Positions 1 to 64,000 of a stretch of 64,000 nucleotides of DNA are shown piece by piece. The DNA comes from Halorhodospira halochloris (lineage in GTDB: Bacteria; Pseudomonadota; Gammaproteobacteria; Nitrococcales; Halorhodospiraceae): contig NZ_AP017372.2 in the NCBI RefSeq assembly GCF_002356555.2, positions 1,426,001-1,490,000 of the forward strand, given 5' to 3'. Numbering within the stretch: the stretch's first letter is position 1; each line of letters starts with the position of its first letter. The position numbers and the translations under genes were made by a program. The notes under the pieces are model-generated. The model had not been told where the DNA came from and did no database searches. It saw nothing but the letters and a program-made list of their open reading frames with translations.

Positions 1-534
1 GCAATGTTATCGAGGTTGGAGAGTGATGGCATAGATATGGCTCTGGAAGGCGGTATTCTTTTATCGACTCTCCCGGAAGGCATCGATCACCGTGATACAT
101 TTAAGCTATTTACTGACATCCCCCCTACAGGCATAAACACATATTTTGGTTCAGGCAACTTGATATTTGAACCTGAAGGACTGGATTTAGACCTAGCACT
201 CGAGCGTGAATTTTTTATTGAAGACCATAGTGTCTATGAGTTATGGAATATAAATGATTCACATGACCTTGCATTAGATCCAGCTAACTTACTAGTTTCA
301 TTTGCACTAGAGGGAGATCTGCAGTTAACCGCGGAAGGTGAGAACGGTTTCAAAGCTACTAGCGGTGTTACGGGCGTTATGTCCCTAGCTATATACGGGG
401 AGCCGGATCAACTTGGTGCTGGAGGCAACCTCCGGCTAAATGCTCATGAGCACTTTTGGCTCGAAGATGTCGGCAACCTGGAAGAACTACAAGGCTCCCA
501 TGCCTTAGAGGGAGTGATTTACTTCGAGGAATAA
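1..534 (+). CDS. Hypothetical protein, probably 5'-partial
   Basis: The reading frame is open from the first base of the window, so the ATG at 4 may be internal and the gene may begin upstream. The 176 visible residues are acidic. They contain a loosely repeated hydrophobic-acidic motif of the DLALE/FALEG type at least four times, which suggests a repetitive beta-rich or extracellular protein. There is no signal peptide or membrane segment in the visible part and I recognise no family. A hairpin lies about 60 bases after the TAA stop. No function is proposed. Confidence 0.45.
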   Translation, partial: AMLSRLESDGIDMALEGGILLSTLPEGIDHRDTFKLFTDIPPTGINTYFGSGNLIFEPEGLDLDLALEREFFIEDHSVYELWNINDSHDLALDPANLLVSFALEGDLQLTAEGENGFKATSGVTGVMSLAIYGEPDQLGAGGNLRLNAHEHFWLEDVGNLEELQGSHALEGVIYFEE

Positions 535-594
535 GCATAGGCCGTGTGGCCACCTCGAAAATACTCTACTCTTGTATATGCCAATATTTGCGCT

Positions 595-634
595 GTGGAG
601 GTCTCTGCGCTAAGGGTAGCGCTTAGACCTCCAC
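595..634. terminator. Hairpin downstream of the first gene, possible terminator or palindromic-element remnant
   Basis: A perfect 10-bp inverted repeat (GTGGAGGTCT / AGACCTCCAC) encloses a second small stem (GCGCT/AGCGC). There is no T-run, so it is not a classical intrinsic terminator. The GTGGAGGTCT arm equals the inner border of the palindromic element family found elsewhere in this window, so it may be a shrunken member of that family. Confidence 0.45.
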
Positions 635-670
635 TTAACGGGGCATCGTGGGGTGCTCACAAGAGGGATG

Positions 671-1171
671 TTAGGAGCGGGAGCGCCCCAACCGCTGCTT
701 AAGATCGTCCACCAGGCCTTCACTGGCCTCCTCAATCAGGTCGTAGACAAGCTCAAAGCCCTGCCTGCCGCCAAAATACGGGTCGGGCACTTCGCGCTCT
801 CGACGCTGCGCGGCGTAATCGAGAAACATGCCTAGTTTATCGGCATGCTTGGGTGGGCAATCAGCACGCAACAGATCAAAATTATCCTGATCCATGGCCA
901 GAATCAGGTCGAATTCATCAAAATCGCTGCGCTCAACTTGCCGGGCGCGCAGGTCGCTGATATCGATACCGCGCTGACTAGCGGCATCTTGGGCGCGCGG
1001 ATCAGGGGCCTTGCCGATATGGTAATCGTGGGTACCAGCTGAATCTGTCTCTACCACCCCCTGCAAACCGGCCTGGCGCAGGCGCTCACGCAGTACTCCC
1101 TCAGCTGTGGGGGAACGGCAGATATTGCCCATGCAGACTAAGAGGATTCTAATGCTCGCACTATCTTCCAT
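671..1171 (-). CDS. Low-molecular-weight protein-tyrosine phosphatase
   Basis: Cytoplasmic cysteine-dependent phosphatase that removes phosphate from tyrosine. In bacteria it often counteracts a tyrosine kinase controlling polysaccharide export, or acts on other phosphoproteins. The P-loop signature C-x5-R is at C13 to R19 (CMGNICR followed by SPT), and the general acid is in the DPYFG motif at D130. The 166 residues are normal for the family. No bacterial tyrosine kinase or capsule gene is adjacent, so its substrate is unknown. It stands alone and converges with the upstream unknown gene. The ATG at 1171 fits the family N-terminus. Confidence 0.93.
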   Translation of the reverse strand: MEDSASIRILLVCMGNICRSPTAEGVLRERLRQAGLQGVVETDSAGTHDYHIGKAPDPRAQDAASQRGIDISDLRARQVERSDFDEFDLILAMDQDNFDLLRADCPPKHADKLGMFLDYAAQRREREVPDPYFGGRQGFELVYDLIEEASEGLVDDLKQRLGRSRS

Positions 1172-1300
1172 CGGATATCCCTAATATTGCTTCCTGTTGG
1201 GGCCTCTAAAACCGAAAAAAATGTTAAGCCACGCAAACCCCTTAAGCATACGAGCAATCTAGTTGTTTCTCAATCAGCGCTTACTCTCCCAGACTATGAT

Positions 1301-1555
1301 TTATTTGGTTAAAATCAATTTTCCTTGGCGGGTTTGCTGTAGTCGGTACTCCTGCTCGCCATGAACTATGATCAATTGCCGACACCCACAGAACAACTCC
1401 TCGCTGCTGAACTTATTCGGCCTTTTACTGCGGCCGCATGCACCACACCCCTGACAGCACCCGCATAATTCTTCACCGCCATGCGCACATACCGAGGTAT
1501 TGGCACAGTCTGTCTTTACTGTAGAAAGATTTGATTTGTTCTTATGTAAATCCAT
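1301..1555 (-). CDS. hemP: HemP/HmuP-like hemin uptake protein with a Cys-rich N-terminal extension
   Basis: Small protein of 84 residues. The last 25 residues match the HemP/HmuP family end (LIIVHGEQEYRLQQTRQGK, then LILTK). Members are encoded beside TonB-dependent haem receptors and assist haem-uptake gene expression. The N-terminal half is unusual, with eight cysteines in about 27 residues (clustered as CGCCQGCGACG), which could bind metal or haem. The gene diverges from the TonB receptor at 1872, and the shared intergenic region contains two Fur-box-like sequences. The assignment rests on the C-terminal motif and this neighbourhood. Confidence 0.75.
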   Translation of the reverse strand: MDLHKNKSNLSTVKTDCANTSVCAHGGEELCGCCQGCGACGRSKRPNKFSSEELFCGCRQLIIVHGEQEYRLQQTRQGKLILTK

Positions 1556-1599
1556 GTTCCGCCCCCCAAAAAAAGGCTACTAGCGAAGTTTCTGTATCG

Positions 1600-1620
1600 A
1601 ATAGTAACGATTATCGTTTG
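1600..1620. promoter_or_regulatory. Fur-box-like site upstream of hemP
   Basis: An AT-rich dyad centred on AACGATTATCGTT resembles half of the 19-bp Fur consensus (GATAATGATAATCATTATC). It is 45 to 65 bases upstream of the hemP start, where an iron-responsive operator would be expected. Confidence 0.5.
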
Positions 1621-1751
1621 CATGTCAAGGCTGTCCCAGTTCTTCACCAGATATAGAATTAGAGTAATTTAATGCGTGCTAGCGTTTTAATCGGTGCATT
1701 TATATTCATTTATGCGTAAATACAAAAAAATCCAAAGCCCTTATTGACTAC

Positions 1752-1770
1752 TGAATAATAATCATTACCA
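1752..1770. promoter_or_regulatory. Fur-box-like site upstream of the TonB receptor
   Basis: The sequence TGAATAATAATCATTACCA keeps most positions of the Fur consensus. It lies about 100 bases before the ATG at 1872, which fits iron-repressed transcription of the receptor. Confidence 0.65.
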
Positions 1771-1871
1771 TTGCTACCAACAAGCCAAGCCAGCTCTTCT
1801 CCACCTTGAGAGCAAGCCAGGAAGCGTAAGTATCACCTGCTCACAGCAGATAACCAGGGAATGATAAAAAG

Positions 1872-4133
1872 ATGAGAGTGGCTAAGTTAGGATGCATTCT
1901 TAAAGTTCGGCATCAACAATACGTAACATCCAGCTCAGCAGTTGCAAGCTCTGGAACTGATCCGCGCATAAACCTCACCAACTCCTCCCTACCCGGGTTG
2001 CTGCTAGGCGCTGGAGCCTTTTTGGCTGCTGGCTATAGTGCCGGCAGCAGTGCCGACGACAACGCAAACGATCCCCTATTCCACCACGGCCTTGATCCCG
2101 TAACCGTCACCGCCCCAACCCGCAGTGAGAGAGCTCGCGATGAAAGCCCGGGCAGCATTGAGGTGATCACCTCTGAACAGATCAAACGCAGTGGTGCCAC
2201 CATGCTTGATCAGGTTCTGCGCAATCAATCAAGCATGTTTGTAAGCCCAGACGGGACATCGCACTCGATCCGCGGGGCGAAACGCGAGGATACCGTGATA
2301 CTGATCGATGGCCGCCGGGTCCTCGGCGAGCCGAGCCGTCGCTACGCGCTCAACCGTATCCCGACCGGACGGATCGATCGGATTGAGATCGTCAAGGGAC
2401 CCGGCAGCGTCCTCTACGGCTCCGATGCCCTAGGCGGCGTCATTAACATCGTGACCCGCCGTCCCGAACCAGGCCTGCAGGGGAGTATCGACCTACAGGC
2501 CGGCGCCCGCACCGAGGACGGCGAGGCTCAGCAATACAATGCCTCGTTCAATCTGCTCGGCGGCAGTGAGGACACCCTGGTGAGCCTCTTTGGCCAGGCC
2601 CAGAGCCGGGATGGCTATAAGGAGGAAGAGACGGGCAACGTCGGCCTCGGTGGCGACAGAACGCCACCATCCGACGCTCCCCCACCGGGCTGGGCGAGCG
2701 AGCTGGATGACCTCGAGGACACGTACACCATCGACGAGTACCGGCGCGACGAGGCCGACGTCTACACCATCGGCGGCTCCCTTGAGCACTGGTTCAATGA
2801 CCGCTTCAGCGTCGCGCTCGAGGGCAGCTACATGAAAGAAGAGCGCCGCCGTGACTATATCAACACCGGGCGCAACAACACTGCACTGGAACACAATGAT
2901 AGCTACCGCCCCGCCTTCAACATCCCGGTTAGCTGGCATGACGACAACCAGCGTTACGAAATCGCGGCTAGCGCCGATTGGCAGGCAACAGATAACCTTG
3001 CCCTGAACCACCGCATCTATTACAGCCGCTACGAGAAGGATCGTTTCGTGCCGGTTATCCCCTATCAGGACCTGGGCTGGGCAACCCAAAGCGAGAGTGA
3101 TTTCCGAGAGCGCGATATCACCCTTACTGACTTGAGAAATGAGTTTTTGAGCACATGGACCCCAGACCCAAACCACACCCTACAGCTTGGTTTTGAACAC
3201 CTAGATCACGAACAAGAAGACCATATTGACGGCCAACAAGGCAGCACGCGCTGGCAGGCGGGCGTCTTCGCGCAGCACGAATGGCAAGCCACCGACAGGC
3301 TCGATGTCATCTATGGCGCCCGCTACGACGATGCCTCCATAGATCAGGACAATACCTCTGTAGAAGGCGGTATCATCTACGCACTAGCACCACAGATGCA
3401 ACTACGCGCCAATTACGCTCAGGGCTTTAAATACCCTGAGACGCGCGACCTTTATGCCGACACCCATACACCTGCGGGTGACCTAAACCTCGGTGCCCGG
3501 GTCATCCGCGATGAAAAAAAAGATACTCACGAGCTCGACCCTGAGGAGAGCGAGAACCTTGAAATAGGCCTAAGGGGCAGCCTAGGCACCCCCAGAGAAA
3601 GAGAACTGCGCTATGATCTTAGCGCCTTCTACACCGAGATCGACAATCGCATTGAAAGGGTTCGCTATCGAGATGAGGGCTACAGGACCTTCTACAACAT
3701 CGGGAAATCCAGGACGCGAGGGCTGGAGGCCGCTATCGAGGCAGACTGGTCTCCTACTTGGGGTACGGATCTGAGCATAACCTGGCTCGAGGATGCCTCC
3801 TGGCGCGAGGTGACCCGCCAAGACCTGGATTACGAGTTCATCCCCAACGCCCCCGAGTTCAGCGGCATGGCCAGTATCCGTTGGCAGCCTAGAGAAGCCT
3901 GGAGCTTGCAGGCCAGGGCTCGCTTTACTGATGAATATTACACTGCCACCGACGATGATGAGGTTGATGAAAGCTATACCACCGTCGACCTCAACGCCAA
4001 CTACCGACCTACCAACTGGGAAGGAACCCGGTTTTACGCAGCTGTTGATAACATATTTGATGAAGGTAACGACTCCTCACTGTATGCTGATCCTGGACGC
4101 TTTGCCCGGGTTGGCATGGAGTATGAGTTTTAA
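1872..4133 (+). CDS. TonB-dependent outer-membrane receptor (haem/siderophore type)
   Basis: Outer-membrane gated channel taking up an iron source with energy from TonB-ExbB-ExbD. The 753 residues comprise a long N-terminal export signal (hydrophobic stretch about residues 39-57), a TonB-box-like VTVTAPTR segment near residue 77, and a plug domain to about 190 containing DGRRV and the KGPGSVLYGSDALGGVINIVT-type signature. A 22-strand-type barrel follows, ending in the outer-membrane sorting motif YEF. It diverges from hemP and is preceded by a Fur-box-like site, which points to haem or another iron chelate. The substrate cannot be fixed from sequence. An ExbB/ExbD pair is encoded at 54.8-55.8 kb. 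Confidence 0.9.
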   Translation: MRVAKLGCILKVRHQQYVTSSSAVASSGTDPRINLTNSSLPGLLLGAGAFLAAGYSAGSSADDNANDPLFHHGLDPVTVTAPTRSERARDESPGSIEVITSEQIKRSGATMLDQVLRNQSSMFVSPDGTSHSIRGAKREDTVILIDGRRVLGEPSRRYALNRIPTGRIDRIEIVKGPGSVLYGSDALGGVINIVTRRPEPGLQGSIDLQAGARTEDGEAQQYNASFNLLGGSEDTLVSLFGQAQSRDGYKEEETGNVGLGGDRTPPSDAPPPGWASELDDLEDTYTIDEYRRDEADVYTIGGSLEHWFNDRFSVALEGSYMKEERRRDYINTGRNNTALEHNDSYRPAFNIPVSWHDDNQRYEIAASADWQATDNLALNHRIYYSRYEKDRFVPVIPYQDLGWATQSESDFRERDITLTDLRNEFLSTWTPDPNHTLQLGFEHLDHEQEDHIDGQQGSTRWQAGVFAQHEWQATDRLDVIYGARYDDASIDQDNTSVEGGIIYALAPQMQLRANYAQGFKYPETRDLYADTHTPAGDLNLGARVIRDEKKDTHELDPEESENLEIGLRGSLGTPRERELRYDLSAFYTEIDNRIERVRYRDEGYRTFYNIGKSRTRGLEAAIEADWSPTWGTDLSITWLEDASWREVTRQDLDYEFIPNAPEFSGMASIRWQPREAWSLQARARFTDEYYTATDDDEVDESYTTVDLNANYRPTNWEGTRFYAAVDNIFDEGNDSSLYADPGRFARVGMEYEF

Positions 4134-4166
4134 TTTGGCAGCGCCAATCAGTAATAGCTAACAAAA

Positions 4167-4318
4167 GGAACCTCCAAAGGTCGCCACTGAGCATGGCAGC
4201 CTCGGTGAGGAGGGCTCTTGACGCCAGGGATGACGCCAAGAAGCCTCAAGGGATGGATCCGCGGTGTCCTCCACGCCGAGGCAAACATGCCCAGTGGGGA
4301 GTTTAGAGAGGCGCCCCA
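4167..4318. repeat. Palindromic intergenic element, degenerate copy
   Basis: A diverged member of the window's palindromic family. The core resembles GACGCCAGGGATGACGCC followed by a TCCTCCACGCC inner border, and the outer arms are still partly complementary (CACTGAGCATGG against the reverse of CATGCCCAGTG). It ends in the typical GAGGCGCCC terminus. It lies between the TonB receptor and the cytochrome gene, so open frame upstream of 4362 is repeat sequence rather than protein. Confidence 0.75.
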
Positions 4319-4361
4319 AAGCTACAAAAACCGGGCATTAAATTCAGCGAGGTGTTCGCTC

Positions 4362-4982
4362 ATGGATCACTCAAGATTAACCGCCGCAGCTGCACAACAA
4401 CCGCTACTGCGCAGGATTGCCGTATACTCATTATGCGCCGCTTGCGCACTGTTCAGCGCCGTAATAGCCACCCCGGCTCATGCCGAATCACGCACCGCAA
4501 TAGAGATACCCCGCGCCGATCAGGAGCACTGCCAGGCGCGGATGCGGGAATACCTGCAGATCACCACCGAAATCCTCTGGGCCACCCTGGATGGCGATAT
4601 GCAAACCGTAGAGGAGAAAGCTATTCAGGGCGTGCCAAGCCGATATCGGGAGGACTTAGTCGATAACGATAACGACCAACCCAACTCCACCTTAGGTCAA
4701 GGCAGAGGCGAACAGAGTGGCGGGATGGCCATGCGAGGCGACGGTCTAAGGGGAGCCGGCGAAGGCCGCAGGGGGGATGGCGGACCCCGCCATGAGCGCA
4801 TGGAGCAGATCATGCCGTCCGCCTATCAGGCGATGATGCACAGCATGCACGAGGACTTTATGCAGATGGCCAAGGATGCCCGGGATAAGGCAGACCCCCA
4901 ACATACCCAGCGCCAGCTTGCCCGGATAAAGGATAACTGTGTCGCCTGTCACGCGAGCTACAAATTCGCCTCGGAAGAGTAA
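4362..4982 (+). CDS. Exported cytochrome c'-like haem protein
   Basis: Periplasmic c-type cytochrome of 206 residues. A signal peptide ends near AHA, and a single haem-binding CVACH motif lies 12 residues from the C-terminus, the placement seen in class II cytochromes (c'/c556). The helical body matches that class loosely. The middle (about residues 105-150) is a Gly/Arg-rich, low-complexity insert that typical cytochrome c' proteins lack. The start at 4362 is preferred because GAGGTG lies just upstream and the signal peptide begins there; earlier in-frame starts lie in the repeat element. It sits between the iron receptor and the ferrosome-like genes. A redox role with iron is possible but unproven. 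Confidence 0.7.
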   Translation: MDHSRLTAAAAQQPLLRRIAVYSLCAACALFSAVIATPAHAESRTAIEIPRADQEHCQARMREYLQITTEILWATLDGDMQTVEEKAIQGVPSRYREDLVDNDNDQPNSTLGQGRGEQSGGMAMRGDGLRGAGEGRRGDGGPRHERMEQIMPSAYQAMMHSMHEDFMQMAKDARDKADPQHTQRQLARIKDNCVACHASYKFASEE

Positions 4983-4984
4983 AA

Positions 4985-5476
4985 CTAGCGCAGCAAATGG
5001 CGGCGATAGACATACATATGCACTGCCAGAGCAGCAAAAAAAGCCCAGCCGGTGACGGTATGCCAATACCGCCACCCCGGGTACCTAAACAGCCCGGTCG
5101 CCAAAACAACCACGAGGCTGCCTAGCATCACCTGCTTTGCATGCCGATTGGCTACCATCCGTGCCGGGCGCGACTTGCGGCTGCCCCCAGCGCCACGCTT
5201 ACCACGTTGAGCAGACTTAACCGGGCTCGGAGCAGCGTAGCTAACCCCCAACACCTGCTCTGCTACTTTTAGAATCTCAAGCTCCAGCGACCTCCCGGCA
5301 GCAGCTTGGTGATCATAGCGGACCACCGCCGAACCGGCCTTGGAGTTTACCCGCACATCAATTACATCATCCAACTCCCACAAGTGGTGCTGTAACCGTT
5401 GCAGGCTTCCAGGGGCGCGCAACTCATCGCCGCGTACGCGCAGACGACCGGGGATGGAGGCTACTATGCTGATCAT
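4985..5476 (-). CDS. HMA2-like domain protein with two C-terminal membrane segments
   Basis: The 163 residues begin with a ferredoxin-like heavy-metal-associated (HMA2-type) domain at about 1-80, which lacks the CxxC of copper chaperones. It contains the GRLRVR motif also seen in modified form in two other proteins of this cluster. A basic linker at about 90-110 is followed by two hydrophobic helices (about 113-130 and 138-158). It is transcribed away from the remaining cluster genes and its stop is 2 bases from the cytochrome stop, so the two converge. A role as membrane-anchored component of an iron-storage (ferrosome-like) compartment is inferred from motif and context. Confidence 0.6.
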   Translation of the reverse strand: MISIVASIPGRLRVRGDELRAPGSLQRLQHHLWELDDVIDVRVNSKAGSAVVRYDHQAAAGRSLELEILKVAEQVLGVSYAAPSPVKSAQRGKRGAGGSRKSRPARMVANRHAKQVMLGSLVVVLATGLFRYPGWRYWHTVTGWAFFAALAVHMYVYRRHLLR

Positions 5477-5773
5477 GACAAGCAGAACACCTGTTATATA
5501 TATATATTAATCTCTCTTCCTGGCGGTAAGATTGGATGCTTGCAGCTAGATTTGCAATAGGTATCATAGCAAGGTACAGCGAATAGGAACCTGGGGTATC
5601 CAGAGCCCCCTACCGGATCGCAAAACGACGCAACAAACATCCCAGCCAGCCTGTTTTCGCCAGCCAAGGATGTTGCTAGCTCAAGGATCAAGGACTTCGG
5701 TATATTGCATAGAGTTACCAGCAACTAATCAGAAGATCCCTGAAGTTAGTACCAACTGCCACACGGAGGCGAC
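5477..5773. other. Divergent intergenic region of the HMA2 gene cluster
   Basis: About 300 bases separate two divergent HMA2-domain genes. A (TA)n tract near 5500 is the most AT-rich point and the likely promoter region. I see no convincing Fur box, and no translated frame here has family resemblance. Confidence 0.35.
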
Positions 5774-6193
5774 TTGGCTAGTGACCATTCCAAAGCGCAG
5801 GCTTGTGCGCCAGAATCACCCCGACAGGAAACTCACCCGGTCTGGGAACTACTCTCTTGTGTGCGCATCGCTCACCACATCAGCGGCAGAATCCGCTTCA
5901 AACTGGAAGCTGATCTAGCCGCGCGCGGCCTGCGTCTGCCGAGCAAAGACTCACTCAAGAAAGCCCATACCCTGCTCCAGCAAACCCCGGGGATTAAATC
6001 GGTGCGCATCAACCCGTATGCGCGCTCCTGCACGATAGAGTACGATCCCCAGAGAATACCCGAGGCAGGCTGGAGTGACCTGCTCGCCGGAAACGCAACG
6101 CCCCAAGCAGCAGAGTTACAGCAGTTAATAGATAAACCCCTGCAGGAGAGTGCCGTTCAGGCAGTAATAGATGAAGCAATGCCCAACAGATAA
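5774..6193 (+). CDS. HMA2-like domain protein, TTG start
   Basis: Small protein of 139 residues built around one HMA2-type domain (about residues 28-100). GRIRFK lies near residue 41, and a second-strand segment (GIKSVRINPYARSCTIEYD) mirrors the same region of the neighbouring HMA2 proteins. No membrane segment is visible. The TTG at 5774 is chosen because GGAGG lies 4 bases upstream and no ATG or GTG in this frame is better placed. It is the first gene of a five-gene plus-strand operon ending in the P-type ATPase. Function is inferred as part of a ferrosome-like cluster. Confidence 0.6.
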   Translation: MASDHSKAQACAPESPRQETHPVWELLSCVRIAHHISGRIRFKLEADLAARGLRLPSKDSLKKAHTLLQQTPGIKSVRINPYARSCTIEYDPQRIPEAGWSDLLAGNATPQAAELQQLIDKPLQESAVQAVIDEAMPNR

Positions 6194-6210
6194 GTAGCGG
6201 AGGGATAAAT

Positions 6211-6555
6211 ATGCACCCGATAATACCTTTTGCCGCCGGCCTTGCGGTTGGCGCCGTCGCCCTCAGAATGATCAAAAATGAACGGACCCAAAGCAGCATA
6301 GATAGAGCCGGTAAGAGTGTCCGCCGCGCTACAGCCTCGGGGCTCAAGGGCATAGAGGGCGCCTCTTCCAAAGCCCGCAATTACCTTGAGAGCGATCACC
6401 ATGAGGACGAGGCAACCCATCATGGGCATAGGCACGGGCATGGGCATGGGCATAGCGCTAGCCATGACTCGGTGGATGCTCAGCAAAGCATTGATGCAGA
6501 AGAGGTGGCAACAGATAGCAGCAGTGACTCCTTCGGGGGCGGCGAAGATAAATAA
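6211..6555 (+). CDS. Membrane-anchored His-rich small protein of the ferrosome-like cluster
   Basis: The 114 residues begin with a glycine/alanine-rich hydrophobic segment (about 4-20), then an amphipathic basic helix region. A histidine-rich stretch at about 62-86 alternates H and G (HGHRHGHGHGH) and is a likely metal-binding site. The tail is acidic. GGAGG lies 8 bases before the ATG, 17 bases after the previous stop. It probably binds iron or another divalent metal at a membrane. The N-terminus resembles DUF5132/YtxH-type anchors. Confidence 0.6.
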   Translation: MHPIIPFAAGLAVGAVALRMIKNERTQSSIDRAGKSVRRATASGLKGIEGASSKARNYLESDHHEDEATHHGHRHGHGHGHSASHDSVDAQQSIDAEEVATDSSSDSFGGGEDK

Positions 6556-6590
6556 TCACACCCTCTTCGCGGAGGTTATGCGGAGGATCT

Positions 6591-6938
6591 ATGGACAACT
6601 CTAAACCGGCCCCGTTTGACTATCGGCGCGATTACAGAGGCTACTTTATTCGCGGCCTGGTTGCCGGGGCATGCCTTAGCGCAGTACGCCACGGGATGCA
6701 GGGCAACCCCCCAGTTGAGATGCGCACCATCGCTCGCAACTCCCTCCAGGAAGGCACAGCTATTGCTGCGGGGGCAAGGGCTGCAGTAGCAATTGCGGAG
6801 CGCGACTACACCAATGCCGCAGTATCTGCCTGCGCAGGCTTAGCTGGTGTCTACCTCATAGAGCGGATGCTGGGGGAGCGCCAAACAGCAAACCACAACC
6901 ACAAATCAACCGAACGTGAGGTCAGCGAAGATGAGTAA
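6591..6938 (+). CDS. Small Ala/Gly-rich membrane-associated protein
   Basis: The 115 residues show two glycine/alanine-rich hydrophobic stretches (about 20-35 and 70-95) that could form membrane helices, and a charged His/Glu-containing tail. No database family comes to mind. The gene lies inside the HMA2/P-type ATPase operon. Its last codons overlap the start of the next gene (ATGAGTAA), so translation is coupled. A structural membrane role in the same compartment is only an inference. Confidence 0.55.
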   Translation: MDNSKPAPFDYRRDYRGYFIRGLVAGACLSAVRHGMQGNPPVEMRTIARNSLQEGTAIAAGARAAVAIAERDYTNAAVSACAGLAGVYLIERMLGERQTANHNHKSTEREVSEDE

Positions 6939-7539
6939 AGAGGACGACAAAGAGCATAATCATCAAGGCTGGGGCGATGGCCATTACCAGCAGCCCGGCT
7001 ACCACCCTCACTATGGGTACGCTCATCACCAACCGCACCATTTCGGCCCCGGTTTTGCCCCTGGCTACCCTCCCCATGGCGGCCACCCGCACCCTGGAGC
7101 CGTCCCTCCCGGTTACGGCCCAGCCCCCGGTTACTATCATCCTCACGGCTTTGCCCATCCGGGCTACGGCCCGCACCACGGTTATCACCCTAGTCACTAC
7201 CCCGGCGCCAACCCCTTCTATCAACCGCATCCAGATCAAGGCTACGGAGCAGGCCAGGGCCAGGGTTATGGCTACAGCTACGGCCAGGGTGGATATGGCG
7301 CTGGTCAACAAGGTTGGCTGCAGGGGCTGCTCAACGCCCCCCACTCCCAGCAGTTTCTAATGGGTCTAGCCGTCGGCGCTGGTGCCGCCTGGGTGCTCAG
7401 CGACGAGGAGACCCGGGAGAAGCTAATGCGCGCCGGAGTCAACCTCTACTCCAATCTTACCGGTGGGGTCGAAGAGCTCAAAGAGCAGCTTGCTGACATC
7501 CAGGCCGAGTTGGACGCCGAGCGCCATAAGAATCAATGA
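6931..7539 (+). CDS. His/Gly/Pro/Tyr-rich low-complexity protein with C-terminal membrane anchor
   Basis: The 202 residues have two parts. Residues 1-130 are disordered and dominated by H, G, P and Y (repeats of the GYHPHYG/PGYGP type, then GYGAGQGQGYG), a composition suggesting multivalent metal binding or condensation. Residues 135-202 contain a hydrophobic helix (FLMGLAVGAGAAWVL) and a coiled-coil-like tail like YtxH/DUF5132 proteins. The ATG at 6931 overlaps the preceding stop, and the TGA overlaps the ATPase start by 4 bases. An in-frame GTG at 6916 is an alternative start. Confidence 0.6.
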   Translation: MSKEDDKEHNHQGWGDGHYQQPGYHPHYGYAHHQPHHFGPGFAPGYPPHGGHPHPGAVPPGYGPAPGYYHPHGFAHPGYGPHHGYHPSHYPGANPFYQPHPDQGYGAGQGQGYGYSYGQGGYGAGQQGWLQGLLNAPHSQQFLMGLAVGAGAAWVLSDEETREKLMRAGVNLYSNLTGGVEELKEQLADIQAELDAERHKNQ

Positions 7540-9647
7540 GCAACGGCGGAAGTTGGTTTGCCGAACTGCAGCCGCTCCACGCCGCTTGGGGCGGCTCATG
7601 GGGGCGGATTCGCTTTCGCTATCGCTGTCTGCCCGCTACCCCGCTCGCGGCAAAACGCATCGAACGCGCGGTCGAGTCACTTAAAGGGGTGACGCATGTC
7701 CGCGTTAACAGCAAGGTGCGCTCATTGGCGGTGACCATCGACACCGAATTGACCGATGTCCACACCCTGGCTAGGCGCATAAGCGAGCTGGAACCACCTG
7801 AGCAAATTATCGCTATACCTCGCGAGCGAGCACGGCGTGGGGGCTGGGGCAGAACCCTGCTAAGCGGTGCGGCACTGCTTGCTGCTTTACGACTCAACCC
7901 GGCATTCATGATGCCGCTGAGCATATTTACCGCCGCCCCGGTAATTGCCAAGGCGACTAGCGATCTGTTTTCGCGCAACCTCAGTTCGCATGTTCTCGAA
8001 GGGGTGGCAGTAGCCATCTCGTTGGGTCGAAAAGACTTTTTGGCCGCCAACGCCACCTCATTCCTCCTCGCCCTCGGCGAGCAGCTAGAAGATACCATCG
8101 CCCGGCGCTCGGATAACCTCCTCAAGCACCTCATGCACCCGACGGATAACGAAGTCTGGGTCGAACGCGATGGCGTTGAGGTGCTGGTTGACTCGCGCGA
8201 ACTGGAAACCGGCGATAGCGTTATCGTCGGCACCGGGCAGGTTATCCCCATCGATGGCACTGTGCTCAGCGGCATAGCACAGGTCAACGAAGCTACTATG
8301 ACCGGAGAGAGCCTGGCTGTTAAAAGGCGCCGCGGTGACAGCGCGCTATCCGGCACCCTGGTTGAGGAGGGGCGGCTGTGTATATACGCCGAGCGCGTAG
8401 GCAGTAACGCAGCATCTTCACGCATTGCCGACTTCGTCGAGCAGGCCCTGGCGGCCAAAGGCACAACGCAGTTACAGACGGCGCAACTAGCCGACGGCCT
8501 AGTGCCAATGGTGGTCGGCCTCTCCGGTGCCACCTGGGTACTAACCCGCGACTGGGAAAGGGTGGCCGCGGTATTACAGGCCGACTACTCATGCGCCCTC
8601 AAACTGGCGACTCCGGTGGCCTTTAAATCGGCTATGTACCGCGCCGGCAGCAAAGGCATGCTGGTCAAAGGAGCCGAAGCGCTGGAGCGCTTGGCCGAAG
8701 CCGATACCTTCGTATTCGATAAGACCGGCACCCTGAGCAGCGGTATGCTGGAGGTGACCGACTCAATCGCGTTTGACGCCGATTACAGCGCTGAGGATCT
8801 GATCAACCTCGCCGCCTCGGTTGAAGAGCACTACTTCCACCCCATGGCCATGGCTGTCGTCGAGGCAGCCGAACGGCTAGACAATAAACAGCATTTCAAC
8901 CACCAAGAGGTCGAGTTCATCGTTGCCCACGGCGTTGCGAGCGACATAGATGGCAAACGTATCGTAGTCGGCTCCCGCCACTTTCTGGAGGATCATGAGG
9001 GGATTGATACCAGGGACCAGGAAAAGCATATCAGCGAGCTCATCAGGCAAGGCAAAACCATTCTCTACATCGGCTTCGGCGGCGAGCTACTCGGTATCAT
9101 CGCCCTGCAGGATACCCTGCGCGCAGAGAGTGCAGCGACGGTCGCCGAACTGCGCCGACTCGGCGTGAACAAGATCATCATGCTCACCGGCGATCACCAG
9201 GAGCGAGCGCACTCCACTGCGCTGGAATTAGGACTAGATGACTATCGCGCCGAACTGATGCCGGAGCAAAAAGCCGATGTCCTAACCGAACTAACCGCAA
9301 ACGGCGGCAGGATAGCCTTCGTGGGTGACGGAATAAATGACGCCCCTGCCCTCTCCGGTGCTCACGTTGGGCTGGCCATGCACAACGGCGCTGAATTCGC
9401 CCGTCTAGCAGCCGATATAACCTTGCTCGAGGACGATATCTCCCGGATAGCCGACGCCAAACGCCTTGCATTAGCGACCAAACGGCTTATCGACAGTAAT
9501 TTCCGCATTACTGTGGGAGTCAACTCGACCATACTTCTTGCCGCGGCAGCAGGCCTGCTAAGCCCGGTTAGCACCTCGGTTATCCATAATGGCAGCACCA
9601 TTCTGACCCTGCTGCGGGCGCTTGCCGGACCGACGCAGCGTCTTTGA
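7536..9647 (+). CDS. P1B-type metal-transporting ATPase, FezB/ferrosome-like
   Basis: Membrane pump of 703 residues with the P-type ATPase landmarks: TGES at 256-259, phosphorylated Asp of DKTGT at D395, the P1B HP dipeptide near 433, and GDGINDAP around D598. The N-terminal domain is HMA2-like with GRIRFR near residue 28 and no CxxC. In the metal-site helix the usual CPC or SPC is replaced by SCA (C353) followed by LKLATP, so it is not an ordinary copper or zinc exporter. These traits match the P1B-6 group that includes the ferrosome protein FezB. Its start overlaps the previous stop (ATGA). Likely substrate: iron, by inference. Confidence 0.8.
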   Translation: MSNGGSWFAELQPLHAAWGGSWGRIRFRYRCLPATPLAAKRIERAVESLKGVTHVRVNSKVRSLAVTIDTELTDVHTLARRISELEPPEQIIAIPRERARRGGWGRTLLSGAALLAALRLNPAFMMPLSIFTAAPVIAKATSDLFSRNLSSHVLEGVAVAISLGRKDFLAANATSFLLALGEQLEDTIARRSDNLLKHLMHPTDNEVWVERDGVEVLVDSRELETGDSVIVGTGQVIPIDGTVLSGIAQVNEATMTGESLAVKRRRGDSALSGTLVEEGRLCIYAERVGSNAASSRIADFVEQALAAKGTTQLQTAQLADGLVPMVVGLSGATWVLTRDWERVAAVLQADYSCALKLATPVAFKSAMYRAGSKGMLVKGAEALERLAEADTFVFDKTGTLSSGMLEVTDSIAFDADYSAEDLINLAASVEEHYFHPMAMAVVEAAERLDNKQHFNHQEVEFIVAHGVASDIDGKRIVVGSRHFLEDHEGIDTRDQEKHISELIRQGKTILYIGFGGELLGIIALQDTLRAESAATVAELRRLGVNKIIMLTGDHQERAHSTALELGLDDYRAELMPEQKADVLTELTANGGRIAFVGDGINDAPALSGAHVGLAMHNGAEFARLAADITLLEDDISRIADAKRLALATKRLIDSNFRITVGVNSTILLAAAAGLLSPVSTSVIHNGSTILTLLRALAGPTQRL

Positions 9648-9656
9648 CGCAACACC

Positions 9657-9835
9657 TCCATTATGGTCTACCATAGAGAGCCTCTAAAACTTCGCCGGCG
9701 CCACCATCTGCCCCGGTGTGGAGGACGCCGTGAATCCATCCCTGGAGGCTTCATGGCGCCATCCCTGGCGCCAAGAGCTCCACACCGGGGCAGATGGTGG
9801 CGCCGGCGAAGTTCTTAGAGGCACCCCATAATGGA
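9657..9835. repeat. Palindromic intergenic element, minus-oriented copy with extended arms
   Basis: A nearly complete inverted repeat whose outermost arms (TCCATTATGG / CCATAATGGA) enclose GCCTCTAAAACTTCGCCGGCGCC arms and the conserved core, here in reverse orientation. It lies between the P-type ATPase and ppc. Its arms match those of the copy at 59.1 kb and differ from the other copies. Confidence 0.9.
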
Positions 9836-9913
9836 TGAACAAATTGACGATAGGCAGCAGATTCCGGGCACATCCGGCCTGGTCCACGCGCTTATCCTCC
9901 GAAGGCCAGCACC

Positions 9914-12640
9914 ATGCAACCAATCAGCGCCAGGTTCTCGGATATATCCGCAGTAAGCGATGCCAGCTTCATCCCCGCGCAGCTGCGCGATGAGATCGCC
10001 ATGCTCGACGGGATTCTCTACGACGTGCTCAAGGAGTGTGAAGGTGATAGGGTTTTAATCCCCCTAGCGCGTCTGAGACAGGCCGCCCATGAGCTCTACC
10101 TGCAATCCGCAGAAGGTGCCGATCCCGATCCTATCCTCAATGAACTGCGCGAGCTCGACCCCACCACCGCCCATAAGGTGGCCCGCGCCCTGACCCTGCA
10201 CTGTCAGCTGCTCAACCTAGCCGAGGACCGTCAGCGCGTGCGCAGTCTGCGCGCCCAGGGCCGCGATGGGCGCATCGTCGAAGATGCCATCGAGTCCGGC
10301 ATCCACGAGGTTATCGAACTCGAAGGCAGTGAAGCGGTCGAGGCGCTAATCCAGCGCCTGCGCATCCATCCGGTGCTGACCGCCCACCCCACCGAGGCCC
10401 GCCGGCGGGCGGTAGTCGATGGCCTACAACGGATCTCGCAGCAGCTCGAACGCCTCGACGCCCCGGAGGCGGACGACGCCTTCGCGGTCGACGTTCGCCG
10501 GCGCTTAGCCGAAGAACTTACCGCCCTGTGGGCGACCGCGCCTTTTCGGCAGGAGCGCCCTACCCCGCTCGATGAGGTCAGGCGCATAATGGCGGTATTC
10601 GATCAGACCCTCTTCGACCTCGTACCGGGAGTTTACCGCGAGGTAGAACGCACCCTAGCACGGCGTTACACCGGCGCTACGCCCCCGCGCACCCCGGCAT
10701 TCCTGCGCTACGGCTCCTGGGTCGGCGGGGATCGCGACGGCAACCCCAACGTCACCGCTCAAGTAACCCGCCAGGCTGTAGAGCAGCAGACCGAGCAAGT
10801 GCTGGAACGCCTGGAGCGGCGCACCCGTAATATCGCCCGGCTATTCACTGCCAGTGATCGCTACATCAAGCCCTCAGAGCAGCTGCAAAGCCAGCTCGAG
10901 CGTGACCAGCAAGACTTCCCTGAGCAAGCGGCAGCGCTGCAGCGCACCTCCCCCGATCAGCCGCACCGGCACAAGCTTGTTTACGCCGCCGAGCGGCTTA
11001 GGGCTCGGCGCCAGAGCGACCCGCGCGGCTATACCGGCGCCGAGCAGATGATCGCCGATCTCGACTGCCTGCAACGCTCCCTAGATGATGCCGGCGTACC
11101 GCGGCTGGCCTACGGCGAGATACAGGATCTGCGCTGGCAGGTGGCCACCTTCCGCTTTCACCTTGCGGAGTTGGAACTGCGCCAGCACTCTAGTATCCAC
11201 GCCGCGGCCATCGAAGAACTGGCGCCCGGCTACAGCGACGATGCCCACGCCCTTGACCGCCTGGCTCGTGACGGTTGGCAGACGACCCCCGAGCCGACCA
11301 CCGAACAGACTCAGGAGGTCCTGGACACCCTGCGCACAGCCGCACAGGTTCAAGCCACCCATGGGCCGCGTGCCTGTCACCGCTACATAATCTCTTTCAC
11401 CCGCTCGGCTGCCGATCTGGTGGCAGTACGCGCCTTAGCTCGCCTAGCCGTGCCAGCGGAGCAATGGCCCGATTTTCGCCTCGACGTAGTGCCGCTGTTT
11501 GAGACCCGGCGCGATTTAGAGCACGCCGAGCGGGTGCTCGATGAGATTCTGCAATTACCAGGCGAGCGTGCTGCTTTAGCCGAGCGTGGCAATCACCTCG
11601 AGGTCATGGTTGGCTACTCCGACTCGGCCAAGGATGTGGGCGTCTTTGCAGCCAACGCCGTGCTCCACGACATCCAGGAGCGCTTGGCCAATTGGGCCCG
11701 TGATAACGATATCAACCTGACCATTTTCCACGGCCGTGGCGGCTCTTTAGGCCGCGGCGGCGGGCCGCTGAATCGGGCAATCCGCGGCCAGGCGGCGGGT
11801 TCAGTAAGTGCCCGCCTTAAGGTAACTGAGCAAGGCGAAATGATCTTCACCCGGTATCGGACCGTCGAATCGGGGCGCTGGCATCTGGAGCGGACAACCA
11901 ACGCCGTGCTCGCCATGTCTACCCACCACGCCGAAGAACACGCGGCGCGGCTGGCGGGGCGCTATCGTGACGATCTCCAACGGATGAGCAGTGCTAGTGA
12001 GAGCGCCTATCTGGAGTTGGTGAAGGCGCCGGGGTTTGCCGAGTTCTTCGCCCGGGTCACCCCCTACGAAGAGATTGGTCAGCTGGAGATCGGCTCGCGC
12101 CCTGCCCACCGCAGCAAAGCCCGCGATCTGGAAAGCCTGCGCGCCATACCCTGGGTCTTTTCCTGGTCGCAGAGCCGCATCAACCTTGCCGCCTGGTATG
12201 GAGTCGGCACCGGGCTGGCGGTAATCGGCGAGGAGCAAGGGGGTATTGCCAAATTACGCGAAATGCGCCGCGAATGGCCCTTCTTCGCTCAGCTGCTGGA
12301 GAATGTCGAGATGGGACTGGCCCGCGCCGATATGATCCTGGGCAGCAAGGCGCTGGATATGGGCGAGCAGCCGCAGCTGCGCGATCGCATCCTCGATGAG
12401 TGGCAACGCACCGAGAAGTGGGTGCTGATTGCGACCGGTAAGGATTATCTGCTCGAACGTCAGCCGTTTGCCCAGGCTAGTCAGGAGCTACGCCGCACCG
12501 ATGTGGATGCCCTATCCCTGTTGCAGCTCGCGGCCTTAGACCAGCTTCGCAATGCCAGTGAGCAGGACCGGGGGCCGTGGACTGATTTGGTCAAGATGAC
12601 TATAGCTGGGTTGAGTTCGGGGTTGCAGAATACTGGTTAG
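9914..12640 (+). CDS. ppc: Phosphoenolpyruvate carboxylase
   Basis: Cytoplasmic homotetrameric enzyme adding bicarbonate to phosphoenolpyruvate to give oxaloacetate, refilling the TCA cycle. The 908 residues are close to the usual 880-900. Signatures are TAHPTEA with catalytic H158, GSWVGGDRDGNPNVT near 270, the GYSDSAKDVG motif near 567, and the FHGRGGSLGRGGGP loop near 605-618. The C-terminus ends in the conserved NTG. It is flanked on both sides by palindromic elements and appears monocistronic. Confidence 0.98.
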   Translation: MQPISARFSDISAVSDASFIPAQLRDEIAMLDGILYDVLKECEGDRVLIPLARLRQAAHELYLQSAEGADPDPILNELRELDPTTAHKVARALTLHCQLLNLAEDRQRVRSLRAQGRDGRIVEDAIESGIHEVIELEGSEAVEALIQRLRIHPVLTAHPTEARRRAVVDGLQRISQQLERLDAPEADDAFAVDVRRRLAEELTALWATAPFRQERPTPLDEVRRIMAVFDQTLFDLVPGVYREVERTLARRYTGATPPRTPAFLRYGSWVGGDRDGNPNVTAQVTRQAVEQQTEQVLERLERRTRNIARLFTASDRYIKPSEQLQSQLERDQQDFPEQAAALQRTSPDQPHRHKLVYAAERLRARRQSDPRGYTGAEQMIADLDCLQRSLDDAGVPRLAYGEIQDLRWQVATFRFHLAELELRQHSSIHAAAIEELAPGYSDDAHALDRLARDGWQTTPEPTTEQTQEVLDTLRTAAQVQATHGPRACHRYIISFTRSAADLVAVRALARLAVPAEQWPDFRLDVVPLFETRRDLEHAERVLDEILQLPGERAALAERGNHLEVMVGYSDSAKDVGVFAANAVLHDIQERLANWARDNDINLTIFHGRGGSLGRGGGPLNRAIRGQAAGSVSARLKVTEQGEMIFTRYRTVESGRWHLERTTNAVLAMSTHHAEEHAARLAGRYRDDLQRMSSASESAYLELVKAPGFAEFFARVTPYEEIGQLEIGSRPAHRSKARDLESLRAIPWVFSWSQSRINLAAWYGVGTGLAVIGEEQGGIAKLREMRREWPFFAQLLENVEMGLARADMILGSKALDMGEQPQLRDRILDEWQRTEKWVLIATGKDYLLERQPFAQASQELRRTDVDALSLLQLAALDQLRNASEQDRGPWTDLVKMTIAGLSSGLQNTG

Positions 12641-12660
12641 GGGGTGGCAGCGTTACTCAC

Positions 12661-12776
12661 GCCTCTCATTACTCCCCGCGGTGGAGGACGCCGTGAATCC
12701 TTCCCTGGAGGCTTCATGGCGCCATCCATGGCGCCATGATCTCCACACCGGGACAGTTCGTGGCTCCGGGGGAGTT
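12661..12776. repeat. Palindromic intergenic element between convergent genes
   Basis: Minus-oriented copy filling the space between ppc and the convergent histidine kinase, ending directly at the kinase stop codon. The core is intact (GTGGAGGACGCC to CTCCACACC). The right arm (ACAGTTCGTGGCTCCGG) is only partly matched by a shortened left arm, so this copy is lopsided. Confidence 0.85.
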
Positions 12777-15599
<2,823 letters not shown>

Positions 15600-15707
15600 A
15601 GAGACCCAGGGTAGAATGCTGCAAAAACATTGAAACAGCTTGGATTATAGGTTGTAATTTGAATAGATATCAATACCTTCCCCTCCCCTGCCCAGCAGGC
15701 TTGTCGA

Positions 15708-18032
15708 ATGCACAATAGAAATTACCCTGGATCAACGGAAAACGAAAGCCGCGAACTACAGCTTCAGCTGCTTAACGGCTTAGCAGAAGGGGTCGTTGGG
15801 ATTGATCTGAGCGGCAATTTTTCATTTCTCAATCCGGCCGCCTGCCGAATGCTCGGTTTTGCCGATGAGCACGAGGCTATAGGGCTCCACGCCCACAGCA
15901 CCACGCACTATAAAAGGGCTGATGGCTCACCCTTTCCCGAGCAGGAGTGTCCTATCTATCAGGTCCAAAGGACCGGTGAGACGCTACAAGCCTGGGATGA
16001 TCTGTTTTGGCGCCAGGATGGCAGCTGTTTTCCGGTTCGCGTCTTCGCCTCGCCACTATACGGCTCCGATAATCAGCTGCACGGTATAGTCGTCTCATTC
16101 CAGGATTTGACCGAGAAGATTGAGCAAGAGCGCCGCTATCAGATCGCACAACAGGCCGGCGGCGTAGGGATCTGGGAGTATTACCCCAAGCAGGATAAGA
16201 TATTCTATGATGAAGGGACCTGGCAGCTGCTTGGCTACTCGCCGCACACCCAAAATAGCTATTTTTCCTTCGCAACTTGGCGAGACCTCATCCATCCAGA
16301 CGATTTAGCCCAAGCTGAACCAGTCATTAGCTCAAGCATTGCGACAGGTCAGCAATTTAGCTTAGAGCTGCGCTATTGGCACGCCCAGCAGTACTGGCAT
16401 TGGGTGCAAGCCCGCGGCCAGGCTGTCGAATTCTACGCCGACAACACCCCTAAACGGCTCATGGGGGCGCATGTAGATATCCACAGATTAAAAGAGACCG
16501 AGCAAGCCCTAAGGCAACGCGAGCAGCAATTCACCGAAGCCAAGCAAATCGCTCGTCTTGGCAATTGGGTATCAGATTTTGTCACAAAACGCATAGAGTG
16601 GTCAGATGAGATTTATGACATCTTTGGCATGAGCCAGGATGAGTGGGAGGCCACCCATGAGGCCTTTATGAGCGCGGTCCATCCAGAGGACCGGGATAAG
16701 GTCCAAGCTGCCCTCGATGCATCCATCCGCGATGGTGCCAAATACGATGTCGAGCACCGCGTCTTGCGCCCGGATGGCAGTATAGCCACCGTCCAGGAGA
16801 TAGGCAGGACCATCCACGATGAGCACGGTAACCCCTTGCGCATGGTCGGCACGGTTCAGGATATAACCGAAATGCGCGCGCTGCGAGACGCCAACCGCGC
16901 CAAAACTCAGTTTCTCAACGCCGTTAGCCACGACCTGCGCACACCGCTAAATGCCGTTATCGGTTTTGCCGACATACTTGAGCAAACCGATCTTGATGAG
17001 CAGCAGCGTCAATACCTGCAGCTATGCCAGAGCGGAGCTCGCCGGCTTAATGAGCTCATTGATACACTTCTTGACTTAGCCCGCCTCGAGCGCGGCAACC
17101 TTGAGCTTAGCAAGGAGACCTTCTCTCTCCACCGCTGCGTAGAGGATCTCGAGAAGCTATTGCGCCTGCAGGCAGAAGAGAAAAATCTGGATCTGACCTG
17201 CACTATCGATCCACAAATCCCCGCTTGGGTCTACGGTGACCGGGTTCGGTTTACTCAGGTATTCCAAAACCTGGTCAGTAACGCCATTAAGTTCTGCCAG
17301 GCGGGTAGCGTACAAGCGGCGGTCAAACAAGCTGAGCGCGAGTCATACGTCACGGTTACAGTGACAGACAGTGGACCCGGCATAGCCGCAGAGGATCACA
17401 AAGCGATATTTGAGGCCTTCCGCCAAGCCGGCAACGAGACCTCAAGGAGTCAGGGCAGTGGGCTAGGCTTATCCATTTGCAAGGAGCTGGTGAGCCTGAT
17501 GGGCGGAGAGATTGACCTGCACAGCGAGGTCGGCGTTGGCTCGACGTTCACCTTCACCGTCTATCTGCCGCAATCACAGTCACCAACTCATCAGGCAACA
17601 CACAACAAACCGCCACGCAAGGACACGGGAACGGCTTCAGCGCACGTGCTAGTAGCCGATGACGAGCCCACCAACACCCTGCTCTTGCAAGCGATGTTGG
17701 AGAGGCGGGGGTTGCGCGTGAGTATAGCCCGCGATGGTCAGCAAGCGCTTGAGTTTTGGCAGGATTATGCCCCCGACCTGCTTATATTCGACCTGCAGAT
17801 GCCGGCCATAGGTGGGTTTCAGCTGATAGCTAAAATCAGAGAACGCGAACAGGCGCTTGAGCTGCCAAGAACGCCGGCCGTATTGTGTACCGCCAACTCG
17901 GCGGAAAGCATATACCGCGAGAGTTTCAACTGTGGCTACGACGAGATCCTAACCAAGCCTATCAGCCATGACTCAATCACCGCTCTGTTGCACAGAGTGC
18001 TCAGTTTAAACCACACAAACGCCCGACAGTAA
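15708..18032 (+). CDS. Cytoplasmic multi-PAS hybrid histidine kinase
   Basis: The 774 residues have no membrane segment. Three PAS/PAC units come first (about 15-140, 145-265 and 270-395; each ends in a DITE/DLTE-type linker). A HisKA domain follows with H-box SHDLRTPLNAVIGF near 405, an HATPase domain (NAIKF, DSGPGI, GSGLGL), and a C-terminal receiver with the acceptor Asp in FDLQMP near 698. PAS units often sense light, redox or small molecules; none shows a decisive cofactor motif. The 108-base gap to the divergent kinase probably holds both promoters. No DNA-binding output domain is present. Confidence 0.92.
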   Translation: MHNRNYPGSTENESRELQLQLLNGLAEGVVGIDLSGNFSFLNPAACRMLGFADEHEAIGLHAHSTTHYKRADGSPFPEQECPIYQVQRTGETLQAWDDLFWRQDGSCFPVRVFASPLYGSDNQLHGIVVSFQDLTEKIEQERRYQIAQQAGGVGIWEYYPKQDKIFYDEGTWQLLGYSPHTQNSYFSFATWRDLIHPDDLAQAEPVISSSIATGQQFSLELRYWHAQQYWHWVQARGQAVEFYADNTPKRLMGAHVDIHRLKETEQALRQREQQFTEAKQIARLGNWVSDFVTKRIEWSDEIYDIFGMSQDEWEATHEAFMSAVHPEDRDKVQAALDASIRDGAKYDVEHRVLRPDGSIATVQEIGRTIHDEHGNPLRMVGTVQDITEMRALRDANRAKTQFLNAVSHDLRTPLNAVIGFADILEQTDLDEQQRQYLQLCQSGARRLNELIDTLLDLARLERGNLELSKETFSLHRCVEDLEKLLRLQAEEKNLDLTCTIDPQIPAWVYGDRVRFTQVFQNLVSNAIKFCQAGSVQAAVKQAERESYVTVTVTDSGPGIAAEDHKAIFEAFRQAGNETSRSQGSGLGLSICKELVSLMGGEIDLHSEVGVGSTFTFTVYLPQSQSPTHQATHNKPPRKDTGTASAHVLVADDEPTNTLLLQAMLERRGLRVSIARDGQQALEFWQDYAPDLLIFDLQMPAIGGFQLIAKIREREQALELPRTPAVLCTANSAESIYRESFNCGYDEILTKPISHDSITALLHRVLSLNHTNARQ

Positions 18033-18101
18033 GCCTCCAGTCCGGCCTAGAAGGGCTGGCTCTAAAAACACCCCCGCTAATTGGTTGCCCTGCCCGGTGC
18101 A

Positions 18102-18755
18102 TCAGAAGCGGTAAAATGCTCCCCCAGAAACCTCCATATGGAAATCGCCATCAATGCCGTCGAAGAAAAACCGTTCCACATACAACCAAGCCCGCTCACT
18201 TACCCTGTGCGTCAAACCAACACCGGCTGAGAAATTAGCTATGTCCACCTCATCATTTGGACCGTTACCGTTCTCCTCCTCTACAGTGAAATGGTGTGCA
18301 GAAATCCCGCCGAGTACATAGAGCTGGTTCCAGGTAGTCAGATCCAAGCTAAGCCGAAACACTGTACTCCAAACACCCTCAAGCTCGACTTCTTTATCGC
18401 CGCTAGAGTCACTGCCACCGTAAGTAAAGCGCTGCTCAACACTTAGAAAGGGATCAATCAGCTGGATGCCGGCAAAAACGGTTCCGCCCTGGCTCTCATA
18501 AGTCTGGTCGTTATTTTCATCAAGATCAAAACTCCACCGACCCGCCCCAGCTCCGAAGTAGATATCGAGCTGAGCTAGTAGAGGATCCCCGGCCGTGCCG
18601 CCGTTTTGCTGACCCCACTGGGCATGGGCATTATTGATGCCAGCGAGCATAAGAGTGGCAACAACCAATAAAAGCCATAGTGACTGCGTGTGCTTATTTG
18701 ATGATCGAATTTCGCCATGCGATCTGGCGGCTACATTAATAAGTGACCAGCCCAT
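18102..18755 (-). CDS. Outer-membrane beta-barrel protein, unknown function
   Basis: The 217 residues begin with a long n-region and a signal peptide (hydrophobic LWLLLVVATLML, cleavage after NAHA). Alternating amphipathic strands follow, ending in a terminal Phe (GGAFYRF), typical of small 8-stranded barrels. The ATG at 18755 has GAGG 5 bases upstream; a GTG two codons earlier is possible. It resembles the outer-membrane beta-barrel group broadly (OmpW/OprG-like size) without a specific family motif. It stands alone, convergent with the PAS kinase. Confidence 0.7.
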   Translation of the reverse strand: MGWSLINVAARSHGEIRSSNKHTQSLWLLLVVATLMLAGINNAHAQWGQQNGGTAGDPLLAQLDIYFGAGAGRWSFDLDENNDQTYESQGGTVFAGIQLIDPFLSVEQRFTYGGSDSSGDKEVELEGVWSTVFRLSLDLTTWNQLYVLGGISAHHFTVEEENGNGPNDEVDIANFSAGVGLTHRVSERAWLYVERFFFDGIDGDFHMEVSGGAFYRF

Positions 18756-18898
18756 AACCACCTCGCCTGCTGCGTTGATGCTGAGTGATGCTTAACGAAA
18801 GATTTACAAACAAAACCCGCGCAACCTGTATGCGCTTTAATTGATCTTACTAGTTTGCCTGCAGAACCGGGTGAGAGCAAGGTGACTTATAAGTTATT

Positions 18899-20119
18899 TT
18901 ATTTGATGCTACTCGCAAGCTGCTGGTACTGCACATCGGCCCATTGAACAGCATCTAGATAGAAGCCATTTAGCTGTTCTGCAGGAATGTCGAGCTGTTG
19001 TAAGCGATCCCAATTACCTTGTTCTTGAGCAAGTGCAGCCTCCAGCACCCGCCCGTATGGCCCTGAATGGTTGATCAGTGCTTGTCTAGTCTCGTCGCTG
19101 AGCGGTAACTGCTCGCAGATACTCTCCATTGTGCAATCAAATACGGCATCGAGCCCTGAAAACAGGCCCACTGTAAACGCGGTACCGCGATCCGAGCCGC
19201 CATAGCGATGTTTGGTCAATTGCTCACAGACTCGCGCCCTAATCAGCAAGGAGCGGACTCTCTCGGCAGGCTGATTATCTTCTGATACCAAAGCGAGTAT
19301 CATTGCCCAGCGTGCCAGCTCTTGCCTGCCTAGATACAGAATGGCTGAGCGTATACTCTCCACTCCGCCACGTATGCCGAACAGCGGGGAGGAGATGTAG
19401 CGGAGCAGCTTGTAAGTTAGCGATAAATCCTGACTGATAATACTCTCGAGCTTACGCAGATCTATCTCAGGATCATGCAGGGCGGCGATTAAGCGCAACA
19501 ACGGTACCCGCTGAGTCGTCATTGACTGGGTCGAGAACGTCGAGGGGCGAGAGAGAAAAAAGCCCTGAAAGTAGGAAAACCCTGCCTTCCTGCATAAATC
19601 CATCATCTGCTTATTCTCAACCTTCTCGGCGAGGAGCTTGGGGCCATCGGGGCGGATCAGCTTTCGTGCGTGCCGAGCGACCTCCTGATAGGACATGTTC
19701 AGCACATCAACCTTAATAATATTTACATAAGGGTAAAGCCGATGACGCTCATCAGTATCAAGAATATAGTCATCTAGGGCGATGCTATAGCCGCGTTCAC
19801 AAAGATATTGGAGAGAAGTGATCAGCTCCTCGTCAGGCTCTATATCTTCAAGCAGCTCGAGTACGACCTGGTGCTTTTGAAATGGAATAAAATCCTGTAC
19901 AAAGAAGTTCCGCGTGAGGTTGATATATGCTGTCTTGCCGCCGGTTATGCTCTCAAGACCAAATGACATTATGTAGTTTTCGATGACGCTAGCTGTCGCA
20001 CTATCCCCATTGGCAACATTAGAAGTGCCCGACTGGCCATGACGATAGAGCAACTCGTAGCCGCACACATCTAGGTCGCGGTTATAAATTGGCTGCCTGG
20101 CAAGGTATACTGCTTCCAT
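18899..20119 (-). CDS. EAL and HDOD domain signalling protein (YuxH type)
   Basis: Cytoplasmic protein of 406 residues. The N-terminal half (about 1-205) is an EAL-fold domain with the family opening YLARQPIYNRDLDVCGYELLYR, shown here only up to the conserved ELLYR. The catalytic EAL signature is degenerate (ELLED, ALDDY), so c-di-GMP hydrolysis is doubtful. The C-terminal half (about 210-390) is an HDOD domain, a catalytically dead HD-related fold. Such proteins usually act as c-di-GMP-linked or output-linked adaptors in motility, stress or redox signalling. It is monocistronic, with a long intergenic region upstream. Confidence 0.88.
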   Translation of the reverse strand: MEAVYLARQPIYNRDLDVCGYELLYRHGQSGTSNVANGDSATASVIENYIMSFGLESITGGKTAYINLTRNFFVQDFIPFQKHQVVLELLEDIEPDEELITSLQYLCERGYSIALDDYILDTDERHRLYPYVNIIKVDVLNMSYQEVARHARKLIRPDGPKLLAEKVENKQMMDLCRKAGFSYFQGFFLSRPSTFSTQSMTTQRVPLLRLIAALHDPEIDLRKLESIISQDLSLTYKLLRYISSPLFGIRGGVESIRSAILYLGRQELARWAMILALVSEDNQPAERVRSLLIRARVCEQLTKHRYGGSDRGTAFTVGLFSGLDAVFDCTMESICEQLPLSDETRQALINHSGPYGRVLEAALAQEQGNWDRLQQLDIPAEQLNGFYLDAVQWADVQYQQLASSIK

Positions 20120-20777
20120 TTTTATCGTTCACCGGCCGAATTTGATATTTATAGGCAGGCGGCTAAATAAATTATTCAGCCGGCACAGCAATAGCCGCTA
20201 CCCGCACAATGTACTCTCTTATTTCACCTAGCAACTCAGGTTAACCCACACTAACTCGGTAAGATCACATGCCCTGACGAACCAAAGCATCGAGTTTGAT
20301 TATCAAAGAGTCTCTCCTCCCCCTTTGAACAGTCATCCTATCCTTCAACACGCCTCGTCAATATATCAGAACATCGCACAGAGTAGTAACAAGTCTGGCC
20401 ATACAATAGCTACACCTCAGAGTCAAGGGTTCCAGATCCACAACATGACAAGGGGCGCACAAAAGTCATAGGGCCTGGGTGGCTCACTAACAGGCGCCTA
20501 TATAAACTGCCCCGGAGCCTAACTGTCCCGGTGTGGAGGTCTTGGCGCCATCGATGGCGCCATGAAACCTCCAAGGATGGATTTACGGCGTCCTCCACAC
20601 CGGGACAGTTAGGCTCCGGAGGGAGGGGGCTTGAGCAGGTTAGAGGCACCCTGAAGTTTGCTTTAGCCAGGCAAATCAATGTTAGACTTCCCCTGGCGAG
20701 ACAGCGCATCCTCCCCCTATTGCGCCACCAAAAAATATTCCCATAATCGTATGATTTGGAACTGACAGGCGCCTTCT
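20120..20777. other. Long intergenic region before the sulfur-modification-like operon
   Basis: A 658-base stretch without a supported gene. The first 370 bases are AT-rich non-coding sequence that should hold the promoter of the EAL/HDOD gene. The second part contains the palindromic element at 20493-20651. The promoter of the 20-kb operon must lie in the last 125 bases or read through the element. No strong sigma-70 pair stands out. Confidence 0.5.
20493..20651. repeat. Palindromic intergenic element, full-length plus-oriented copy
   Basis: Left arm GCCCCGGAGCCTAACTGTCCC pairs with the right-arm sequence GGGACAGTTAGGCTCCGG. The conserved core lies between (GTGTGGAGGTCTTGGCGCC to GTCCTCCACACC). 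Outer termini GGCGCCT and GAGGCACC match the other copies. It sits 127 bases upstream of the first DUF4007 gene. Confidence 0.9.
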
Positions 20778-21686
20778 ATGCAGCTAGATCCCCGCTCAAC
20801 CAGTTTTGGTCGCCACGAGACCTTTCCGCTACGTTACGGATGGTTGCCTAAAGGCTTTGAGGCAATTGAGGAAGATCCGCAAACGCTCCACAAACCTGAG
20901 ATAGCGATGATCAAGCTCGGGGTTGGCCGCAACATGGTCAACGCCATTCAATACTGGCTTCAAACCACCGGCATCATCACAATCGACGGGGGTGGCGCTC
21001 ACGCTACCGAACTTGGCAAGATGATCTTCGCAGCCGATTACAACGGCGGCGACCCCTATCTCGAAGACGATGCCACGCTATGGATAGTCCACTGGCTGAT
21101 CGCCTCTAATGCTACCCAGGCTACCGGCTTTTTCTGGTTCTTTAACCGCTATGCCGCCCCCCGCTTCAGCGATAAAGAGCTGCTTGAGGGATTGACCGAT
21201 TTCGTCAACAATACTTTGAATCAAAAAAAGCGCTCCCAGAACACCCTAAAATCAGACATCTCTGCTATCACGCGCATGTATGCCGCAGTGCCCGGACGCA
21301 CCGATGAGCACTTGGACTCTCCCCTCACCGATCTAGGCCTGATTGAAGCAGATCCTCACAGTGGCTATCGCAGCCTACGCACGAACCGACCATTTCTCCC
21401 AGTCACCGCACTGCACTTCGCCTTATCTCAGCGCTTTGCTGCCGAACCTGAGCAACCCGCGTTGCCGGTGCGTAGCTTACTTTACGGTGATGACGGCAAG
21501 GCCTCGCCGGGGGCCATATTCCGGCTAAGCGAGAGTGGCTTCATGGAGAAACTCGAACAGCTCATGGGCACCTATCCTAGCTGTTATGAGCTGCGCGATA
21601 CCGCCGGCGTCAATCAACTCTATCGCGGCAGCGAACTTCCCGATCCACTAAGCATCCTGGAACATTATTACCGCAGCAGCCTATAG
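20778..21686 (+). CDS. DUF4007 family protein, first gene of a sulfur-modification-like defence operon
   Basis: The 302 residues match the DUF4007 pattern: GRHETFPLRYGWLPKG near 10-26, LGVGRNMVNAIQYWL near 47-61, an ELGKMIF segment, and DPYLEDDATLWIVHWL near 92-107. DUF4007 proteins accompany PAPS-reductase-like and P-loop genes in defence loci, and their biochemical role is unknown to me. It is followed 24 bases later by a large ATPase gene. A second, more diverged DUF4007-like protein is encoded at 35352, also just upstream of a large ATPase. The ATG at 20778 has no strong ribosome-binding site. Confidence 0.75.
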   Translation: MQLDPRSTSFGRHETFPLRYGWLPKGFEAIEEDPQTLHKPEIAMIKLGVGRNMVNAIQYWLQTTGIITIDGGGAHATELGKMIFAADYNGGDPYLEDDATLWIVHWLIASNATQATGFFWFFNRYAAPRFSDKELLEGLTDFVNNTLNQKKRSQNTLKSDISAITRMYAAVPGRTDEHLDSPLTDLGLIEADPHSGYRSLRTNRPFLPVTALHFALSQRFAAEPEQPALPVRSLLYGDDGKASPGAIFRLSESGFMEKLEQLMGTYPSCYELRDTAGVNQLYRGSELPDPLSILEHYYRSSL

Positions 21687-21710
21687 ACTCAAAGCAAGGA
21701 GAGCGCCCCA

Positions 21711-24700
21711 GTGAGCACCCCGGGAAACCATATTTGGCTAAACACCGCCTATACGCGATCAATCAATTTAGCCCGCGATCGTGAGGCAGAAGAACTAGTC
21801 CGCTCCTACTTGCCAACCACCCGCGCCCTGCAATCACTCCAGCACATCGCCGCCGGACTAAACCAAGACAATATCGAAAACCGGGCGCTTGCCTTAATCG
21901 GCCCGTACGGTGCTGGCAAATCGGCATTTGGCCTATTCGTGAATGCGCTTCTCGCCGGACCCGAGCAAGAACTCCACGGCATAGCCAAGGATATCCTGCA
22001 GGAGAGCGACCCGCAGCTTGGGCAGCAGTTCGCAGCGGCCTTAAACGACGGACGCGGCTATTTAAGGGTTACCGTTAATGGCGTGCCCGATTCACTAGTC
22101 AGGCAACTGCTGCGGGCGACTAGCAGTGCCGCCGAACAAGCCGGTCTACCGTCTAGCCTATGCGGTGAACTCGCAGAGAGTGCCCAACCTGGTACGCCTA
22201 TGAATGACGTCATCGGGCTTATTGAAAAGACCCAGAGTCAATGGGCTGAAAAAGGCGGTACCGGGGTCCTAATCGAGATCGATGAGTTAGGCAAATTCCT
22301 CGAATACGACTCCTACCACCCCCACAACCGCGAAATCCACCTCCTACAACTGCTCGCTGAGCATGCCCAGCAGCCGGGGCCGGCCCCGCTCCAAGTGCTA
22401 GTCATGCTCCATCAAGCATTTGAGCAATACAGTCAGCGCCTCGATAAGCAGCTGCGCGAAGAGTGGCAGAAGGTTCAAGGCCGCTTCGAAGCCATCGCCT
22501 TCCTCGAGCCAGCCGAACAATCCTTACAGGTAGTCGCTAGAGCATTTGAGCGCGACTGCACACTGCCAGCGGAGATTGACGAACAAATAGGCTCTCTCAC
22601 TGAGCGCATCAATGCTGTAGATGCCCTACCAATGGGCTTAAACAGCTCCAGGGCAAAGGAGATATTCGAGCGCTGTTACCCGCTACACCCGTTGACCCTA
22701 CTAATCCTGCCCATTCTCTGCCAAAAGGCAGCCCAAAATGAGCGCACCCTCTTCTCTTATCTCGGTAGCCACGAACCCCACGGATTTAGTGAACGTATTG
22801 ACCAACTGCACTGGGGCGACTGGATCATGCCCTGGGAACTGTTCGACTACTTTATCCTTAACCAAGGCGGCGCCGGCACCGACCCGCTTACTCAGCAGCG
22901 TTGGGTTGAGGTAATCACCGCCCTGGAGCGCCTAGATGCCAAAGCCCAGGAGCCGCATGTTCACTTACTTAAAACCATTGGCCTACTTAACATAATAGGT
23001 GCCCAGCGTGGTTTGAAGGCCAGCCGCGGGCTGCTTGAGTTGATTTTTGGCAGCCGCGTTAAGGCTCTTATCAAACAGCTTGAGCAAGGCTCATATATCC
23101 AATACCGGCGCTTCAACCACGAATACCGAGTCTGGCAAGGTAGTGATTTTGATTTACAAAGCGCCCTCGAAGAGGCTGTTGTCGAACAAGAGCAGCGCCC
23201 CCTTGCCGAGCTTCTCAATAAGCTCGCCCCGCTTGAACCTATTATTGCTCGCCGCGTCACCATCCAATCTGGAACCCTGCGCCGTTACGTGCCGCGCTTT
23301 ACCTCAGCCGAAGACTGGCCACCCAAGCCGACTAATGAGGGAGACCTGGAGCTGTGGCTATACCTTGCCCAAAACATGCAAGATAAACCGCAAATACCAG
23401 CCGAGCTTAATCAGAGCGTGGTAGCAATTTGTCAGTCCGCCGACAGGTTACGCCAAGCAGTAGCTGAGTGGACGGCTCTGCAAGAACTCCCCAAACGCCA
23501 TGCTGAACTGCAGCAAGATCCGGTCGCTCTGCGCGAACACAGCAACTGGTTAAGTCAGGCTGAGATAGAGACGACGCGCCAAATCCGCTCACTACTCGAA
23601 GAGCCGCAATATTTGGATTGGTATTTCGGGTTTGAAAGCGGCAGTAATTGCAAGAATGAGCGGCAAATTCTAAGTCGGCGCGATCTGCAAAATGAATTAT
23701 CGTCTTGGATGGAACAGCACTACGATAAGGCACCGCTGCTGCGCAATGAACTGATCAACCGTGATCGCCCCTCGCCGAGTGCCAACCTCGGTCGCAAGCG
23801 TTTAATCACTGCCATGCTCCAGGCCGCAGATAAAGAAGATCTAGGCATCGAGAAAACGCCGGCAGAGAAGAGCATCTACCTCTCGTTACTCAACCAATCG
23901 AATCTCCACCGCCGTGACGGCAATGGCAATTTAGGAATATTCGCACCGCAGCCGGATAATGACCCCTGCAATTTGCTCCCAACCTGGAACGCCATTACCG
24001 AGCTTTTAAGCAGCAGAGAAGGCGAACAAGTCCCTCTGCCAGATCTCTACCAGCATCTAAGCGCCGCGCCCTACGGCATAAAAGCCGGCTTATTGCCGGT
24101 AATCGTAACCGCCTACATGTTTACTCACAGCCGGCAACTGGCCCTCTACCAAGAGGGTGTCTTTTATGAAGCGCTCTCTCCTGATCAAGCTGAACTGCTA
24201 TGCCGGCGCCCCGAGCTCTTTGCGCTTGAGCGCTTCGATCTGGAGGGCCTGCACGGTGAATTATTCGAGCGCTACATGCACTCAATTGTCGGCAATCTCC
24301 CGGATGATGCCACCCTGCTCGACATTATCCGCCCTCTAGTGCGCTTCATATCAAACCTGCCGGAATACACGAAAAATTCACCGGATTTATCCAAACACGC
24401 GCGCGCTGTTCGCGATTCCTGTCAGCGGGCCCGCAGCCCTGGAGCTTTACTTTTCAAGGATCTGCCACAGGCCTGCGATATGCCCTTCGAAACGCTCGAA
24501 GGAGAAGATACAGCTCAGGCTGAAGAGTTTATCTCGCGGATTATAAAAGCACTACGCGAGCTCAAGCAGGCCTATCCGCAGCTTCTGGAACGCTGGCAGA
24601 GCGAATTGGCCAATGCCCTGCTCGCTGAACAGCCAAGTGATCTGACCACATTACGCCGAACCTTAGCTGAGCGTTACCGCGGACTAGATCACTACACCCC

Positions 24701-25130
24701 CGATCGTATGGGGCTAGGAGCCTTTATCCGCCGGCTCACCGACCCCGCCTACGAATCAGATCAAGACTGGTTAGAAGCTGTAGCCACCCTAATCGGTAGA
24801 GCACCGCCTAACAAATGGCGAGCAGAAACTGAGCGCGAAGCCATACTCAGGCTCTATGATCTAGCTAAGCAGCTACGAGAGCTCGAAGAGCTTTATAAGT
24901 TGCAGACTGAGGCCGAGAGTGAAAACAGCGCACTGTTTAAGGCAATAAGTCAGCGCCTCAACGAAAAAAGCGCTGAGATGAACATCAGTGCCAAACAGCT
25001 TGAGCAGGCTCAAAGCGAGGCGGATAAGATAACCAAAAACCTTGAGAAGCTTGACAGAAAAGAGAGGTATGCGCTTATCATGAAACTTATGGATAAAATG
25101 ACCGAGAGCGGGGAGCACGGGGGAAGTTAG
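21711..25130 (+). CDS. Large P-loop ATPase A of the defence operon
   Basis: The 1139-residue cytoplasmic protein has Walker A GPYGAGKSA at about 64-72 (K70) and Walker B IEIDELGKFLEY around D191-E192. The rest is helical, with a C-terminal coiled coil (about 1040-1125). The motif layout resembles large AAA-type ATPases of BREX (BrxC/PglY) and related systems and matches ATPase B at 36263 (DELGRYLEY). The start is GTG at 21711 with AAGGAGAG upstream. It probably powers loading or conformational control of the modification or restriction complex; this is inferred. It ends directly before the ATG of the DndC-like gene. Confidence 0.7.
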   Translation: MSTPGNHIWLNTAYTRSINLARDREAEELVRSYLPTTRALQSLQHIAAGLNQDNIENRALALIGPYGAGKSAFGLFVNALLAGPEQELHGIAKDILQESDPQLGQQFAAALNDGRGYLRVTVNGVPDSLVRQLLRATSSAAEQAGLPSSLCGELAESAQPGTPMNDVIGLIEKTQSQWAEKGGTGVLIEIDELGKFLEYDSYHPHNREIHLLQLLAEHAQQPGPAPLQVLVMLHQAFEQYSQRLDKQLREEWQKVQGRFEAIAFLEPAEQSLQVVARAFERDCTLPAEIDEQIGSLTERINAVDALPMGLNSSRAKEIFERCYPLHPLTLLILPILCQKAAQNERTLFSYLGSHEPHGFSERIDQLHWGDWIMPWELFDYFILNQGGAGTDPLTQQRWVEVITALERLDAKAQEPHVHLLKTIGLLNIIGAQRGLKASRGLLELIFGSRVKALIKQLEQGSYIQYRRFNHEYRVWQGSDFDLQSALEEAVVEQEQRPLAELLNKLAPLEPIIARRVTIQSGTLRRYVPRFTSAEDWPPKPTNEGDLELWLYLAQNMQDKPQIPAELNQSVVAICQSADRLRQAVAEWTALQELPKRHAELQQDPVALREHSNWLSQAEIETTRQIRSLLEEPQYLDWYFGFESGSNCKNERQILSRRDLQNELSSWMEQHYDKAPLLRNELINRDRPSPSANLGRKRLITAMLQAADKEDLGIEKTPAEKSIYLSLLNQSNLHRRDGNGNLGIFAPQPDNDPCNLLPTWNAITELLSSREGEQVPLPDLYQHLSAAPYGIKAGLLPVIVTAYMFTHSRQLALYQEGVFYEALSPDQAELLCRRPELFALERFDLEGLHGELFERYMHSIVGNLPDDATLLDIIRPLVRFISNLPEYTKNSPDLSKHARAVRDSCQRARSPGALLFKDLPQACDMPFETLEGEDTAQAEEFISRIIKALRELKQAYPQLLERWQSELANALLAEQPSDLTTLRRTLAERYRGLDHYTPDRMGLGAFIRRLTDPAYESDQDWLEAVATLIGRAPPNKWRAETEREAILRLYDLAKQLRELEELYKLQTEAESENSALFKAISQRLNEKSAEMNISAKQLEQAQSEADKITKNLEKLDRKERYALIMKLMDKMTESGEHGGS

Positions 25131-25949
25131 ATGAATAACGACGAAACATCGTCAGGCAAGCCTGTTCGTCATCTTCTAGGCCTTTCGGGCGGAAAAGATA
25201 GTTCAGCTCTAGCTATTTACCTGCGGGACCGCGTCCCCGAGATGGAGTATTTTTTTGCTGATACAGGGGCCGAGCTCCCCGAGACCCTTGAGTATATCGA
25301 TATGCTTGAGGATTACTTGGGGAAGCGGATTGTTAGGTTGAACCCCAACCGAAGCTTCGAGTATTACCTGAAACTCAATGGCAATTTTTTGCCAACTGTA
25401 AAAACGCGCTGGTGCACCGCTGAACTAAAGATCAGACCTTTCGAGGAGTACGTAGGCGAAGATACCGCAATAACGTATGTGGGAATACGCGCAGATGAAC
25501 CAAGAAGAATGGGCTACCTTTCCACAAAAAGCAATATCTCCGCTAGATATCCATTTATAGAAGACGGCATTGGCAAACAAGATGTTATCGATATACTCGA
25601 GTCAGCAGGATTGGGATTACCTCAATACTACGAATGGCGTAACAGGTCAGGGTGCTATTTTTGCTTCTTTCAACAAAAAGAGGAGTGGCTGGGGCTAGCC
25701 GAACGCCACCCTGACCTTTTTGAAAAAGCAAAGAGTTATGAACAGTTTCACAAAGACGCTGGACGCAGCCAAACATGGTCTCAAGGTGAGTACCTTGAAG
25801 ACCTGGTAGCACGTGCGGATGAGATTAGAGAAAAAGCAAAAGAAAGAAAAGAAAACAAGAAAAAAGCAGCAAACAAAAAACTTATAGATAAGTTTTCTCA
25901 AGAAAACAACGACGAAGAAGATGATGGCTGCCTGATCTGCACATTATGA
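25131..25949 (+). CDS. DndC-like PAPS-reductase-fold sulfurtransferase
   Basis: The 272 residues belong to the adenine-nucleotide alpha-hydrolase/PAPS reductase family. The PP-loop SGGKDSS is at 19-25. Family motifs ADTGAELPET (43-52) and GIRADEPRR follow. Cysteines C95 (TRWCTAELK), C175 and C178 (SGCYFC) could bind an iron-sulfur cluster as in DndC and SspD. A further CLIC pair ends the protein. In phosphorothioation systems this enzyme activates the DNA backbone with ATP and inserts sulfur from a cysteine desulfurase. BREX type 4 BrxP has the same fold. The Lys-rich region (about 228-255) is low complexity. The gene is clearly more AT-rich than ATPase A. Confidence 0.8.
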   Translation: MNNDETSSGKPVRHLLGLSGGKDSSALAIYLRDRVPEMEYFFADTGAELPETLEYIDMLEDYLGKRIVRLNPNRSFEYYLKLNGNFLPTVKTRWCTAELKIRPFEEYVGEDTAITYVGIRADEPRRMGYLSTKSNISARYPFIEDGIGKQDVIDILESAGLGLPQYYEWRNRSGCYFCFFQQKEEWLGLAERHPDLFEKAKSYEQFHKDAGRSQTWSQGEYLEDLVARADEIREKAKERKENKKKAANKKLIDKFSQENNDEEDDGCLICTL

Positions 25950-28216
25950 ACACTAATGACCTCATACAGAAGTTGACATCAGTGCGAAGAGGACATAGCG
26001 CTCAGGGTAAAAGTATTGCTAAACCCACGCTGATGCTTGCTGCATTGGAGCTATTCATTGTACGCTCCACCAGATTAAACACATTGTCAGACTATGAGGC
26101 AGTTGTTAACAAATGGGACCATCCATTTAAAGACGCAACACTGCTATACCCTTTTGCTAGACTCAAAGAGGATGGCATCTGGGAAGTAGAATATGAGGAT
26201 AAATTAACAAAAACCTCCAAGAATGATCTTTTAAGATCTGAAGTGATAAACAAAAACATCAGAGCAGGATTCACTAAAGATATTTACAAAGCGCTACAAG
26301 ACAACAAGCAAGGCATAAAAGAAATAGTCTCTGCAGTCCTGTGTGAATTCTTTGACGAAGAGCAAAGATCTCTCCTCACCGAGAGCGCCTCAGCTTTCGT
26401 AGACGAAAGCAAAGAACATAAGTTAGCTCGAGAGCCTCAAATGAACAACTTTATTGCCTACTTAAACTCGCTACACAACGTCACATCTTCAGGAGCTAAC
26501 GCGCTAGCTGAATCTCAAGCTCTAAACAAATATTTTCATGAAATATATGAACCGTTTCCGGTTATCAACGATATCAAAGCCTCTCTGAACAGCGAAGATG
26601 ATTGTGTTGTTATAGTTACAGGCCACGCTGGTGACGGCAAATCAACGGTTGCTCTCGACATTTACAAACAGCTTCTGGAAATACCTCCTCAGGATCCATT
26701 AAATGAGCCCTTGCCAGAGAGCGTTCAATTCTATAATAACACTGCAGAAAAACTAATATCGATAATAAAGGATATGAGCGAGTTAAGCTCTGATGACAGA
26801 CTAGACAGAGTCAGCAGAGCTTACCGTGAAGAAGGCTCGTGGTTGATTATCAGTAATACAGGACCATTATTAAATACTCTACGTGAGCTTGCAAGCAGCT
26901 ACAGTGCCAACGAAAGAGAAATTGAAAGCAACGTGCTTGAAAATCTGCAAAAGTCATACAGCAGGGGTCACTTAGAGCGCCACTCTTTATCTCACCTACC
27001 TAAAAAAACCGTAATAATAAATCTCACCCGCATAGATAACGTATGTCTTGGCTCTAAAATTTTCTCTAAAATCGTGGGTCACAGCGGATGGGCAGCTTGC
27101 CAAGAGTGCAAGTCATACAACATTTGCCCCATAGTGAAAAATAGAGAATCCTTACTGCAAAATTTAGAACAAACTGAAGAGAGAATTCGCTGGCTTTACC
27201 GAAAAATCACGGAATATGAAGAAAAGCTAACCCTTAGACAAATGGTTGCCCATATGGCATACAGCATCACCGGAGGGCTTACATGCAAGTGTATACACAA
27301 CCATGCTGACAATCTCAACGACACAGCCCAACTAAAAGAAAATTACTTGTTTAGTGACTTATTTTTCGGATACGGCAGCATTTCTCAAAACAATACTTAT
27401 CAAAGCCTGCGTGCTGTTGAGCTGCTAAATCGTCATAAGTTTTCAATTTACACTTCGGCATTCTATGAAAAGCTACTTACAAGTTCTGCAGAAAGCCTTT
27501 GGGTAAGTTTGCCTGACACCTTAACACCGATAGTGAACAACTTAATTGATTACGCAAAACAACCCAGCTCTTCGTTTTCACGCTATACTTTACGGAGAAT
27601 TATTTACTTTTTTGGCACCCCATCAGAGCAAAACAAAGAAGAGCATCATAACTTTTTGTGTGAATTCTTGCTCTCCCCAAACATAGTAAACTACGAAAGC
27701 TGGAGGCATGCCGCAGATATAACCTCTTCAAAAAAACAACAGAACGAATTGAAAAGCATGTGTCTGAAAGTACTTCTCGAAATGTTTTCAGGATTTAGCT
27801 CTGGACAATTCTCTTCAAGCCATGACCGCCTCTATATAACACTAAGACACCCCAAAACTTCAAGTGTACAGCCTGCACAAATTATATCAGGCTCGTTTTA
27901 CTTTGATGATTTCAAAATTTTATATGATCCAGAAGTTGACTGCCCAGTTTTAGTTTACCAAGACAAAGTTTCATTACCATTAACCTTACCGTTGCTTGAT
28001 TTCATAACCCAGAGACATTTCGGCTATTTAGGTGGCGACTTAGAGCAAATTCACAGAACTAAGATAGAGTGGTTCAGAGCAGAGCTACTCAAAACTCAAG
28101 AAGATGACAACGATCCAAATGAAATCAGGGTGTTACGATCTAATATTGATGGTCAAGTCAAGGAAAAGAAGTTCATACTTGAAGATACTCACAAGCGCCT
28201 GGAGGTACTACAATGA
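25946..28216 (+). CDS. DptF-like P-loop ATPase with putative N-terminal sulfur-binding domain
   Basis: The 756 residues start 4 bases inside the previous gene (ATGA overlap). Residues 1-150 resemble the phosphorothioate-DNA-binding SBD of ScoMcrA/SprMcrA-type restriction enzymes: KP at 26-27 leading into a leucine-rich helix, YPFARLKEDGIW at 68-79, and a later helix ending in ILCEFF-like sequence. The ATPase part has Walker A GHAGDGKST at 226-234 (K232). A cysteine cluster (C385, C388, C394, with C447 and C449 later) suggests a zinc site. Position and P-loop match DptF of Dnd restriction modules. Proposed role: sensing sulfur marks to gate restriction. The DptF and SBD assignments rest on motif memory only. 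Confidence 0.55.
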   Translation: MNTNDLIQKLTSVRRGHSAQGKSIAKPTLMLAALELFIVRSTRLNTLSDYEAVVNKWDHPFKDATLLYPFARLKEDGIWEVEYEDKLTKTSKNDLLRSEVINKNIRAGFTKDIYKALQDNKQGIKEIVSAVLCEFFDEEQRSLLTESASAFVDESKEHKLAREPQMNNFIAYLNSLHNVTSSGANALAESQALNKYFHEIYEPFPVINDIKASLNSEDDCVVIVTGHAGDGKSTVALDIYKQLLEIPPQDPLNEPLPESVQFYNNTAEKLISIIKDMSELSSDDRLDRVSRAYREEGSWLIISNTGPLLNTLRELASSYSANEREIESNVLENLQKSYSRGHLERHSLSHLPKKTVIINLTRIDNVCLGSKIFSKIVGHSGWAACQECKSYNICPIVKNRESLLQNLEQTEERIRWLYRKITEYEEKLTLRQMVAHMAYSITGGLTCKCIHNHADNLNDTAQLKENYLFSDLFFGYGSISQNNTYQSLRAVELLNRHKFSIYTSAFYEKLLTSSAESLWVSLPDTLTPIVNNLIDYAKQPSSSFSRYTLRRIIYFFGTPSEQNKEEHHNFLCEFLLSPNIVNYESWRHAADITSSKKQQNELKSMCLKVLLEMFSGFSSGQFSSSHDRLYITLRHPKTSSVQPAQIISGSFYFDDFKILYDPEVDCPVLVYQDKVSLPLTLPLLDFITQRHFGYLGGDLEQIHRTKIEWFRAELLKTQEDDNDPNEIRVLRSNIDGQVKEKKFILEDTHKRLEVLQ

Positions 28217-29799
28217 ACTTCTTAGAAAGATACCCTAGCAGTGCAGAAGGATTTGACTTCAGAGCAGAGAGAAACCCAGCCATACTTTTGTACGGCAGAA
28301 GGTTTTACAAAGATCAAACACCTTTGGAGTATCTTGTTGAATTTTTGATGGCCTTTTCATCGCCAAAAGATCTATCAGGCAATGCGGAACTGCAATTTAA
28401 AATTATTCCTAATGAAAATGAAAGATACGGCTACTACCCTAAAGAACACATAATATTAAAACTGTTTTCATTTTTTGCAGACTCTAAGCTTGACACTAGG
28501 CATCACATACACCGTCAAACATATTTATATGCTATGCACAGGTGCAAGGAATCTATCGATGCCCCCGAAGAAGAACGTGATGAAACATTAAAACTGCTCC
28601 AAAACTTAATGAGTGGCTTTGCTGGAATCTCTAAAGATAGAACCTGGGTAACTTTTACATTTTACCCTGCAGCTAAGTCCCTAATATCCAAAGAGGTAAC
28701 CTGGCAGCACCCCAAGGCTCTTAAAGAAAGCAAAGGTGAAATACATGACTGGCATTCTAGCTTAAGGTACTTTGACTATAATACCAGAAACTTCATGGGC
28801 AGGGGTGGCGAGTTACTTTTTTTGCAGCTCGCCAATCTATTTGAGCACAAAGATGATTCTGATATTGGTTCACTCATAAACAAGAATCATTATGAGCACT
28901 TACAGCGCAACTCTTTGGCAGAACTGCAAGATAAACTTGAGAATAATTTATCAGGGATTTTGAATAACTCAGTTACGCAACTTGAGAATATAGCCTCTTT
29001 TCTTGAAAACTCTCTACACGAACTAGTTCCTGAAGACGAAGGCAAAAGCTTTTCCGCATTCGCCTGGGTTCCTCGCGCAACCAAGAAAGAAGCCTTGCTC
29101 TTTGCAACTGAAATGAACAACATATGCTCATCTTCCATGGGGCCATTAGAAAAAATCGACTTTATAAATAAGCTAGCAACCATACATGTAATGCGCAGCC
29201 TATGCTTTCAAGCACAAAGAGCTAACGAAGACCAAAATCACACCGCCGGCTTTGAAGGAAATTACGTTTGGATTGCTTCTGATCATAAAGCACCAGCTAA
29301 CAATCCGGCTAGGCGTCTATCTGTTGAGTCGTACAACAAAATAGAAACCTTACTTTATAGAGCTCTAAGATCACCATATATTACTCCTAATGGGACCCAG
29401 TTCAGTAAAAAAGAATACGAAAATGCTGACGACAATTGCTTTAGACATTTTAGGAAATTTGGCAAAGAGTTGGGCATTGTTATACCTAAAACAGGACCAA
29501 GCCAAAGATTCGCTCTTAATCCGGAACTAATAAGATTTTTAATTACAGCTCTCTTAACGCCAGGTGAATACTTGCGTCTCACAGATTTCTACAACCGTGT
29601 TTTCGCCCACTACGGCATTGCGCTTGGAGGAGAGCCGCTAGCCACTGCCCTCTCCTGGCTTGGTGGCGGTATCAGCGACAAGACCTACGGCGTAGACATC
29701 AACACAGATTGGGTCGAAGAGGCACTTCAGCAAGGCGGTTATCTAATCGAACTCTCAGATGCTGTTTCTATTGTTCACAACCCGGGCAGGGAGGCGTAA
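28213..29799 (+). CDS. Unknown protein in the DptG position of the defence operon
   Basis: The 528-residue protein has no recognised motif. It is mostly helical, with a possible coiled-coil region at about 228-275. It overlaps the preceding gene by 4 bases and is followed 3 bases later by the HerA gene, the place DptG takes in dptFGH operons; sequence similarity to DptG is not claimed. Composition changes inside the gene: most of it is AT-rich with AAA/AAT codons, while the last 170 bases are GC-rich like the following gene. That suggests a recombination joint near 29,620. Confidence 0.5.
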   Translation: MNFLERYPSSAEGFDFRAERNPAILLYGRRFYKDQTPLEYLVEFLMAFSSPKDLSGNAELQFKIIPNENERYGYYPKEHIILKLFSFFADSKLDTRHHIHRQTYLYAMHRCKESIDAPEEERDETLKLLQNLMSGFAGISKDRTWVTFTFYPAAKSLISKEVTWQHPKALKESKGEIHDWHSSLRYFDYNTRNFMGRGGELLFLQLANLFEHKDDSDIGSLINKNHYEHLQRNSLAELQDKLENNLSGILNNSVTQLENIASFLENSLHELVPEDEGKSFSAFAWVPRATKKEALLFATEMNNICSSSMGPLEKIDFINKLATIHVMRSLCFQAQRANEDQNHTAGFEGNYVWIASDHKAPANNPARRLSVESYNKIETLLYRALRSPYITPNGTQFSKKEYENADDNCFRHFRKFGKELGIVIPKTGPSQRFALNPELIRFLITALLTPGEYLRLTDFYNRVFAHYGIALGGEPLATALSWLGGGISDKTYGVDINTDWVEEALQQGGYLIELSDAVSIVHNPGREA

Positions 29800-29802
29800 T
29801 AG

Positions 29803-32800
29803 ATGAATCCGTTCGTCGATTCGCTAGCCAACTACATTCAAAAAGAGTGGGATCGAGTCCTTAGCTTAAGTCAAAGGCCCAGAGAAGCCAGGTTCATCAT
29901 CCAAAGCCTAGGTCCACGTAGCACTTTTGAGTTGTTCCATAAGCTAGAGCAGCATAAAGCTAAGTGGCAAAAAGAGGCTCAAATTGAGTGCCACTTCCGT
30001 GTTGCAACAGCGCTTTGGCGAGATTGGCGTAACGAACCGAATCAGGGTGCAGATTACCTCGATAATCGCATGCGCGTGCTTGGCGGGATGGCTCAGGACG
30101 GTCAACGCAACTGGATCGACGAAGAGGATCGGCTGACGTGGTATCGCAATCGCACCTGCCCTGAAGACCACGACGGTTTGATTGTTGCCCTAGTGGGCTT
30201 AAACCACGCCACAGACCAAGGCGGTTTGTCCGCCTTCCACCGGGTTGATGAGAGCCGTATCTGGCAACAGCAAATGGAGCGTAGCTTCATGTGCTGGTTG
30301 CAACAGTTGAACGACGATTTAGGCCTCGACAATGCGCAGAACGACATGGAGCGCTTAGATCGAATCCTTGACACCCTGTTCACCGAAAGGCCTTTACAGC
30401 TAGAGCGGCTAGGCGAATTCTTGGCAGATACAATCGTCAGTGATGGCCACGGTTTATACAAGATCAAGGACATTGAATCGCGCCTTTTTGCAAATCTGCC
30501 ATTTTGGGATTTACCACCACTCTTCAATCAGCCAAAAAATGTCAAGGATGCCGAGCGGCGCATCAAGGATGCAGCTAACTTTATCAGCCACCGCCGCTTT
30601 CGTAATAGTAGCGATCAAAACCGCGCTTGGGATAAATTACAAAAAGCCTTCAACGATGGCAACATTAGTGAACCTCAAGTAGCTGCAGATGGAACTGAAT
30701 ATAACGATATTAGTGAGTATAAGGACACCCTATACAAGTTTATTTTTAACGGAGATGCTCAGGCAAGACAGCGCTTACTAAAGACTGATATCGGAGAAGT
30801 CCTCGATATACTAAAGCAGAAAACGACCTCTCCTTCCAGCTCAAAACAGAAGGTCCACAGGCTAAACCGCTTAATCAGCATGCAGGCATTCTTGAGGGCC
30901 ATCTGGAAGACGCTGGAGCTTAAGGACGACACCCCACTCTTCTCTTCGGCTTACGAGCTGAGCAGAATCGAGATCGAACTCGATAAGTTCAGCCATGATC
31001 TGACCAGCGATGACAGCAACAACCAAACCAACCATCAGCTAGCACAAGAGTTACTCCAAAGCTGTCTTGGCGGGATTGATAAGGAGCTAGAGAATATCGA
31101 TTTCCGCTTACCCGAAGATGGTGATCAAGCACAGCAGCATCCCGATAATTGGGAAAAGCATGTCCCCATAGCTCTTGATCTTGATCTCGATAATCTAACC
31201 TACGGCACCGGCCGCCAACGCCCAAACCTGCAATTCAAAGTCAAAGCGTTTATCGAGAAAAGGGATGGCGAGGGAGAAACCGAGCACGAGAAGAAGCTGA
31301 CCTTTCAGTGGAGCTTCGAGCCGACACATCCAGAAAGGATACGCAGCGAAGCCGCTAGGGCTGTGCTGACAGATTGGGAACAACATCCCGAACCCCGGCG
31401 AATGCTACCGGCTTGGCAAATCCCCCCAGATGCCATGACGGCCATGTACTATGCCGCCGACGAGGAAGAGGCCAATCGCCTAGTCAGCAACTCTCTAACC
31501 GAGTTAAAGACCGTCAATCTACTTGAGGGGTTTAATCCCGGTGAAAACATCGATACAGAACTGTGGCAGCAGTCTTTAGAGTTGTCCCAGGCATACCGCG
31601 ACTGGCTGCACAGTGCAGCCTCAAAGGGATATTACTATGCGATCAGCAACTGCTTCGATCCAATTATAAAAGCGTATGAAAGGCTCACTGCTACAGCGCT
31701 TGATACCCAAAAGTTGGGCGGCTCGGAGCTGTTACGACGGCTCTATAAGGCATTCTTGCTGTTTGATACAAACGTCAACATAAATGATCATTACCTGCGC
31801 TCGGCGATGGTCCTCGGCATCAGCCCGCCGGTACTTGACCTGATGCGGTACCGTCTCAGATTTTTGTGTGACGGTTTCCCCGAGGTCGCCGCTAAGCTTG
31901 CCCTCGAAGGCAGCGGTCAGAAGCAGTTTGAAAGATTGCTCCAGCTATCGGAAATCCATAGACCTCTCGCGGGATTGGTTGTTGATGCCGATAGACGCCT
32001 GTCGGCGGAGATTAAGTCGTTCGGCCTGATCCATCACTTAGGCGCGCAACCCGACGACTCGGCGAAGAGTTTAGCGGTTCAGACACTGCTGCGCGACGAC
32101 GAGATAGACGATGATGAAGAGGATATATCAGATATAGTCGCACCGAATGAAACGCGCGACTTAGTCCATAGAGTTCTCCAGGACTATCAGCAGCTCTACC
32201 CCTTTGCCACAGACGGGCTGCGTATTCTCGCCTTACACGTCGATGAGCTAGGCACCATTTTGTCGGGCGTCGATAGCTTCTTGCGCAAGTATTTAAAGGG
32301 CAACACTTCACAAAATTGGCCTGCCTTCCACTGCGAGGTGATGGTATATACCACCTCTTCCTCACCTATGGCTATGGAGAGCCGGCTGAATGCCTGGCGG
32401 CAGAAGGTATCCTATGACCATCGAGAAAGCGGCCGGGAACTGGTATTGAATGTAGCCCACCGCTACGCTCCTAATCGCGAAAAGATGCAGCAGATGCTGC
32501 GCCAGGAGATTAAACTTTACGATATAGCTTTTCTCTTCCACTTCCTGCAGGGCGAACTCACTGCTGATGTCGAACCCGCTCAGCCTTTTGAGTACAACTT
32601 TAATGCCACCAACATAAGTCCGTTTCCGATTTGCGAATACCCGCGCCCGATCAAGAATGATGATGCCTTAACCCGCAAGAGCCTGTTTAGCAACCGACGT
32701 TTACGCATCCAAACCCGCCACGCCGATCTCTCAGCTCGGCTCTGCCATCCCCACGATAGCAGTGATGAACACCTGATCTACGGACGCATCCACTACAATC

Positions 32801-35349
32801 GGTGGAGCGAGGTTGTTGAGCAGCTCCATCAACATGCTCAGTGGGTAGCCTGCATCGACCCGTTCATCGATAAACGCCTCATTCGCTCCACCGAGCAAGG
32901 TGCCGATGCAGCGACTGCGCATAACCGCAAGATAGTCGGTTTCACCTCTGGTCTCGGCGACTACGGTGAGTTGAATCTGGCCATTTCAACCGAACAAGAT
33001 ACTCTGCAATCACTTAACGATTTGGTTTATGGCCAACTGATTGATCTGTTGCCCTTTCTCAGCGGCGAGGATCTGAAAGAGATCGCTACCAACGTAGTCG
33101 ATGAGGCGGAGGAGATAATCGGGCTTGCCTCACTGCATGCAGTAGTCGGTGAAACGGAGCGTATCCGTGAGGTGGTCGGCTTTTCCATGATCCGCAGGGC
33201 CCTAGCAACCCCAGAGGCCGATATAGTTCAGCTGCTGCCTATAGACTCGTTACAGCACTGGTTTGAAGATAATGAAGAATCGGGTACTAGGCCCGACTTA
33301 TTGCAACTCGCTCTCATCCCCCGCGAGGATGATGTGCCCCTGCTTAAGGCCACCTTGATTGAGTGTAAGTTAGGCCAAAGCAACCAAGCTCATATTGATA
33401 AGGCTTATGATCAGATCAGAGACGGTCTATCCCACCTTGCTCGTCTCCTGGCCCCTGATCGCGAGGATATCCACGGCCTGACCTTTGATCGCCGTTACTG
33501 GTGGGCGCAGCTGCAGCGAGCGGTCACTTCACGGGCGGTTGTCAACATGCCCGATAGTCAGTGGAAAGTTCTTGATCAAGCCCTAGAGAGCCTAGCAGAA
33601 GGTATTTTCGAGATTGAGTGGCAAGCGGCAATATTCGCCTGTTGGACCGATGATCAGAACGAATCGCCGGTTATTGAGAAGATTCCGTTAGCGCCTGGTG
33701 CGGTCAATGCCCCGGCCGAACACCCCGATAACTTTGCCATTCATTGCATCTCTATTGGCTATCCTGCGTTGCATCGGCTATTTACTGCGGACAGCGACTC
33801 CGCTGATGAACTACGGGGTGGTATCAGTCTTGAAGGTCAGGCCATCAGGCTCCGCCCATACCTACAGGGCTTCACCCAATCTATCGCCAACGCTGAAAGA
33901 GGGCGCAGCACTAGCGCTGTCGAGCCACCTAGAGCAACTGAACAGCCTACTTTTGAGGACAATGTAGTAGACCTGTATGAACGCCGTTGGCAGCAGAGAC
34001 AACAGGAGTCTCACCAAAGCCAGGATCAGGAACGCACCACAGCCGCGGCTAGCCAATCCGGATCTAATTCGGGTCAAGTAACACCAACTGGCTCACAAAC
34101 CTACCGCGGGTGCAGCACAGCTGACAGACACGACCATGAGTGGCCTCAAGTCGCAGATAATGAGCAAACTTCCCACGGTAATCCACAGACAGTCGACTCA
34201 GGCACCAAACCCTCGCAACCCACCATACCTGATAAACTGCTCATCGGCACTCGCGGCAATCAACAGCAGCCCGTTTATTGGCACTACGGCCATCCAAAAC
34301 TAAACAACCGCCACTTACTGATCCTAGGCACTTCCGGCTCAGGCAAGACTTACGCGATTCAGTGCCTGCTTGCGGAGATGGCAGCACAGCAGCTGCACTC
34401 GCTGATTATTGATTACACCGACGGCTTTTTGCCCGTTCACATGGAGCCGCCATTTGAGCAAATCGCTAAACCGGAAACCCATTTCGTAAGGCAACATAAA
34501 CTGCCGCTCTCGCCCTTTCATCCGCAGCGATTTCAGGTAGACCCATCTCTGCCTGAATCTGAAGAGACTCCTTACGATATTGCTGGGCGTATTGCCAGTA
34601 TCTTCACCGCAATCTACACCACTATGGGTGAACAGCAAAAAGCGACTTTAATGCGCGTTATCGAGGAGGGAGTTGCCACATCTACTGGATTCAATTTCCA
34701 TGAGCTTCATCAGCGCCTCCGTGACGAGGGACAACACGGTGAAACTCTAGCCAATAAGATCGAACCGTTAATCAAGGCTGACCCCTTCCGCGAGGGCGAG
34801 GACGCGGCCTGGGATGAGATGTTAAGTTCTAGTGAGCACCGGGTGCAGATCCTGCAGCTCGCCACAATGAATCGTGAGGTGCAGCGTTTGATTACCGAGA
34901 TGGTACTCTGGGATCTTTATGATTATGCAAACAGTTATGGCAGTAAGTACCGACCCATACCTGTAGTTCTCGATGAAATACAAAACCTCGACCACAGCAC
35001 CGATTCACCAATCGATAAGATGCTGCGTGAAGGGCGTAAGTTTGGTCTGTCCATGATTTTGGCAACTCAAACCATGAGCAATTTTAGCCGGGAAGAAAGA
35101 GACCGCCTTTTTCAGTCGGCACATAAGCTGATTTTTCGCCCTGCTGATACCGAGATCGACGCCTTCGCTAAATTGCTCAGCGACATCAGCTCTCACTCTA
35201 GAAGAGAGTGGAAGGCGCGCTTGTCTGATCTGCATAAAGGGAAATGTTGGTCCATCGGCCCCGCTATGACCTCGGCCGGCAACCTTAGCCAAGAAGAGAT
35301 CCTGGTATCTGTTACGCCGTTCGAAGAACGTGAAATATTGCGAGGGTAG
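29803..35349 (+). CDS. DptH-like protein: PD-(D/E)XK-like nuclease region plus C-terminal HerA/FtsK ATPase
   Basis: The largest gene, 1848 residues. A long helical N-terminal region leads to a nuclease-like block with D1165 (RPDLLQLAL) and E1187-C-K1189 (ATLIECKLG), the spacing of a PD-(D/E)XK active site. A Gln/Ser-rich linker (about 1395-1480) precedes a HerA-type motor. The motor has Walker A GTSGSGKTY at about 1509 (K1515), Walker B VVLDEIQNL at D1724-E1725, and an ATQTMSNF sensor motif. Size and C-terminal HerA domain match DptH of Dnd-linked restriction modules. It likely translocates and cleaves DNA lacking the modification; this is inferred. Translation starts 3 bases after the previous stop. 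Confidence 0.65.
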   Translation: MNPFVDSLANYIQKEWDRVLSLSQRPREARFIIQSLGPRSTFELFHKLEQHKAKWQKEAQIECHFRVATALWRDWRNEPNQGADYLDNRMRVLGGMAQDGQRNWIDEEDRLTWYRNRTCPEDHDGLIVALVGLNHATDQGGLSAFHRVDESRIWQQQMERSFMCWLQQLNDDLGLDNAQNDMERLDRILDTLFTERPLQLERLGEFLADTIVSDGHGLYKIKDIESRLFANLPFWDLPPLFNQPKNVKDAERRIKDAANFISHRRFRNSSDQNRAWDKLQKAFNDGNISEPQVAADGTEYNDISEYKDTLYKFIFNGDAQARQRLLKTDIGEVLDILKQKTTSPSSSKQKVHRLNRLISMQAFLRAIWKTLELKDDTPLFSSAYELSRIEIELDKFSHDLTSDDSNNQTNHQLAQELLQSCLGGIDKELENIDFRLPEDGDQAQQHPDNWEKHVPIALDLDLDNLTYGTGRQRPNLQFKVKAFIEKRDGEGETEHEKKLTFQWSFEPTHPERIRSEAARAVLTDWEQHPEPRRMLPAWQIPPDAMTAMYYAADEEEANRLVSNSLTELKTVNLLEGFNPGENIDTELWQQSLELSQAYRDWLHSAASKGYYYAISNCFDPIIKAYERLTATALDTQKLGGSELLRRLYKAFLLFDTNVNINDHYLRSAMVLGISPPVLDLMRYRLRFLCDGFPEVAAKLALEGSGQKQFERLLQLSEIHRPLAGLVVDADRRLSAEIKSFGLIHHLGAQPDDSAKSLAVQTLLRDDEIDDDEEDISDIVAPNETRDLVHRVLQDYQQLYPFATDGLRILALHVDELGTILSGVDSFLRKYLKGNTSQNWPAFHCEVMVYTTSSSPMAMESRLNAWRQKVSYDHRESGRELVLNVAHRYAPNREKMQQMLRQEIKLYDIAFLFHFLQGELTADVEPAQPFEYNFNATNISPFPICEYPRPIKNDDALTRKSLFSNRRLRIQTRHADLSARLCHPHDSSDEHLIYGRIHYNRWSEVVEQLHQHAQWVACIDPFIDKRLIRSTEQGADAATAHNRKIVGFTSGLGDYGELNLAISTEQDTLQSLNDLVYGQLIDLLPFLSGEDLKEIATNVVDEAEEIIGLASLHAVVGETERIREVVGFSMIRRALATPEADIVQLLPIDSLQHWFEDNEESGTRPDLLQLALIPREDDVPLLKATLIECKLGQSNQAHIDKAYDQIRDGLSHLARLLAPDREDIHGLTFDRRYWWAQLQRAVTSRAVVNMPDSQWKVLDQALESLAEGIFEIEWQAAIFACWTDDQNESPVIEKIPLAPGAVNAPAEHPDNFAIHCISIGYPALHRLFTADSDSADELRGGISLEGQAIRLRPYLQGFTQSIANAERGRSTSAVEPPRATEQPTFEDNVVDLYERRWQQRQQESHQSQDQERTTAAASQSGSNSGQVTPTGSQTYRGCSTADRHDHEWPQVADNEQTSHGNPQTVDSGTKPSQPTIPDKLLIGTRGNQQQPVYWHYGHPKLNNRHLLILGTSGSGKTYAIQCLLAEMAAQQLHSLIIDYTDGFLPVHMEPPFEQIAKPETHFVRQHKLPLSPFHPQRFQVDPSLPESEETPYDIAGRIASIFTAIYTTMGEQQKATLMRVIEEGVATSTGFNFHELHQRLRDEGQHGETLANKIEPLIKADPFREGEDAAWDEMLSSSEHRVQILQLATMNREVQRLITEMVLWDLYDYANSYGSKYRPIPVVLDEIQNLDHSTDSPIDKMLREGRKFGLSMILATQTMSNFSREERDRLFQSAHKLIFRPADTEIDAFAKLLSDISSHSRREWKARLSDLHKGKCWSIGPAMTSAGNLSQEEILVSVTPFEEREILRG

Positions 35350-35351
35350 TG

Positions 35352-36236
35352 ATGGATCAAGCCCAATCTCAACACGCCCCTTTGACATCCTATTTCCCGC
35401 AGGATTTTATGCCCGAGCGCGGTCTGCTCGGTGCGCTATTGCGTTTTGCAGCTGCGGGCGGCCACGGCGATAAAGAGGAGATCAGCGCTGCGACCGGCAT
35501 CCCTACCGGCACTTCGACTGGCAAGGTCGAACCGATGATCCGTTACGCCTGGGCAATGGGGTTAATCAATGCGCTTCGAGATCAGTCCGAATGGCAGCTC
35601 TCATTAACGCAGCTCGGCGATGCTGTATATCGAGAAGACCTATTTCTCAATGAACCGGTTACCTTATGGCTCCTGCACTTGATGATCTCGCGCCGCTTTG
35701 ATGCCAGCCACCCCCCTACCGGTTGCGCTGATGCCTGGTTCGCGCTCTTCGCCGAGGGCGATACCCTTCTCGGGCGCAACTTCCATGAAGATGATTTGCA
35801 TCGCACTTTTATCCAGCGCTACGGCGACAAAGGTTATCTGCGCCGCTTGACTACTCTGATACCGCGCATGTACTGCGAAACTGGCAGCTTCGGCGAGGCT
35901 CGGATCCTTACTCGGAACAGTCACGAGACGCAGACCATTACCCGCCTCTCAGCGCCTACTGATTCAGCCTTTTATCCGGCTTATGCGTATTTTCTATACA
36001 CTACTTGGGATGAGCTCTTTGGCCCTGAGTACACCCAAATCGATTTTGACGAGTTGGCTCGTACTTCGCGCTTACTCTCACTGCTCGGGTGGGAAAAAGA
36101 GCAGGCCAATAACTGGATGGAATGGATGGCAAGCCGAGGCTGGGTTCAGGTTGATCGTCGCACCGGATCAGCGATGCTGCTGCGGCTGACTAAGAGCGAA
36201 AAAATCCTCGCCGAACTCTACGCCGAACTAGTTTAG
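35352..36236 (+). CDS. Second, diverged DUF4007-like protein
   Basis: The 294 residues share the DUF4007 layout with the protein at 20778. These are an N-terminal helical domain with GIPTGTSTGKVEPMIRYAWAMGL, then LTQLGDAVY and DLFLNEPVTLWLLHLMI, the counterpart of DPYLEDDATLWIVHW. The remainder is winged-helix-like. Start: GAGGG lies 5 bases before the ATG at 35352, and a GTG at 35349 overlaps the HerA stop. It is followed 26 bases later by ATPase B, repeating the DUF4007-ATPase pairing at the operon's front. Confidence 0.55.
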   Translation: MDQAQSQHAPLTSYFPQDFMPERGLLGALLRFAAAGGHGDKEEISAATGIPTGTSTGKVEPMIRYAWAMGLINALRDQSEWQLSLTQLGDAVYREDLFLNEPVTLWLLHLMISRRFDASHPPTGCADAWFALFAEGDTLLGRNFHEDDLHRTFIQRYGDKGYLRRLTTLIPRMYCETGSFGEARILTRNSHETQTITRLSAPTDSAFYPAYAYFLYTTWDELFGPEYTQIDFDELARTSRLLSLLGWEKEQANNWMEWMASRGWVQVDRRTGSAMLLRLTKSEKILAELYAELV

Positions 36237-36262
36237 CAATTTGATCTTTGGGGGGTATTAAA

Positions 36263-39200
36263 TTGCGTGTAGGAGAACTGGTTAGCTTTAATGATGAGGA
36301 CTTCTTTGAAGGCGCAGTTCAGCTAAGTTGGGTATATAAGAACCCGGCTAAAGCACGTGAGGCCGCTAGTGCATTCGTCTTCCATGGTCCGCGCTACCAC
36401 GGCGCTGATGATGCTGCTCAAGAGGGGCTTGAGGAGCAGCACCGGCTAAAAGACTCGGCTAGCGTAGTCAATGATCTTGTAGAGTCTATTCTCGCCGGTC
36501 GGCGCGGAGAAGAACGTAACCCTTTTTGGCTCGCCGTCGCCGGTTATGGATCTGGCAAATCGCATTTAGCTTCAGCAATAGCCACACTGCTAGAAGATCC
36601 GCGCGCTAGTTCTGCTCAGCAAGTAGTCGCAAATGTTGCGCGCGCCGATGAGCAGATCGGCTCTGCACTCTCTACTGGTGTTGAACAATTAAATAAACCT
36701 GCACTGGTAATATGCCTAGATGGCATGGCTGGTTTCCATCTCGGCGATGCCCTAACGCAGGCTGTCTACACCCGCTTGGATCAGCACGGTGTTGATGCTG
36801 GCGCGATCCGCGATTTATCCCCCCGCTTTCAAATAGCCGAGCAGTTTGTCGAACGCAACTACGCCATCCGTCAGGAGGCATTTGCGCAGCGTTTGCCCGG
36901 TATGGATGCGACAGCGATATGCGAGCGACTACGCAGGAACGATGAACAGACCTATGCTGAGGTAGATGCCTTATATACCGAAGCAAATGGCAGCCCCATC
37001 CCAGTAACCGGGCAAGAGTCGGTTCAGGACCTGCTGCAGGCACTCTGCGATATATATTGCGACTCAGATGGTCCATTCTCAAGCGTAGTAATACTATTCG
37101 ATGAGCTTGGTCGTTACCTTGAGTACGCCGCCGAAAAGCCTCACCTAGCCGGCGACGCGGCCTTACAGCAGCTCTTTCAGGGGGTGCAGGATAACCCCGA
37201 TAAGCTCCGCTTTGTCGGATTTATCCAATACGAACTAAAGGCCTATTTGCGCCGCTTTAGCAGCAATAACATGCAACAGTTATTGCGCTATATAACTCGC
37301 TTCGATAGCGCTGAAAAGATCTACCTGTCGACCAATCTAGAGACTATCTTTGCCCATATAATCGGTAAGAATGAAGATGCCCTGAGCGATGTTTGGCAAC
37401 GCAGTCGCGCTGATGAGCTGAGCAAAGCAAGTTGGCAGCGCCTCGATTCTACCCTGCCTAACATCTCCCGGTATCCGGTTTGGCACCAGGAAGAGCGTTT
37501 TAATCAGGTCATCGCTCGCGGCTGCTGGCCGCTACACCCTCTTGCGACGTGGTTTCTGACACGCCAAAGCGATGTAGTGCAATCGCGCTCGGCGATGACC
37601 TTTATCAAGGAGACTCTTGAGGAGATAAGCTCTGAACAGGCGCTACAAGATGGGCGCCTACGTCAGGTCAGTGCCGCGGAGTTACTCCTTAACCGGTTAC
37701 TGCCGGAAGTTCTAGCCGCCGAGCAGCATACCGGCTCTAACGTGGCAGAGAATTTACAGCTGTTACTAGAGAAACTGCGCGGACACTTAAACATAGAGGA
37801 AAAGCTGACTCTCGCCGGTGTCGCCATCCTAGAGAAGATACGCCTCGGTAAGCAGAGCCTAGAGACGGTAGATCAGCTACTCTGTGAGGCGACCGCTTTG
37901 CCGCGCACCCAACTAAAATCGGCGCTACAGCGCCTGAGCTCTGAACTGGGCGCTCTGGAGTGGAATGAAGACCTAGGCCAATACGAGCTTATATCCGATG
38001 CGACCACCCGCGGGCAGTTTCAACAGTGGCTTCGTCAGCGCTTGAGCGATGCCTCATGCGATGCAATTGCCAATCTATTCCAAGCCCGTGGCCTAGCTGA
38101 GTGCGGACTAGGTGACATAGAGACAGATTTCGCAGCTAAAAATGACATCAACACTCCCGACTGGAGGTTTCAGGCTACACCGGCAACAGCTGGCTCATTG
38201 TCAACATCTTTGGATAATGCATTTAAAGCTTGGCAGAGTGCTGAGTCACCTAGGGATGCAAAAGGTCAGGTTATCTATCTCTACATCCACCCTGACGATG
38301 ATTTACCTGCTATAGATCAGCAAATTAATGATCTTTTTGATGCTCATCTTAATAAAGCAAATTGCGCTGCTGCACCTATTTGGGTCATTGGTATATTCGA
38401 TTCAAGCGGCAATATCGCCGAGCATCTGTGGCGTATTCATGTGTTCGACGAGCGCCTTAGCAGTGAGGAGCGAGAGCGCTTTCGCCGGTTTATACCTGAG
38501 GAGCGAGAGCGTAGTACCCAATCCCTAACCGAAAGGGTCAAAGAGACCATTAAGGAACGCCGGTACTGGATAGCCGGCATGGCTGATGTTCCGCAGTCCC
38601 GTCTTAAGGCTGTCGGTGAAGCAATTTTCAAGCATGTATATCCTGAGGTTTTACCCTTCCCGTTCGACGGCTTCGCCAGTAGCAGTGGTGGTGGAGCTGC
38701 TGATGCCATGCAACTGACGCGCAACCTGATTACTCGTCAGGTAGATGGCGCATGGCTACAGGCACAGCCGAAGCGCCTGCAAAATAGAGTCAAAGCGCTC
38801 TTGGTCAATAACTGGCAAGCGTTAAAAAGCAGTGGCGAACTCTCCGAGCCGCAAGAGCCTCAAATCAAGAAGGTATTTGAGGAGCTAAAGCAGGCGCACA
38901 GCGACGATCCACAGCGGAGTCTGTGGCAGTCTTATCAGCTGCTGATCGGCCCGCCTTATGGTATGAATGCATCCTCCGCTGCAGTACTGCTCGGTTTGCT
39001 AATCGCTGGCAGTCACCCTCCTCGGCGCATTGAGCAAAATGGTAAGCCGGTCACTGCAGGCGACTGGGTAAATGCTGCAAGCCCAAAACAGCAAAGCAAA
39101 CACTTTTTACAGCAAGAGATCTTGAAGCAATCCTCTCTCCGCTTTCTAGCTGAGGATGCAGAAAGCCGCTGGCGTTCTTTGTTGAGTAACTGGGAAAATG

Positions 39201-40738
39201 AGCAGAATTTGCAAAAATTGGTGGAATACCAAAAACATGCTGCTCAGATGCAGCAGGAAGAACCAATCCCTGAGGCCATGGAGGGCTTATACGGTTATTT
39301 ACGTGACCGCTCTCAAGCAGCATTAGAAAAGCTAAACACTCGGCAAAGAGAGTTAGATGAGTGGGAAGAGGGCTTGGAGAGAGCAACTCGACAAAACAAT
39401 GTTGCTGAAATGCTGCGCATCGGCTCAAAACTCCTGCGCAGTAAGCGGAACATGGAAGATAGTCCGGAGTGGGATAACCATCCTTTTATATCAACCTGTG
39501 AGAACCTGCTCGCTTATGCGCGGAGCATTATCGGTGAACATATCGGCGACTGGATTTTTAAGCAGAGTTGCCACAATGCCGCCGAAGTAAGCAATTTTCG
39601 TCACAAGATGGAGAAGGCAGTAAAGAGTCTCAAAGAGCTTGGCTTTCAACATGAGGCAGAGACTCTTGAAAAGCAGGTTCAGCATATTACCTATCGCATT
39701 GAGCAGCGCCAGGCATTTCAGTTGACGCTAGATGAGAGCGACGATTACCCCAGACAACCAGATCCTAACCCATCAACCCCTGTAAAAGAGCTGCGCGATC
39801 AGATTCGTCGTGGTGATGACCTCATTAACGCAGTCAAACAGGCTAGCAATGCCCTTCAGAAACAAGAGATCGACTCACGGGTCAATGCTATATGGCAGCG
39901 TCAAGACAAATTAAGGCGTGCTCTAGAAGAGCAAGAACAGCAGCTTGCTGAGCTTTTCAGTTTACAGATAGATTGCGAGGCGGATCTGCGTGAGGCTCTC
40001 TCTAAGGCTGAGAGTTTGCGTGATTTGTTTGCCCAGACTAAAGACTATGATGATATCCAAGAGGCGGTTCTGCAGCTGTCACGGATAGTCGAAGATCTAG
40101 CGACGTGGGAGCACGGTGACATTTCACCAGAGCGACTCGAAGAGTTGCTCAATCAGCAAATCCCAGCTCAGGCAAAGCAACTAACTGATGAATTACAAGA
40201 TAAGGAGATTGATCCGGTTTGGGATTTGCACTCGATCTATCAAACACTGGCACAAGAAAGGGTTAACGCTGCGTATCGGCGTTCATACGAGTGGGTCAAT
40301 CCACGTTTGGACTTAATAGATTCTATTGAGCAAAGAGATTATCAAGCATGCCACTCCCTGGAACAGGAATTGCTAGCCGCCCCCTCCTATTTGGCCAGAG
40401 AGGACCGAACCCATGTAGCCAATCTGCTTGTGGCGGTCCGCAAGCGCCGCGCAGAGTTGGCAGAACAACAACGCGCTCAGCATGTTGCTGAGTGGCTGTC
40501 CCAGCTACCGCAGGAAAATGAGATCAAGAGTTTTGACCTCCGTCAAGCCGAAGAGCTGTTGCGTCAATTAGAATCTCCACCGGAGCAGCTTAATAACCAG
40601 GAATACAACCAGCTGAAGCCGCTAAAAGAGGCAGCAACCGCTCGCTACGATGAACTGAGCATAGAAGATATTATTCGGCGCATCATGCGGTTGTCCGAGG
40701 AACGACGTAAAGAGTTGCTAGCTCGGTTGAGTCATTGA
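36263..40738 (+). CDS. Large P-loop ATPase B of the defence operon
   Basis: The 1491-residue protein has Walker A GYGSGKSHL (K99) and Walker B ILFDELGRYLEY (D280-E281). The shared DELG-K/R-x-LEY signature marks it as a paralogue of ATPase A. The C-terminal 450 residues are strongly charged, heptad-rich coiled coil. A TTG at 36263, with a G-run (36250-36255) seven bases upstream, is the likely start; another TTG at 36248 is possible. BrxC/PglY-like ATPases are the nearest comparison. It ends the operon and is followed by a strong hairpin at 40794. Confidence 0.65.
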   Translation: MRVGELVSFNDEDFFEGAVQLSWVYKNPAKAREAASAFVFHGPRYHGADDAAQEGLEEQHRLKDSASVVNDLVESILAGRRGEERNPFWLAVAGYGSGKSHLASAIATLLEDPRASSAQQVVANVARADEQIGSALSTGVEQLNKPALVICLDGMAGFHLGDALTQAVYTRLDQHGVDAGAIRDLSPRFQIAEQFVERNYAIRQEAFAQRLPGMDATAICERLRRNDEQTYAEVDALYTEANGSPIPVTGQESVQDLLQALCDIYCDSDGPFSSVVILFDELGRYLEYAAEKPHLAGDAALQQLFQGVQDNPDKLRFVGFIQYELKAYLRRFSSNNMQQLLRYITRFDSAEKIYLSTNLETIFAHIIGKNEDALSDVWQRSRADELSKASWQRLDSTLPNISRYPVWHQEERFNQVIARGCWPLHPLATWFLTRQSDVVQSRSAMTFIKETLEEISSEQALQDGRLRQVSAAELLLNRLLPEVLAAEQHTGSNVAENLQLLLEKLRGHLNIEEKLTLAGVAILEKIRLGKQSLETVDQLLCEATALPRTQLKSALQRLSSELGALEWNEDLGQYELISDATTRGQFQQWLRQRLSDASCDAIANLFQARGLAECGLGDIETDFAAKNDINTPDWRFQATPATAGSLSTSLDNAFKAWQSAESPRDAKGQVIYLYIHPDDDLPAIDQQINDLFDAHLNKANCAAAPIWVIGIFDSSGNIAEHLWRIHVFDERLSSEERERFRRFIPEERERSTQSLTERVKETIKERRYWIAGMADVPQSRLKAVGEAIFKHVYPEVLPFPFDGFASSSGGGAADAMQLTRNLITRQVDGAWLQAQPKRLQNRVKALLVNNWQALKSSGELSEPQEPQIKKVFEELKQAHSDDPQRSLWQSYQLLIGPPYGMNASSAAVLLGLLIAGSHPPRRIEQNGKPVTAGDWVNAASPKQQSKHFLQQEILKQSSLRFLAEDAESRWRSLLSNWENEQNLQKLVEYQKHAAQMQQEEPIPEAMEGLYGYLRDRSQAALEKLNTRQRELDEWEEGLERATRQNNVAEMLRIGSKLLRSKRNMEDSPEWDNHPFISTCENLLAYARSIIGEHIGDWIFKQSCHNAAEVSNFRHKMEKAVKSLKELGFQHEAETLEKQVQHITYRIEQRQAFQLTLDESDDYPRQPDPNPSTPVKELRDQIRRGDDLINAVKQASNALQKQEIDSRVNAIWQRQDKLRRALEEQEQQLAELFSLQIDCEADLREALSKAESLRDLFAQTKDYDDIQEAVLQLSRIVEDLATWEHGDISPERLEELLNQQIPAQAKQLTDELQDKEIDPVWDLHSIYQTLAQERVNAAYRRSYEWVNPRLDLIDSIEQRDYQACHSLEQELLAAPSYLAREDRTHVANLLVAVRKRRAELAEQQRAQHVAEWLSQLPQENEIKSFDLRQAEELLRQLESPPEQLNNQEYNQLKPLKEAATARYDELSIEDIIRRIMRLSEERRKELLARLSH

Positions 40739-40793
40739 TGGGTATCGTGCCTATTGGAAACATCTAAAGGCAAATCTAAAACTTTTCAAGCCT

Positions 40794-40828
40794 AGCTGCC
40801 CTTGGCGCAAACCGCACCAAGGGCAGCT
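40794..40828. terminator. Strong hairpin between convergent genes
   Basis: A perfect 12-bp stem (AGCTGCCCTTGG / CCAAGGGCAGCT) with an 11-base loop lies between the end of the 20-kb operon and the convergent DUF4870 gene. No long T-run follows on either side, so it may act with Rho or simply shield both 3' ends. Confidence 0.6.
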
Positions 40829-40854
40829 CAGGCCACGGCCCAAAATCTCTTCTA

Positions 40855-41247
40855 TTACTTTATGATTCTGAAAATAAACGGATATCTGTACCACTCTCCG
40901 TTGTTAGCCTTGACCGTCCCCATAATCATTAGGATAAGCCATGCTAAGCCAACCAGGGGCATGAGAATTACGCCAATGGCTATGACTACCAAAAACATAG
41001 AGATGATATAAGCTATAGCTATATTTATTTGGAAGTTCAGCGCCTCTTTGCCCTGATCGTTGACAAAGGGCATCTCCTCACGTTTGATTAGCCATACTAT
41101 CAAAGGCCCCAAAAAACTGGCCAAGCCTGAAATATGGGCAATCAATCCCCAGGTTCTTTCCTCTCTGGAGGGGGTGTCAGTGGATTTTTTTGTAGAATCT
41201 GGGCTTCCCGTGGAACCGCTCTCGGGTGCTTGATTTGTATCTACCAT
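40855..41247 (-). CDS. DUF4870 family membrane protein
   Basis: The 130 residues have a hydrophilic Ser/Thr-rich N-terminus (1-28), then three to four transmembrane helices. Conserved DUF4870 features are visible: WGLIAHISGLASFLGPLIVWL, the FVNDQGKEALNFQIN segment, and a C-terminal YRYPFIFRII. The function of the family is unknown. It is transcribed against the defence operon and lies between it and the desulfurase gene, and there is no reason to link it to sulfur modification. Confidence 0.85.
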   Translation of the reverse strand: MVDTNQAPESGSTGSPDSTKKSTDTPSREERTWGLIAHISGLASFLGPLIVWLIKREEMPFVNDQGKEALNFQINIAIAYIISMFLVVIAIGVILMPLVGLAWLILMIMGTVKANNGEWYRYPFIFRIIK

Positions 41248-41641
41248 GCTACAACTCCTTTTCAGACAAATTCTCGACTCGAGATTAATAGCACAAATCG
41301 TAACGGCCTGTCAAACTGTAAACATAAACTGAAAACATAACTAGTAGCCTATTGGGAGTTCCCTGTCCAAAAATCAACCAAAGTAAATGTATTACGCTGC
41401 ACTTGCTATGCTCTGAATAACAGGGGAAAGGGAACTCCCCCTATCTATCGAAGAGCTCACTATACACCTTGCGCGGCCCACTAGCCTCTGAGAAATCACC
41501 AAAGCATCCACTACAGCGGCGTGCCTCCAAAGCCATGTCCCCGAGTCAATTTAGTTGCTGCCCCGGTGCATAAGCTGTCCTGTGATACCCTACTCAGATA
41601 ACAGCTACATTACGGAACACGTTAAAGATTAACCTTACTAA
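41248..41641. other. Intergenic region with an 86-bp inverted-repeat segment
   Basis: The 394-base gap separates divergent genes, so it must contain two promoters. A GGGAGTTCCCTGTCC sequence at 41354 is repeated in inverted form (GGAAAGGGAACTCCC) ending at 41439, matching at 14 of 15 positions. It encloses about 60 bases without coding signs and could be a small transposable remnant or a regulatory cruciform. Confidence 0.4.
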
Positions 41642-42838
41642 ATGTATACAAAAAGTTACCAGCCGCCTCAATTGCCGATTTATTTCGACACGGCAGCTAC
41701 CACGCAAGTAGACCCGCTGGTTAGCGAAGCCATGAGTGCTGTACTCAACGATGCCACTCACTTCGCTAACCCCTCTTCCACTGAGCATAACTTGGGTAGA
41801 CAGGCCGAGGAGTATATAGAGGATTCTCGCGCGCTCATCGCCAACGAATTTAACTGCGAACCAGACGAAGTAGTATTTACCTGCGGGGCAACCGAGAGCA
41901 TAAATCTAGCCCTGCGCGGCGTCATGGACGCGCTCGCACTACACGCCCCTGAGCAAAAACGCCATATCATTACATCAACAATTGAGCACAGTGCTACAGC
42001 CGCCTGCTGCTCCGCGCTCGAGCAAACTGGTACCGAAGTTACTTACCTTGATCCGGCAGCCGACGGGCGCATCAATCCCCAGTCTCTTCGCCAGGCGATA
42101 AAGCCGGAAACCGTCCTGATCTCACTGATTCATACCAGCAATGAGGTCGGCACCATCCAACCGATCGAAGAGATAGCCGCCATTGCGGCCGAGCATGGGG
42201 TGATACTTCATGTAGATGCTGCACAGGCCGCAGGTAAGATGCCTATCGATATGGCGAAGAGCGGCATAGATATGCTCTCGCTATCGGCCCATAAATTCCA
42301 CGGCCCCAAAGGCAGCGGTTGTTTAATCATCCGCGATCGCCAACGTCTGCCAATCCGCCCGCTGTGCTTTGGCGGTGGGCAGGAATTTGGCTTGCGTCCC
42401 GGCACCCTGGCCACCCATCAGATCGTCGGCCTAAGTAAGGCGTTAGAGTTAGCTGCGCAACGCCGAGCAGAGGATCTTAAGCACGTTAGCGGGTTGCGTC
42501 AGCGTTTCCTCGGGTGCCTGCAGGATGCCGGCATAGATATGTATATCCACACCCCGCTCGAATACAGCTCCCCTTATATAATTAACTTTGCTATTGCAGG
42601 TATACCTAGCAGCGTACTGATTAATCAGACCCGCGAGCAGATCGCCATAGCTTCTGGATCAGCTTGCTCTTCAGGATCTCTTGACCCCTCGCCGATATTG
42701 CGTGCCATGGGGGTGGAGGGGGATCCCCTATACGGCGCAGTCAGAGTGAGCTTTTCGCGTCAGCATACCGAGGCTGAGATAGACTACGCTGCTGCAGCTA
42801 TCAGTAATGCAGCGCAACGGGTCAAGCAAATGAGATAA
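41642..42838 (+). CDS. Cysteine desulfurase, DndA/IscS-like
   Basis: PLP enzyme of 398 residues that removes sulfur from cysteine and holds it as a persulfide for transfer. It shows the class V aminotransferase start (YFDTAATTQVDP), the PLP lysine K218 in SAHKFHGPKG, and catalytic Cys C342 in the loop ASGSACSSGS. The general fold is shared by housekeeping IscS and the phosphorothioation enzyme DndA. There are no iscU or iscA neighbours, and a phosphorothioation-associated methyltransferase lies next to it, which favours the DndA role as sulfur donor for the DndC-like protein. It is separated from the main operon by the DUF4870 gene. Confidence 0.85.
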   Translation: MYTKSYQPPQLPIYFDTAATTQVDPLVSEAMSAVLNDATHFANPSSTEHNLGRQAEEYIEDSRALIANEFNCEPDEVVFTCGATESINLALRGVMDALALHAPEQKRHIITSTIEHSATAACCSALEQTGTEVTYLDPAADGRINPQSLRQAIKPETVLISLIHTSNEVGTIQPIEEIAAIAAEHGVILHVDAAQAAGKMPIDMAKSGIDMLSLSAHKFHGPKGSGCLIIRDRQRLPIRPLCFGGGQEFGLRPGTLATHQIVGLSKALELAAQRRAEDLKHVSGLRQRFLGCLQDAGIDMYIHTPLEYSSPYIINFAIAGIPSSVLINQTREQIAIASGSACSSGSLDPSPILRAMGVEGDPLYGAVRVSFSRQHTEAEIDYAAAAISNAAQRVKQMR

Positions 42839-42990
42839 GGGCGCCTCGAAAAACTTTCCCGGAGCCATTAGTTGTGCCGGTATGGAGGTCTTAGCGGCAG
42901 GGATGGCGCCGTGGAGCCTCCAGGGATGGATTAACGGCGTCCTCCACACCGGGACAACTAATGGCCCCGGAGAGGTTTTTCGAGACGCCC
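42839..42990. repeat. Palindromic intergenic element between convergent genes
   Basis: Full-length copy with arms GCGCCTCGAAAAACTTTCC...GGAGCCATTAGTTGTGCC and their complements, around the core with the usual GGCGTCCTCCACACC border. It fills the space between the desulfurase and methyltransferase 3' ends. The outer arms stay complementary although they differ from those of other copies. Confidence 0.9.
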
Positions 42991-43002
42991 ATCCGATTAA
43001 CC

Positions 43003-45687
43003 CTACCGCACCACCTTCGGCACCCGCTTACCTGACGGCCCCTCGCGCATCCAGACAATTTGCCGGTTGTGCTCAGGGCCATAACTGACATGGATCGGTC
43101 GCTCGGAGTTATAGAAATAAAGTCGATCAAATGGGGTATTGGCCGCTATCCACTCAGCAACCTCCCACATATCTTCATCTTCCACAATAAAATCAACCGC
43201 CGCCCCTAGCCGCGGACAGATCAAATTACCCCGCCGGTTGATTTCATGCGCGGCGTGTTGATCGCGCTTTGGGTCTATGCGCCCCGGGATATGCTTGGTC
43301 AGCTGCGCTGAGGCAAAACCGTAGGTCAGGTGGATCATGCCGAACCAGTCGATCACCGGATCAAGCACCTGTTCGGCAAGATCAAGCAGCGCATTCCAGC
43401 TCTCCGGTTGCTGTGGGCGGTTATCGATGCCCTGCTCCGCCGCTAGCCTATGCCACGTCTCACCACACTCGATAAACTGCCTAAAGGTCAAAAAACTGCC
43501 ACACGGGTCGTCTAGCTGCGGCGGTGTAAGCGAGCGGCGCAGCTCCATGCCGTCGATCTCCCAGCGATGCCGGGCAAGCGTATCGCGCAGCACATGCGGC
43601 GGCGGTCCATAGCCGGACATGTCAAAGAGACCGAGATCATCAAGGGCCTGATCAAAGGCAGCCTGCTCGGGATAGTAGGGGTGCTCCTCGTGGATGTAGA
43701 GGGACTTCCAATATAGATACGGCGGCTCATACTCCTCGCCGTAGCTGAAGTAGTCAAAGTCCTGCTCGCGCAGCTTAATCTTGACCCGCTCTAACATGCG
43801 CGGCAGTGGCTGCCCGTCAAAGTCGTCAAAGCGCATTAGCGAGAGCTTGCCAGAACCGATATGGATCTTGACCAGATCACTATTGCGCCAGTCGCCGTAA
43901 AGCAGCGCAGCGGCCCCGACATATATCCGCAGCAGTGCCGGTAGCCGCTCCACAAGATTGCTGTGTAGCTGCAGTGAGCCGTGCAGCTCTTGCTCCCAGT
44001 GCAGGCGCCCTAAACCATTCTCTGCCGCTTCCTGGCAGGCCTGAGCAATCGCCTCGCTATCAGCAATCTGCAATAGGCGCTCGCGGCCGGCTGCCAGAGC
44101 AGCCCGGTAATCGCCGAAAAAACTGCGCACGTCGCGGCGCAGGTCAGGGTCGAGCTGCCGATACGACTGACGCCGCTCGAACTGCAGCAGGGCGAAATAG
44201 ACCTCTAAATCAGCTACACGCCGATCCTCAGCCTCGACAAGCATCTGCTCAAAGAGCTCATCGCCAAGTTCCCTGCGCCGGTATTCCTCGATAAAACGCA
44301 GGGCGCGGTTAACAGAACCGAAACCTTCGGTTAGCTCGACCGAGTTCTCTGCTTCATTTTTATCCGGTTTCCGACCAAGAGTAAGCCACTGCTCCCAGAG
44401 ACGTTCTAGCGAGTCGCGATAGGCCTCATAGCGCTGCGCAGCGCGCTGCTGTGCTCGCTCGCGGCGGCGCTGCTCGGTCGGCACCTGTGCTGCTGATGGG
44501 CGCAGCCCCGGAGAACGCAGCGGCCGCCCTCGGCTGCGATAACGATCGAGAAGAAAGCGCTGCTCCAGCTCCTTATCACGAAAGACGTAGAAGACCCCTG
44601 GGGCTACCGGGATCGGCTCTTCATCGAGGGCGCGCTCCAGGAAAGATTTAATCTCGCCTTGTGTGTAGTACTTCTGAAAAGTGCCCCGCCGGGTTATGAC
44701 GCCATCACGAAAGCTCTCGCCGCACCGATCATTATCATTAGCCAGCATCACCGCCACAACCAGCAGCTTCCTAGTCAGCGACCAGGCGCCGAGCAAGGCC
44801 TCCAGCCGCTCGTCGAAGTCTTCGATGACGTTGATCACGAAACCGAGGTTGACCAGGTCGGCCTCCTCAAGCGACTCCTCGGGCGCGTAGTAAGGATCCC
44901 AGCCACTCGCTGTCACGTCATTTTCGTGCAGGCCGCGGATGTCATCGCCGCGCCCGCAGCCGTAGTCAAATAGGCTATAGGTGCCATCGAGAAAACCGTG
45001 CCTAGCCAGGGCCTGTACCGGAGTCGAGAAACCGTAGCGAACGAGCGCTGTGCGCTGCCGCTCTGCCTGCCAATCGACGCCTTGATCACAGCTCTCGCGC
45101 TCCTCGGGGCCGATAGGTACTAGGGCATGGCCGTCGATACGGTAGCCGGCTTCGCGCAACAACCCCAACCACTGCCGGCGGTAACCTATGCGGGTAGTAT
45201 TATCGAACAGGCCGATTGCTTCGGCAGCCTCGGTCAAGGCCGCATAGTTAGCATATTCGGGGTGATCAGGGCTAAGCAGCAGCTCCTTACGGTGCAAGAT
45301 TGGCGGGTTTAACGAGTCGCGATAGCTGCGATGACCTAACGTCCCGTTTGCCGGGACATAGCGCCAACTCTCGGCCAGGGCGGGAAAGGGATCGGCAAAA
45401 AACTCCGGGTAGTGAAGCAGCCCTATCTCGCTGACAGCAGCAAGAGTATCCGCCTTTTCTTCCTCTGCCGACTCGATGCTGGAAACAGCGCCACCTTCGT
45501 ACTGAGGCACGAACTCAAGGCGGACGACGTTAAAGTGCTCACCGCTTTGCACCCCTACTGCGGCAGAAGCCTGCTCAATGGCATGCTCCCAAATTGCGCG
45601 CTGCTCTTCATCGAGTGCGGGAATGGTCTCGATATGCAGATAGACGCGCCGCCCGATACGTTTGCCCAGGCTGCTTGATCTAGGCAC
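43003..45687 (-). CDS. DNA phosphorothioation-associated putative methyltransferase
   Basis: The 894 residues correspond to the large putative SAM-dependent methyltransferase family repeatedly found with dnd genes. The SAM-binding motif FDYGCGRGDD is at 240-249. An LGFVINVIED segment near 290 is the usual downstream acidic motif. A recognisable N-terminal region describes a duplicated HRSYRDSLNPPILHRKE motif. The C-terminal 500 residues lack known motifs. The start is GTG. It converges with the desulfurase gene, on the strand opposite the defence operon. Its target (DNA or another molecule) is unknown; methylation of sulfur-marked DNA or a regulatory role is possible. Confidence 0.8.
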   Translation of the reverse strand: MPRSSSLGKRIGRRVYLHIETIPALDEEQRAIWEHAIEQASAAVGVQSGEHFNVVRLEFVPQYEGGAVSSIESAEEEKADTLAAVSEIGLLHYPEFFADPFPALAESWRYVPANGTLGHRSYRDSLNPPILHRKELLLSPDHPEYANYAALTEAAEAIGLFDNTTRIGYRRQWLGLLREAGYRIDGHALVPIGPEERESCDQGVDWQAERQRTALVRYGFSTPVQALARHGFLDGTYSLFDYGCGRGDDIRGLHENDVTASGWDPYYAPEESLEEADLVNLGFVINVIEDFDERLEALLGAWSLTRKLLVVAVMLANDNDRCGESFRDGVITRRGTFQKYYTQGEIKSFLERALDEEPIPVAPGVFYVFRDKELEQRFLLDRYRSRGRPLRSPGLRPSAAQVPTEQRRRERAQQRAAQRYEAYRDSLERLWEQWLTLGRKPDKNEAENSVELTEGFGSVNRALRFIEEYRRRELGDELFEQMLVEAEDRRVADLEVYFALLQFERRQSYRQLDPDLRRDVRSFFGDYRAALAAGRERLLQIADSEAIAQACQEAAENGLGRLHWEQELHGSLQLHSNLVERLPALLRIYVGAAALLYGDWRNSDLVKIHIGSGKLSLMRFDDFDGQPLPRMLERVKIKLREQDFDYFSYGEEYEPPYLYWKSLYIHEEHPYYPEQAAFDQALDDLGLFDMSGYGPPPHVLRDTLARHRWEIDGMELRRSLTPPQLDDPCGSFLTFRQFIECGETWHRLAAEQGIDNRPQQPESWNALLDLAEQVLDPVIDWFGMIHLTYGFASAQLTKHIPGRIDPKRDQHAAHEINRRGNLICPRLGAAVDFIVEDEDMWEVAEWIAANTPFDRLYFYNSERPIHVSYGPEHNRQIVWMREGPSGKRVPKVVR

Positions 45688-45779
45688 AGTTAATTTGCTC
45701 GCAATCTTGGATTGTATCCTACCAGTTTAATAATATGAATTATCGCATACCTGAATCCGTGAAATCCGCCCCGGCGCTA

Positions 45780-45904
45780 TAGTTCTTCCTGCATGCCACG
45801 GCCTGAGGACTCCGTCACAGGTCCAAGACTCGATACGGGTGGGTGGCAAACCCTTACCCGACGGGGACTTTCACCCCGCAAGATACGCCGAGCTTTGCTC
45901 GGCG
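45780..45904 (-). other. Possible 5' fragment of a group II intron
   Basis: Read on the minus strand, this stretch has the hairpin CGCCGAG/CTCGGCG (45886-45904), then GGGGTGAAAGTCCCC (45863-45877), then a segment with CCACCCACCCGTATCGAG. These resemble domain I of bacterial group II introns, where GGGGTGYAAGTCCCC is typical. It begins next to an attC-like site, the usual target of group IIC-attC introns. No reverse transcriptase gene is present, so only a remnant would be left. This reading rests on remembered motifs. Confidence 0.35.
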
Positions 45905-45964
45905 CGATAACGTCAGCCATCAGCCGCGCGAGGAACGAGCGTCGGCTGCATGGCCTTGTTCGGC
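45905..45964 (-). repeat. attC-like site 1, downstream end of the toxin-antitoxin cassette
   Basis: On the minus strand the site starts with GCCGAAC, has imperfect arms GCCATGCAGCCG and CGGCTGATGGC (one extrahelical base), a 16-base terminal loop region and a closing GTT. This is the fold expected of an integron attC recombination site. The closing core GTTATCG is degenerate. Confidence 0.55.
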
Positions 45965-45966
45965 AG

Positions 45967-46257
45967 TCAGCGACGCCCCTTCCAGTACCCAGGGGCCCGG
46001 TGCAAGTTCATCACGGCAATCACAAGAAGAGTTCCCTCTTCTTCGGAGTAAAGCACCCCATATGGGAATCTTCGCACCAACGCCCTCCGGACTTCTCCAT
46101 CAAACACCGGCCATGCCTGTGGATAGGCGACAGCGCGTTGAATTGCTGAATAGATCTCAACGGAGAGGTCATATCCGAGGCCTGGCTCGATCCCTTCGTA
46201 ATATTCGACAGCCTCTTCAAGCTCGCGCTCGGCTTCAGGATGGAGATGAAAGCTCAT
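45967..46257 (-). CDS. RelE/ParE-family toxin
   Basis: The 96-residue protein opens with the family pattern HPEAERELEEAVEYYE, followed by the segment VRRALVRRFPYGVLYS and a closing VIAVMNLHRAPGYWKGR. This is the ParE/RelE plasmid-stabilisation fold; it either poisons gyrase or cuts mRNA on the ribosome. The ATG overlaps the end of the antitoxin gene by 4 bases, giving the usual antitoxin-first order. The pair sits between two attC-like sites, in the orientation expected of an integron gene cassette. Confidence 0.88.
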   Translation of the reverse strand: MSFHLHPEAERELEEAVEYYEGIEPGLGYDLSVEIYSAIQRAVAYPQAWPVFDGEVRRALVRRFPYGVLYSEEEGTLLVIAVMNLHRAPGYWKGRR

Positions 46258-46478
46258 TCAGCCCGGTCCCTCCAGATCCTTGCAAACACCTCTTCACCAG
46301 GAACGCTCTCCACCGCTCCGGAGCGAACCTCTTTCAAACGCTTAGCTGTCACCGCCGCCCACTTCTCATCAATCTTCGATTCCGGCGGATTTAGGCTGCG
46401 AAGGAGCGAATCAACTACGAGCGCCCTCTCCTCCACCGGAAGAGCCTCTGCATCCTGAATCAGATCTTTGATATTCAT
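46254..46478 (-). CDS. Addiction-module antitoxin paired with the ParE/RelE toxin
   Basis: Seventy-four residues with the small antitoxin pattern of the 'addiction module component' family: EALPVEERALVVDSLLRSL near 11-29 and a C-terminal toxin-binding tail ending in VFARIWRDRAE. It neutralises the toxin encoded immediately downstream, and its TGA overlaps the toxin ATG. It probably also represses its own promoter between 46479 and the attC-like site at 46508. Confidence 0.85.
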   Translation of the reverse strand: MNIKDLIQDAEALPVEERALVVDSLLRSLNPPESKIDEKWAAVTAKRLKEVRSGAVESVPGEEVFARIWRDRAE

Positions 46479-46507
46479 CCAAAACCTCTCATCGAAAGTC
46501 TCTTACT

Positions 46508-46566
46508 GCCGAACGGCAATGCTCAACGGCGCGCGTCAGCGCGTCCGTTGAAGCGCCTTGTTGGGA
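46508..46566 (-). repeat. attC-like site 2, upstream border of the toxin-antitoxin cassette
   Basis: On the minus strand the site runs TCCCAACAAGGCGCTTCAAC... through a GCGCGTCAGCGCG-type loop to ...GTTGAGCATTGCCGTTCGGC. Its closing core GTTCGGC is the exact complement of the opening GCCGAAC of site 1. That pairing is expected if the DNA between them was inserted as one integron cassette. Confidence 0.55.
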
Positions 46567-46784
46567 TCGCATTTTTGATGTATTGGTGATGCGTGCGTCT
46601 CCACGCCCAAAGCACGAATTACTTTCAGAACTGTATCGTAACGTGGCTTAGCTCCTGGGGTAAGCGCCTTGTACAGGCTTTCTCGTCCAAGCCCCGCTTC
46701 TCGCGCAAGTTGGGCCATTCCTCGTGCCTTTGCTACATCTCCCACTGCCGCCAAGAATACATTCGGATCTTCATCTTCAAGAGC
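46536..46784 (-). pseudogene. Truncated HI1420-type HTH antitoxin
   Basis: The frame encodes an HTH of the HigA-like 'probable addiction module antidote' (HI1420) family: FLAAVGDVAKARG, then MAQLAREAGLGRESLYKAL, then TVLKVIRALG. The family's first 25-30 residues are missing: reading upstream, a stop (TAA) lies about ten codons before the conserved part, with no ATG. The C-terminus reads into the attC-like site (NKALQRTR). A TTG at 46754 would give 72 residues with an intact HTH, but a full antitoxin is unlikely. No partner toxin is present. Confidence 0.6.
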
Positions 46785-46929
46785 AGCAGTGGATTATACA
46801 GACGCCGCTTTTCGCTACACTATCCCGCCGCAATCTAACACCCACGGATTCCTCCTGCGCCCGCATCCCGACTGAATCATCTCCATGCTTTACTGCCGCT
46901 GCCTTACGCCATTCAACACGCGACGATGA

Positions 46930-47018
46930 ACGCACACACTGATCCCGGTCAAGTGCCCAAGCGTATGCCGAGTTCACCCTCTGAACCGTGGGAGTCTGAT
47001 GAACTACTCCCGCCAAGC
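46930..47018 (-). ncRNA. Right-end hairpins of the IS605-type remnant, candidate omega-RNA scaffold
   Basis: Immediately after the tnpB stop on the minus strand are two hairpins, GGGAGT/ACTCCC (46990-47011) and GTTCA/TGAAC (46972-46986). Right ends of IS200/IS605 elements form such imperfect hairpins, and in tnpB elements the same region is transcribed as the omega RNA scaffold, with the guide lying beyond it. Transcription here is not demonstrated and tnpB is broken. Confidence 0.35.
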
Positions 47019-47744
47019 TTACGCTATGGCGTGAGTTTCGCGCTTCGACGGGAGTGCCGATTCATCCAAAGGATGACCCGGTCTGACCTCCCTCCACGCA
47101 TCGGCCGGTTCCCGACCGGATAAACTCCGCTCCAGCCAAGCCAACAGCACCCGAGCGGCGTTCTCGTCCCGTGAACAGGACGCGCCGCAAGGGCAGCTGT
47201 GCCAGCGCTGGCCGAGCGGTTTCTTCTCCTGCTGCCCGCAGGCGTGACAGGTCTGTGAGGGCTTGATCTGCCGCGTCGGGGCCTCCACCGCCCAAGCACC
47301 AGCTTCTTCCGCTTTGAGCTTGAGCAATTGATGGAAGGCCCCGCCAGCGGCATCAAGAATACTGCGATTCAAGCCCCGTTTATATTGACCGCCGTTAGCG
47401 GTCATGTTTCGAATGCTCAGCGCCTCTAGGCCCAAAGCACTAAACTCGTTGATCAGTCGGGCAGAGACCTGATGGAGAAAGTCGTGGCGCTGATTGGCCA
47501 CCTTACGGTGCAGCCGGCGCAACTCATCGTACGCCTTGCGCAACCGGTTGGAGATGGGGAAGCCCCGACTCCTACCCGACGCCTTCTTGGCCGCCTCCTC
47601 CTTGCGGGAGATCTCGCGCTGTACGCCACGGATGGCATCCAAGGTGCCGGCAAGGTGGCGGGGGTTATCGATGGTCTCGGCACCTTGCGCGGTCGCCACA
47701 GTGGCGAAGGTCTCCAAGCCCCAGTCGAGCCCGACCATCTGCAC
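47019..47744 (-). pseudogene. tnpB: TnpB (IS200/IS605 family OrfB), N-terminus deleted
   Basis: The 241 residues cover the C-terminal part of TnpB, an RNA-guided RuvC-like nuclease. The first RuvC Asp is in GLDWGLETFATVA, the Glu in LGLEALSIRNM, zinc-ribbon cysteines are CHAC and CPCGASC, and the last RuvC Asp is in SRDENAARVLL. About 150-190 N-terminal residues (recognition and wedge region) are missing, so it cannot be a normal TnpB. The truncation meets a truncated tnpA head-to-head near 47,735-47,745. Confidence 0.85.
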
Positions 47745-47966
47745 CTGCTCTTGGAGTTGACGCCGCGCACCGCCCCCTCCGCCTTCGTCAACAATCTAAA
47801 GACGGTGACCTCCCGGCTCATCCGCAAGGAGTTCGGGGAGCATCTTCAACAGTATTACTGGCGCAAACCGGTATTCTGGAGTCGCAGCTACTGCATCATT
47901 ACCGTCGGTGGTGCGCCGCTGTCGGTCTTGAAGCAGTACATCGAACAACAGAAAGCCCCAGAGTAA
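47732..47966 (+). pseudogene. tnpA: TnpA (Y1 transposase of IS200/IS605), N-terminus deleted
   Basis: The plus-strand frame keeps the C-terminal half of a Y1 transposase. It has the HUH-type motif DHLHLLLEL, then SAFVNNLKTVTSRLIRKEF, YWRKPVFWSRSY and the helix QYIEQQ with the catalytic tyrosine. The first 60 or so residues are lost. The open frame extends leftwards to 47472, but that part is antisense to tnpB and not a real N-terminus. The element is therefore dead for transposition. Confidence 0.8.
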
Positions 47967-48069
47967 TGGCGCTGCGCGCCATGCGCCGCTTCACCACCCC
48001 CTAAGCCGCTGCGCGGCTATAGGCGGAGCACTGCGGCGCGTTTTGGTAGCCAGAAATAGCTTGTGCGGA

Positions 48070-48087
48070 TGTAGTGTTCAAACTACA
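48070..48087. promoter_or_regulatory. Palindromic operator-like site before the toxin-antitoxin remnant
   Basis: TGTAGTGTTCAAACTACA is an inverted repeat (TGTAGT/ACTACA) ending 8 bases before the toxin start. Antitoxin HTH proteins of this family bind such promoter palindromes, so it is a plausible autoregulatory site. Confidence 0.5.
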
Positions 48088-48095
48088 CTTGTGCC

Positions 48096-48248
48096 ATGTT
48101 TGACGTTAAACAGACAGAGACCTACCGAAAGTGGGAACGCAAGCTCCGTGATCAACATGCAAAGGCATTGATCGCGGCCCGTGTCTTCCGGCTGGCCAAT
48201 GGCTTGCCGGGCGACGTCTGGCAGCCCATTGGGAGGCGTCATGAGTGA
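48096..48248 (+). pseudogene. Truncated HI1419-type RelE-like toxin
   Basis: A 50-codon frame begins like the 'addiction module killer' family (MFDVKQTETYRKWERKLRDQ, then AARVFRLANGLPGDV). It stops at the position where the conserved family core (the RIDYGPGYRVYF-type segment) should follow. The end overlaps the antitoxin start at 48241. An internal deletion of about 40 codons best explains this. The product should lack toxin activity. Confidence 0.7.
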
Positions 48249-48543
48249 CAAGATTTACGACTACGACCCGGCGGCGGCCCTGGAGAGTGATGAGGCCATT
48301 GCGGTGTTTCTTGCCGATGCCCTGGAAACCGGGGATGCCGCTCACATTGCGAAGGCGATCGGCGTCGTGGCTCGTGCCAGGGGCATGACGGAATTGGCCC
48401 GTGAAACCGGCCTTTCCCGCGAGCAGCTTTACCGCTCATTCAGTGAACAAGGCAACCCGACTCTGAAAAACATGCTTGCAGTGATGCGTGCTTTGGGCGT
48501 GGACTTGACAGCACGGCCCCACGACGAAAAGCCCACTGTCTAA
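48241..48543 (+). CDS. HI1420-type HTH antitoxin, intact but without a functional toxin
   Basis: The 100-residue protein opens with the family N-terminus (YDYDPAAALESDEAIAVFLADAL, quoted here only as the acidic amphipathic start). An HTH (MTELARETGLSREQLYRSF) and MLAVMRALGVDL follow. The ATG at 48241 lies inside the end of the broken toxin gene; an in-frame GTG at 48181 is less likely because it overlaps toxin coding sequence. It probably still binds the palindrome at 48070 and represses this promoter. Confidence 0.85.
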   Translation: MSDKIYDYDPAAALESDEAIAVFLADALETGDAAHIAKAIGVVARARGMTELARETGLSREQLYRSFSEQGNPTLKNMLAVMRALGVDLTARPHDEKPTV

Positions 48544-48628
48544 CGGGTTTTCCGGTTTCGGCTCCGCTTGTGCGCGAGAACGAGAACCGGGGTCAAGAAG
48601 TGGATTTTATATGGTCTAATATGGCGTT

Positions 48629-49762
48629 ATGAATTACCTATCCTCACTCAGTGATAAATGCCGAGCAGTGCGCGTTGCCCTATTCAGCGCCCTGCTCGTC
48701 TTCGCCCCACTAAGCCAAGCCGAGAGGGATAGTGGCACGATTTATCTGCCCCTCGCCTTCTACTCCCCGGATACAGGGGCCGGCATTAGCTACACCATGC
48801 TCTATTTCTCTTCCCGTGAACTGCAAACGGGGGTTTCGGGCACCGATACTATACGGGTTACCGCTCTTTATACTCAGGAAGATCAGCACATGGCCTCTAT
48901 TGGTGCATCCTGGTTTATCGGTCGCGGCCTGTGGAAGGTTAGTAATAACGCCACAACCCAAAACTTCCCGCGCGATTTCTACGGTATAGGCGCTACCACG
49001 CCCGAGGAAGACGAGGAAGAGTATACCTATGAACGGCATAGCAATCTGCTGGCGCTGCAGCGCTGGATGGGCAATGAGTGGTACGTCGGCGGCGTGTTTG
49101 AAGCCAATCGTTCTAAAATCACCGAGTTTCAGGATGATGATCAGGGGCTGATAAGAGAGTATTATTCAGATAACAACCTTGAGATGAGCGACACCTTCCA
49201 CGGGGTCGGTATCCAGATCAATCGAGATAGCACTGATGCCCCTTTCTTTCCCCGTCATGGCTCCAAGACCAGTCTCAGAGCCCTAGCCTACCCGGAAGAT
49301 CTCGGCGCTAACCAAGCATTTGAGCGCTACGACCTTTCGCAGCGACTATACCTGCCCCTGGGCCGGGAAGGGGCCTTGGCTTTGGAGATACAAGGTGAGT
49401 ACGCCTCTGATGGCGCCCCTATTCCTTTCTTGCCTAGTCTTGGCTCTGGGTCCACATTACGAGGTTACGCTGGCGGCAGGTACATGGATCAACTCTACCT
49501 CTCTGGGCAGGCCGAGGTGCGCTTCCCTATCCAGGGCCGCTGGCAAGGCACGGTATTTACCGCCGCCGGGGATGTCTTTCCCGACTTTGATGATATATCG
49601 GACGACAACCTCAAATACGGCGTAGGCGGCGGCATCAGATACGCCTTACAGCAGGATATGCGCATCAACTTACGCTTGGATATAGCCTACGGGTTTGCTA
49701 CAGGCGATGCCGAGGACGGCGAGAGCCCCGGGGTCTACTTTAATTTCACCGAAGCTTTTTAG
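48629..49762 (+). CDS. Omp85-type surface-antigen barrel protein
   Basis: Outer-membrane protein of 377 residues: signal peptide ending after SQA, then a 16-strand-type barrel of the bacterial surface antigen (Omp85/BamA C-terminal) family. It includes the SGSTLRGYAGGRY signature near 265-278, the counterpart of the VRGF/Y loop motif, and a terminal aromatic (TEAF). No POTRA domains are present, so it is not BamA or TamA. Short Omp85 proteins of this kind are found beside lipases or phosphatases. The neighbour here is a GAF-PP2C phosphatase starting 28 bases after the stop, so co-transcription is likely. Confidence 0.8.
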   Translation: MNYLSSLSDKCRAVRVALFSALLVFAPLSQAERDSGTIYLPLAFYSPDTGAGISYTMLYFSSRELQTGVSGTDTIRVTALYTQEDQHMASIGASWFIGRGLWKVSNNATTQNFPRDFYGIGATTPEEDEEEYTYERHSNLLALQRWMGNEWYVGGVFEANRSKITEFQDDDQGLIREYYSDNNLEMSDTFHGVGIQINRDSTDAPFFPRHGSKTSLRALAYPEDLGANQAFERYDLSQRLYLPLGREGALALEIQGEYASDGAPIPFLPSLGSGSTLRGYAGGRYMDQLYLSGQAEVRFPIQGRWQGTVFTAAGDVFPDFDDISDDNLKYGVGGGIRYALQQDMRINLRLDIAYGFATGDAEDGESPGVYFNFTEAF

Positions 49763-49790
49763 CCTATTTCTAATTTGCTATGATCCGCTG

Positions 49791-51050
49791 ATGTTACAAG
49801 CCCCCCTACCCAATGATGAAGAGCGTCGCCTGTCGGCGCTGTATGAATACCGCATACTCGACACCCCGGCTGAAGAGGCCTTTGACAGGGTTATAAGGCT
49901 TGTATGTCGGCTCTTTTCAGTCCCGATGGCGACCATTACCTTGGTCGATCGCGACCGGCAGTGGTTCAAATCCTCGTGCGGAGTGGATGCTTGTGAAACC
50001 GAGCGGGGCATCTCGTTCTGCGGTCATGTCGTCTTCCAGGGCGCCCCGCTGATAGTCCCCGACACCCACGAAGACCCCCGCTTTGCCGATAATCCTTTAG
50101 TCACCGGCCCTCCTCATGTTCGCTTTTACGCCGGCGTCCCCCTGACGACATACGACGGCCTGCATATCGGCGTGCTCTGCGTGCAGGACAAACAGCCCCG
50201 GCCACAGGGTATCAGCGCTGACGAGCTCGCTAACCTGACTGAACTCGCCGCGATGACCCTGGACGAACTGGAATTGCGCAAGGCAAAGAGCCAAGTCGAT
50301 GCCGAGCAGGAGATTGCCCGCCGAGTCATAAATTGCGCGACCCAAAACGAGGTGCTGGGCAACCCCGGGGTGAGGCACTACTACCGGCCCGCCGAGCGCC
50401 TCAGTGGCGATCTGCTTCTGGCTGGCAGGCGTTCCTCTGACGGTGCCCTACTTTTTTTGCTCGGTGATTTCACCGGCCACGGCATCGGCGCAGCAGTTGG
50501 AGTTCCCGCCCTAGCCGGCAAATTCTACGACCAGATCGAGTTAGGGGTAGGATCGGAGCAGATCCTGGGTAGGCTCAACGATCACCTGCACAAGCACCTG
50601 CCCCCCGATATGTTTCTAACCGCAGCTTTAATCGAGGTCAGCCTGCGTGATGACGGTATCCATCTGGCCATATGGAACGCCGGCTTGCCGAGCATATTGC
50701 TGATCTCTGCACAGGGCCAAGCTACCCACTTCGCCTCCGAGGGGCTACCGCTGGGAATCGTATCATCGACTAGCATCCAAGCAGCCGGATTAGAGTACCA
50801 TTTACCGCCGGCCAAATCGCGCCTCTACGCATGCTCGGATGGAGTTGTTGAGTCGCGCACGGCAGATGGCAGTATGCTGGCTATAGAGGGCCTGGAGAAT
50901 ACTCTATGCGATAGCCCTAGCGAGGCGCGTTTCGATGCGGTAGTAAAGCTCATGGAGGATGCGCGCGAGCACAACAGCCGCGACATTGATGACATAACCT
51001 TCCTTGAGCTTGATTTTGATAATCTATCGGCGATGCTAAGTCAGCAGTAG
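49791..51050 (+). CDS. GAF domain PP2C-type (SpoIIE-like) phosphatase
   Basis: The 419-residue cytoplasmic protein has a GAF domain at about 20-165 (typical opening DEERRLSALYEYRILDTPAEE) and a short coiled coil. A PPM/SpoIIE phosphatase domain occupies about 205-410, with the metal-binding FTGHGIGAAV and YACSDGVVESR motifs and closing DDITFLEL. Such proteins dephosphorylate anti-sigma or STAS antagonist proteins in response to GAF input, often downstream of a receiver. No STAS partner is adjacent. The ATG at 49791 is preferred since it begins at the conserved GAF N-terminal motif and lies after the preceding gene's stop. Confidence 0.85.
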   Translation: MLQAPLPNDEERRLSALYEYRILDTPAEEAFDRVIRLVCRLFSVPMATITLVDRDRQWFKSSCGVDACETERGISFCGHVVFQGAPLIVPDTHEDPRFADNPLVTGPPHVRFYAGVPLTTYDGLHIGVLCVQDKQPRPQGISADELANLTELAAMTLDELELRKAKSQVDAEQEIARRVINCATQNEVLGNPGVRHYYRPAERLSGDLLLAGRRSSDGALLFLLGDFTGHGIGAAVGVPALAGKFYDQIELGVGSEQILGRLNDHLHKHLPPDMFLTAALIEVSLRDDGIHLAIWNAGLPSILLISAQGQATHFASEGLPLGIVSSTSIQAAGLEYHLPPAKSRLYACSDGVVESRTADGSMLAIEGLENTLCDSPSEARFDAVVKLMEDAREHNSRDIDDITFLELDFDNLSAMLSQQ

Positions 51051-51125
51051 GACGCCTCTATCTGTTATTCCTGAACCATTTGGTTAACTGGTGTGGGGAT
51101 CTTGGCACCAGGGATGGCGCCATGA
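51051..51125. repeat. Palindromic intergenic element, truncated copy
   Basis: Only the left terminus (GACGCCTCT) and the first part of the core (GTGTGGGGATCTTGGCACCAGGGATGGCGCC in two steps) remain. The right half is missing and the kdsB stop codon follows within a few bases. It lies between convergent genes. Confidence 0.8.
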
Positions 51126-51129
51126 TGAG

Positions 51130-51912
51130 CTAGCTTTGGTAATCCTTGAGCAATCTGCCAACCACCTCGATATCATCAGCTGTATCCACCCCCGGCCCCG
51201 GCCTCTGCCGGGTGACGGCCACCTGTATTGAGTATCCGTGCCACAGGGCACGCAACTGCTCTAACTGCTCTAAGCGCTCGGCTGGGGCTGGCTCTAGATT
51301 CGGATAGCAGCGCAGGAAGCCAGCCCGATAAGCATAGAGACCCAAATGACGCAGCCAGTTACCGGCATTGACCTGAGCATCGCTGATCTGCAGCATCGCC
51401 TCGCGTTCCCAGGGGATAGGTGCACGACTAAAGTAGAGAGCGCGGCCCCGGTTATCGCATACAACCTTCACCGCTGATGGATCTTTTAGCTCGGCGGCAG
51501 TTTCAATAGGCACCGCGAGGGTAGAAATATCCGCATCGCTATCTTGAGCCAATCGTGATGCCGCTAAGGCAGGCAAATCGGGCGGCATGAGCGGTTCGTC
51601 GCCTTGTAGGTTAACTACAATGCTCTCATCAGGAATACCGAGCCTATCGACCACCTCGGCAATGCGCTCGGTGCCACTGCTATGATCTGGACTGGTTGTT
51701 AAAACTTGGGCGCCAAACCCGTGACAAGTCTTCTCTATGCGCTCATCATCTGTGGCAACCACCACCTGTTGGGCACCGCTCGCCGTGGCGCGCCGGTAGA
51801 CATGCTCAATAATCGGTAAACCACCAACCTCAAGCAAAGGTTTACCTGGTAGGCGGCTAGCTGCATAGCGGGCTGGAATAACAACTATAAAGGCGACGCT
51901 TGCCGTAGACAT
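51130..51912 (-). CDS. kdsB: 3-deoxy-manno-octulosonate cytidylyltransferase
   Basis: Activates Kdo with CTP to CMP-Kdo for lipopolysaccharide inner-core synthesis in the cytoplasm. The 260 residues are normal. The nucleotide-binding opening is IPARYAASRLPGKPL, with later GDEPLMPP and SVKVVCD-type segments and the HLGLYAYR motif. Last gene of the minus-strand exbB-exbD-msbA-lpxK-kdsB set, 10 bases after lpxK. Confidence 0.97.
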   Translation of the reverse strand: MSTASVAFIVVIPARYAASRLPGKPLLEVGGLPIIEHVYRRATASGAQQVVVATDDERIEKTCHGFGAQVLTTSPDHSSGTERIAEVVDRLGIPDESIVVNLQGDEPLMPPDLPALAASRLAQDSDADISTLAVPIETAAELKDPSAVKVVCDNRGRALYFSRAPIPWEREAMLQISDAQVNAGNWLRHLGLYAYRAGFLRCYPNLEPAPAERLEQLEQLRALWHGYSIQVAVTRQRPGPGVDTADDIEVVGRLLKDYQS

Positions 51913-51922
51913 ATTATTTTAT

Positions 51923-52900
51923 TCAATAACTTGTAGATTGTTTATGAAGTTGCGCATCAACTTTCTCTGCCAATTCACTACTCGGTTCGACCACAACCGG
52001 CAGATACCAGCACCTATCGCTTTGCGGCAGGTTAGCACACTTCACCGCGTCCTTTTCGGTCATGATGATTGGCTTGCTATCACCGTTATCGGCAAATGCT
52101 AGGTCATTTGCGCCAAACTTATGGTGGTCGGCAAAGGGATGCTCCTCGGCCTCAATTCCCAGCTGTGCCAAGGTACGGAAAAAGCGCTGCGGATTACCGA
52201 TAGCAGCTACTGCGTGGGCTGGGCCACCAGGCCAGCAAGCTCCCCCTTTGATGACCGGCTGCGGCCGCCCGGGTGTTAGGCTGAATGAAACCTCCTCCTC
52301 ACTGGGTTCGGCGGTGTTGACCACAACCAGATCGACCTCATCAAGGCGCTGAGCCCTTTCGCGCAGGGGGCCGGCGGGCAGCAGGCGGCCGTTACCAAGC
52401 CTACGCTCACCATCAATAACCGCTATCTCCATGCTGCGCTGCATCCTGTAGTGCTGCAGGCCATCGTCACTTACGACTATATCGCACCCTGCCTGCGTAG
52501 CTGCAGCAGCTACCGCCGCCGGTCGATCAGCGCCAACATAGACCGGGGCGGCGGTGCGTCGTGCGAGCAGCAACGGCTCGTCACCTACCTCATCAGCGCT
52601 AGAAGCAGGTTTAACCCGCACGGGGCCTTTACCAGCGCTCGAGCCGTAACCCCGCGAGACTATGCCCGGTCGCCAGCCCTGCTCACGCAAACGCTCAACC
52701 AGCCACGCCACCAAGGGGGTCTTACCAGTGCCACCGACTGTTATATTGCCCACTACGATAACCGGCACCTGCGCCGGCAGGCTCTCCAGCCATCCTCGCC
52801 GATAGGCCTTACGCCGCAGAGAAGTTATTGCACCATACAATCCGGCAGCAGGGATAAGCGCCCGAGATGTAAAACTATCGGTATACCAAAAGGCGGGCAC
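51923..52900 (-). CDS. lpxK: Tetraacyldisaccharide 4'-kinase
   Basis: Inner-membrane-associated kinase adding the 4'-phosphate to lipid A precursor. The 325 residues include the Walker A-like GNITVGGTGKTPLVAWL near 50-66, SRGYG, and VSDDGLQHYRM. The start is GTG at 52900, 2 bases after the msbA stop, so the genes are translationally close. Order msbA-lpxK-kdsB is typical of gammaproteobacteria. Confidence 0.96.
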   Translation of the reverse strand: MPAFWYTDSFTSRALIPAAGLYGAITSLRRKAYRRGWLESLPAQVPVIVVGNITVGGTGKTPLVAWLVERLREQGWRPGIVSRGYGSSAGKGPVRVKPASSADEVGDEPLLLARRTAAPVYVGADRPAAVAAAATQAGCDIVVSDDGLQHYRMQRSMEIAVIDGERRLGNGRLLPAGPLRERAQRLDEVDLVVVNTAEPSEEEVSFSLTPGRPQPVIKGGACWPGGPAHAVAAIGNPQRFFRTLAQLGIEAEEHPFADHHKFGANDLAFADNGDSKPIIMTEKDAVKCANLPQSDRCWYLPVVVEPSSELAEKVDAQLHKQSTSY

Positions 52901-52902
52901 GA

Positions 52903-54699
52903 CTAACCCTCAAACTGCATGCGGTAAAAGCTGGCATAGCGGCCAGATTTAGCCAAGAGCTGGCTATGGGTGCCCTGCTCCCTTATCTGCCCATCTTCGA
53001 GAAAGATTATCTTATCGGCATTCTCGATAGTCGACAGACGGTGAGCAATGACAAAAGTCGTCCGCCCTGTCATCAACTGATCAAGCGCCTGCTGGATGTA
53101 GGCCTCCGATTCGGTATCCAGCGCTGACGTTGCCTCATCGAGGATAAGTATGGGCGCATCTTTAAGCAGGGCCCGGGCAATGGCCAGACGCTGACGCTGA
53201 CCACCCGAGAGCAACACTCCGTCCTCGCCGATATGGGTATCAAACCCCTGCGGCAAGCGCTCTATAAACTCCAAGGCATTTGCCGCTTGAGCCGCCTGCC
53301 TGATTTGCTCCTGAGATACGTTATCGCTAGCACCAAAGGCAATATTTTCGGCTACACTGGCGTTGAATAGGGTTACGTTCTGACCGACCATGGAGATCTG
53401 ACGACGCAGATCAGCCAAGCGATAGTCGTGCAACACCACCCCATCTAGACAGATCTGCCCACCGGTAGGCTCATAAAATCGCGGTATCAGCGCAACAAAT
53501 GTCGACTTACCGCTTCCTGAAGGACCCACCAGGGCGACTCTCTGCCCAGGCTCGGCATGCATATCGATCCCGCGCAGCACTTCGTGCTCACCATCATAAG
53601 AGAAGCGTAAGCTGCTCACCTCAACACGGCCCTGAGCTCTCTCTATGCTGATGCTACCGTTATCTTGCTCAGCCGGTGTGTCAACAACCTGGAAGACGCT
53701 CTTAGCCGCAGTCAAACCCTTTTGGATTCGCGCATTAACCGTGATCAAGCTCTTAATGGGTGGATTAAGAAGCATCAGCGCACCGGCAAATGAGGCGAAC
53801 GTCCCGACAGTAATGGTCTCCACTAAGGCGTCTATAGTAGCTAGATAGATCACACCGGCGAGTGCTATACCAGCAAGGAACCGGGTCACCGGCACTGCTG
53901 CGTGCTTGGTTGCGAGGAACTTCATGTATTGACGGCGGTTCTCTTCATTGGCCTTTTCGAACCGGCGCAATTCCCGCTCTTGCTGACCAAATGCCTTTAT
54001 GACCTGATGGCCGTGCACGCTCTCTTCAGCGATGCTACCCACCCCGCCAACAGCGCTATGGACCTTTTTGGTTATCTTGCGAAACCGCTTATTTACATAA
54101 GCCATGATGCCCGCCAAAAGGGGGAAAATGGTGGCAACTACCAAGGTCAACAGAGGGGCCAGATAGATCATGTAACCAACCAAGAAAACCACCCGGGCGC
54201 CATCTTGAATCAAGTTCAGTACGGCCTTGGTTACAGAATCTGCGACCTGCTCGGCTTCGTAGGTAAGCTTGGAGATTAACCGCCCCGAGGAGAACTTATC
54301 GAAGACGCTCGCCGGCATTACTAGCAAGCGGTCATGGAGATTGCCTCTTAGCTGCTTAATCAGATTACGCGCGATCCAGGTCTTTAGGTAGTGGCTAACA
54401 AAGAACATCACCCCCTGAAAGACGACGAAGGCGATCAGCAGAAAGGCATAGAATCGAATCGTTGCGGCGTCTTTTTCGACAAAACCGTCGTCAAGCAGCG
54501 GCCTTACCAACGCTACGACTCCAGTCTGAGTAGCGGCTACGGCGAGCATAGCGACAATGGCTATAATGCCTAACTTCCAATGCGGCAGCACATAGCCGAT
54601 GAAAAGACGTTTAAAGGTTGGCCATGTCCCGCGCGCGGCCACCGGGGCGACTGAGTCAGGGAGTGGAGGCGTTACTTCACTATCCGCTTTTGCGCTCAT
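52903..54699 (-). CDS. msbA: Lipid A export ATP-binding/permease protein
   Basis: Homodimeric ABC exporter flipping lipid A-core across the inner membrane. The 598 residues comprise six transmembrane helices (about 30-330) fused to a nucleotide-binding domain with Walker A GPSGSGKST near 390, signature LSGGQRQRLAIARAL near 495 and Walker B ILILDEATSALD. It is preceded by exbD with about 60 bases between them that contain a small hairpin. Confidence 0.95.
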   Translation of the reverse strand: MSAKADSEVTPPLPDSVAPVAARGTWPTFKRLFIGYVLPHWKLGIIAIVAMLAVAATQTGVVALVRPLLDDGFVEKDAATIRFYAFLLIAFVVFQGVMFFVSHYLKTWIARNLIKQLRGNLHDRLLVMPASVFDKFSSGRLISKLTYEAEQVADSVTKAVLNLIQDGARVVFLVGYMIYLAPLLTLVVATIFPLLAGIMAYVNKRFRKITKKVHSAVGGVGSIAEESVHGHQVIKAFGQQERELRRFEKANEENRRQYMKFLATKHAAVPVTRFLAGIALAGVIYLATIDALVETITVGTFASFAGALMLLNPPIKSLITVNARIQKGLTAAKSVFQVVDTPAEQDNGSISIERAQGRVEVSSLRFSYDGEHEVLRGIDMHAEPGQRVALVGPSGSGKSTFVALIPRFYEPTGGQICLDGVVLHDYRLADLRRQISMVGQNVTLFNASVAENIAFGASDNVSQEQIRQAAQAANALEFIERLPQGFDTHIGEDGVLLSGGQRQRLAIARALLKDAPILILDEATSALDTESEAYIQQALDQLMTGRTTFVIAHRLSTIENADKIIFLEDGQIREQGTHSQLLAKSGRYASFYRMQFEG

Positions 54700-54714
54700 A
54701 ATCCAGCGATTCCA

Positions 54715-54737
54715 GTAAGCTCAGTGGTGAGCTTTTA
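54715..54737 (+). terminator. Small hairpin between exbD and msbA
   Basis: AAGCTCA-GTGG-TGAGCTTTT forms a 6-7-bp stem with a T-run on the plus strand only. For the minus-strand genes it would be an attenuator at best. It may stop antisense transcription. Confidence 0.35.
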
Positions 54738-54758
54738 GAGGTTCCGTTTGGCAGAAAG

Positions 54759-55178
54759 TTACTGCTCAGGCTCTATGGTAGCGATAGAGACTCGGCTTAT
54801 ACCCAACTGCCCGACACCATCCATAGCTCGGACTAACGCCCTGTGCGGAGCATCAGCGTCAGCACGGATAACCACACCGCTCACCTCTTGGTCTTCCAAG
54901 GCTTCACGGATGGCGCGCATCAATGTATCCAGCTCGCGGTTAACTAAGGCCTCTCCTGCGACATAGTACTCACCACCCTCATCGATGCTTATCTCCAACA
55001 AGTCGGGAGGTGTATCAGTCCTTTCTGTGTCGGCTTCCGGGAGGGTTATATCCAAGCCTGTTTGATGGACGAAGGTTGTGGTCACCATGAAGAATATAAG
55101 CAGCAGGAAGACGACATCGATAAGTGGCGTTAGATTGATGTCGGGCTCGTCATTGCGGCTACGCCGACGCAGATTCAA
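54759..55178 (-). CDS. exbD: ExbD/TolR-family biopolymer transport protein
   Basis: One-helix inner-membrane protein that works with ExbB and TonB to power outer-membrane receptors. It shows the diagnostic DINLTPLIDVVFLLLIFFMV helix with the proton-relaying Asp, then a periplasmic domain. The start is probably TTG at 55178, with GGAGG six bases upstream; an in-frame TTG at 55184 directly abuts GGAGG and is less likely. Together with exbB it could serve the receptor at 1872. Confidence 0.92.
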   Translation of the reverse strand: MNLRRRSRNDEPDINLTPLIDVVFLLLIFFMVTTTFVHQTGLDITLPEADTERTDTPPDLLEISIDEGGEYYVAGEALVNRELDTLMRAIREALEDQEVSGVVIRADADAPHRALVRAMDGVGQLGISRVSIATIEPEQ

Positions 55179-55214
55179 CTCCAACCTCCATGCACATCAA
55201 TCGCCCGAGGCACA

Positions 55215-55826
55215 TCAATCACCCGAGACACTGGAACCGGCCTCAATGAGCAGCATCGCCTCTTGCTCCATCTCAACCACCCGCGCGTCGACTAGACCAC
55301 GCAGGTAGCGATAAGCGATAAGTGCCGGTATAGCTACCGTAATCCCCGAGGCGGTGGTGATAAGGGCTTCTGCTATCCCTCCGGATAAGGCCGGCATGTC
55401 GCCCATGCCCTCAGCACTAATAGCACCAAAGACCTTGATCATGCCGATCACGGTGCCAAGCAGGCCTAACAAGGGGCTTATAGCAGCTATTGTGCCGAGG
55501 GTATTTAGATATCGCTCAAGACGGTGAGCCTCGTGTCTTCCTGCATCCTCGACCGCTTCGGCCATAGCCGAGCGGCCATGAGGCAAGGCATATAGGCCGG
55601 CCGCAAGGATCCTGCCCAGGGGCGAACTCTCTTTCAGCGCTTCGAGGTAACGCTCCTCTAGCTGCTTCTCGTAGGCAAGCCGCCAGGCACGACCGCGCAG
55701 GGCCTCGGGCAGGATGCGGTTCTGGCGCAAAGTCCAAAATCTTTCAACTATTATCGCCAAGGCGACCACGGAGCAAGCCAGGATTGGCAACATTAACCAA
55801 CCGCCAGCCTGAATCAGCTCAAGCAT
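55215..55826 (-). CDS. exbB: ExbB/TolQ/MotA-family proton channel protein
   Basis: Inner-membrane protein of 203 residues with three helices (about 11-30, 105-130 and 150-175). The GTIAAISPLLGLLGTVIGMI segment and GIAEALITTASGI helix are typical of ExbB. It partners ExbD, encoded about 36 bases downstream. First gene of the exbB-exbD-msbA-lpxK-kdsB series. Confidence 0.93.
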   Translation of the reverse strand: MLELIQAGGWLMLPILACSVVALAIIVERFWTLRQNRILPEALRGRAWRLAYEKQLEERYLEALKESSPLGRILAAGLYALPHGRSAMAEAVEDAGRHEAHRLERYLNTLGTIAAISPLLGLLGTVIGMIKVFGAISAEGMGDMPALSGGIAEALITTASGITVAIPALIAYRYLRGLVDARVVEMEQEAMLLIEAGSSVSGD

Positions 55827-55869
55827 CTATCCCTCAAAAGTGGTATGAAATCAGGGCAAAGATTCGCTC

Positions 55870-55975
55870 GGTAGTTTAATGCGGCACCATCCCTGATGTC
55901 CACTAACTACGGCGCCATCCTTGGCACCCAGGCCTCCACGGCGATCTAACAGAGTGACTGATAGAGACAGCCTTT
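55870..55975. repeat. Palindromic intergenic element, decayed copy
   Basis: Fragments of the family core remain (GGCGCCATCCTTGGCACC, GCCTCCACGGCG) in minus orientation, but the arms are no longer complementary. It lies upstream of exbB and downstream of the H-NS gene. Confidence 0.5.
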
Positions 55976-55985
55976 AGCTGCTTGA

Positions 55986-56333
55986 TTATATCCGCAGGTC
56001 TTCCAGATCGCCGCCGGCATCAAGCCAGTTCTGTACCCAATGTGGGCGCCTGCCACGACCAGTCCAGGTCTTATCAGGATCTTCAGGGTGGCAGTATTTC
56101 GGCGGCACTTTACCTTTGCTGCCACCGCTAGATTTTGTCTGTCCGGCTACTATCTCATGTAAACTAACGCCGTATTTCTCGGCCACCGCCTTCATCTCAG
56201 CCTGAGCCTGCTTGCGCGCCTCTTTCTCGCGCTGTTTATGCTCGCGCTCAATGACGCGTTTGGCCGTATCTAGCTCATTAAGATCTAGGTGTTGAACCGC
56301 GTGTTCGATTTTTTCAAGTGCTTCTGCGCTCAT
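55986..56333 (-). CDS. H-NS family nucleoid protein
   Basis: The 115 residues comprise an N-terminal coiled-coil dimerisation region (about 1-55) and a C-terminal DNA-binding domain with the loop motif TWTGRGRRPHWV followed by WLDAGG. Such proteins bind AT-rich DNA and silence horizontally acquired genes; the AT-rich block inside the defence operon would be a natural target. Monocistronic, with an AT-rich upstream region. Confidence 0.92.
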   Translation of the reverse strand: MSAEALEKIEHAVQHLDLNELDTAKRVIEREHKQREKEARKQAQAEMKAVAEKYGVSLHEIVAGQTKSSGGSKGKVPPKYCHPEDPDKTWTGRGRRPHWVQNWLDAGGDLEDLRI

Positions 56334-56475
56334 TCCAAAAAATCTCCTGTGTACATTTGCATCTTTTATAGGTTAAGAACCGCATAACTACTTGGTAGTT
56401 ATAATTGAGCGCAGTCTAACAAGAGGCAAAAGGATTTGCCATAGTTTTTAGTACCGTTTGGTTTAAACAATGCGC

Positions 56476-57318
56476 CTATTCGTCTAAACACAAACGCTCA
56501 TAGACATCTGACTCCCGCACAGATGAGTTATATGAAGCGGCCCAATCGTAGGCAGTTTTACCATAGCTATCCCGGTGAGCAGGATCGGCGCCGGCATTTA
56601 AAAGCATTTCAACGATATACGGCTCATTTAGCTTGGCGGCGATCATCAATGCGGTCATGCCATTTTCTTGCTCGGCTTTCACATCGGCACCAGCATCTAT
56701 TAACGCCCTGGTCATCTGCTCATCATAGCTATACTCGGCAGCGATCATCAGCGCATCAAGCCCTGATTCGCTACGGGCATTAACGTCCGCGCCGTGTTCG
56801 AGTAAAAGCTTAACGACTTCGGTTTTTTTGCTGAATGCAGCTGCCATCAGGGCAGTCACCCCATCACTACGGGCAGCCTTGACGTCCGCCCCGGCGCGCA
56901 GCAGCTGTTCAACAACTTTCTCATTGTTATTGTAAGCTGCAATCATCAGCGGGATTACATTCTTTGCCTTTGCTGTATTGACCTCAGCACCAGCCTCAAT
57001 AAGCTTTCGCGTCACCTCCGGATTTTGATTGAGCTGCGCTGCCACCATAAGGGGTGTGGTGCCGTTCTGTTTGGCCAGATTCACATCGGCCCCTGCCTCA
57101 ATAAGCCTATCTATAATTGCTGTATCACTGCAGTGGGCAATGGCTACCATTAACGGCGTCGAGCCTAATTTTTTTTGCGTGTTTACCTCTTTGCCTGCAG
57201 CCAAAGCGGCATCCAGCCGGGCACAGTCGCATTTTCCCGCTGCCCTGTGGACCGGAAAGCGGTACATGTGAACACCGAACCAGCGCAAAAGCCGTTTAAA
57301 TCTTCCCTCATTCGACAT
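56476..57318 (-). CDS. Ankyrin-repeat protein
   Basis: The 280 residues consist almost entirely of about seven ankyrin repeats from residue 40 (each with a G-x-TPLM/ALM-x-AA core and LIEAGADVN-type end). A short basic N-terminus lacks a signal peptide. Ankyrin repeats bind other proteins; the partner is unknown. Monocistronic, between the H-NS-like gene and ggt. Confidence 0.9.
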   Translation of the reverse strand: MSNEGRFKRLLRWFGVHMYRFPVHRAAGKCDCARLDAALAAGKEVNTQKKLGSTPLMVAIAHCSDTAIIDRLIEAGADVNLAKQNGTTPLMVAAQLNQNPEVTRKLIEAGAEVNTAKAKNVIPLMIAAYNNNEKVVEQLLRAGADVKAARSDGVTALMAAAFSKKTEVVKLLLEHGADVNARSESGLDALMIAAEYSYDEQMTRALIDAGADVKAEQENGMTALMIAAKLNEPYIVEMLLNAGADPAHRDSYGKTAYDWAASYNSSVRESDVYERLCLDE

Positions 57319-57358
57319 TTCTAGAGACTTCCTAAAATTTGATTGCTAGCTGTGGTTT

Positions 57359-59095
57359 TTATCTGTGATTAATGACCCGCCGCCACTCGCCCTCACGGCG
57401 CGGATCCGCTGCCCCGTGTAAACGGCCTTCGCCATCTATATAGATGGCGTGCAGGCCGCTATTTAACTCTTCAATCTCTACCTCATGGCCACGTTCTTCT
57501 AGCTCTGCAGCTAAAGCAACACGGGCTGTATCTTCCTCTAATTCAGTCGGCCCATTACGATTTACGATGTTCCCCGTTTGAATAGCCTCTTCTAATGAAC
57601 TATCGTATTTGATGATATCTATTAACCGTTGCGAAACGTAGCCTATAATCCGCGTTCCTCCGGGAGAGCCGATCGCAAGGCGCGGTTCGCCAGCGCCATT
57701 ATAGGCAATCACCGGCGTCATAGAGCTAAGCGGCCGTTTGCCCGGCTCAACCCGATTAGGGGCCTTGTTACCGTCAGCATCGCGGGGCTGAAAGTCGAAG
57801 TCGGTAAGCTGGTTATTTAGCATAAAGCCGCCGACCATGATCTGCGAGCCAAACGGCATCTCCACCGAGGCGGTCATTGAAACCACGTTGCCATATTTGT
57901 CTACTGCTACGAGGTGTGACGTGGAGTGGGTCCTGTCTGCACTGGAGCGAGCACTAGCATCATTCAACCCTGGGGCAGCCTCGCCCATGGAACTGTCCAT
58001 AGCGATCTGTCGCGCCCTGTCAGATAGGTACTCCTCATCCAGCAGATCATCTAACGGCACCGTAACGAACTGCGGGTCACCCAGGTAGGTGTTGCGATCG
58101 GCGAAGGCTAACCGCGACGCTTCGGCGAGCAAGTGCGCCTTATCGGCTTCGCCCTGTGGCTCGTGCTTGGCCGCGGCGTGGGCGTAGATGCTCAGTATTT
58201 GCAACGTGGCGATGCCGCCGCTGCTCGGCGGCGGTATGCTGCAGACCTGGTTGCCGACGAAGTCGGTGCAAAGCGGCTCACCCTTTGCCGGCTGGTACTC
58301 GGCCATATCCGCGTGGCTGAGCTTACCGCCCTTCTCCTGCACCGTAGCGACTATCTCATCCGCTAGCTCACCGGTATAGAAGGGTTCAGCCCCCTGCTCA
58401 GCGATCTTTTCCAGGCTGGCGGCGAGCTCTTCATTGCGCAGCTTATACCCCTCGGGCAGCGGCTCGCCCTCGGCGGTGAAGAAGTACTCTGAGGCGGCAT
58501 TAAAATCTGCCAAACGCCAGCCGTGATCGAGCATAGAGTGCAGCCGCGACGAGACCTTAAAGCCCTGCTCGGCGTGTTGGATGGCAGGCTTAAACAGCAG
58601 TTCCCAGTCCATTGAGCCGTGCTTATCATGGACCATCTCAAGCATACGCAGCAGGCCCGGCACCCCGACAGATTGACCGCCCGCCGCGGCGTCGAAAAAA
58701 TCTAGCTCAGCGCCCTGCTCATCCAGGAACATATCGCTTGCCACCGCTGCCGGGGCCTCTTCACGCCCGTCGTAGGCAATCGGTTTACCGGTCTCGGCGT
58801 CGTGGTAGAGCATAAAGGCGCCGCCGCCGATACCGCTCGACTGCGGCTCGACTAGGGTCAGGACCATCTGCATAGCGATAGCGGCATCTACTGCGCTGCC
58901 GCCATTGGCAAGGATTTGCTCACCGGCATCGGCGGCTAGAGGGTGCGCAGCAGCCAACATAGCGCCGCCGTCTTGCATCTTCGCCGCAGCGGACTCTGGC
59001 TCTTCGGTAGAGACATCCGACGGCCCGCTACAACCGGCGATACCTACTAGCAACAGGATTACTAAGCCCGATATAGCGATACAGGGTCTTGGCAT
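57359..59095 (-). CDS. ggt: Gamma-glutamyltransferase, lipoprotein form
   Basis: Periplasmic enzyme cleaving glutathione and transferring gamma-glutamyl groups. A self-cleaving precursor of 578 residues: lipobox LLVGIAGC (Cys near 21), then the GGT fold with SGIGGGAF, and catalytic Thr at T392 in STSHLVAVDK, where autocleavage splits the subunits. Later come GGFMLNNQL, PLSSMTPVI and GSPGGTRI. The start at 59095 gives a proper lipoprotein signal; extension to 59341 would translate the palindromic element and is rejected. The Cys anchor suggests outer- or inner-membrane attachment. Confidence 0.94.
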   Translation of the reverse strand: MPRPCIAISGLVILLLVGIAGCSGPSDVSTEEPESAAAKMQDGGAMLAAAHPLAADAGEQILANGGSAVDAAIAMQMVLTLVEPQSSGIGGGAFMLYHDAETGKPIAYDGREEAPAAVASDMFLDEQGAELDFFDAAAGGQSVGVPGLLRMLEMVHDKHGSMDWELLFKPAIQHAEQGFKVSSRLHSMLDHGWRLADFNAASEYFFTAEGEPLPEGYKLRNEELAASLEKIAEQGAEPFYTGELADEIVATVQEKGGKLSHADMAEYQPAKGEPLCTDFVGNQVCSIPPPSSGGIATLQILSIYAHAAAKHEPQGEADKAHLLAEASRLAFADRNTYLGDPQFVTVPLDDLLDEEYLSDRARQIAMDSSMGEAAPGLNDASARSSADRTHSTSHLVAVDKYGNVVSMTASVEMPFGSQIMVGGFMLNNQLTDFDFQPRDADGNKAPNRVEPGKRPLSSMTPVIAYNGAGEPRLAIGSPGGTRIIGYVSQRLIDIIKYDSSLEEAIQTGNIVNRNGPTELEEDTARVALAAELEERGHEVEIEELNSGLHAIYIDGEGRLHGAADPRREGEWRRVINHR

Positions 59096-59134
59096 CTCAA
59101 ATACTTCTTTAAATTTTAAATGTTTAATCTGCTT

Positions 59135-59290
59135 AAGGGTGCCTCGCAAAACTTCGCCGGCGCCACCATCCGCCCCGGTGTGGAGGTCTTGGCGCCAGGG
59201 ATGGCGCCATGAAGCCTCCAGGGATGGATTCACGGCGTCCTCCACACCGGGGCGGATGGTGGCGCCGGCGAAGTTTTGCGAGGTTCCCTT
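59135..59290. repeat. Palindromic intergenic element, full-length
   Basis: The cleanest copy. Left arm GCCTCGCAAAACTTCGCCGG-CGCCACCATCCGCCCC and an exact complementary right arm flank the core (GTGTGGAGGTCTTGGCGCC to GTCCTCCACACC). Outer ends AAGGG and CCCTT also pair. It lies between ggt and the porin gene and reaches the porin stop codon. Confidence 0.95.
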
Positions 59291-60587
59291 AAAAGCTATA
59301 TTGTAAATGGGCCCGGGCAAACCAGGCATCCTCGGCATCATCCGGGTAGTAATCTCCTACGGCTAGATGCTCAAGGCGTAAATGGGTTTCCAGGTCTTCA
59401 GTAAACTGCATGGCCAAATTTATTGTAGTAAGGCCACCACGTTCGTCGCCATCACCTTGACCGTCTTTTTCATCGGCAAGCAGCAGATGATAACGCAGTT
59501 CTAGGTTTGTTTTGCCACCCAATCCGATATCGGCACCGATAAACGGGGCGTGGAGATTACTCCAGCCGCCGACACCATGGTCCGTACCAACAAAAGAATA
59601 TAGGTATAGTTCGCTCAATTGCGGCCAGCGCGAGAAGACCGGAAACCAGTCCTCGCGCTCATCCGAGTCAGCGTCGTTGCCGGAGAGGTAGTAGTAACCG
59701 CCACTAAGCGCCGGTTCTAAATTACCTGCAAGCTGAGGGCGATAAGTGAGTGAGGCATCGATCATCTCACTTGCAATATCTTGATCGCCCTTTTCTCCTT
59801 GCTGTATCGCCAATTCCAGATTAAGCGACCACTCACCGAAAGTGGGGAAGACCCGCCCGCCGATAGTTTGAAAATCTGCTGAATCCGAGTCACGGTCTTC
59901 GTGTTTATAAATCCAGTGGTACTCAAAAGGCCACTGCTCAGGCACCTGGCTCTGCCCATAAAAGCCAACCGCCATCTCATCATGCTCAATAAGATCAAGG
60001 CTGGATTGGCTATTTATAGTCAGCGAATCCTCATCCTCATTATAGATTGCAAAGAGATCTACTTGATGATCAGGGTACAGATCTAAGCTGAGTTTGGCCG
60101 CGTTGACGAACAGGGTGCGAGAACCGTCCCTTGGGGTGCCGTTGAGCATAATGCGACCGTTGCCGTAGATCATCTCCTGACGACCGAGGCGCAGGTGCAT
60201 ATTGCCATCCGCAAGGTTATCTACATCAACGTAGAGCAGATCGGGGAGGACCTCGCTCAACGGTTCGCGATCTTCCTGAATATCGCCGTAATCACGGCCA
60301 CGGTCGCCCCAGAAGAACTCATTCATCAAGCGCGCATGGAATCTGACATCTGGAGTGATTTCATATTCAGTCCAGATGCGGGTGCGGTTACGGTTAAACA
60401 GTTGGTTGTGTTCAGCGTGCTCAGAGGTCTCTGGATGTACGTAAGGAACCTCATCTAATAGGGTAACCCGAGAACGAAAGTCCCCGCCCCACTCCCAACC
60501 CGAACCGCCCTGCTCCGCCGCTGCGGCATCAGTGCTAACCAGAACTATCGCCAACGCCCCGCCCATCGCCACTGTGACTGTACGCAT
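59289..60587 (-). CDS. Alginate-export-family outer-membrane porin
   Basis: The 432-residue protein has a signal peptide (cleavage near AAA-EQ) and a barrel of about 18 strands. The family motif GRQEMIYGNGRIMLNG lies near residues 139-154, and a terminal Phe (LQYSF) follows the outer-membrane rule. AlgE-type porins export anionic polysaccharide or take up small solutes. No alginate genes lie nearby, so general porin function is equally likely. The stop codon overlaps the end of the palindromic element. Confidence 0.82.
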   Translation of the reverse strand: MRTVTVAMGGALAIVLVSTDAAAAEQGGSGWEWGGDFRSRVTLLDEVPYVHPETSEHAEHNQLFNRNRTRIWTEYEITPDVRFHARLMNEFFWGDRGRDYGDIQEDREPLSEVLPDLLYVDVDNLADGNMHLRLGRQEMIYGNGRIMLNGTPRDGSRTLFVNAAKLSLDLYPDHQVDLFAIYNEDEDSLTINSQSSLDLIEHDEMAVGFYGQSQVPEQWPFEYHWIYKHEDRDSDSADFQTIGGRVFPTFGEWSLNLELAIQQGEKGDQDIASEMIDASLTYRPQLAGNLEPALSGGYYYLSGNDADSDEREDWFPVFSRWPQLSELYLYSFVGTDHGVGGWSNLHAPFIGADIGLGGKTNLELRYHLLLADEKDGQGDGDERGGLTTINLAMQFTEDLETHLRLEHLAVGDYYPDDAEDAWFARAHLQYSF

Positions 60588-60710
60588 AATAGATCTCTCC
60601 CGGCCTCAATTAGGTAGCTGTAATTTTTATGCCGCCTCGCGCAGGACTGCAGTTTATTCCAGGCTAGCCCCATGACCAAGTGGCCACGATAAAGTGAATA
60701 CCTCAAAGTC

Positions 60711-60809
60711 CCTCAAAGGGCCAGGCACTTTGAGGTGAGGGACTCTTCTTAAAGTGCCTGGCCCTTTGAGTATTTGAGTAGCCCTGGTGGAGTGCCTGGC
60801 CCTTTGAGA
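60711..60809. repeat. Three copies of a 16-bp motif in an intergenic hairpin
   Basis: The motif GTGCCTGGCCCTTTGAG occurs at 60751-60770 and 60790-60809 in direct orientation and as its complement at 60711-60731. The inverted pair can form a 20-bp hairpin with a 19-base loop. It lies between the porin promoter and the palindromic element and is unlike the latter. Confidence 0.75.
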
Positions 60810-60825
60810 CTTTAAGAGCGGACGG

Positions 60826-60975
60826 ACACCTCTAAGGCCTGCCCCGGAGCCATTATTTGCCCCGTGTGGAGGTCTTGGCGCCAGGGATGGCGCCATGAAG
60901 CCTCCAGGGACGGATTCACGGCGTCCTCCACACCGGGGCAATAATGGCTCCGGGATAGGTTTGCAAGCCCCCTCT
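60826..60975. repeat. Palindromic intergenic element upstream of the Liv operon
   Basis: Full-length copy with arms GCCCCGGAGCCATTATTTGCCCC and complements around the standard core. It is located about 115 bases before the substrate-binding protein gene, so it may lie upstream of, or inside, that promoter region. Confidence 0.9.
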
Positions 60976-61090
60976 TGGCTCACAGCCCTGATTGTGGTTT
61001 GATTAGCGCGTTTTGTGGCTGCTAGCTTGCCTGATCAATGGCTCTAGTCCCATAACTACTACCCCGCTGGCCGCTAAAGAGGGTAAGCCC

Positions 61091-62239
61091 ATGCGAAAAC
61101 TAACCGCCATTGCCGTCTTGCTTACTGGCACTTTTATTGGAGTAGGTTGCGATCAGGGGTCTGAAGATCCGATCCGCATCGGTGCCTTTGTCTCCGCGAC
61201 TGGACCGGCTTCGCTGCTCGGCGATCCGGAGCTGAAAACGCTGGAGATGTATGTTGAGAAAATAAACGCCGAGGGCGGAGTCCTTGGCCGTGAGTTAGAG
61301 CTCATCCATTACGATGATGGCGGCAGGGCTTCCGAGGCACGCCGCTACGCAAATCGTCTGCTGCGCTCCGATAACGTCGATTTTCTAATTGGCGGCACGA
61401 CTACCGGCACCACCATGGCCGCGGTTCCGCTTGCTGAGCGCTCCGAGATTCCTTTCATCTCTATGGCCGGGGCAATAGAGATCACCGAGCCGGTGCGAGA
61501 CTGGGTATTTAAGACGCCGCAGACCGACCGCATGGCCGCGGAGCGGATACTCCAAGACATGCAAAACGAAGGCATAGAGCGCATCGGTTTGATTTCCGGT
61601 ACCGACAGCTTCGGGCGTTCAGGGCGGGAGCAAACCAAAGAGATAGCTGCCGACTACGGCATTGAGATCGTCGCCGATCGCACCTACGGTCCCGACGATA
61701 CCGACATGACCTCGCAACTTACCCGCATTAATAATAACGACGAGGTAGAGGCCATCTTCAACTTCGGTTTCGGTCAAGGGCCGGCGATTGTCACCCGTAA
61801 TTATGAGCACCTAGGCATAGATCTGCCACTCTATCAGTCGCACGGGGTCGCCTCTGATCGTTTTCTGGAGCTAGTCGGCAGTGCCGGCGAAGGGGTTCGC
61901 TTGCCCGCCTCACCGCTGCTGGTGCCGGATGCCCTGCCCGATGACGATCCGCAAAAGGCAGTGGTTCAGGGCTACAAGCAGGAATATGAGCAGCGCTGGG
62001 AGGAGTCGGTCTCCACCTTTGGCGGCTACGCTTATGATGCACTAATGCTGGCGGTTGCAGCCATGGAGCGGGCGGGAAGCGCCGAGCCTGCTCAGGTGCG
62101 CGATGCCCTAGAGCAGACTGAAGACTTTGCCGGTGTAACCGGTATCTTCAACATCACCCCAGAGGATCACAACGGCCTGGAACCTGAATCGTTCCGCCTG
62201 CTAGAGGTGCGCGATGGACGCTGGGAGTTGATTGATTGA
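61091..62239 (+). CDS. Branched-chain amino acid (Liv-type) ABC transporter substrate-binding lipoprotein
   Basis: Periplasmic binding protein of 382 residues. The lipobox FIGVGC anchors it, and the mature part starts with PIRIGAFVSATGP and contains the LivJ/UrtA-type fold (AEGGVLGRELELIHYDDGG, later GTTTGTTMAAVP). The ligand may be a branched-chain amino acid, another amino acid or amide. The ATG at 61091 gives the lipoprotein signal; earlier in-frame starts do not. It leads the permease genes livH and livM. Confidence 0.9.
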   Translation: MRKLTAIAVLLTGTFIGVGCDQGSEDPIRIGAFVSATGPASLLGDPELKTLEMYVEKINAEGGVLGRELELIHYDDGGRASEARRYANRLLRSDNVDFLIGGTTTGTTMAAVPLAERSEIPFISMAGAIEITEPVRDWVFKTPQTDRMAAERILQDMQNEGIERIGLISGTDSFGRSGREQTKEIAADYGIEIVADRTYGPDDTDMTSQLTRINNNDEVEAIFNFGFGQGPAIVTRNYEHLGIDLPLYQSHGVASDRFLELVGSAGEGVRLPASPLLVPDALPDDDPQKAVVQGYKQEYEQRWEESVSTFGGYAYDALMLAVAAMERAGSAEPAQVRDALEQTEDFAGVTGIFNITPEDHNGLEPESFRLLEVRDGRWELID

Positions 62240-62297
62240 GCGGCTCCTGAAGCCGGCGCTTGCTCATCGCCTGACTTGCGATTAACCGAGGCCATAA

Positions 62298-63173
62298 ATG
62301 TTCGCCGAATTTCTCCAGTACCTGCTTGCCGGGGTGACGATCGGGGCTACTTATGCCCTGATCGCCCTCGGCTTTACCATCATCTATAACGCCAGCCATG
62401 TGATTAATTTTGCCCAGGGCGAGATGCTGATGATCGGCGGCATGGCCACTGTGGCACTGTTCGCCACCGGTGTGCCGTTGGCCCTAGCAATCGCCCTAGC
62501 GGTGCTTCTTGCAGCGATTCTCGGCATGCTCCTGCACCGTCTAGCCATCGCCCCGGCGCGTCAGGCCGATGTGGTAACACTGATAATCATCACCATTGGG
62601 GCGGCTATCTTCCTGCGCGGTGTCGCGCAGATAATCTGGGGCCGCGATTACCACTCCCTGCCCTCATTCAGTCAGCCGTCATCAATCGAGGTCTTCGGCG
62701 CGGTCATGTACTCCCAAAGCCTATGGGTGCTCGGGGTGGCGAGCGTGGTAGTGGCGCTGTTGGCGGTCTTTTTCATGAAGACTGCGGTAGGACGAGCGAC
62801 CTTGGCCGTCTGTATGAATAAGCAGGCCGCACGCCTTATGGGGGTGCGCGTTGAATGGGTGCTGACCCTCGCCTTCGTCCTCGCTGCCGCTCTCGGTGCC
62901 ATTGCCGGGGCGGTTGCTACCCCGATCACCCTAACCAGTTACGATATCGGTGTTATGCTCGGCTTGAAGGGGTTTGTTGCGGCGGCCATTGGCGGGCTCG
63001 GCAGCGGTGTTGGAGCGATTGTCGGCGGCCTGCTGCTAGGTATAAGTGAGGCAATGACCGCCGGCTACCTCTCCTCCGATTATAAGGATGCCGTAGCCTT
63101 CCTGCTTATCCTAGTAATCCTGATGTTCATGCCGCGCGGTCTACTTGGTGCTCGTGAGGCGGAGCGGGTTTGA
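62298..63173 (+). CDS. livH: Branched-chain amino acid ABC transporter permease LivH
   Basis: The 291-residue inner-membrane protein has about eight hydrophobic helices. Family motifs are GATYALIALGFTIIYNASHVINFAQGEML near 16-44 (only its GLT-type core shown) and the cytoplasmic-loop segment AAIGGLGSGVGAIVGGLLLG near 235-254. It partners LivM, whose start codon overlaps its stop (TGATG). Confidence 0.93.
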   Translation: MFAEFLQYLLAGVTIGATYALIALGFTIIYNASHVINFAQGEMLMIGGMATVALFATGVPLALAIALAVLLAAILGMLLHRLAIAPARQADVVTLIIITIGAAIFLRGVAQIIWGRDYHSLPSFSQPSSIEVFGAVMYSQSLWVLGVASVVVALLAVFFMKTAVGRATLAVCMNKQAARLMGVRVEWVLTLAFVLAAALGAIAGAVATPITLTSYDIGVMLGLKGFVAAAIGGLGSGVGAIVGGLLLGISEAMTAGYLSSDYKDAVAFLLILVILMFMPRGLLGAREAERV

Positions 63174-64000
63174 TGAGTGGCGCAAACCAGGACCCAAATC
63201 AGCAGTCGGGACAGGCACCGAAACGGCAATCAGCACGGCACCCAGACCAGCCGCCGGATCCGCACCGAAGCAAGAGCTCCGGCAGGGGCTCAAAGTTAGC
63301 CGGGATGGCCCGCAAGATTAACGGGTTACCGGCGCTGATTATAGTTGCCCTGACCTTCCCGTTACTGACTAGTAACGAGTTTCACCTTGATATCGCCACC
63401 CAGATGGCGCTGATCGCGGCCACAGTTGTCGGTCTGAACCTGCTCGTCGGCTACGCCGGGCAGATCAGCCTCGGCCACGCCGCCTTCTTCGCCATCGGCG
63501 CCTATGCCAGCGCCATCCTCACCGGTGATTACGGCTGGGGCGCGCTCCCTGCCCTAGTCTGCGCAGCGCTGCTCGCTGCCGCCATCGCCTGGCTGGTCGG
63601 GCGGCCGCTACTGCGCCTTAAAGGGCACTACCTATCGATGGCTACCCTTGGCTTCGGCATCATAGTCGCCATAATCATTAATAATGAGGGCTGGCTAACC
63701 GGTGGCCCTGACGGCACCTCTGTCGAGCCTTTTGCAGTCCTCGGTTTCGAGCTTAACGCCTTCTCAGATTATAGTATCCTCGGCATGACGGTCTCCGGGA
63801 CGCTGCTCTGGTACCTGTTCGCGGTCTTGCTATTGGTGGTGGCAGTATGGATCGCCTTAAATATCATCGACTCCCCGATCGGACGGGCACTCCGTGCAGT
63901 GCACGGCTCGGAGGTAGCAGCGCGGGTGGTCGGGGTCGATACCGCTCACTATAAGCTGCTTATTTTCGTAATAGCGGCCATCTATGCGAGTGTTATGGGC
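63173..64000 (+). CDS. livM: Branched-chain amino acid ABC transporter permease LivM, 3'-partial
   Basis: The ATG at 63173 overlaps the livH stop by one base. The first 45 residues are a hydrophilic Gln/Pro/Ser-rich extension unusual for LivM. Membrane helices then begin (LPALIIVALTFPLL), and the family motif GYAGQISLGHAAFFAIGAYA follows. The frame remains open to the end of the window, so the gene and the expected ATPase genes livG and livF continue outside. Confidence 0.9.
   Translation, partial: MSGANQDPNQQSGQAPKRQSARHPDQPPDPHRSKSSGRGSKLAGMARKINGLPALIIVALTFPLLTSNEFHLDIATQMALIAATVVGLNLLVGYAGQISLGHAAFFAIGAYASAILTGDYGWGALPALVCAALLAAAIAWLVGRPLLRLKGHYLSMATLGFGIIVAIIINNEGWLTGGPDGTSVEPFAVLGFELNAFSDYSILGMTVSGTLLWYLFAVLLLVVAVWIALNIIDSPIGRALRAVHGSEVAARVVGVDTAHYKLLIFVIAAIYASVMG

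Follow-up and report, generated by a model that had tools for sequence, protein, structure and literature searches.

What is the function of the six-gene cluster at positions 4985-9647 of the 64,000-nucleotide stretch of the Halorhodospira halochloris genome that was analysed (hereafter the window)? The original prediction was a ferrosome-like (fez) iron-storage cluster. Ferrosomes, iron organelles that were described only recently, have been demonstrated in few organisms, and a complete, compact six-gene version would place them in an anaerobic, extremely halophilic phototroph and its sister. All genes predicted in this interval were found there, as one divergent gene (g1) and five co-directional genes (g2-g6), with g4-g6 overlapping (Table 1). 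The start of g5 was set at the ATG at 6931, from its counterpart in the sister genome (L033). We consider it likely that the six genes encode a ferrosome-type iron-storage system, with iron as the presumed substrate and a membrane-bounded compartment as its presumed destination.

Table 1. Features of the fez-like cluster and its flanking iron-related genes (window coordinates)
Feature	Position	Strand	Remarks
HemP-like protein (context)	1301..1555	-	PF10636, E 8.6e-16
Fur-like box between hemP and TonB receptor, outside fez operon	1751..1769	+	
TonB-dependent receptor (context)	1872..4133	+	PF00593 + PF07715
g1, FezC-like	4985..5476	-	HMA_2 domain, residues 2-71; two-helix half-DUF4405 cytochrome, residues 105-162
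Divergent g1/g2 intergenic region	5477..5773	.	putative promoters
g2, HMA2-like with Arg-rich HHISGRIRFK motif	5774..6193	+	TTG start uncertain
g3, Gly-rich membrane anchor, amphipathic stretch, His-rich tail	6211..6555	+	
g4, small predicted membrane protein, F4 family	6591..6938	+	
g5, His/Pro/Gly/Tyr-rich N-terminus, YtxH-like anchor, EELKEQ coil	6931..7539	+	
g6, FezB-type P1B-6 ATPase, N-terminal HMA-like domain	7536..9647	+	
SCA, residues 352-354, TM4 of g6	8589..8597	+	replaces CPC
DKTGT phosphorylation motif, residues 395-399 of g6	8718..8732	+	
HNG, residues 684-686, TM6 of g6	9585..9593	+	P1B-6 feature

An SCA-type motif in TM4 is characteristic of P1B-6 ATPases, and published FezB proteins carry an N-terminal arginine-rich motif. 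The g6 protein (703 residues) contained, besides the motifs in Table 1, TGE at residue 256, and its HN pair occupied residues 684-685. As predicted, g6 is a P1B ATPase that carries SCA in its metal helix (TM4) and has an HMA2-type domain without CxxC: its N-terminal domain scored 26.9 bits with HMA (cut-off 24.8) and 20.5 bits with HMA_2 (below the cut-off of 30), and no CxxC was found in it. The expected arginine-rich motif was present as GRIRFRYR after a conserved His, aligning with PGRxRxR of the relatives, and this region contained a 4-residue insert common to g6 and the sister copy. TM6 contained HNG in all 29 FezB-type sequences compared and HN in only one of the 22 other P1B sequences, a CtpC-like one with CPC, while D[YF][SA]C was found in all 29 FezB-type sequences, partly by construction since the scan and one filter used this motif. 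The HN motif in TM6 is described as a P1B6 feature in PMC9374683.

A maximum-likelihood tree separated 20 FezB-type sequences, including g6, from 10 other P1B sequences with support of 100/100, and placed g6 with copies from Azospirillum and Arcobacter plasmids (100/99). The same split was recovered in trees of 26 versus 21 and 29 versus 22 sequences. The trees were built from thinned sets (31 FezB-type and 19 other sequences first, then 26/21, 29/22 and 20/10), and support in the first three was SH-aLRT alone. L044 (the same locus as L040) and L002 and L003 (other P-type ATPases of the H. halochloris genome) were never included; after the first tree, L018 and L015 were dropped together with nine CopA-like and five FezB-type sequences, L138 had no open frame, and 21 further sequences were removed before the last tree. 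Ferrosomes occur in Shewanella putrefaciens, and other Shewanella species stand in for experimentally proven FezB in these comparisons. As judged by tree and motifs, g6 is a member of the FezB-type P1B-6 clade, apart from the copper, zinc/cadmium and other P1B ATPases.

The two further HMA2 proteins that had been predicted were real, g1 scoring 30.5 bits and g2 28.0 bits with PF19991 (HMA_2; cut-off 30, with g2 just below it), and g1, g2 and g6 were the only HMA_2 matches in the whole 2.83-Mb genome. The Azospirillum counterpart of g2 was detected at E 4.9e-21. The His-rich anchor corresponded to g3, which contained 11 His in 114 residues and matched no Pfam family above cut-off. Outside the genus its relatives were weak only (Azospirillum, E 7.7e-5; Arcobacter, E 0.011). 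Because the first matches to g3 were to itself and the sister copy only, it was considered a genus-specific novelty, which was dropped after the plasmid search. The low-complexity membrane-tethered proteins were g4 and g5. Relatives of g4 were found in Azospirillum (E 1.5e-12) and Arcobacter (E 5.3e-6), and its family, F4, at 74 of the 76 named loci with an intact FezB; an AF2 model of g4 contained three helices (mean pLDDT 70) and was too weak for a structure search. Residues 6-140 of g5 consisted of 15% His, 16% Pro, 24% Gly and 13% Tyr; the protein scored 18.2 bits with PF12732 (YtxH), below the cut-off of 37.5, and its Azospirillum counterpart gave E 1.2e-23.

The accessory genes had been called novel, which did not hold, as counterparts are present in the Azospirillum and Arcobacter plasmid clusters and the order of the six slots recurs. 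Of the 80 named loci, 56 contained the slots in strict order, all from Vibrio, Shewanella, Ferrimonas, enterics and kin (56/76 with an intact FezB); the four loci without an intact FezB frame of >600 residues (L087, L103, L110 and L114) were scored as misses. The order was absent from all 22 named loci L100-L121, most of which are from Chromatiaceae. In two scans no more than the best 2-3 candidates of each genome were scored, which makes their counts lower bounds. In the H. halochloris cluster five slots were filled by profile, and the third, elsewhere occupied by a standard His/Pro anchor, was filled by g3 without a significant profile match.

Within the genus, the cluster was found in H. 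halochloris and its sister, two of the nine genomes searched. The closest relatives outside the genus were carried by plasmids of Azospirillum brasilense (L148) and Arcobacter (L149), and a class-level search round (G506, 48 genomes) yielded no nearer ones. The Azospirillum cluster contained all six genes in the same order, with an ATPase 59% identical to g6 over 695 aligned positions, but all six lay on one strand. The Arcobacter cluster contained g3-, g4- and g5-like genes; its cytochrome was a separate gene after FezB, and it had an additional rubrerythrin/DUF2202-like gene (both models below cut-off).

A cluster of this make-up could also be an efflux platform of the PacL/CtpC kind, in which a metal (Fe, Zn or another) is exported across the cytoplasmic membrane from a scaffolded patch, no closed compartment exists and the small anchors are PacL-like chaperones. 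According to PMC9374683, PacL1 consists of a transmembrane anchor, cytoplasmic repeats and a His metal motif at its C-terminus. Its gene apparently shares an operon with that of CtpC, an ATPase termed P1B6-like there, and both proteins form membrane foci. We found that g3 is built like PacL1 and that, in the tree, the FezB clade has as its sister a Rhodococcus CtpC-like ATPase accompanied by a DUF1490 gene. However, neither g3 nor g5 matched DUF1490 (PF07371), and the Azospirillum g3 reached E 4, so that homology of g3 or g5 to PacL was unsupported by sequence match. The CtpC-like sequence also keeps CPC in TM4, which the FezB-type clade does not, and the one Rhodococcus locus examined lists no HMA2 or DUF4405 gene, in a gene table that is incomplete and of whose hypothetical genes the DUF1490 one was scanned. 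We regard the efflux platform as improbable and retain the ferrosome reading.

Matches of g6 to zinc/cadmium or copper exporters, which the original prediction had set against an iron-storage function, were found with the NCBIfam 'cadmium family' model TIGR01512 (350.3 bits, cut-off 313.5), a broad subfamily model, and among solved structures, the closest of which were CopA with the CadA/ZntA type behind, but not in the tree. None of these broad curated models and solved structures is labelled FezB. An ordinary exporter of zinc/cadmium or copper with unrelated small genes nearby, although g6 passes TIGR01512, was rejected as very unlikely on the tree separation (100/100) and on the metal-site motifs, which are SCA and HNG in g6 but CPC, CPH or similar ones, with a different TM6 motif, in the exporters, and the conserved six-slot neighbourhood and the g4-g6 overlap also speak against it.

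We then investigated g1, which besides HMA_2 matched PF14358 (DUF4405; 27.2 bits, cut-off 26.7). This half DUF4405 cytochrome domain was absent from the original prediction. A 14-residue haem spacing is found in b-type cytochromes, and His139 and His153 of g1 are 14 residues apart on TM2. A His pair with this spacing was present in all seven FezC-like proteins examined, a descriptive count since the proteins were chosen by position and by eye for the H...H pattern, except one (L037) chosen by profile. An AF2 model of g1 (mean pLDDT 81.8) contained an HMA fold and two long helices, and the best Foldseek matches were HMA domains (best E 1.3e-3). In PMC11334425, FezC is reported as a ferrosome cytochrome with measured haem b and is linked to DUF4405. 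By these features g1 matches a haem cytochrome of the FezC type to which HMA_2 has been joined, and it is predicted to bind haem.

The same fusion was found in the sister genome and in Azospirillum, which ruled out that it is exclusive to this genus. In Azospirillum, Arcobacter and Magnetovibrio the DUF4405 scores did not reach the cut-off, and the profile search found no DUF4405 in L035 and L037. The plasmid search yielded no match to g1 at 1e-4; the Azospirillum counterpart was located by its position beside FezB and then gave a phmmer E of 2.2e-8. Searching 398 genomes of the phylum with g1 and the sister protein yielded three places in two other genomes, mainly of the HMA2 part and one with a stop. 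The FezB-type clade, the TM6 HN, the recurring six-slot cluster and DUF4405 in g1 all support the ferrosome-like reading.

The iron context was examined in the flanking genes. The HemP-like gene that had been predicted was real, and so was the TonB receptor. The receptor scored 173.5 against a cut-off of 316.85 bits on the haem-specific NCBIfam model and passed none of the cut-offs among the NCBIfam models listed, so that its label 'haem receptor' rests on its neighbour HemP. The haem-degrading HutW gene adjoined the cluster in the sister genome, together with a TonB receptor, and also in L036, the HutW match passing its cut-off in both; in L036 HutX likewise passed, and HutZ narrowly missed its cut-off (220.6 vs 225 bits). 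HutW beside the sister's cluster suggests haem as one iron source. A system in which the cluster handles haem or haem iron from the neighbouring receptor, with g1 as a haem protein, could account for these neighbours, but it is hard to credit, as only two of 90 loci had HutW-like genes and five had such a TonB receptor, and the flanks retrieved for the Azospirillum and Arcobacter clusters showed no annotated haem uptake gene (gene tables incomplete).

For the iron-storage reading, other iron genes were found near relatives: FeoB beside FezB in L034, FeoB and FeoA in L039 (Pfam), and FeoA, two TonB receptors and FecR flanking the Cereibacter copy, although FeoB lay within the fetched flanks of only 5 of 90 loci. 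FeoB_C had no match in the H. halochloris genome, which contains one ferritin-family gene, so this organism need not depend on ferrosomes.

Fur boxes had also been predicted, and we scored them with a 19-bp sequence that we take to be the Fur consensus. The box upstream of the receptor matched at 14/19, a score reached by 3 of 300 shuffles, so that the prediction stood at the haem genes but not at the divergent fez promoter, where the best box was no better than chance (11/19, reached by 215 of 300 shuffles; 12/19 with flanks, 12 of 60). Fur control of the g1/g2 promoter was left without support, the best match in the sister's fez promoter was 11/19, and searching the window promoter for FNR-type boxes and palindromes yielded nothing beyond a TA-repeat. 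Among 62 divergent fez promoters, 28 contained Fur-like boxes of at least 14/19, up to 16/19 in Shewanella, and 34 were under 14/19. Fur control is not a universal definition of fez clusters; C. difficile fez is described as Fur-repressed in PMC12574912.

We propose that g6 would move cytoplasmic Fe(II) into a compartment bounded by a membrane and that the iron would be deposited there as a mineral. The CxxC-less HMA2-like domains of g1, g2 and g6, each with an Arg-rich start, may dock the parts together, serving docking rather than Cys-based metal carriage. The Gly-rich anchors g3, g4 and g5 could concentrate the pump in a patch of membrane, with their His-rich parts binding iron and passing it on. 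The cytochrome half of g1 would dimerise and hold two haems b between the TM2 helices, which would carry electrons across the compartment membrane and so set Fe(II)/Fe(III) when the compartment is filled or emptied. The fused HMA2-cytochrome thus offers a concrete idea of how electrons might be delivered to stored iron. Plasmids of both Azospirillum and Arcobacter carry the parts of such a cluster.

A bolder and rather doubtful proposal is that Halochlorospira, Azospirillum and Arcobacter represent a second, undescribed ferrosome sub-lineage, partly spread by plasmids. In Halochlorospira and Azospirillum, the fusion of an HMA2 docking domain that lacks Cys to a dimeric wire of two haems would tie a redox valve directly to the pump, and the organelle would bud from a patch made by PacL-like His-tailed anchors. 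We found no paper on this sub-lineage in the literature searched. If true, ferrosomes and mycobacterial effluxosomes would be two outcomes of one P1B-6 pump-plus-anchor design.

Finally, we compared the cluster with known systems. Like CopA (P1B-1) and ZntA (P1B-2), g6 has a P1B core with an HMA-like N-terminal domain; it differs in lacking CxxC and CPC in TM4, in its TM6 motif and in its separate clade, outside that of the ZntA-type sequences. The mycobacterial CtpC-PacL1 effluxosome (DUF1490) likewise joins a P1B6-like ATPase with HN in TM6 to an adjoining small transmembrane anchor with a His-rich tail, but it retains CPC and effluxes zinc, its anchors have no detectable homology to those found here, and at the one Rhodococcus locus examined no HMA2 or cytochrome partner is annotated. 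Fez clusters are described from Desulfovibrio magneticus, Rhodopseudomonas palustris (RPA2333-2338) and Clostridioides difficile (fezAB). The cluster reported here may differ from these in the fusion of its cytochrome to HMA_2; in addition, g3 fills the slot of the standard His/Pro anchor and the promoter is without a Fur box. It shares with the known clusters a FezB-type ATPase at the centre, a FezC-like DUF4405 cytochrome and small membrane proteins, with six genes as in R. palustris and a slot order shared by all eight Shewanella loci fetched.

Judged from sequence, the ferrosome-like cluster originally predicted for g1 to g6 has good support as far as gene families and cluster make-up go, from the FezB-type tree, the DUF4405 domain of g1 and the slot order; we infer that its products would act in iron transport, a compartment and electron flow. 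The window's genome is a single contig of 2,834,560 bases, and the window, at positions 1426001-1490000, has a G+C content of 54%. A 297-base gap separates g1 from g2, g2/g3 and g3/g4 are spaced by 17 and 35 bases, and, with the g5 start assigned from its L033 counterpart, g4/g5 overlap, as do g5/g6. The two HMA2 proteins predicted beyond the ATPase were recovered by Pfam, g2 just under the cut-off, and HMA_2 matches across the whole genome were confined to g1, g2 and g6. A cytochrome c'-like gene ends 2 bases from g1, and it has a relative at the Thiorhodococcus fez locus L118.

Features of the fez cluster, its surroundings and related loci
Feature	Location	Strand	Annotation
g1	window, within 4985-9647	minus	HMA_2 and DUF4405, each above cut-off
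g2	window, within 4985-9647	plus	HMA_2, slightly below cut-off
g3	window, within 4985-9647	plus	no Pfam family above cut-off
g4	window, within 4985-9647	plus	no Pfam family above cut-off
g5	window, within 4985-9647	plus	YtxH, sub-threshold
g6	window, within 4985-9647	plus	E1-E2 ATPase, HAD hydrolase, HMA
Cytochrome c'-like gene	window, 4218-4982		PF01322, sub-threshold
Gene 3' of FezB, sister genome	L033:17646-18218		FMN_bind, 24.2 bits (cut-off 22)
Haem-use genes, sister genome	L033:7976-12439		HutW, TonB receptor
Haem-use genes	L036:1104-3524		HutW, HutX, HutZ-like
Small Cys-rich protein (example)	L046:4855-5331		
Rubrerythrin/DUF2202-like protein, Arcobacter	L149:5985-6668		both models below cut-off
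Reaction-centre gene pair, window's genome	C1:657013-658672, 1788610-1790269		two copies, equal scores

Best matches of the ATPase to zinc/cadmium or copper exporters had been named as evidence against the ferrosome reading. Broad models and structures did point there: among the NCBIfam models, which define broad P1B subfamilies, the TIGR01512 'cadmium family' passed its cut-off on g6 and the copper model fell below, and the closest solved structures were CopA, with CadA/ZntA-type structures ranking behind. The tree, however, placed g6 with the FezB-type rows, split from copper, zinc/cadmium and other P1B rows by a branch at 100/100 (20 versus 10 rows), so the exporter assignment was rejected; two further trees gave the same split (26 versus 21 and 29 versus 22 rows). 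All 29 FezB-type rows carried D[YF][SA]C in TM4, a count that is partly a selection effect, and all 29 carried HNG in TM6, which played no part in row selection. Among the 22 other rows, HN in TM6 occurred once, in a Rhodococcus CtpC-like row with CPC in TM4. This row was sister of the FezB clade, in agreement with excerpts of PMC9374683, where CtpC is termed P1B6-like and HN in TM6 is named as a P1B6 feature. The N-terminal CxxC was absent from 28 of the 29 FezB-type rows, the Arcobacter row being the exception.

An orthologue of the ATPase was found in two of nine genomes of the genus, the window's own and its sister G002 (78% identity). Within the class, at least 2 of 369 genomes had a relative at 1e-92, and within the phylum at least 8 of 398 had one at 1e-88, the window's own genome being counted in each. 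Closer relatives outside the genus were carried on plasmids of Azospirillum (57-63%) and Arcobacter (50%), and these ATPases formed one clade with that of the window (100/99). Literature searches pairing Halochlorospira or Azospirillum with 'ferrosomes', 'FezB' or 'fez operon' returned nothing, and none of the matches listed visibly linked ferrosomes to Halorhodospira, Halochlorospira or Azospirillum; the two founding ferrosome papers lay outside these searches.

A TM4-region scan of the species-genome collection yielded 475 relatives, the best 80 of which were kept as named loci (Vibrio, Photobacterium, Shewanella, Ferrimonas, enterics, Chromatiaceae and others). FezB was intact at 76 of these 80, and the strict order divergent HMA2, HMA2, anchor, F4 (the family of g4, a small predicted membrane protein), anchor, FezB was found at 56, all among the 58 loci L042-L099 from Vibrio, Photobacterium, Shewanella, Ferrimonas, enterics and kin. 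This order was absent from all 22 loci L100-L121, which are mostly Chromatiaceae, although many of them have anchors and F4. By this check the conserved order is limited to a subset of the relatives, which leaves the likelihood of the ferrosome reading as it was. The window occupies the same six slots, the third held by g3, which has no significant profile match. The Azospirillum brasilense plasmid locus L148 contained all six genes in the window's order (E-values for g1 to g6: 2.2e-8, 4.9e-21, 7.7e-5, 1.5e-12, 1.2e-23 and 6.1e-244), and the Arcobacter plasmid locus L149 contained HMA2, a rubrerythrin/DUF2202-like protein, genes resembling g3, g4 and g5, FezB and, as a gene of its own, a cytochrome-like protein. 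Since both clusters hold counterparts, the accessory genes are not restricted to the window organism, and their supposed novelty was not upheld. The rubrerythrin/DUF2202-like protein is possibly a built-in ferroxidase. Two Symbiopectobacterium records (L087, L110) lacked an intact FezB reading frame longer than 600 aa, as if the fez system had decayed there. A small Cys-rich protein, many copies of which end KSPPCKRCPA...CKCA, was detected by phmmer near the fez cluster at 43 of 90 loci (Shewanella, Vibrio, Photobacterium, Ferrimonas and some enterics) and was not found in the first 20 kb of the window; it represents an uncharacterised family linked to fez.

As pointers to an iron role, FeoB adjoins FezB at locus L034, as do FeoB and FeoA at L039, and a Cereibacter copy is flanked by FeoA, two TonB receptors and FecR. 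Speaking against such a role, FeoB lay near FezB at just 5 of 90 loci, and FeoB_C had no match in the window's genome. HutW, of anaerobic haem breakdown, adjoins the cluster in L033 (the G002 cluster) and L036, two distant lineages with haem-use genes beside fez, like hemP/TonB in the window. Nearby Fur boxes had been taken as support for an iron role: the promoter scan found none above chance at the window's fez promoter itself, but among the 62 divergent fez promoters scanned, 28 had Fur-like boxes of at least 14/19, counting one Vibrio locus twice, with Shewanella reaching 16/19. Excerpts from work on R. palustris identify RPA2333-2338 as six fez genes (PMC12016538) and report their decrease at low light along with iron genes (PMC6879726). 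A ferritin-family gene, a further point against the iron link, was present in the window's genome and in all nine genus genomes searched. The window's genome also carries a reaction-centre gene pair twice; together with the G+C content and excerpts of PMC8877833 on Halochlorospira, this suggests that the organism is Halochlorospira halochloris and that G002 may be H. abdelmalekii.

DUF4405 scores were 27.2 bits for the FezC-like g1 and 28.2 bits for its G002 counterpart (cut-off 26.7), 14.7-17.1 bits, below cut-off, in Azospirillum, Magnetovibrio and Arcobacter, and the profile had no match in loci L035 and L037. In the AF2 model of g1, an HMA fold with pLDDT above 90 is followed by a loose linker and by helices 105-131 and 138-162; Foldseek returned HMA domains, the top one at E 1.3e-3, with no match reaching 0.001. 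When g1 is compared with its G002 counterpart, the cytochrome half is better conserved than the HMA2 half (46/59 versus 35/75 positions identical). His139 and His153 lie 14 residues apart in the second helix, and a pair so spaced was present in all seven FezC-like proteins, every one picked by resemblance. This is the spacing of two-haem helices in b-type cytochromes, which suggests that g1 may hold two haems between paired TM2 helices. FezC is described in excerpts of PMC10979944 and PMC11334425 as a DUF4405-like haem-b protein whose homodimer can form haem sites.

The mycobacterial PacL1, according to excerpts of PMC9374683 and PMC13043812, brings a P1B6-like pump together in foci at the membrane. 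No sequence homology was detected between g3 and PacL1, and the likeness is therefore one of design only: each has an anchor, a cytoplasmic stretch and a His tail.
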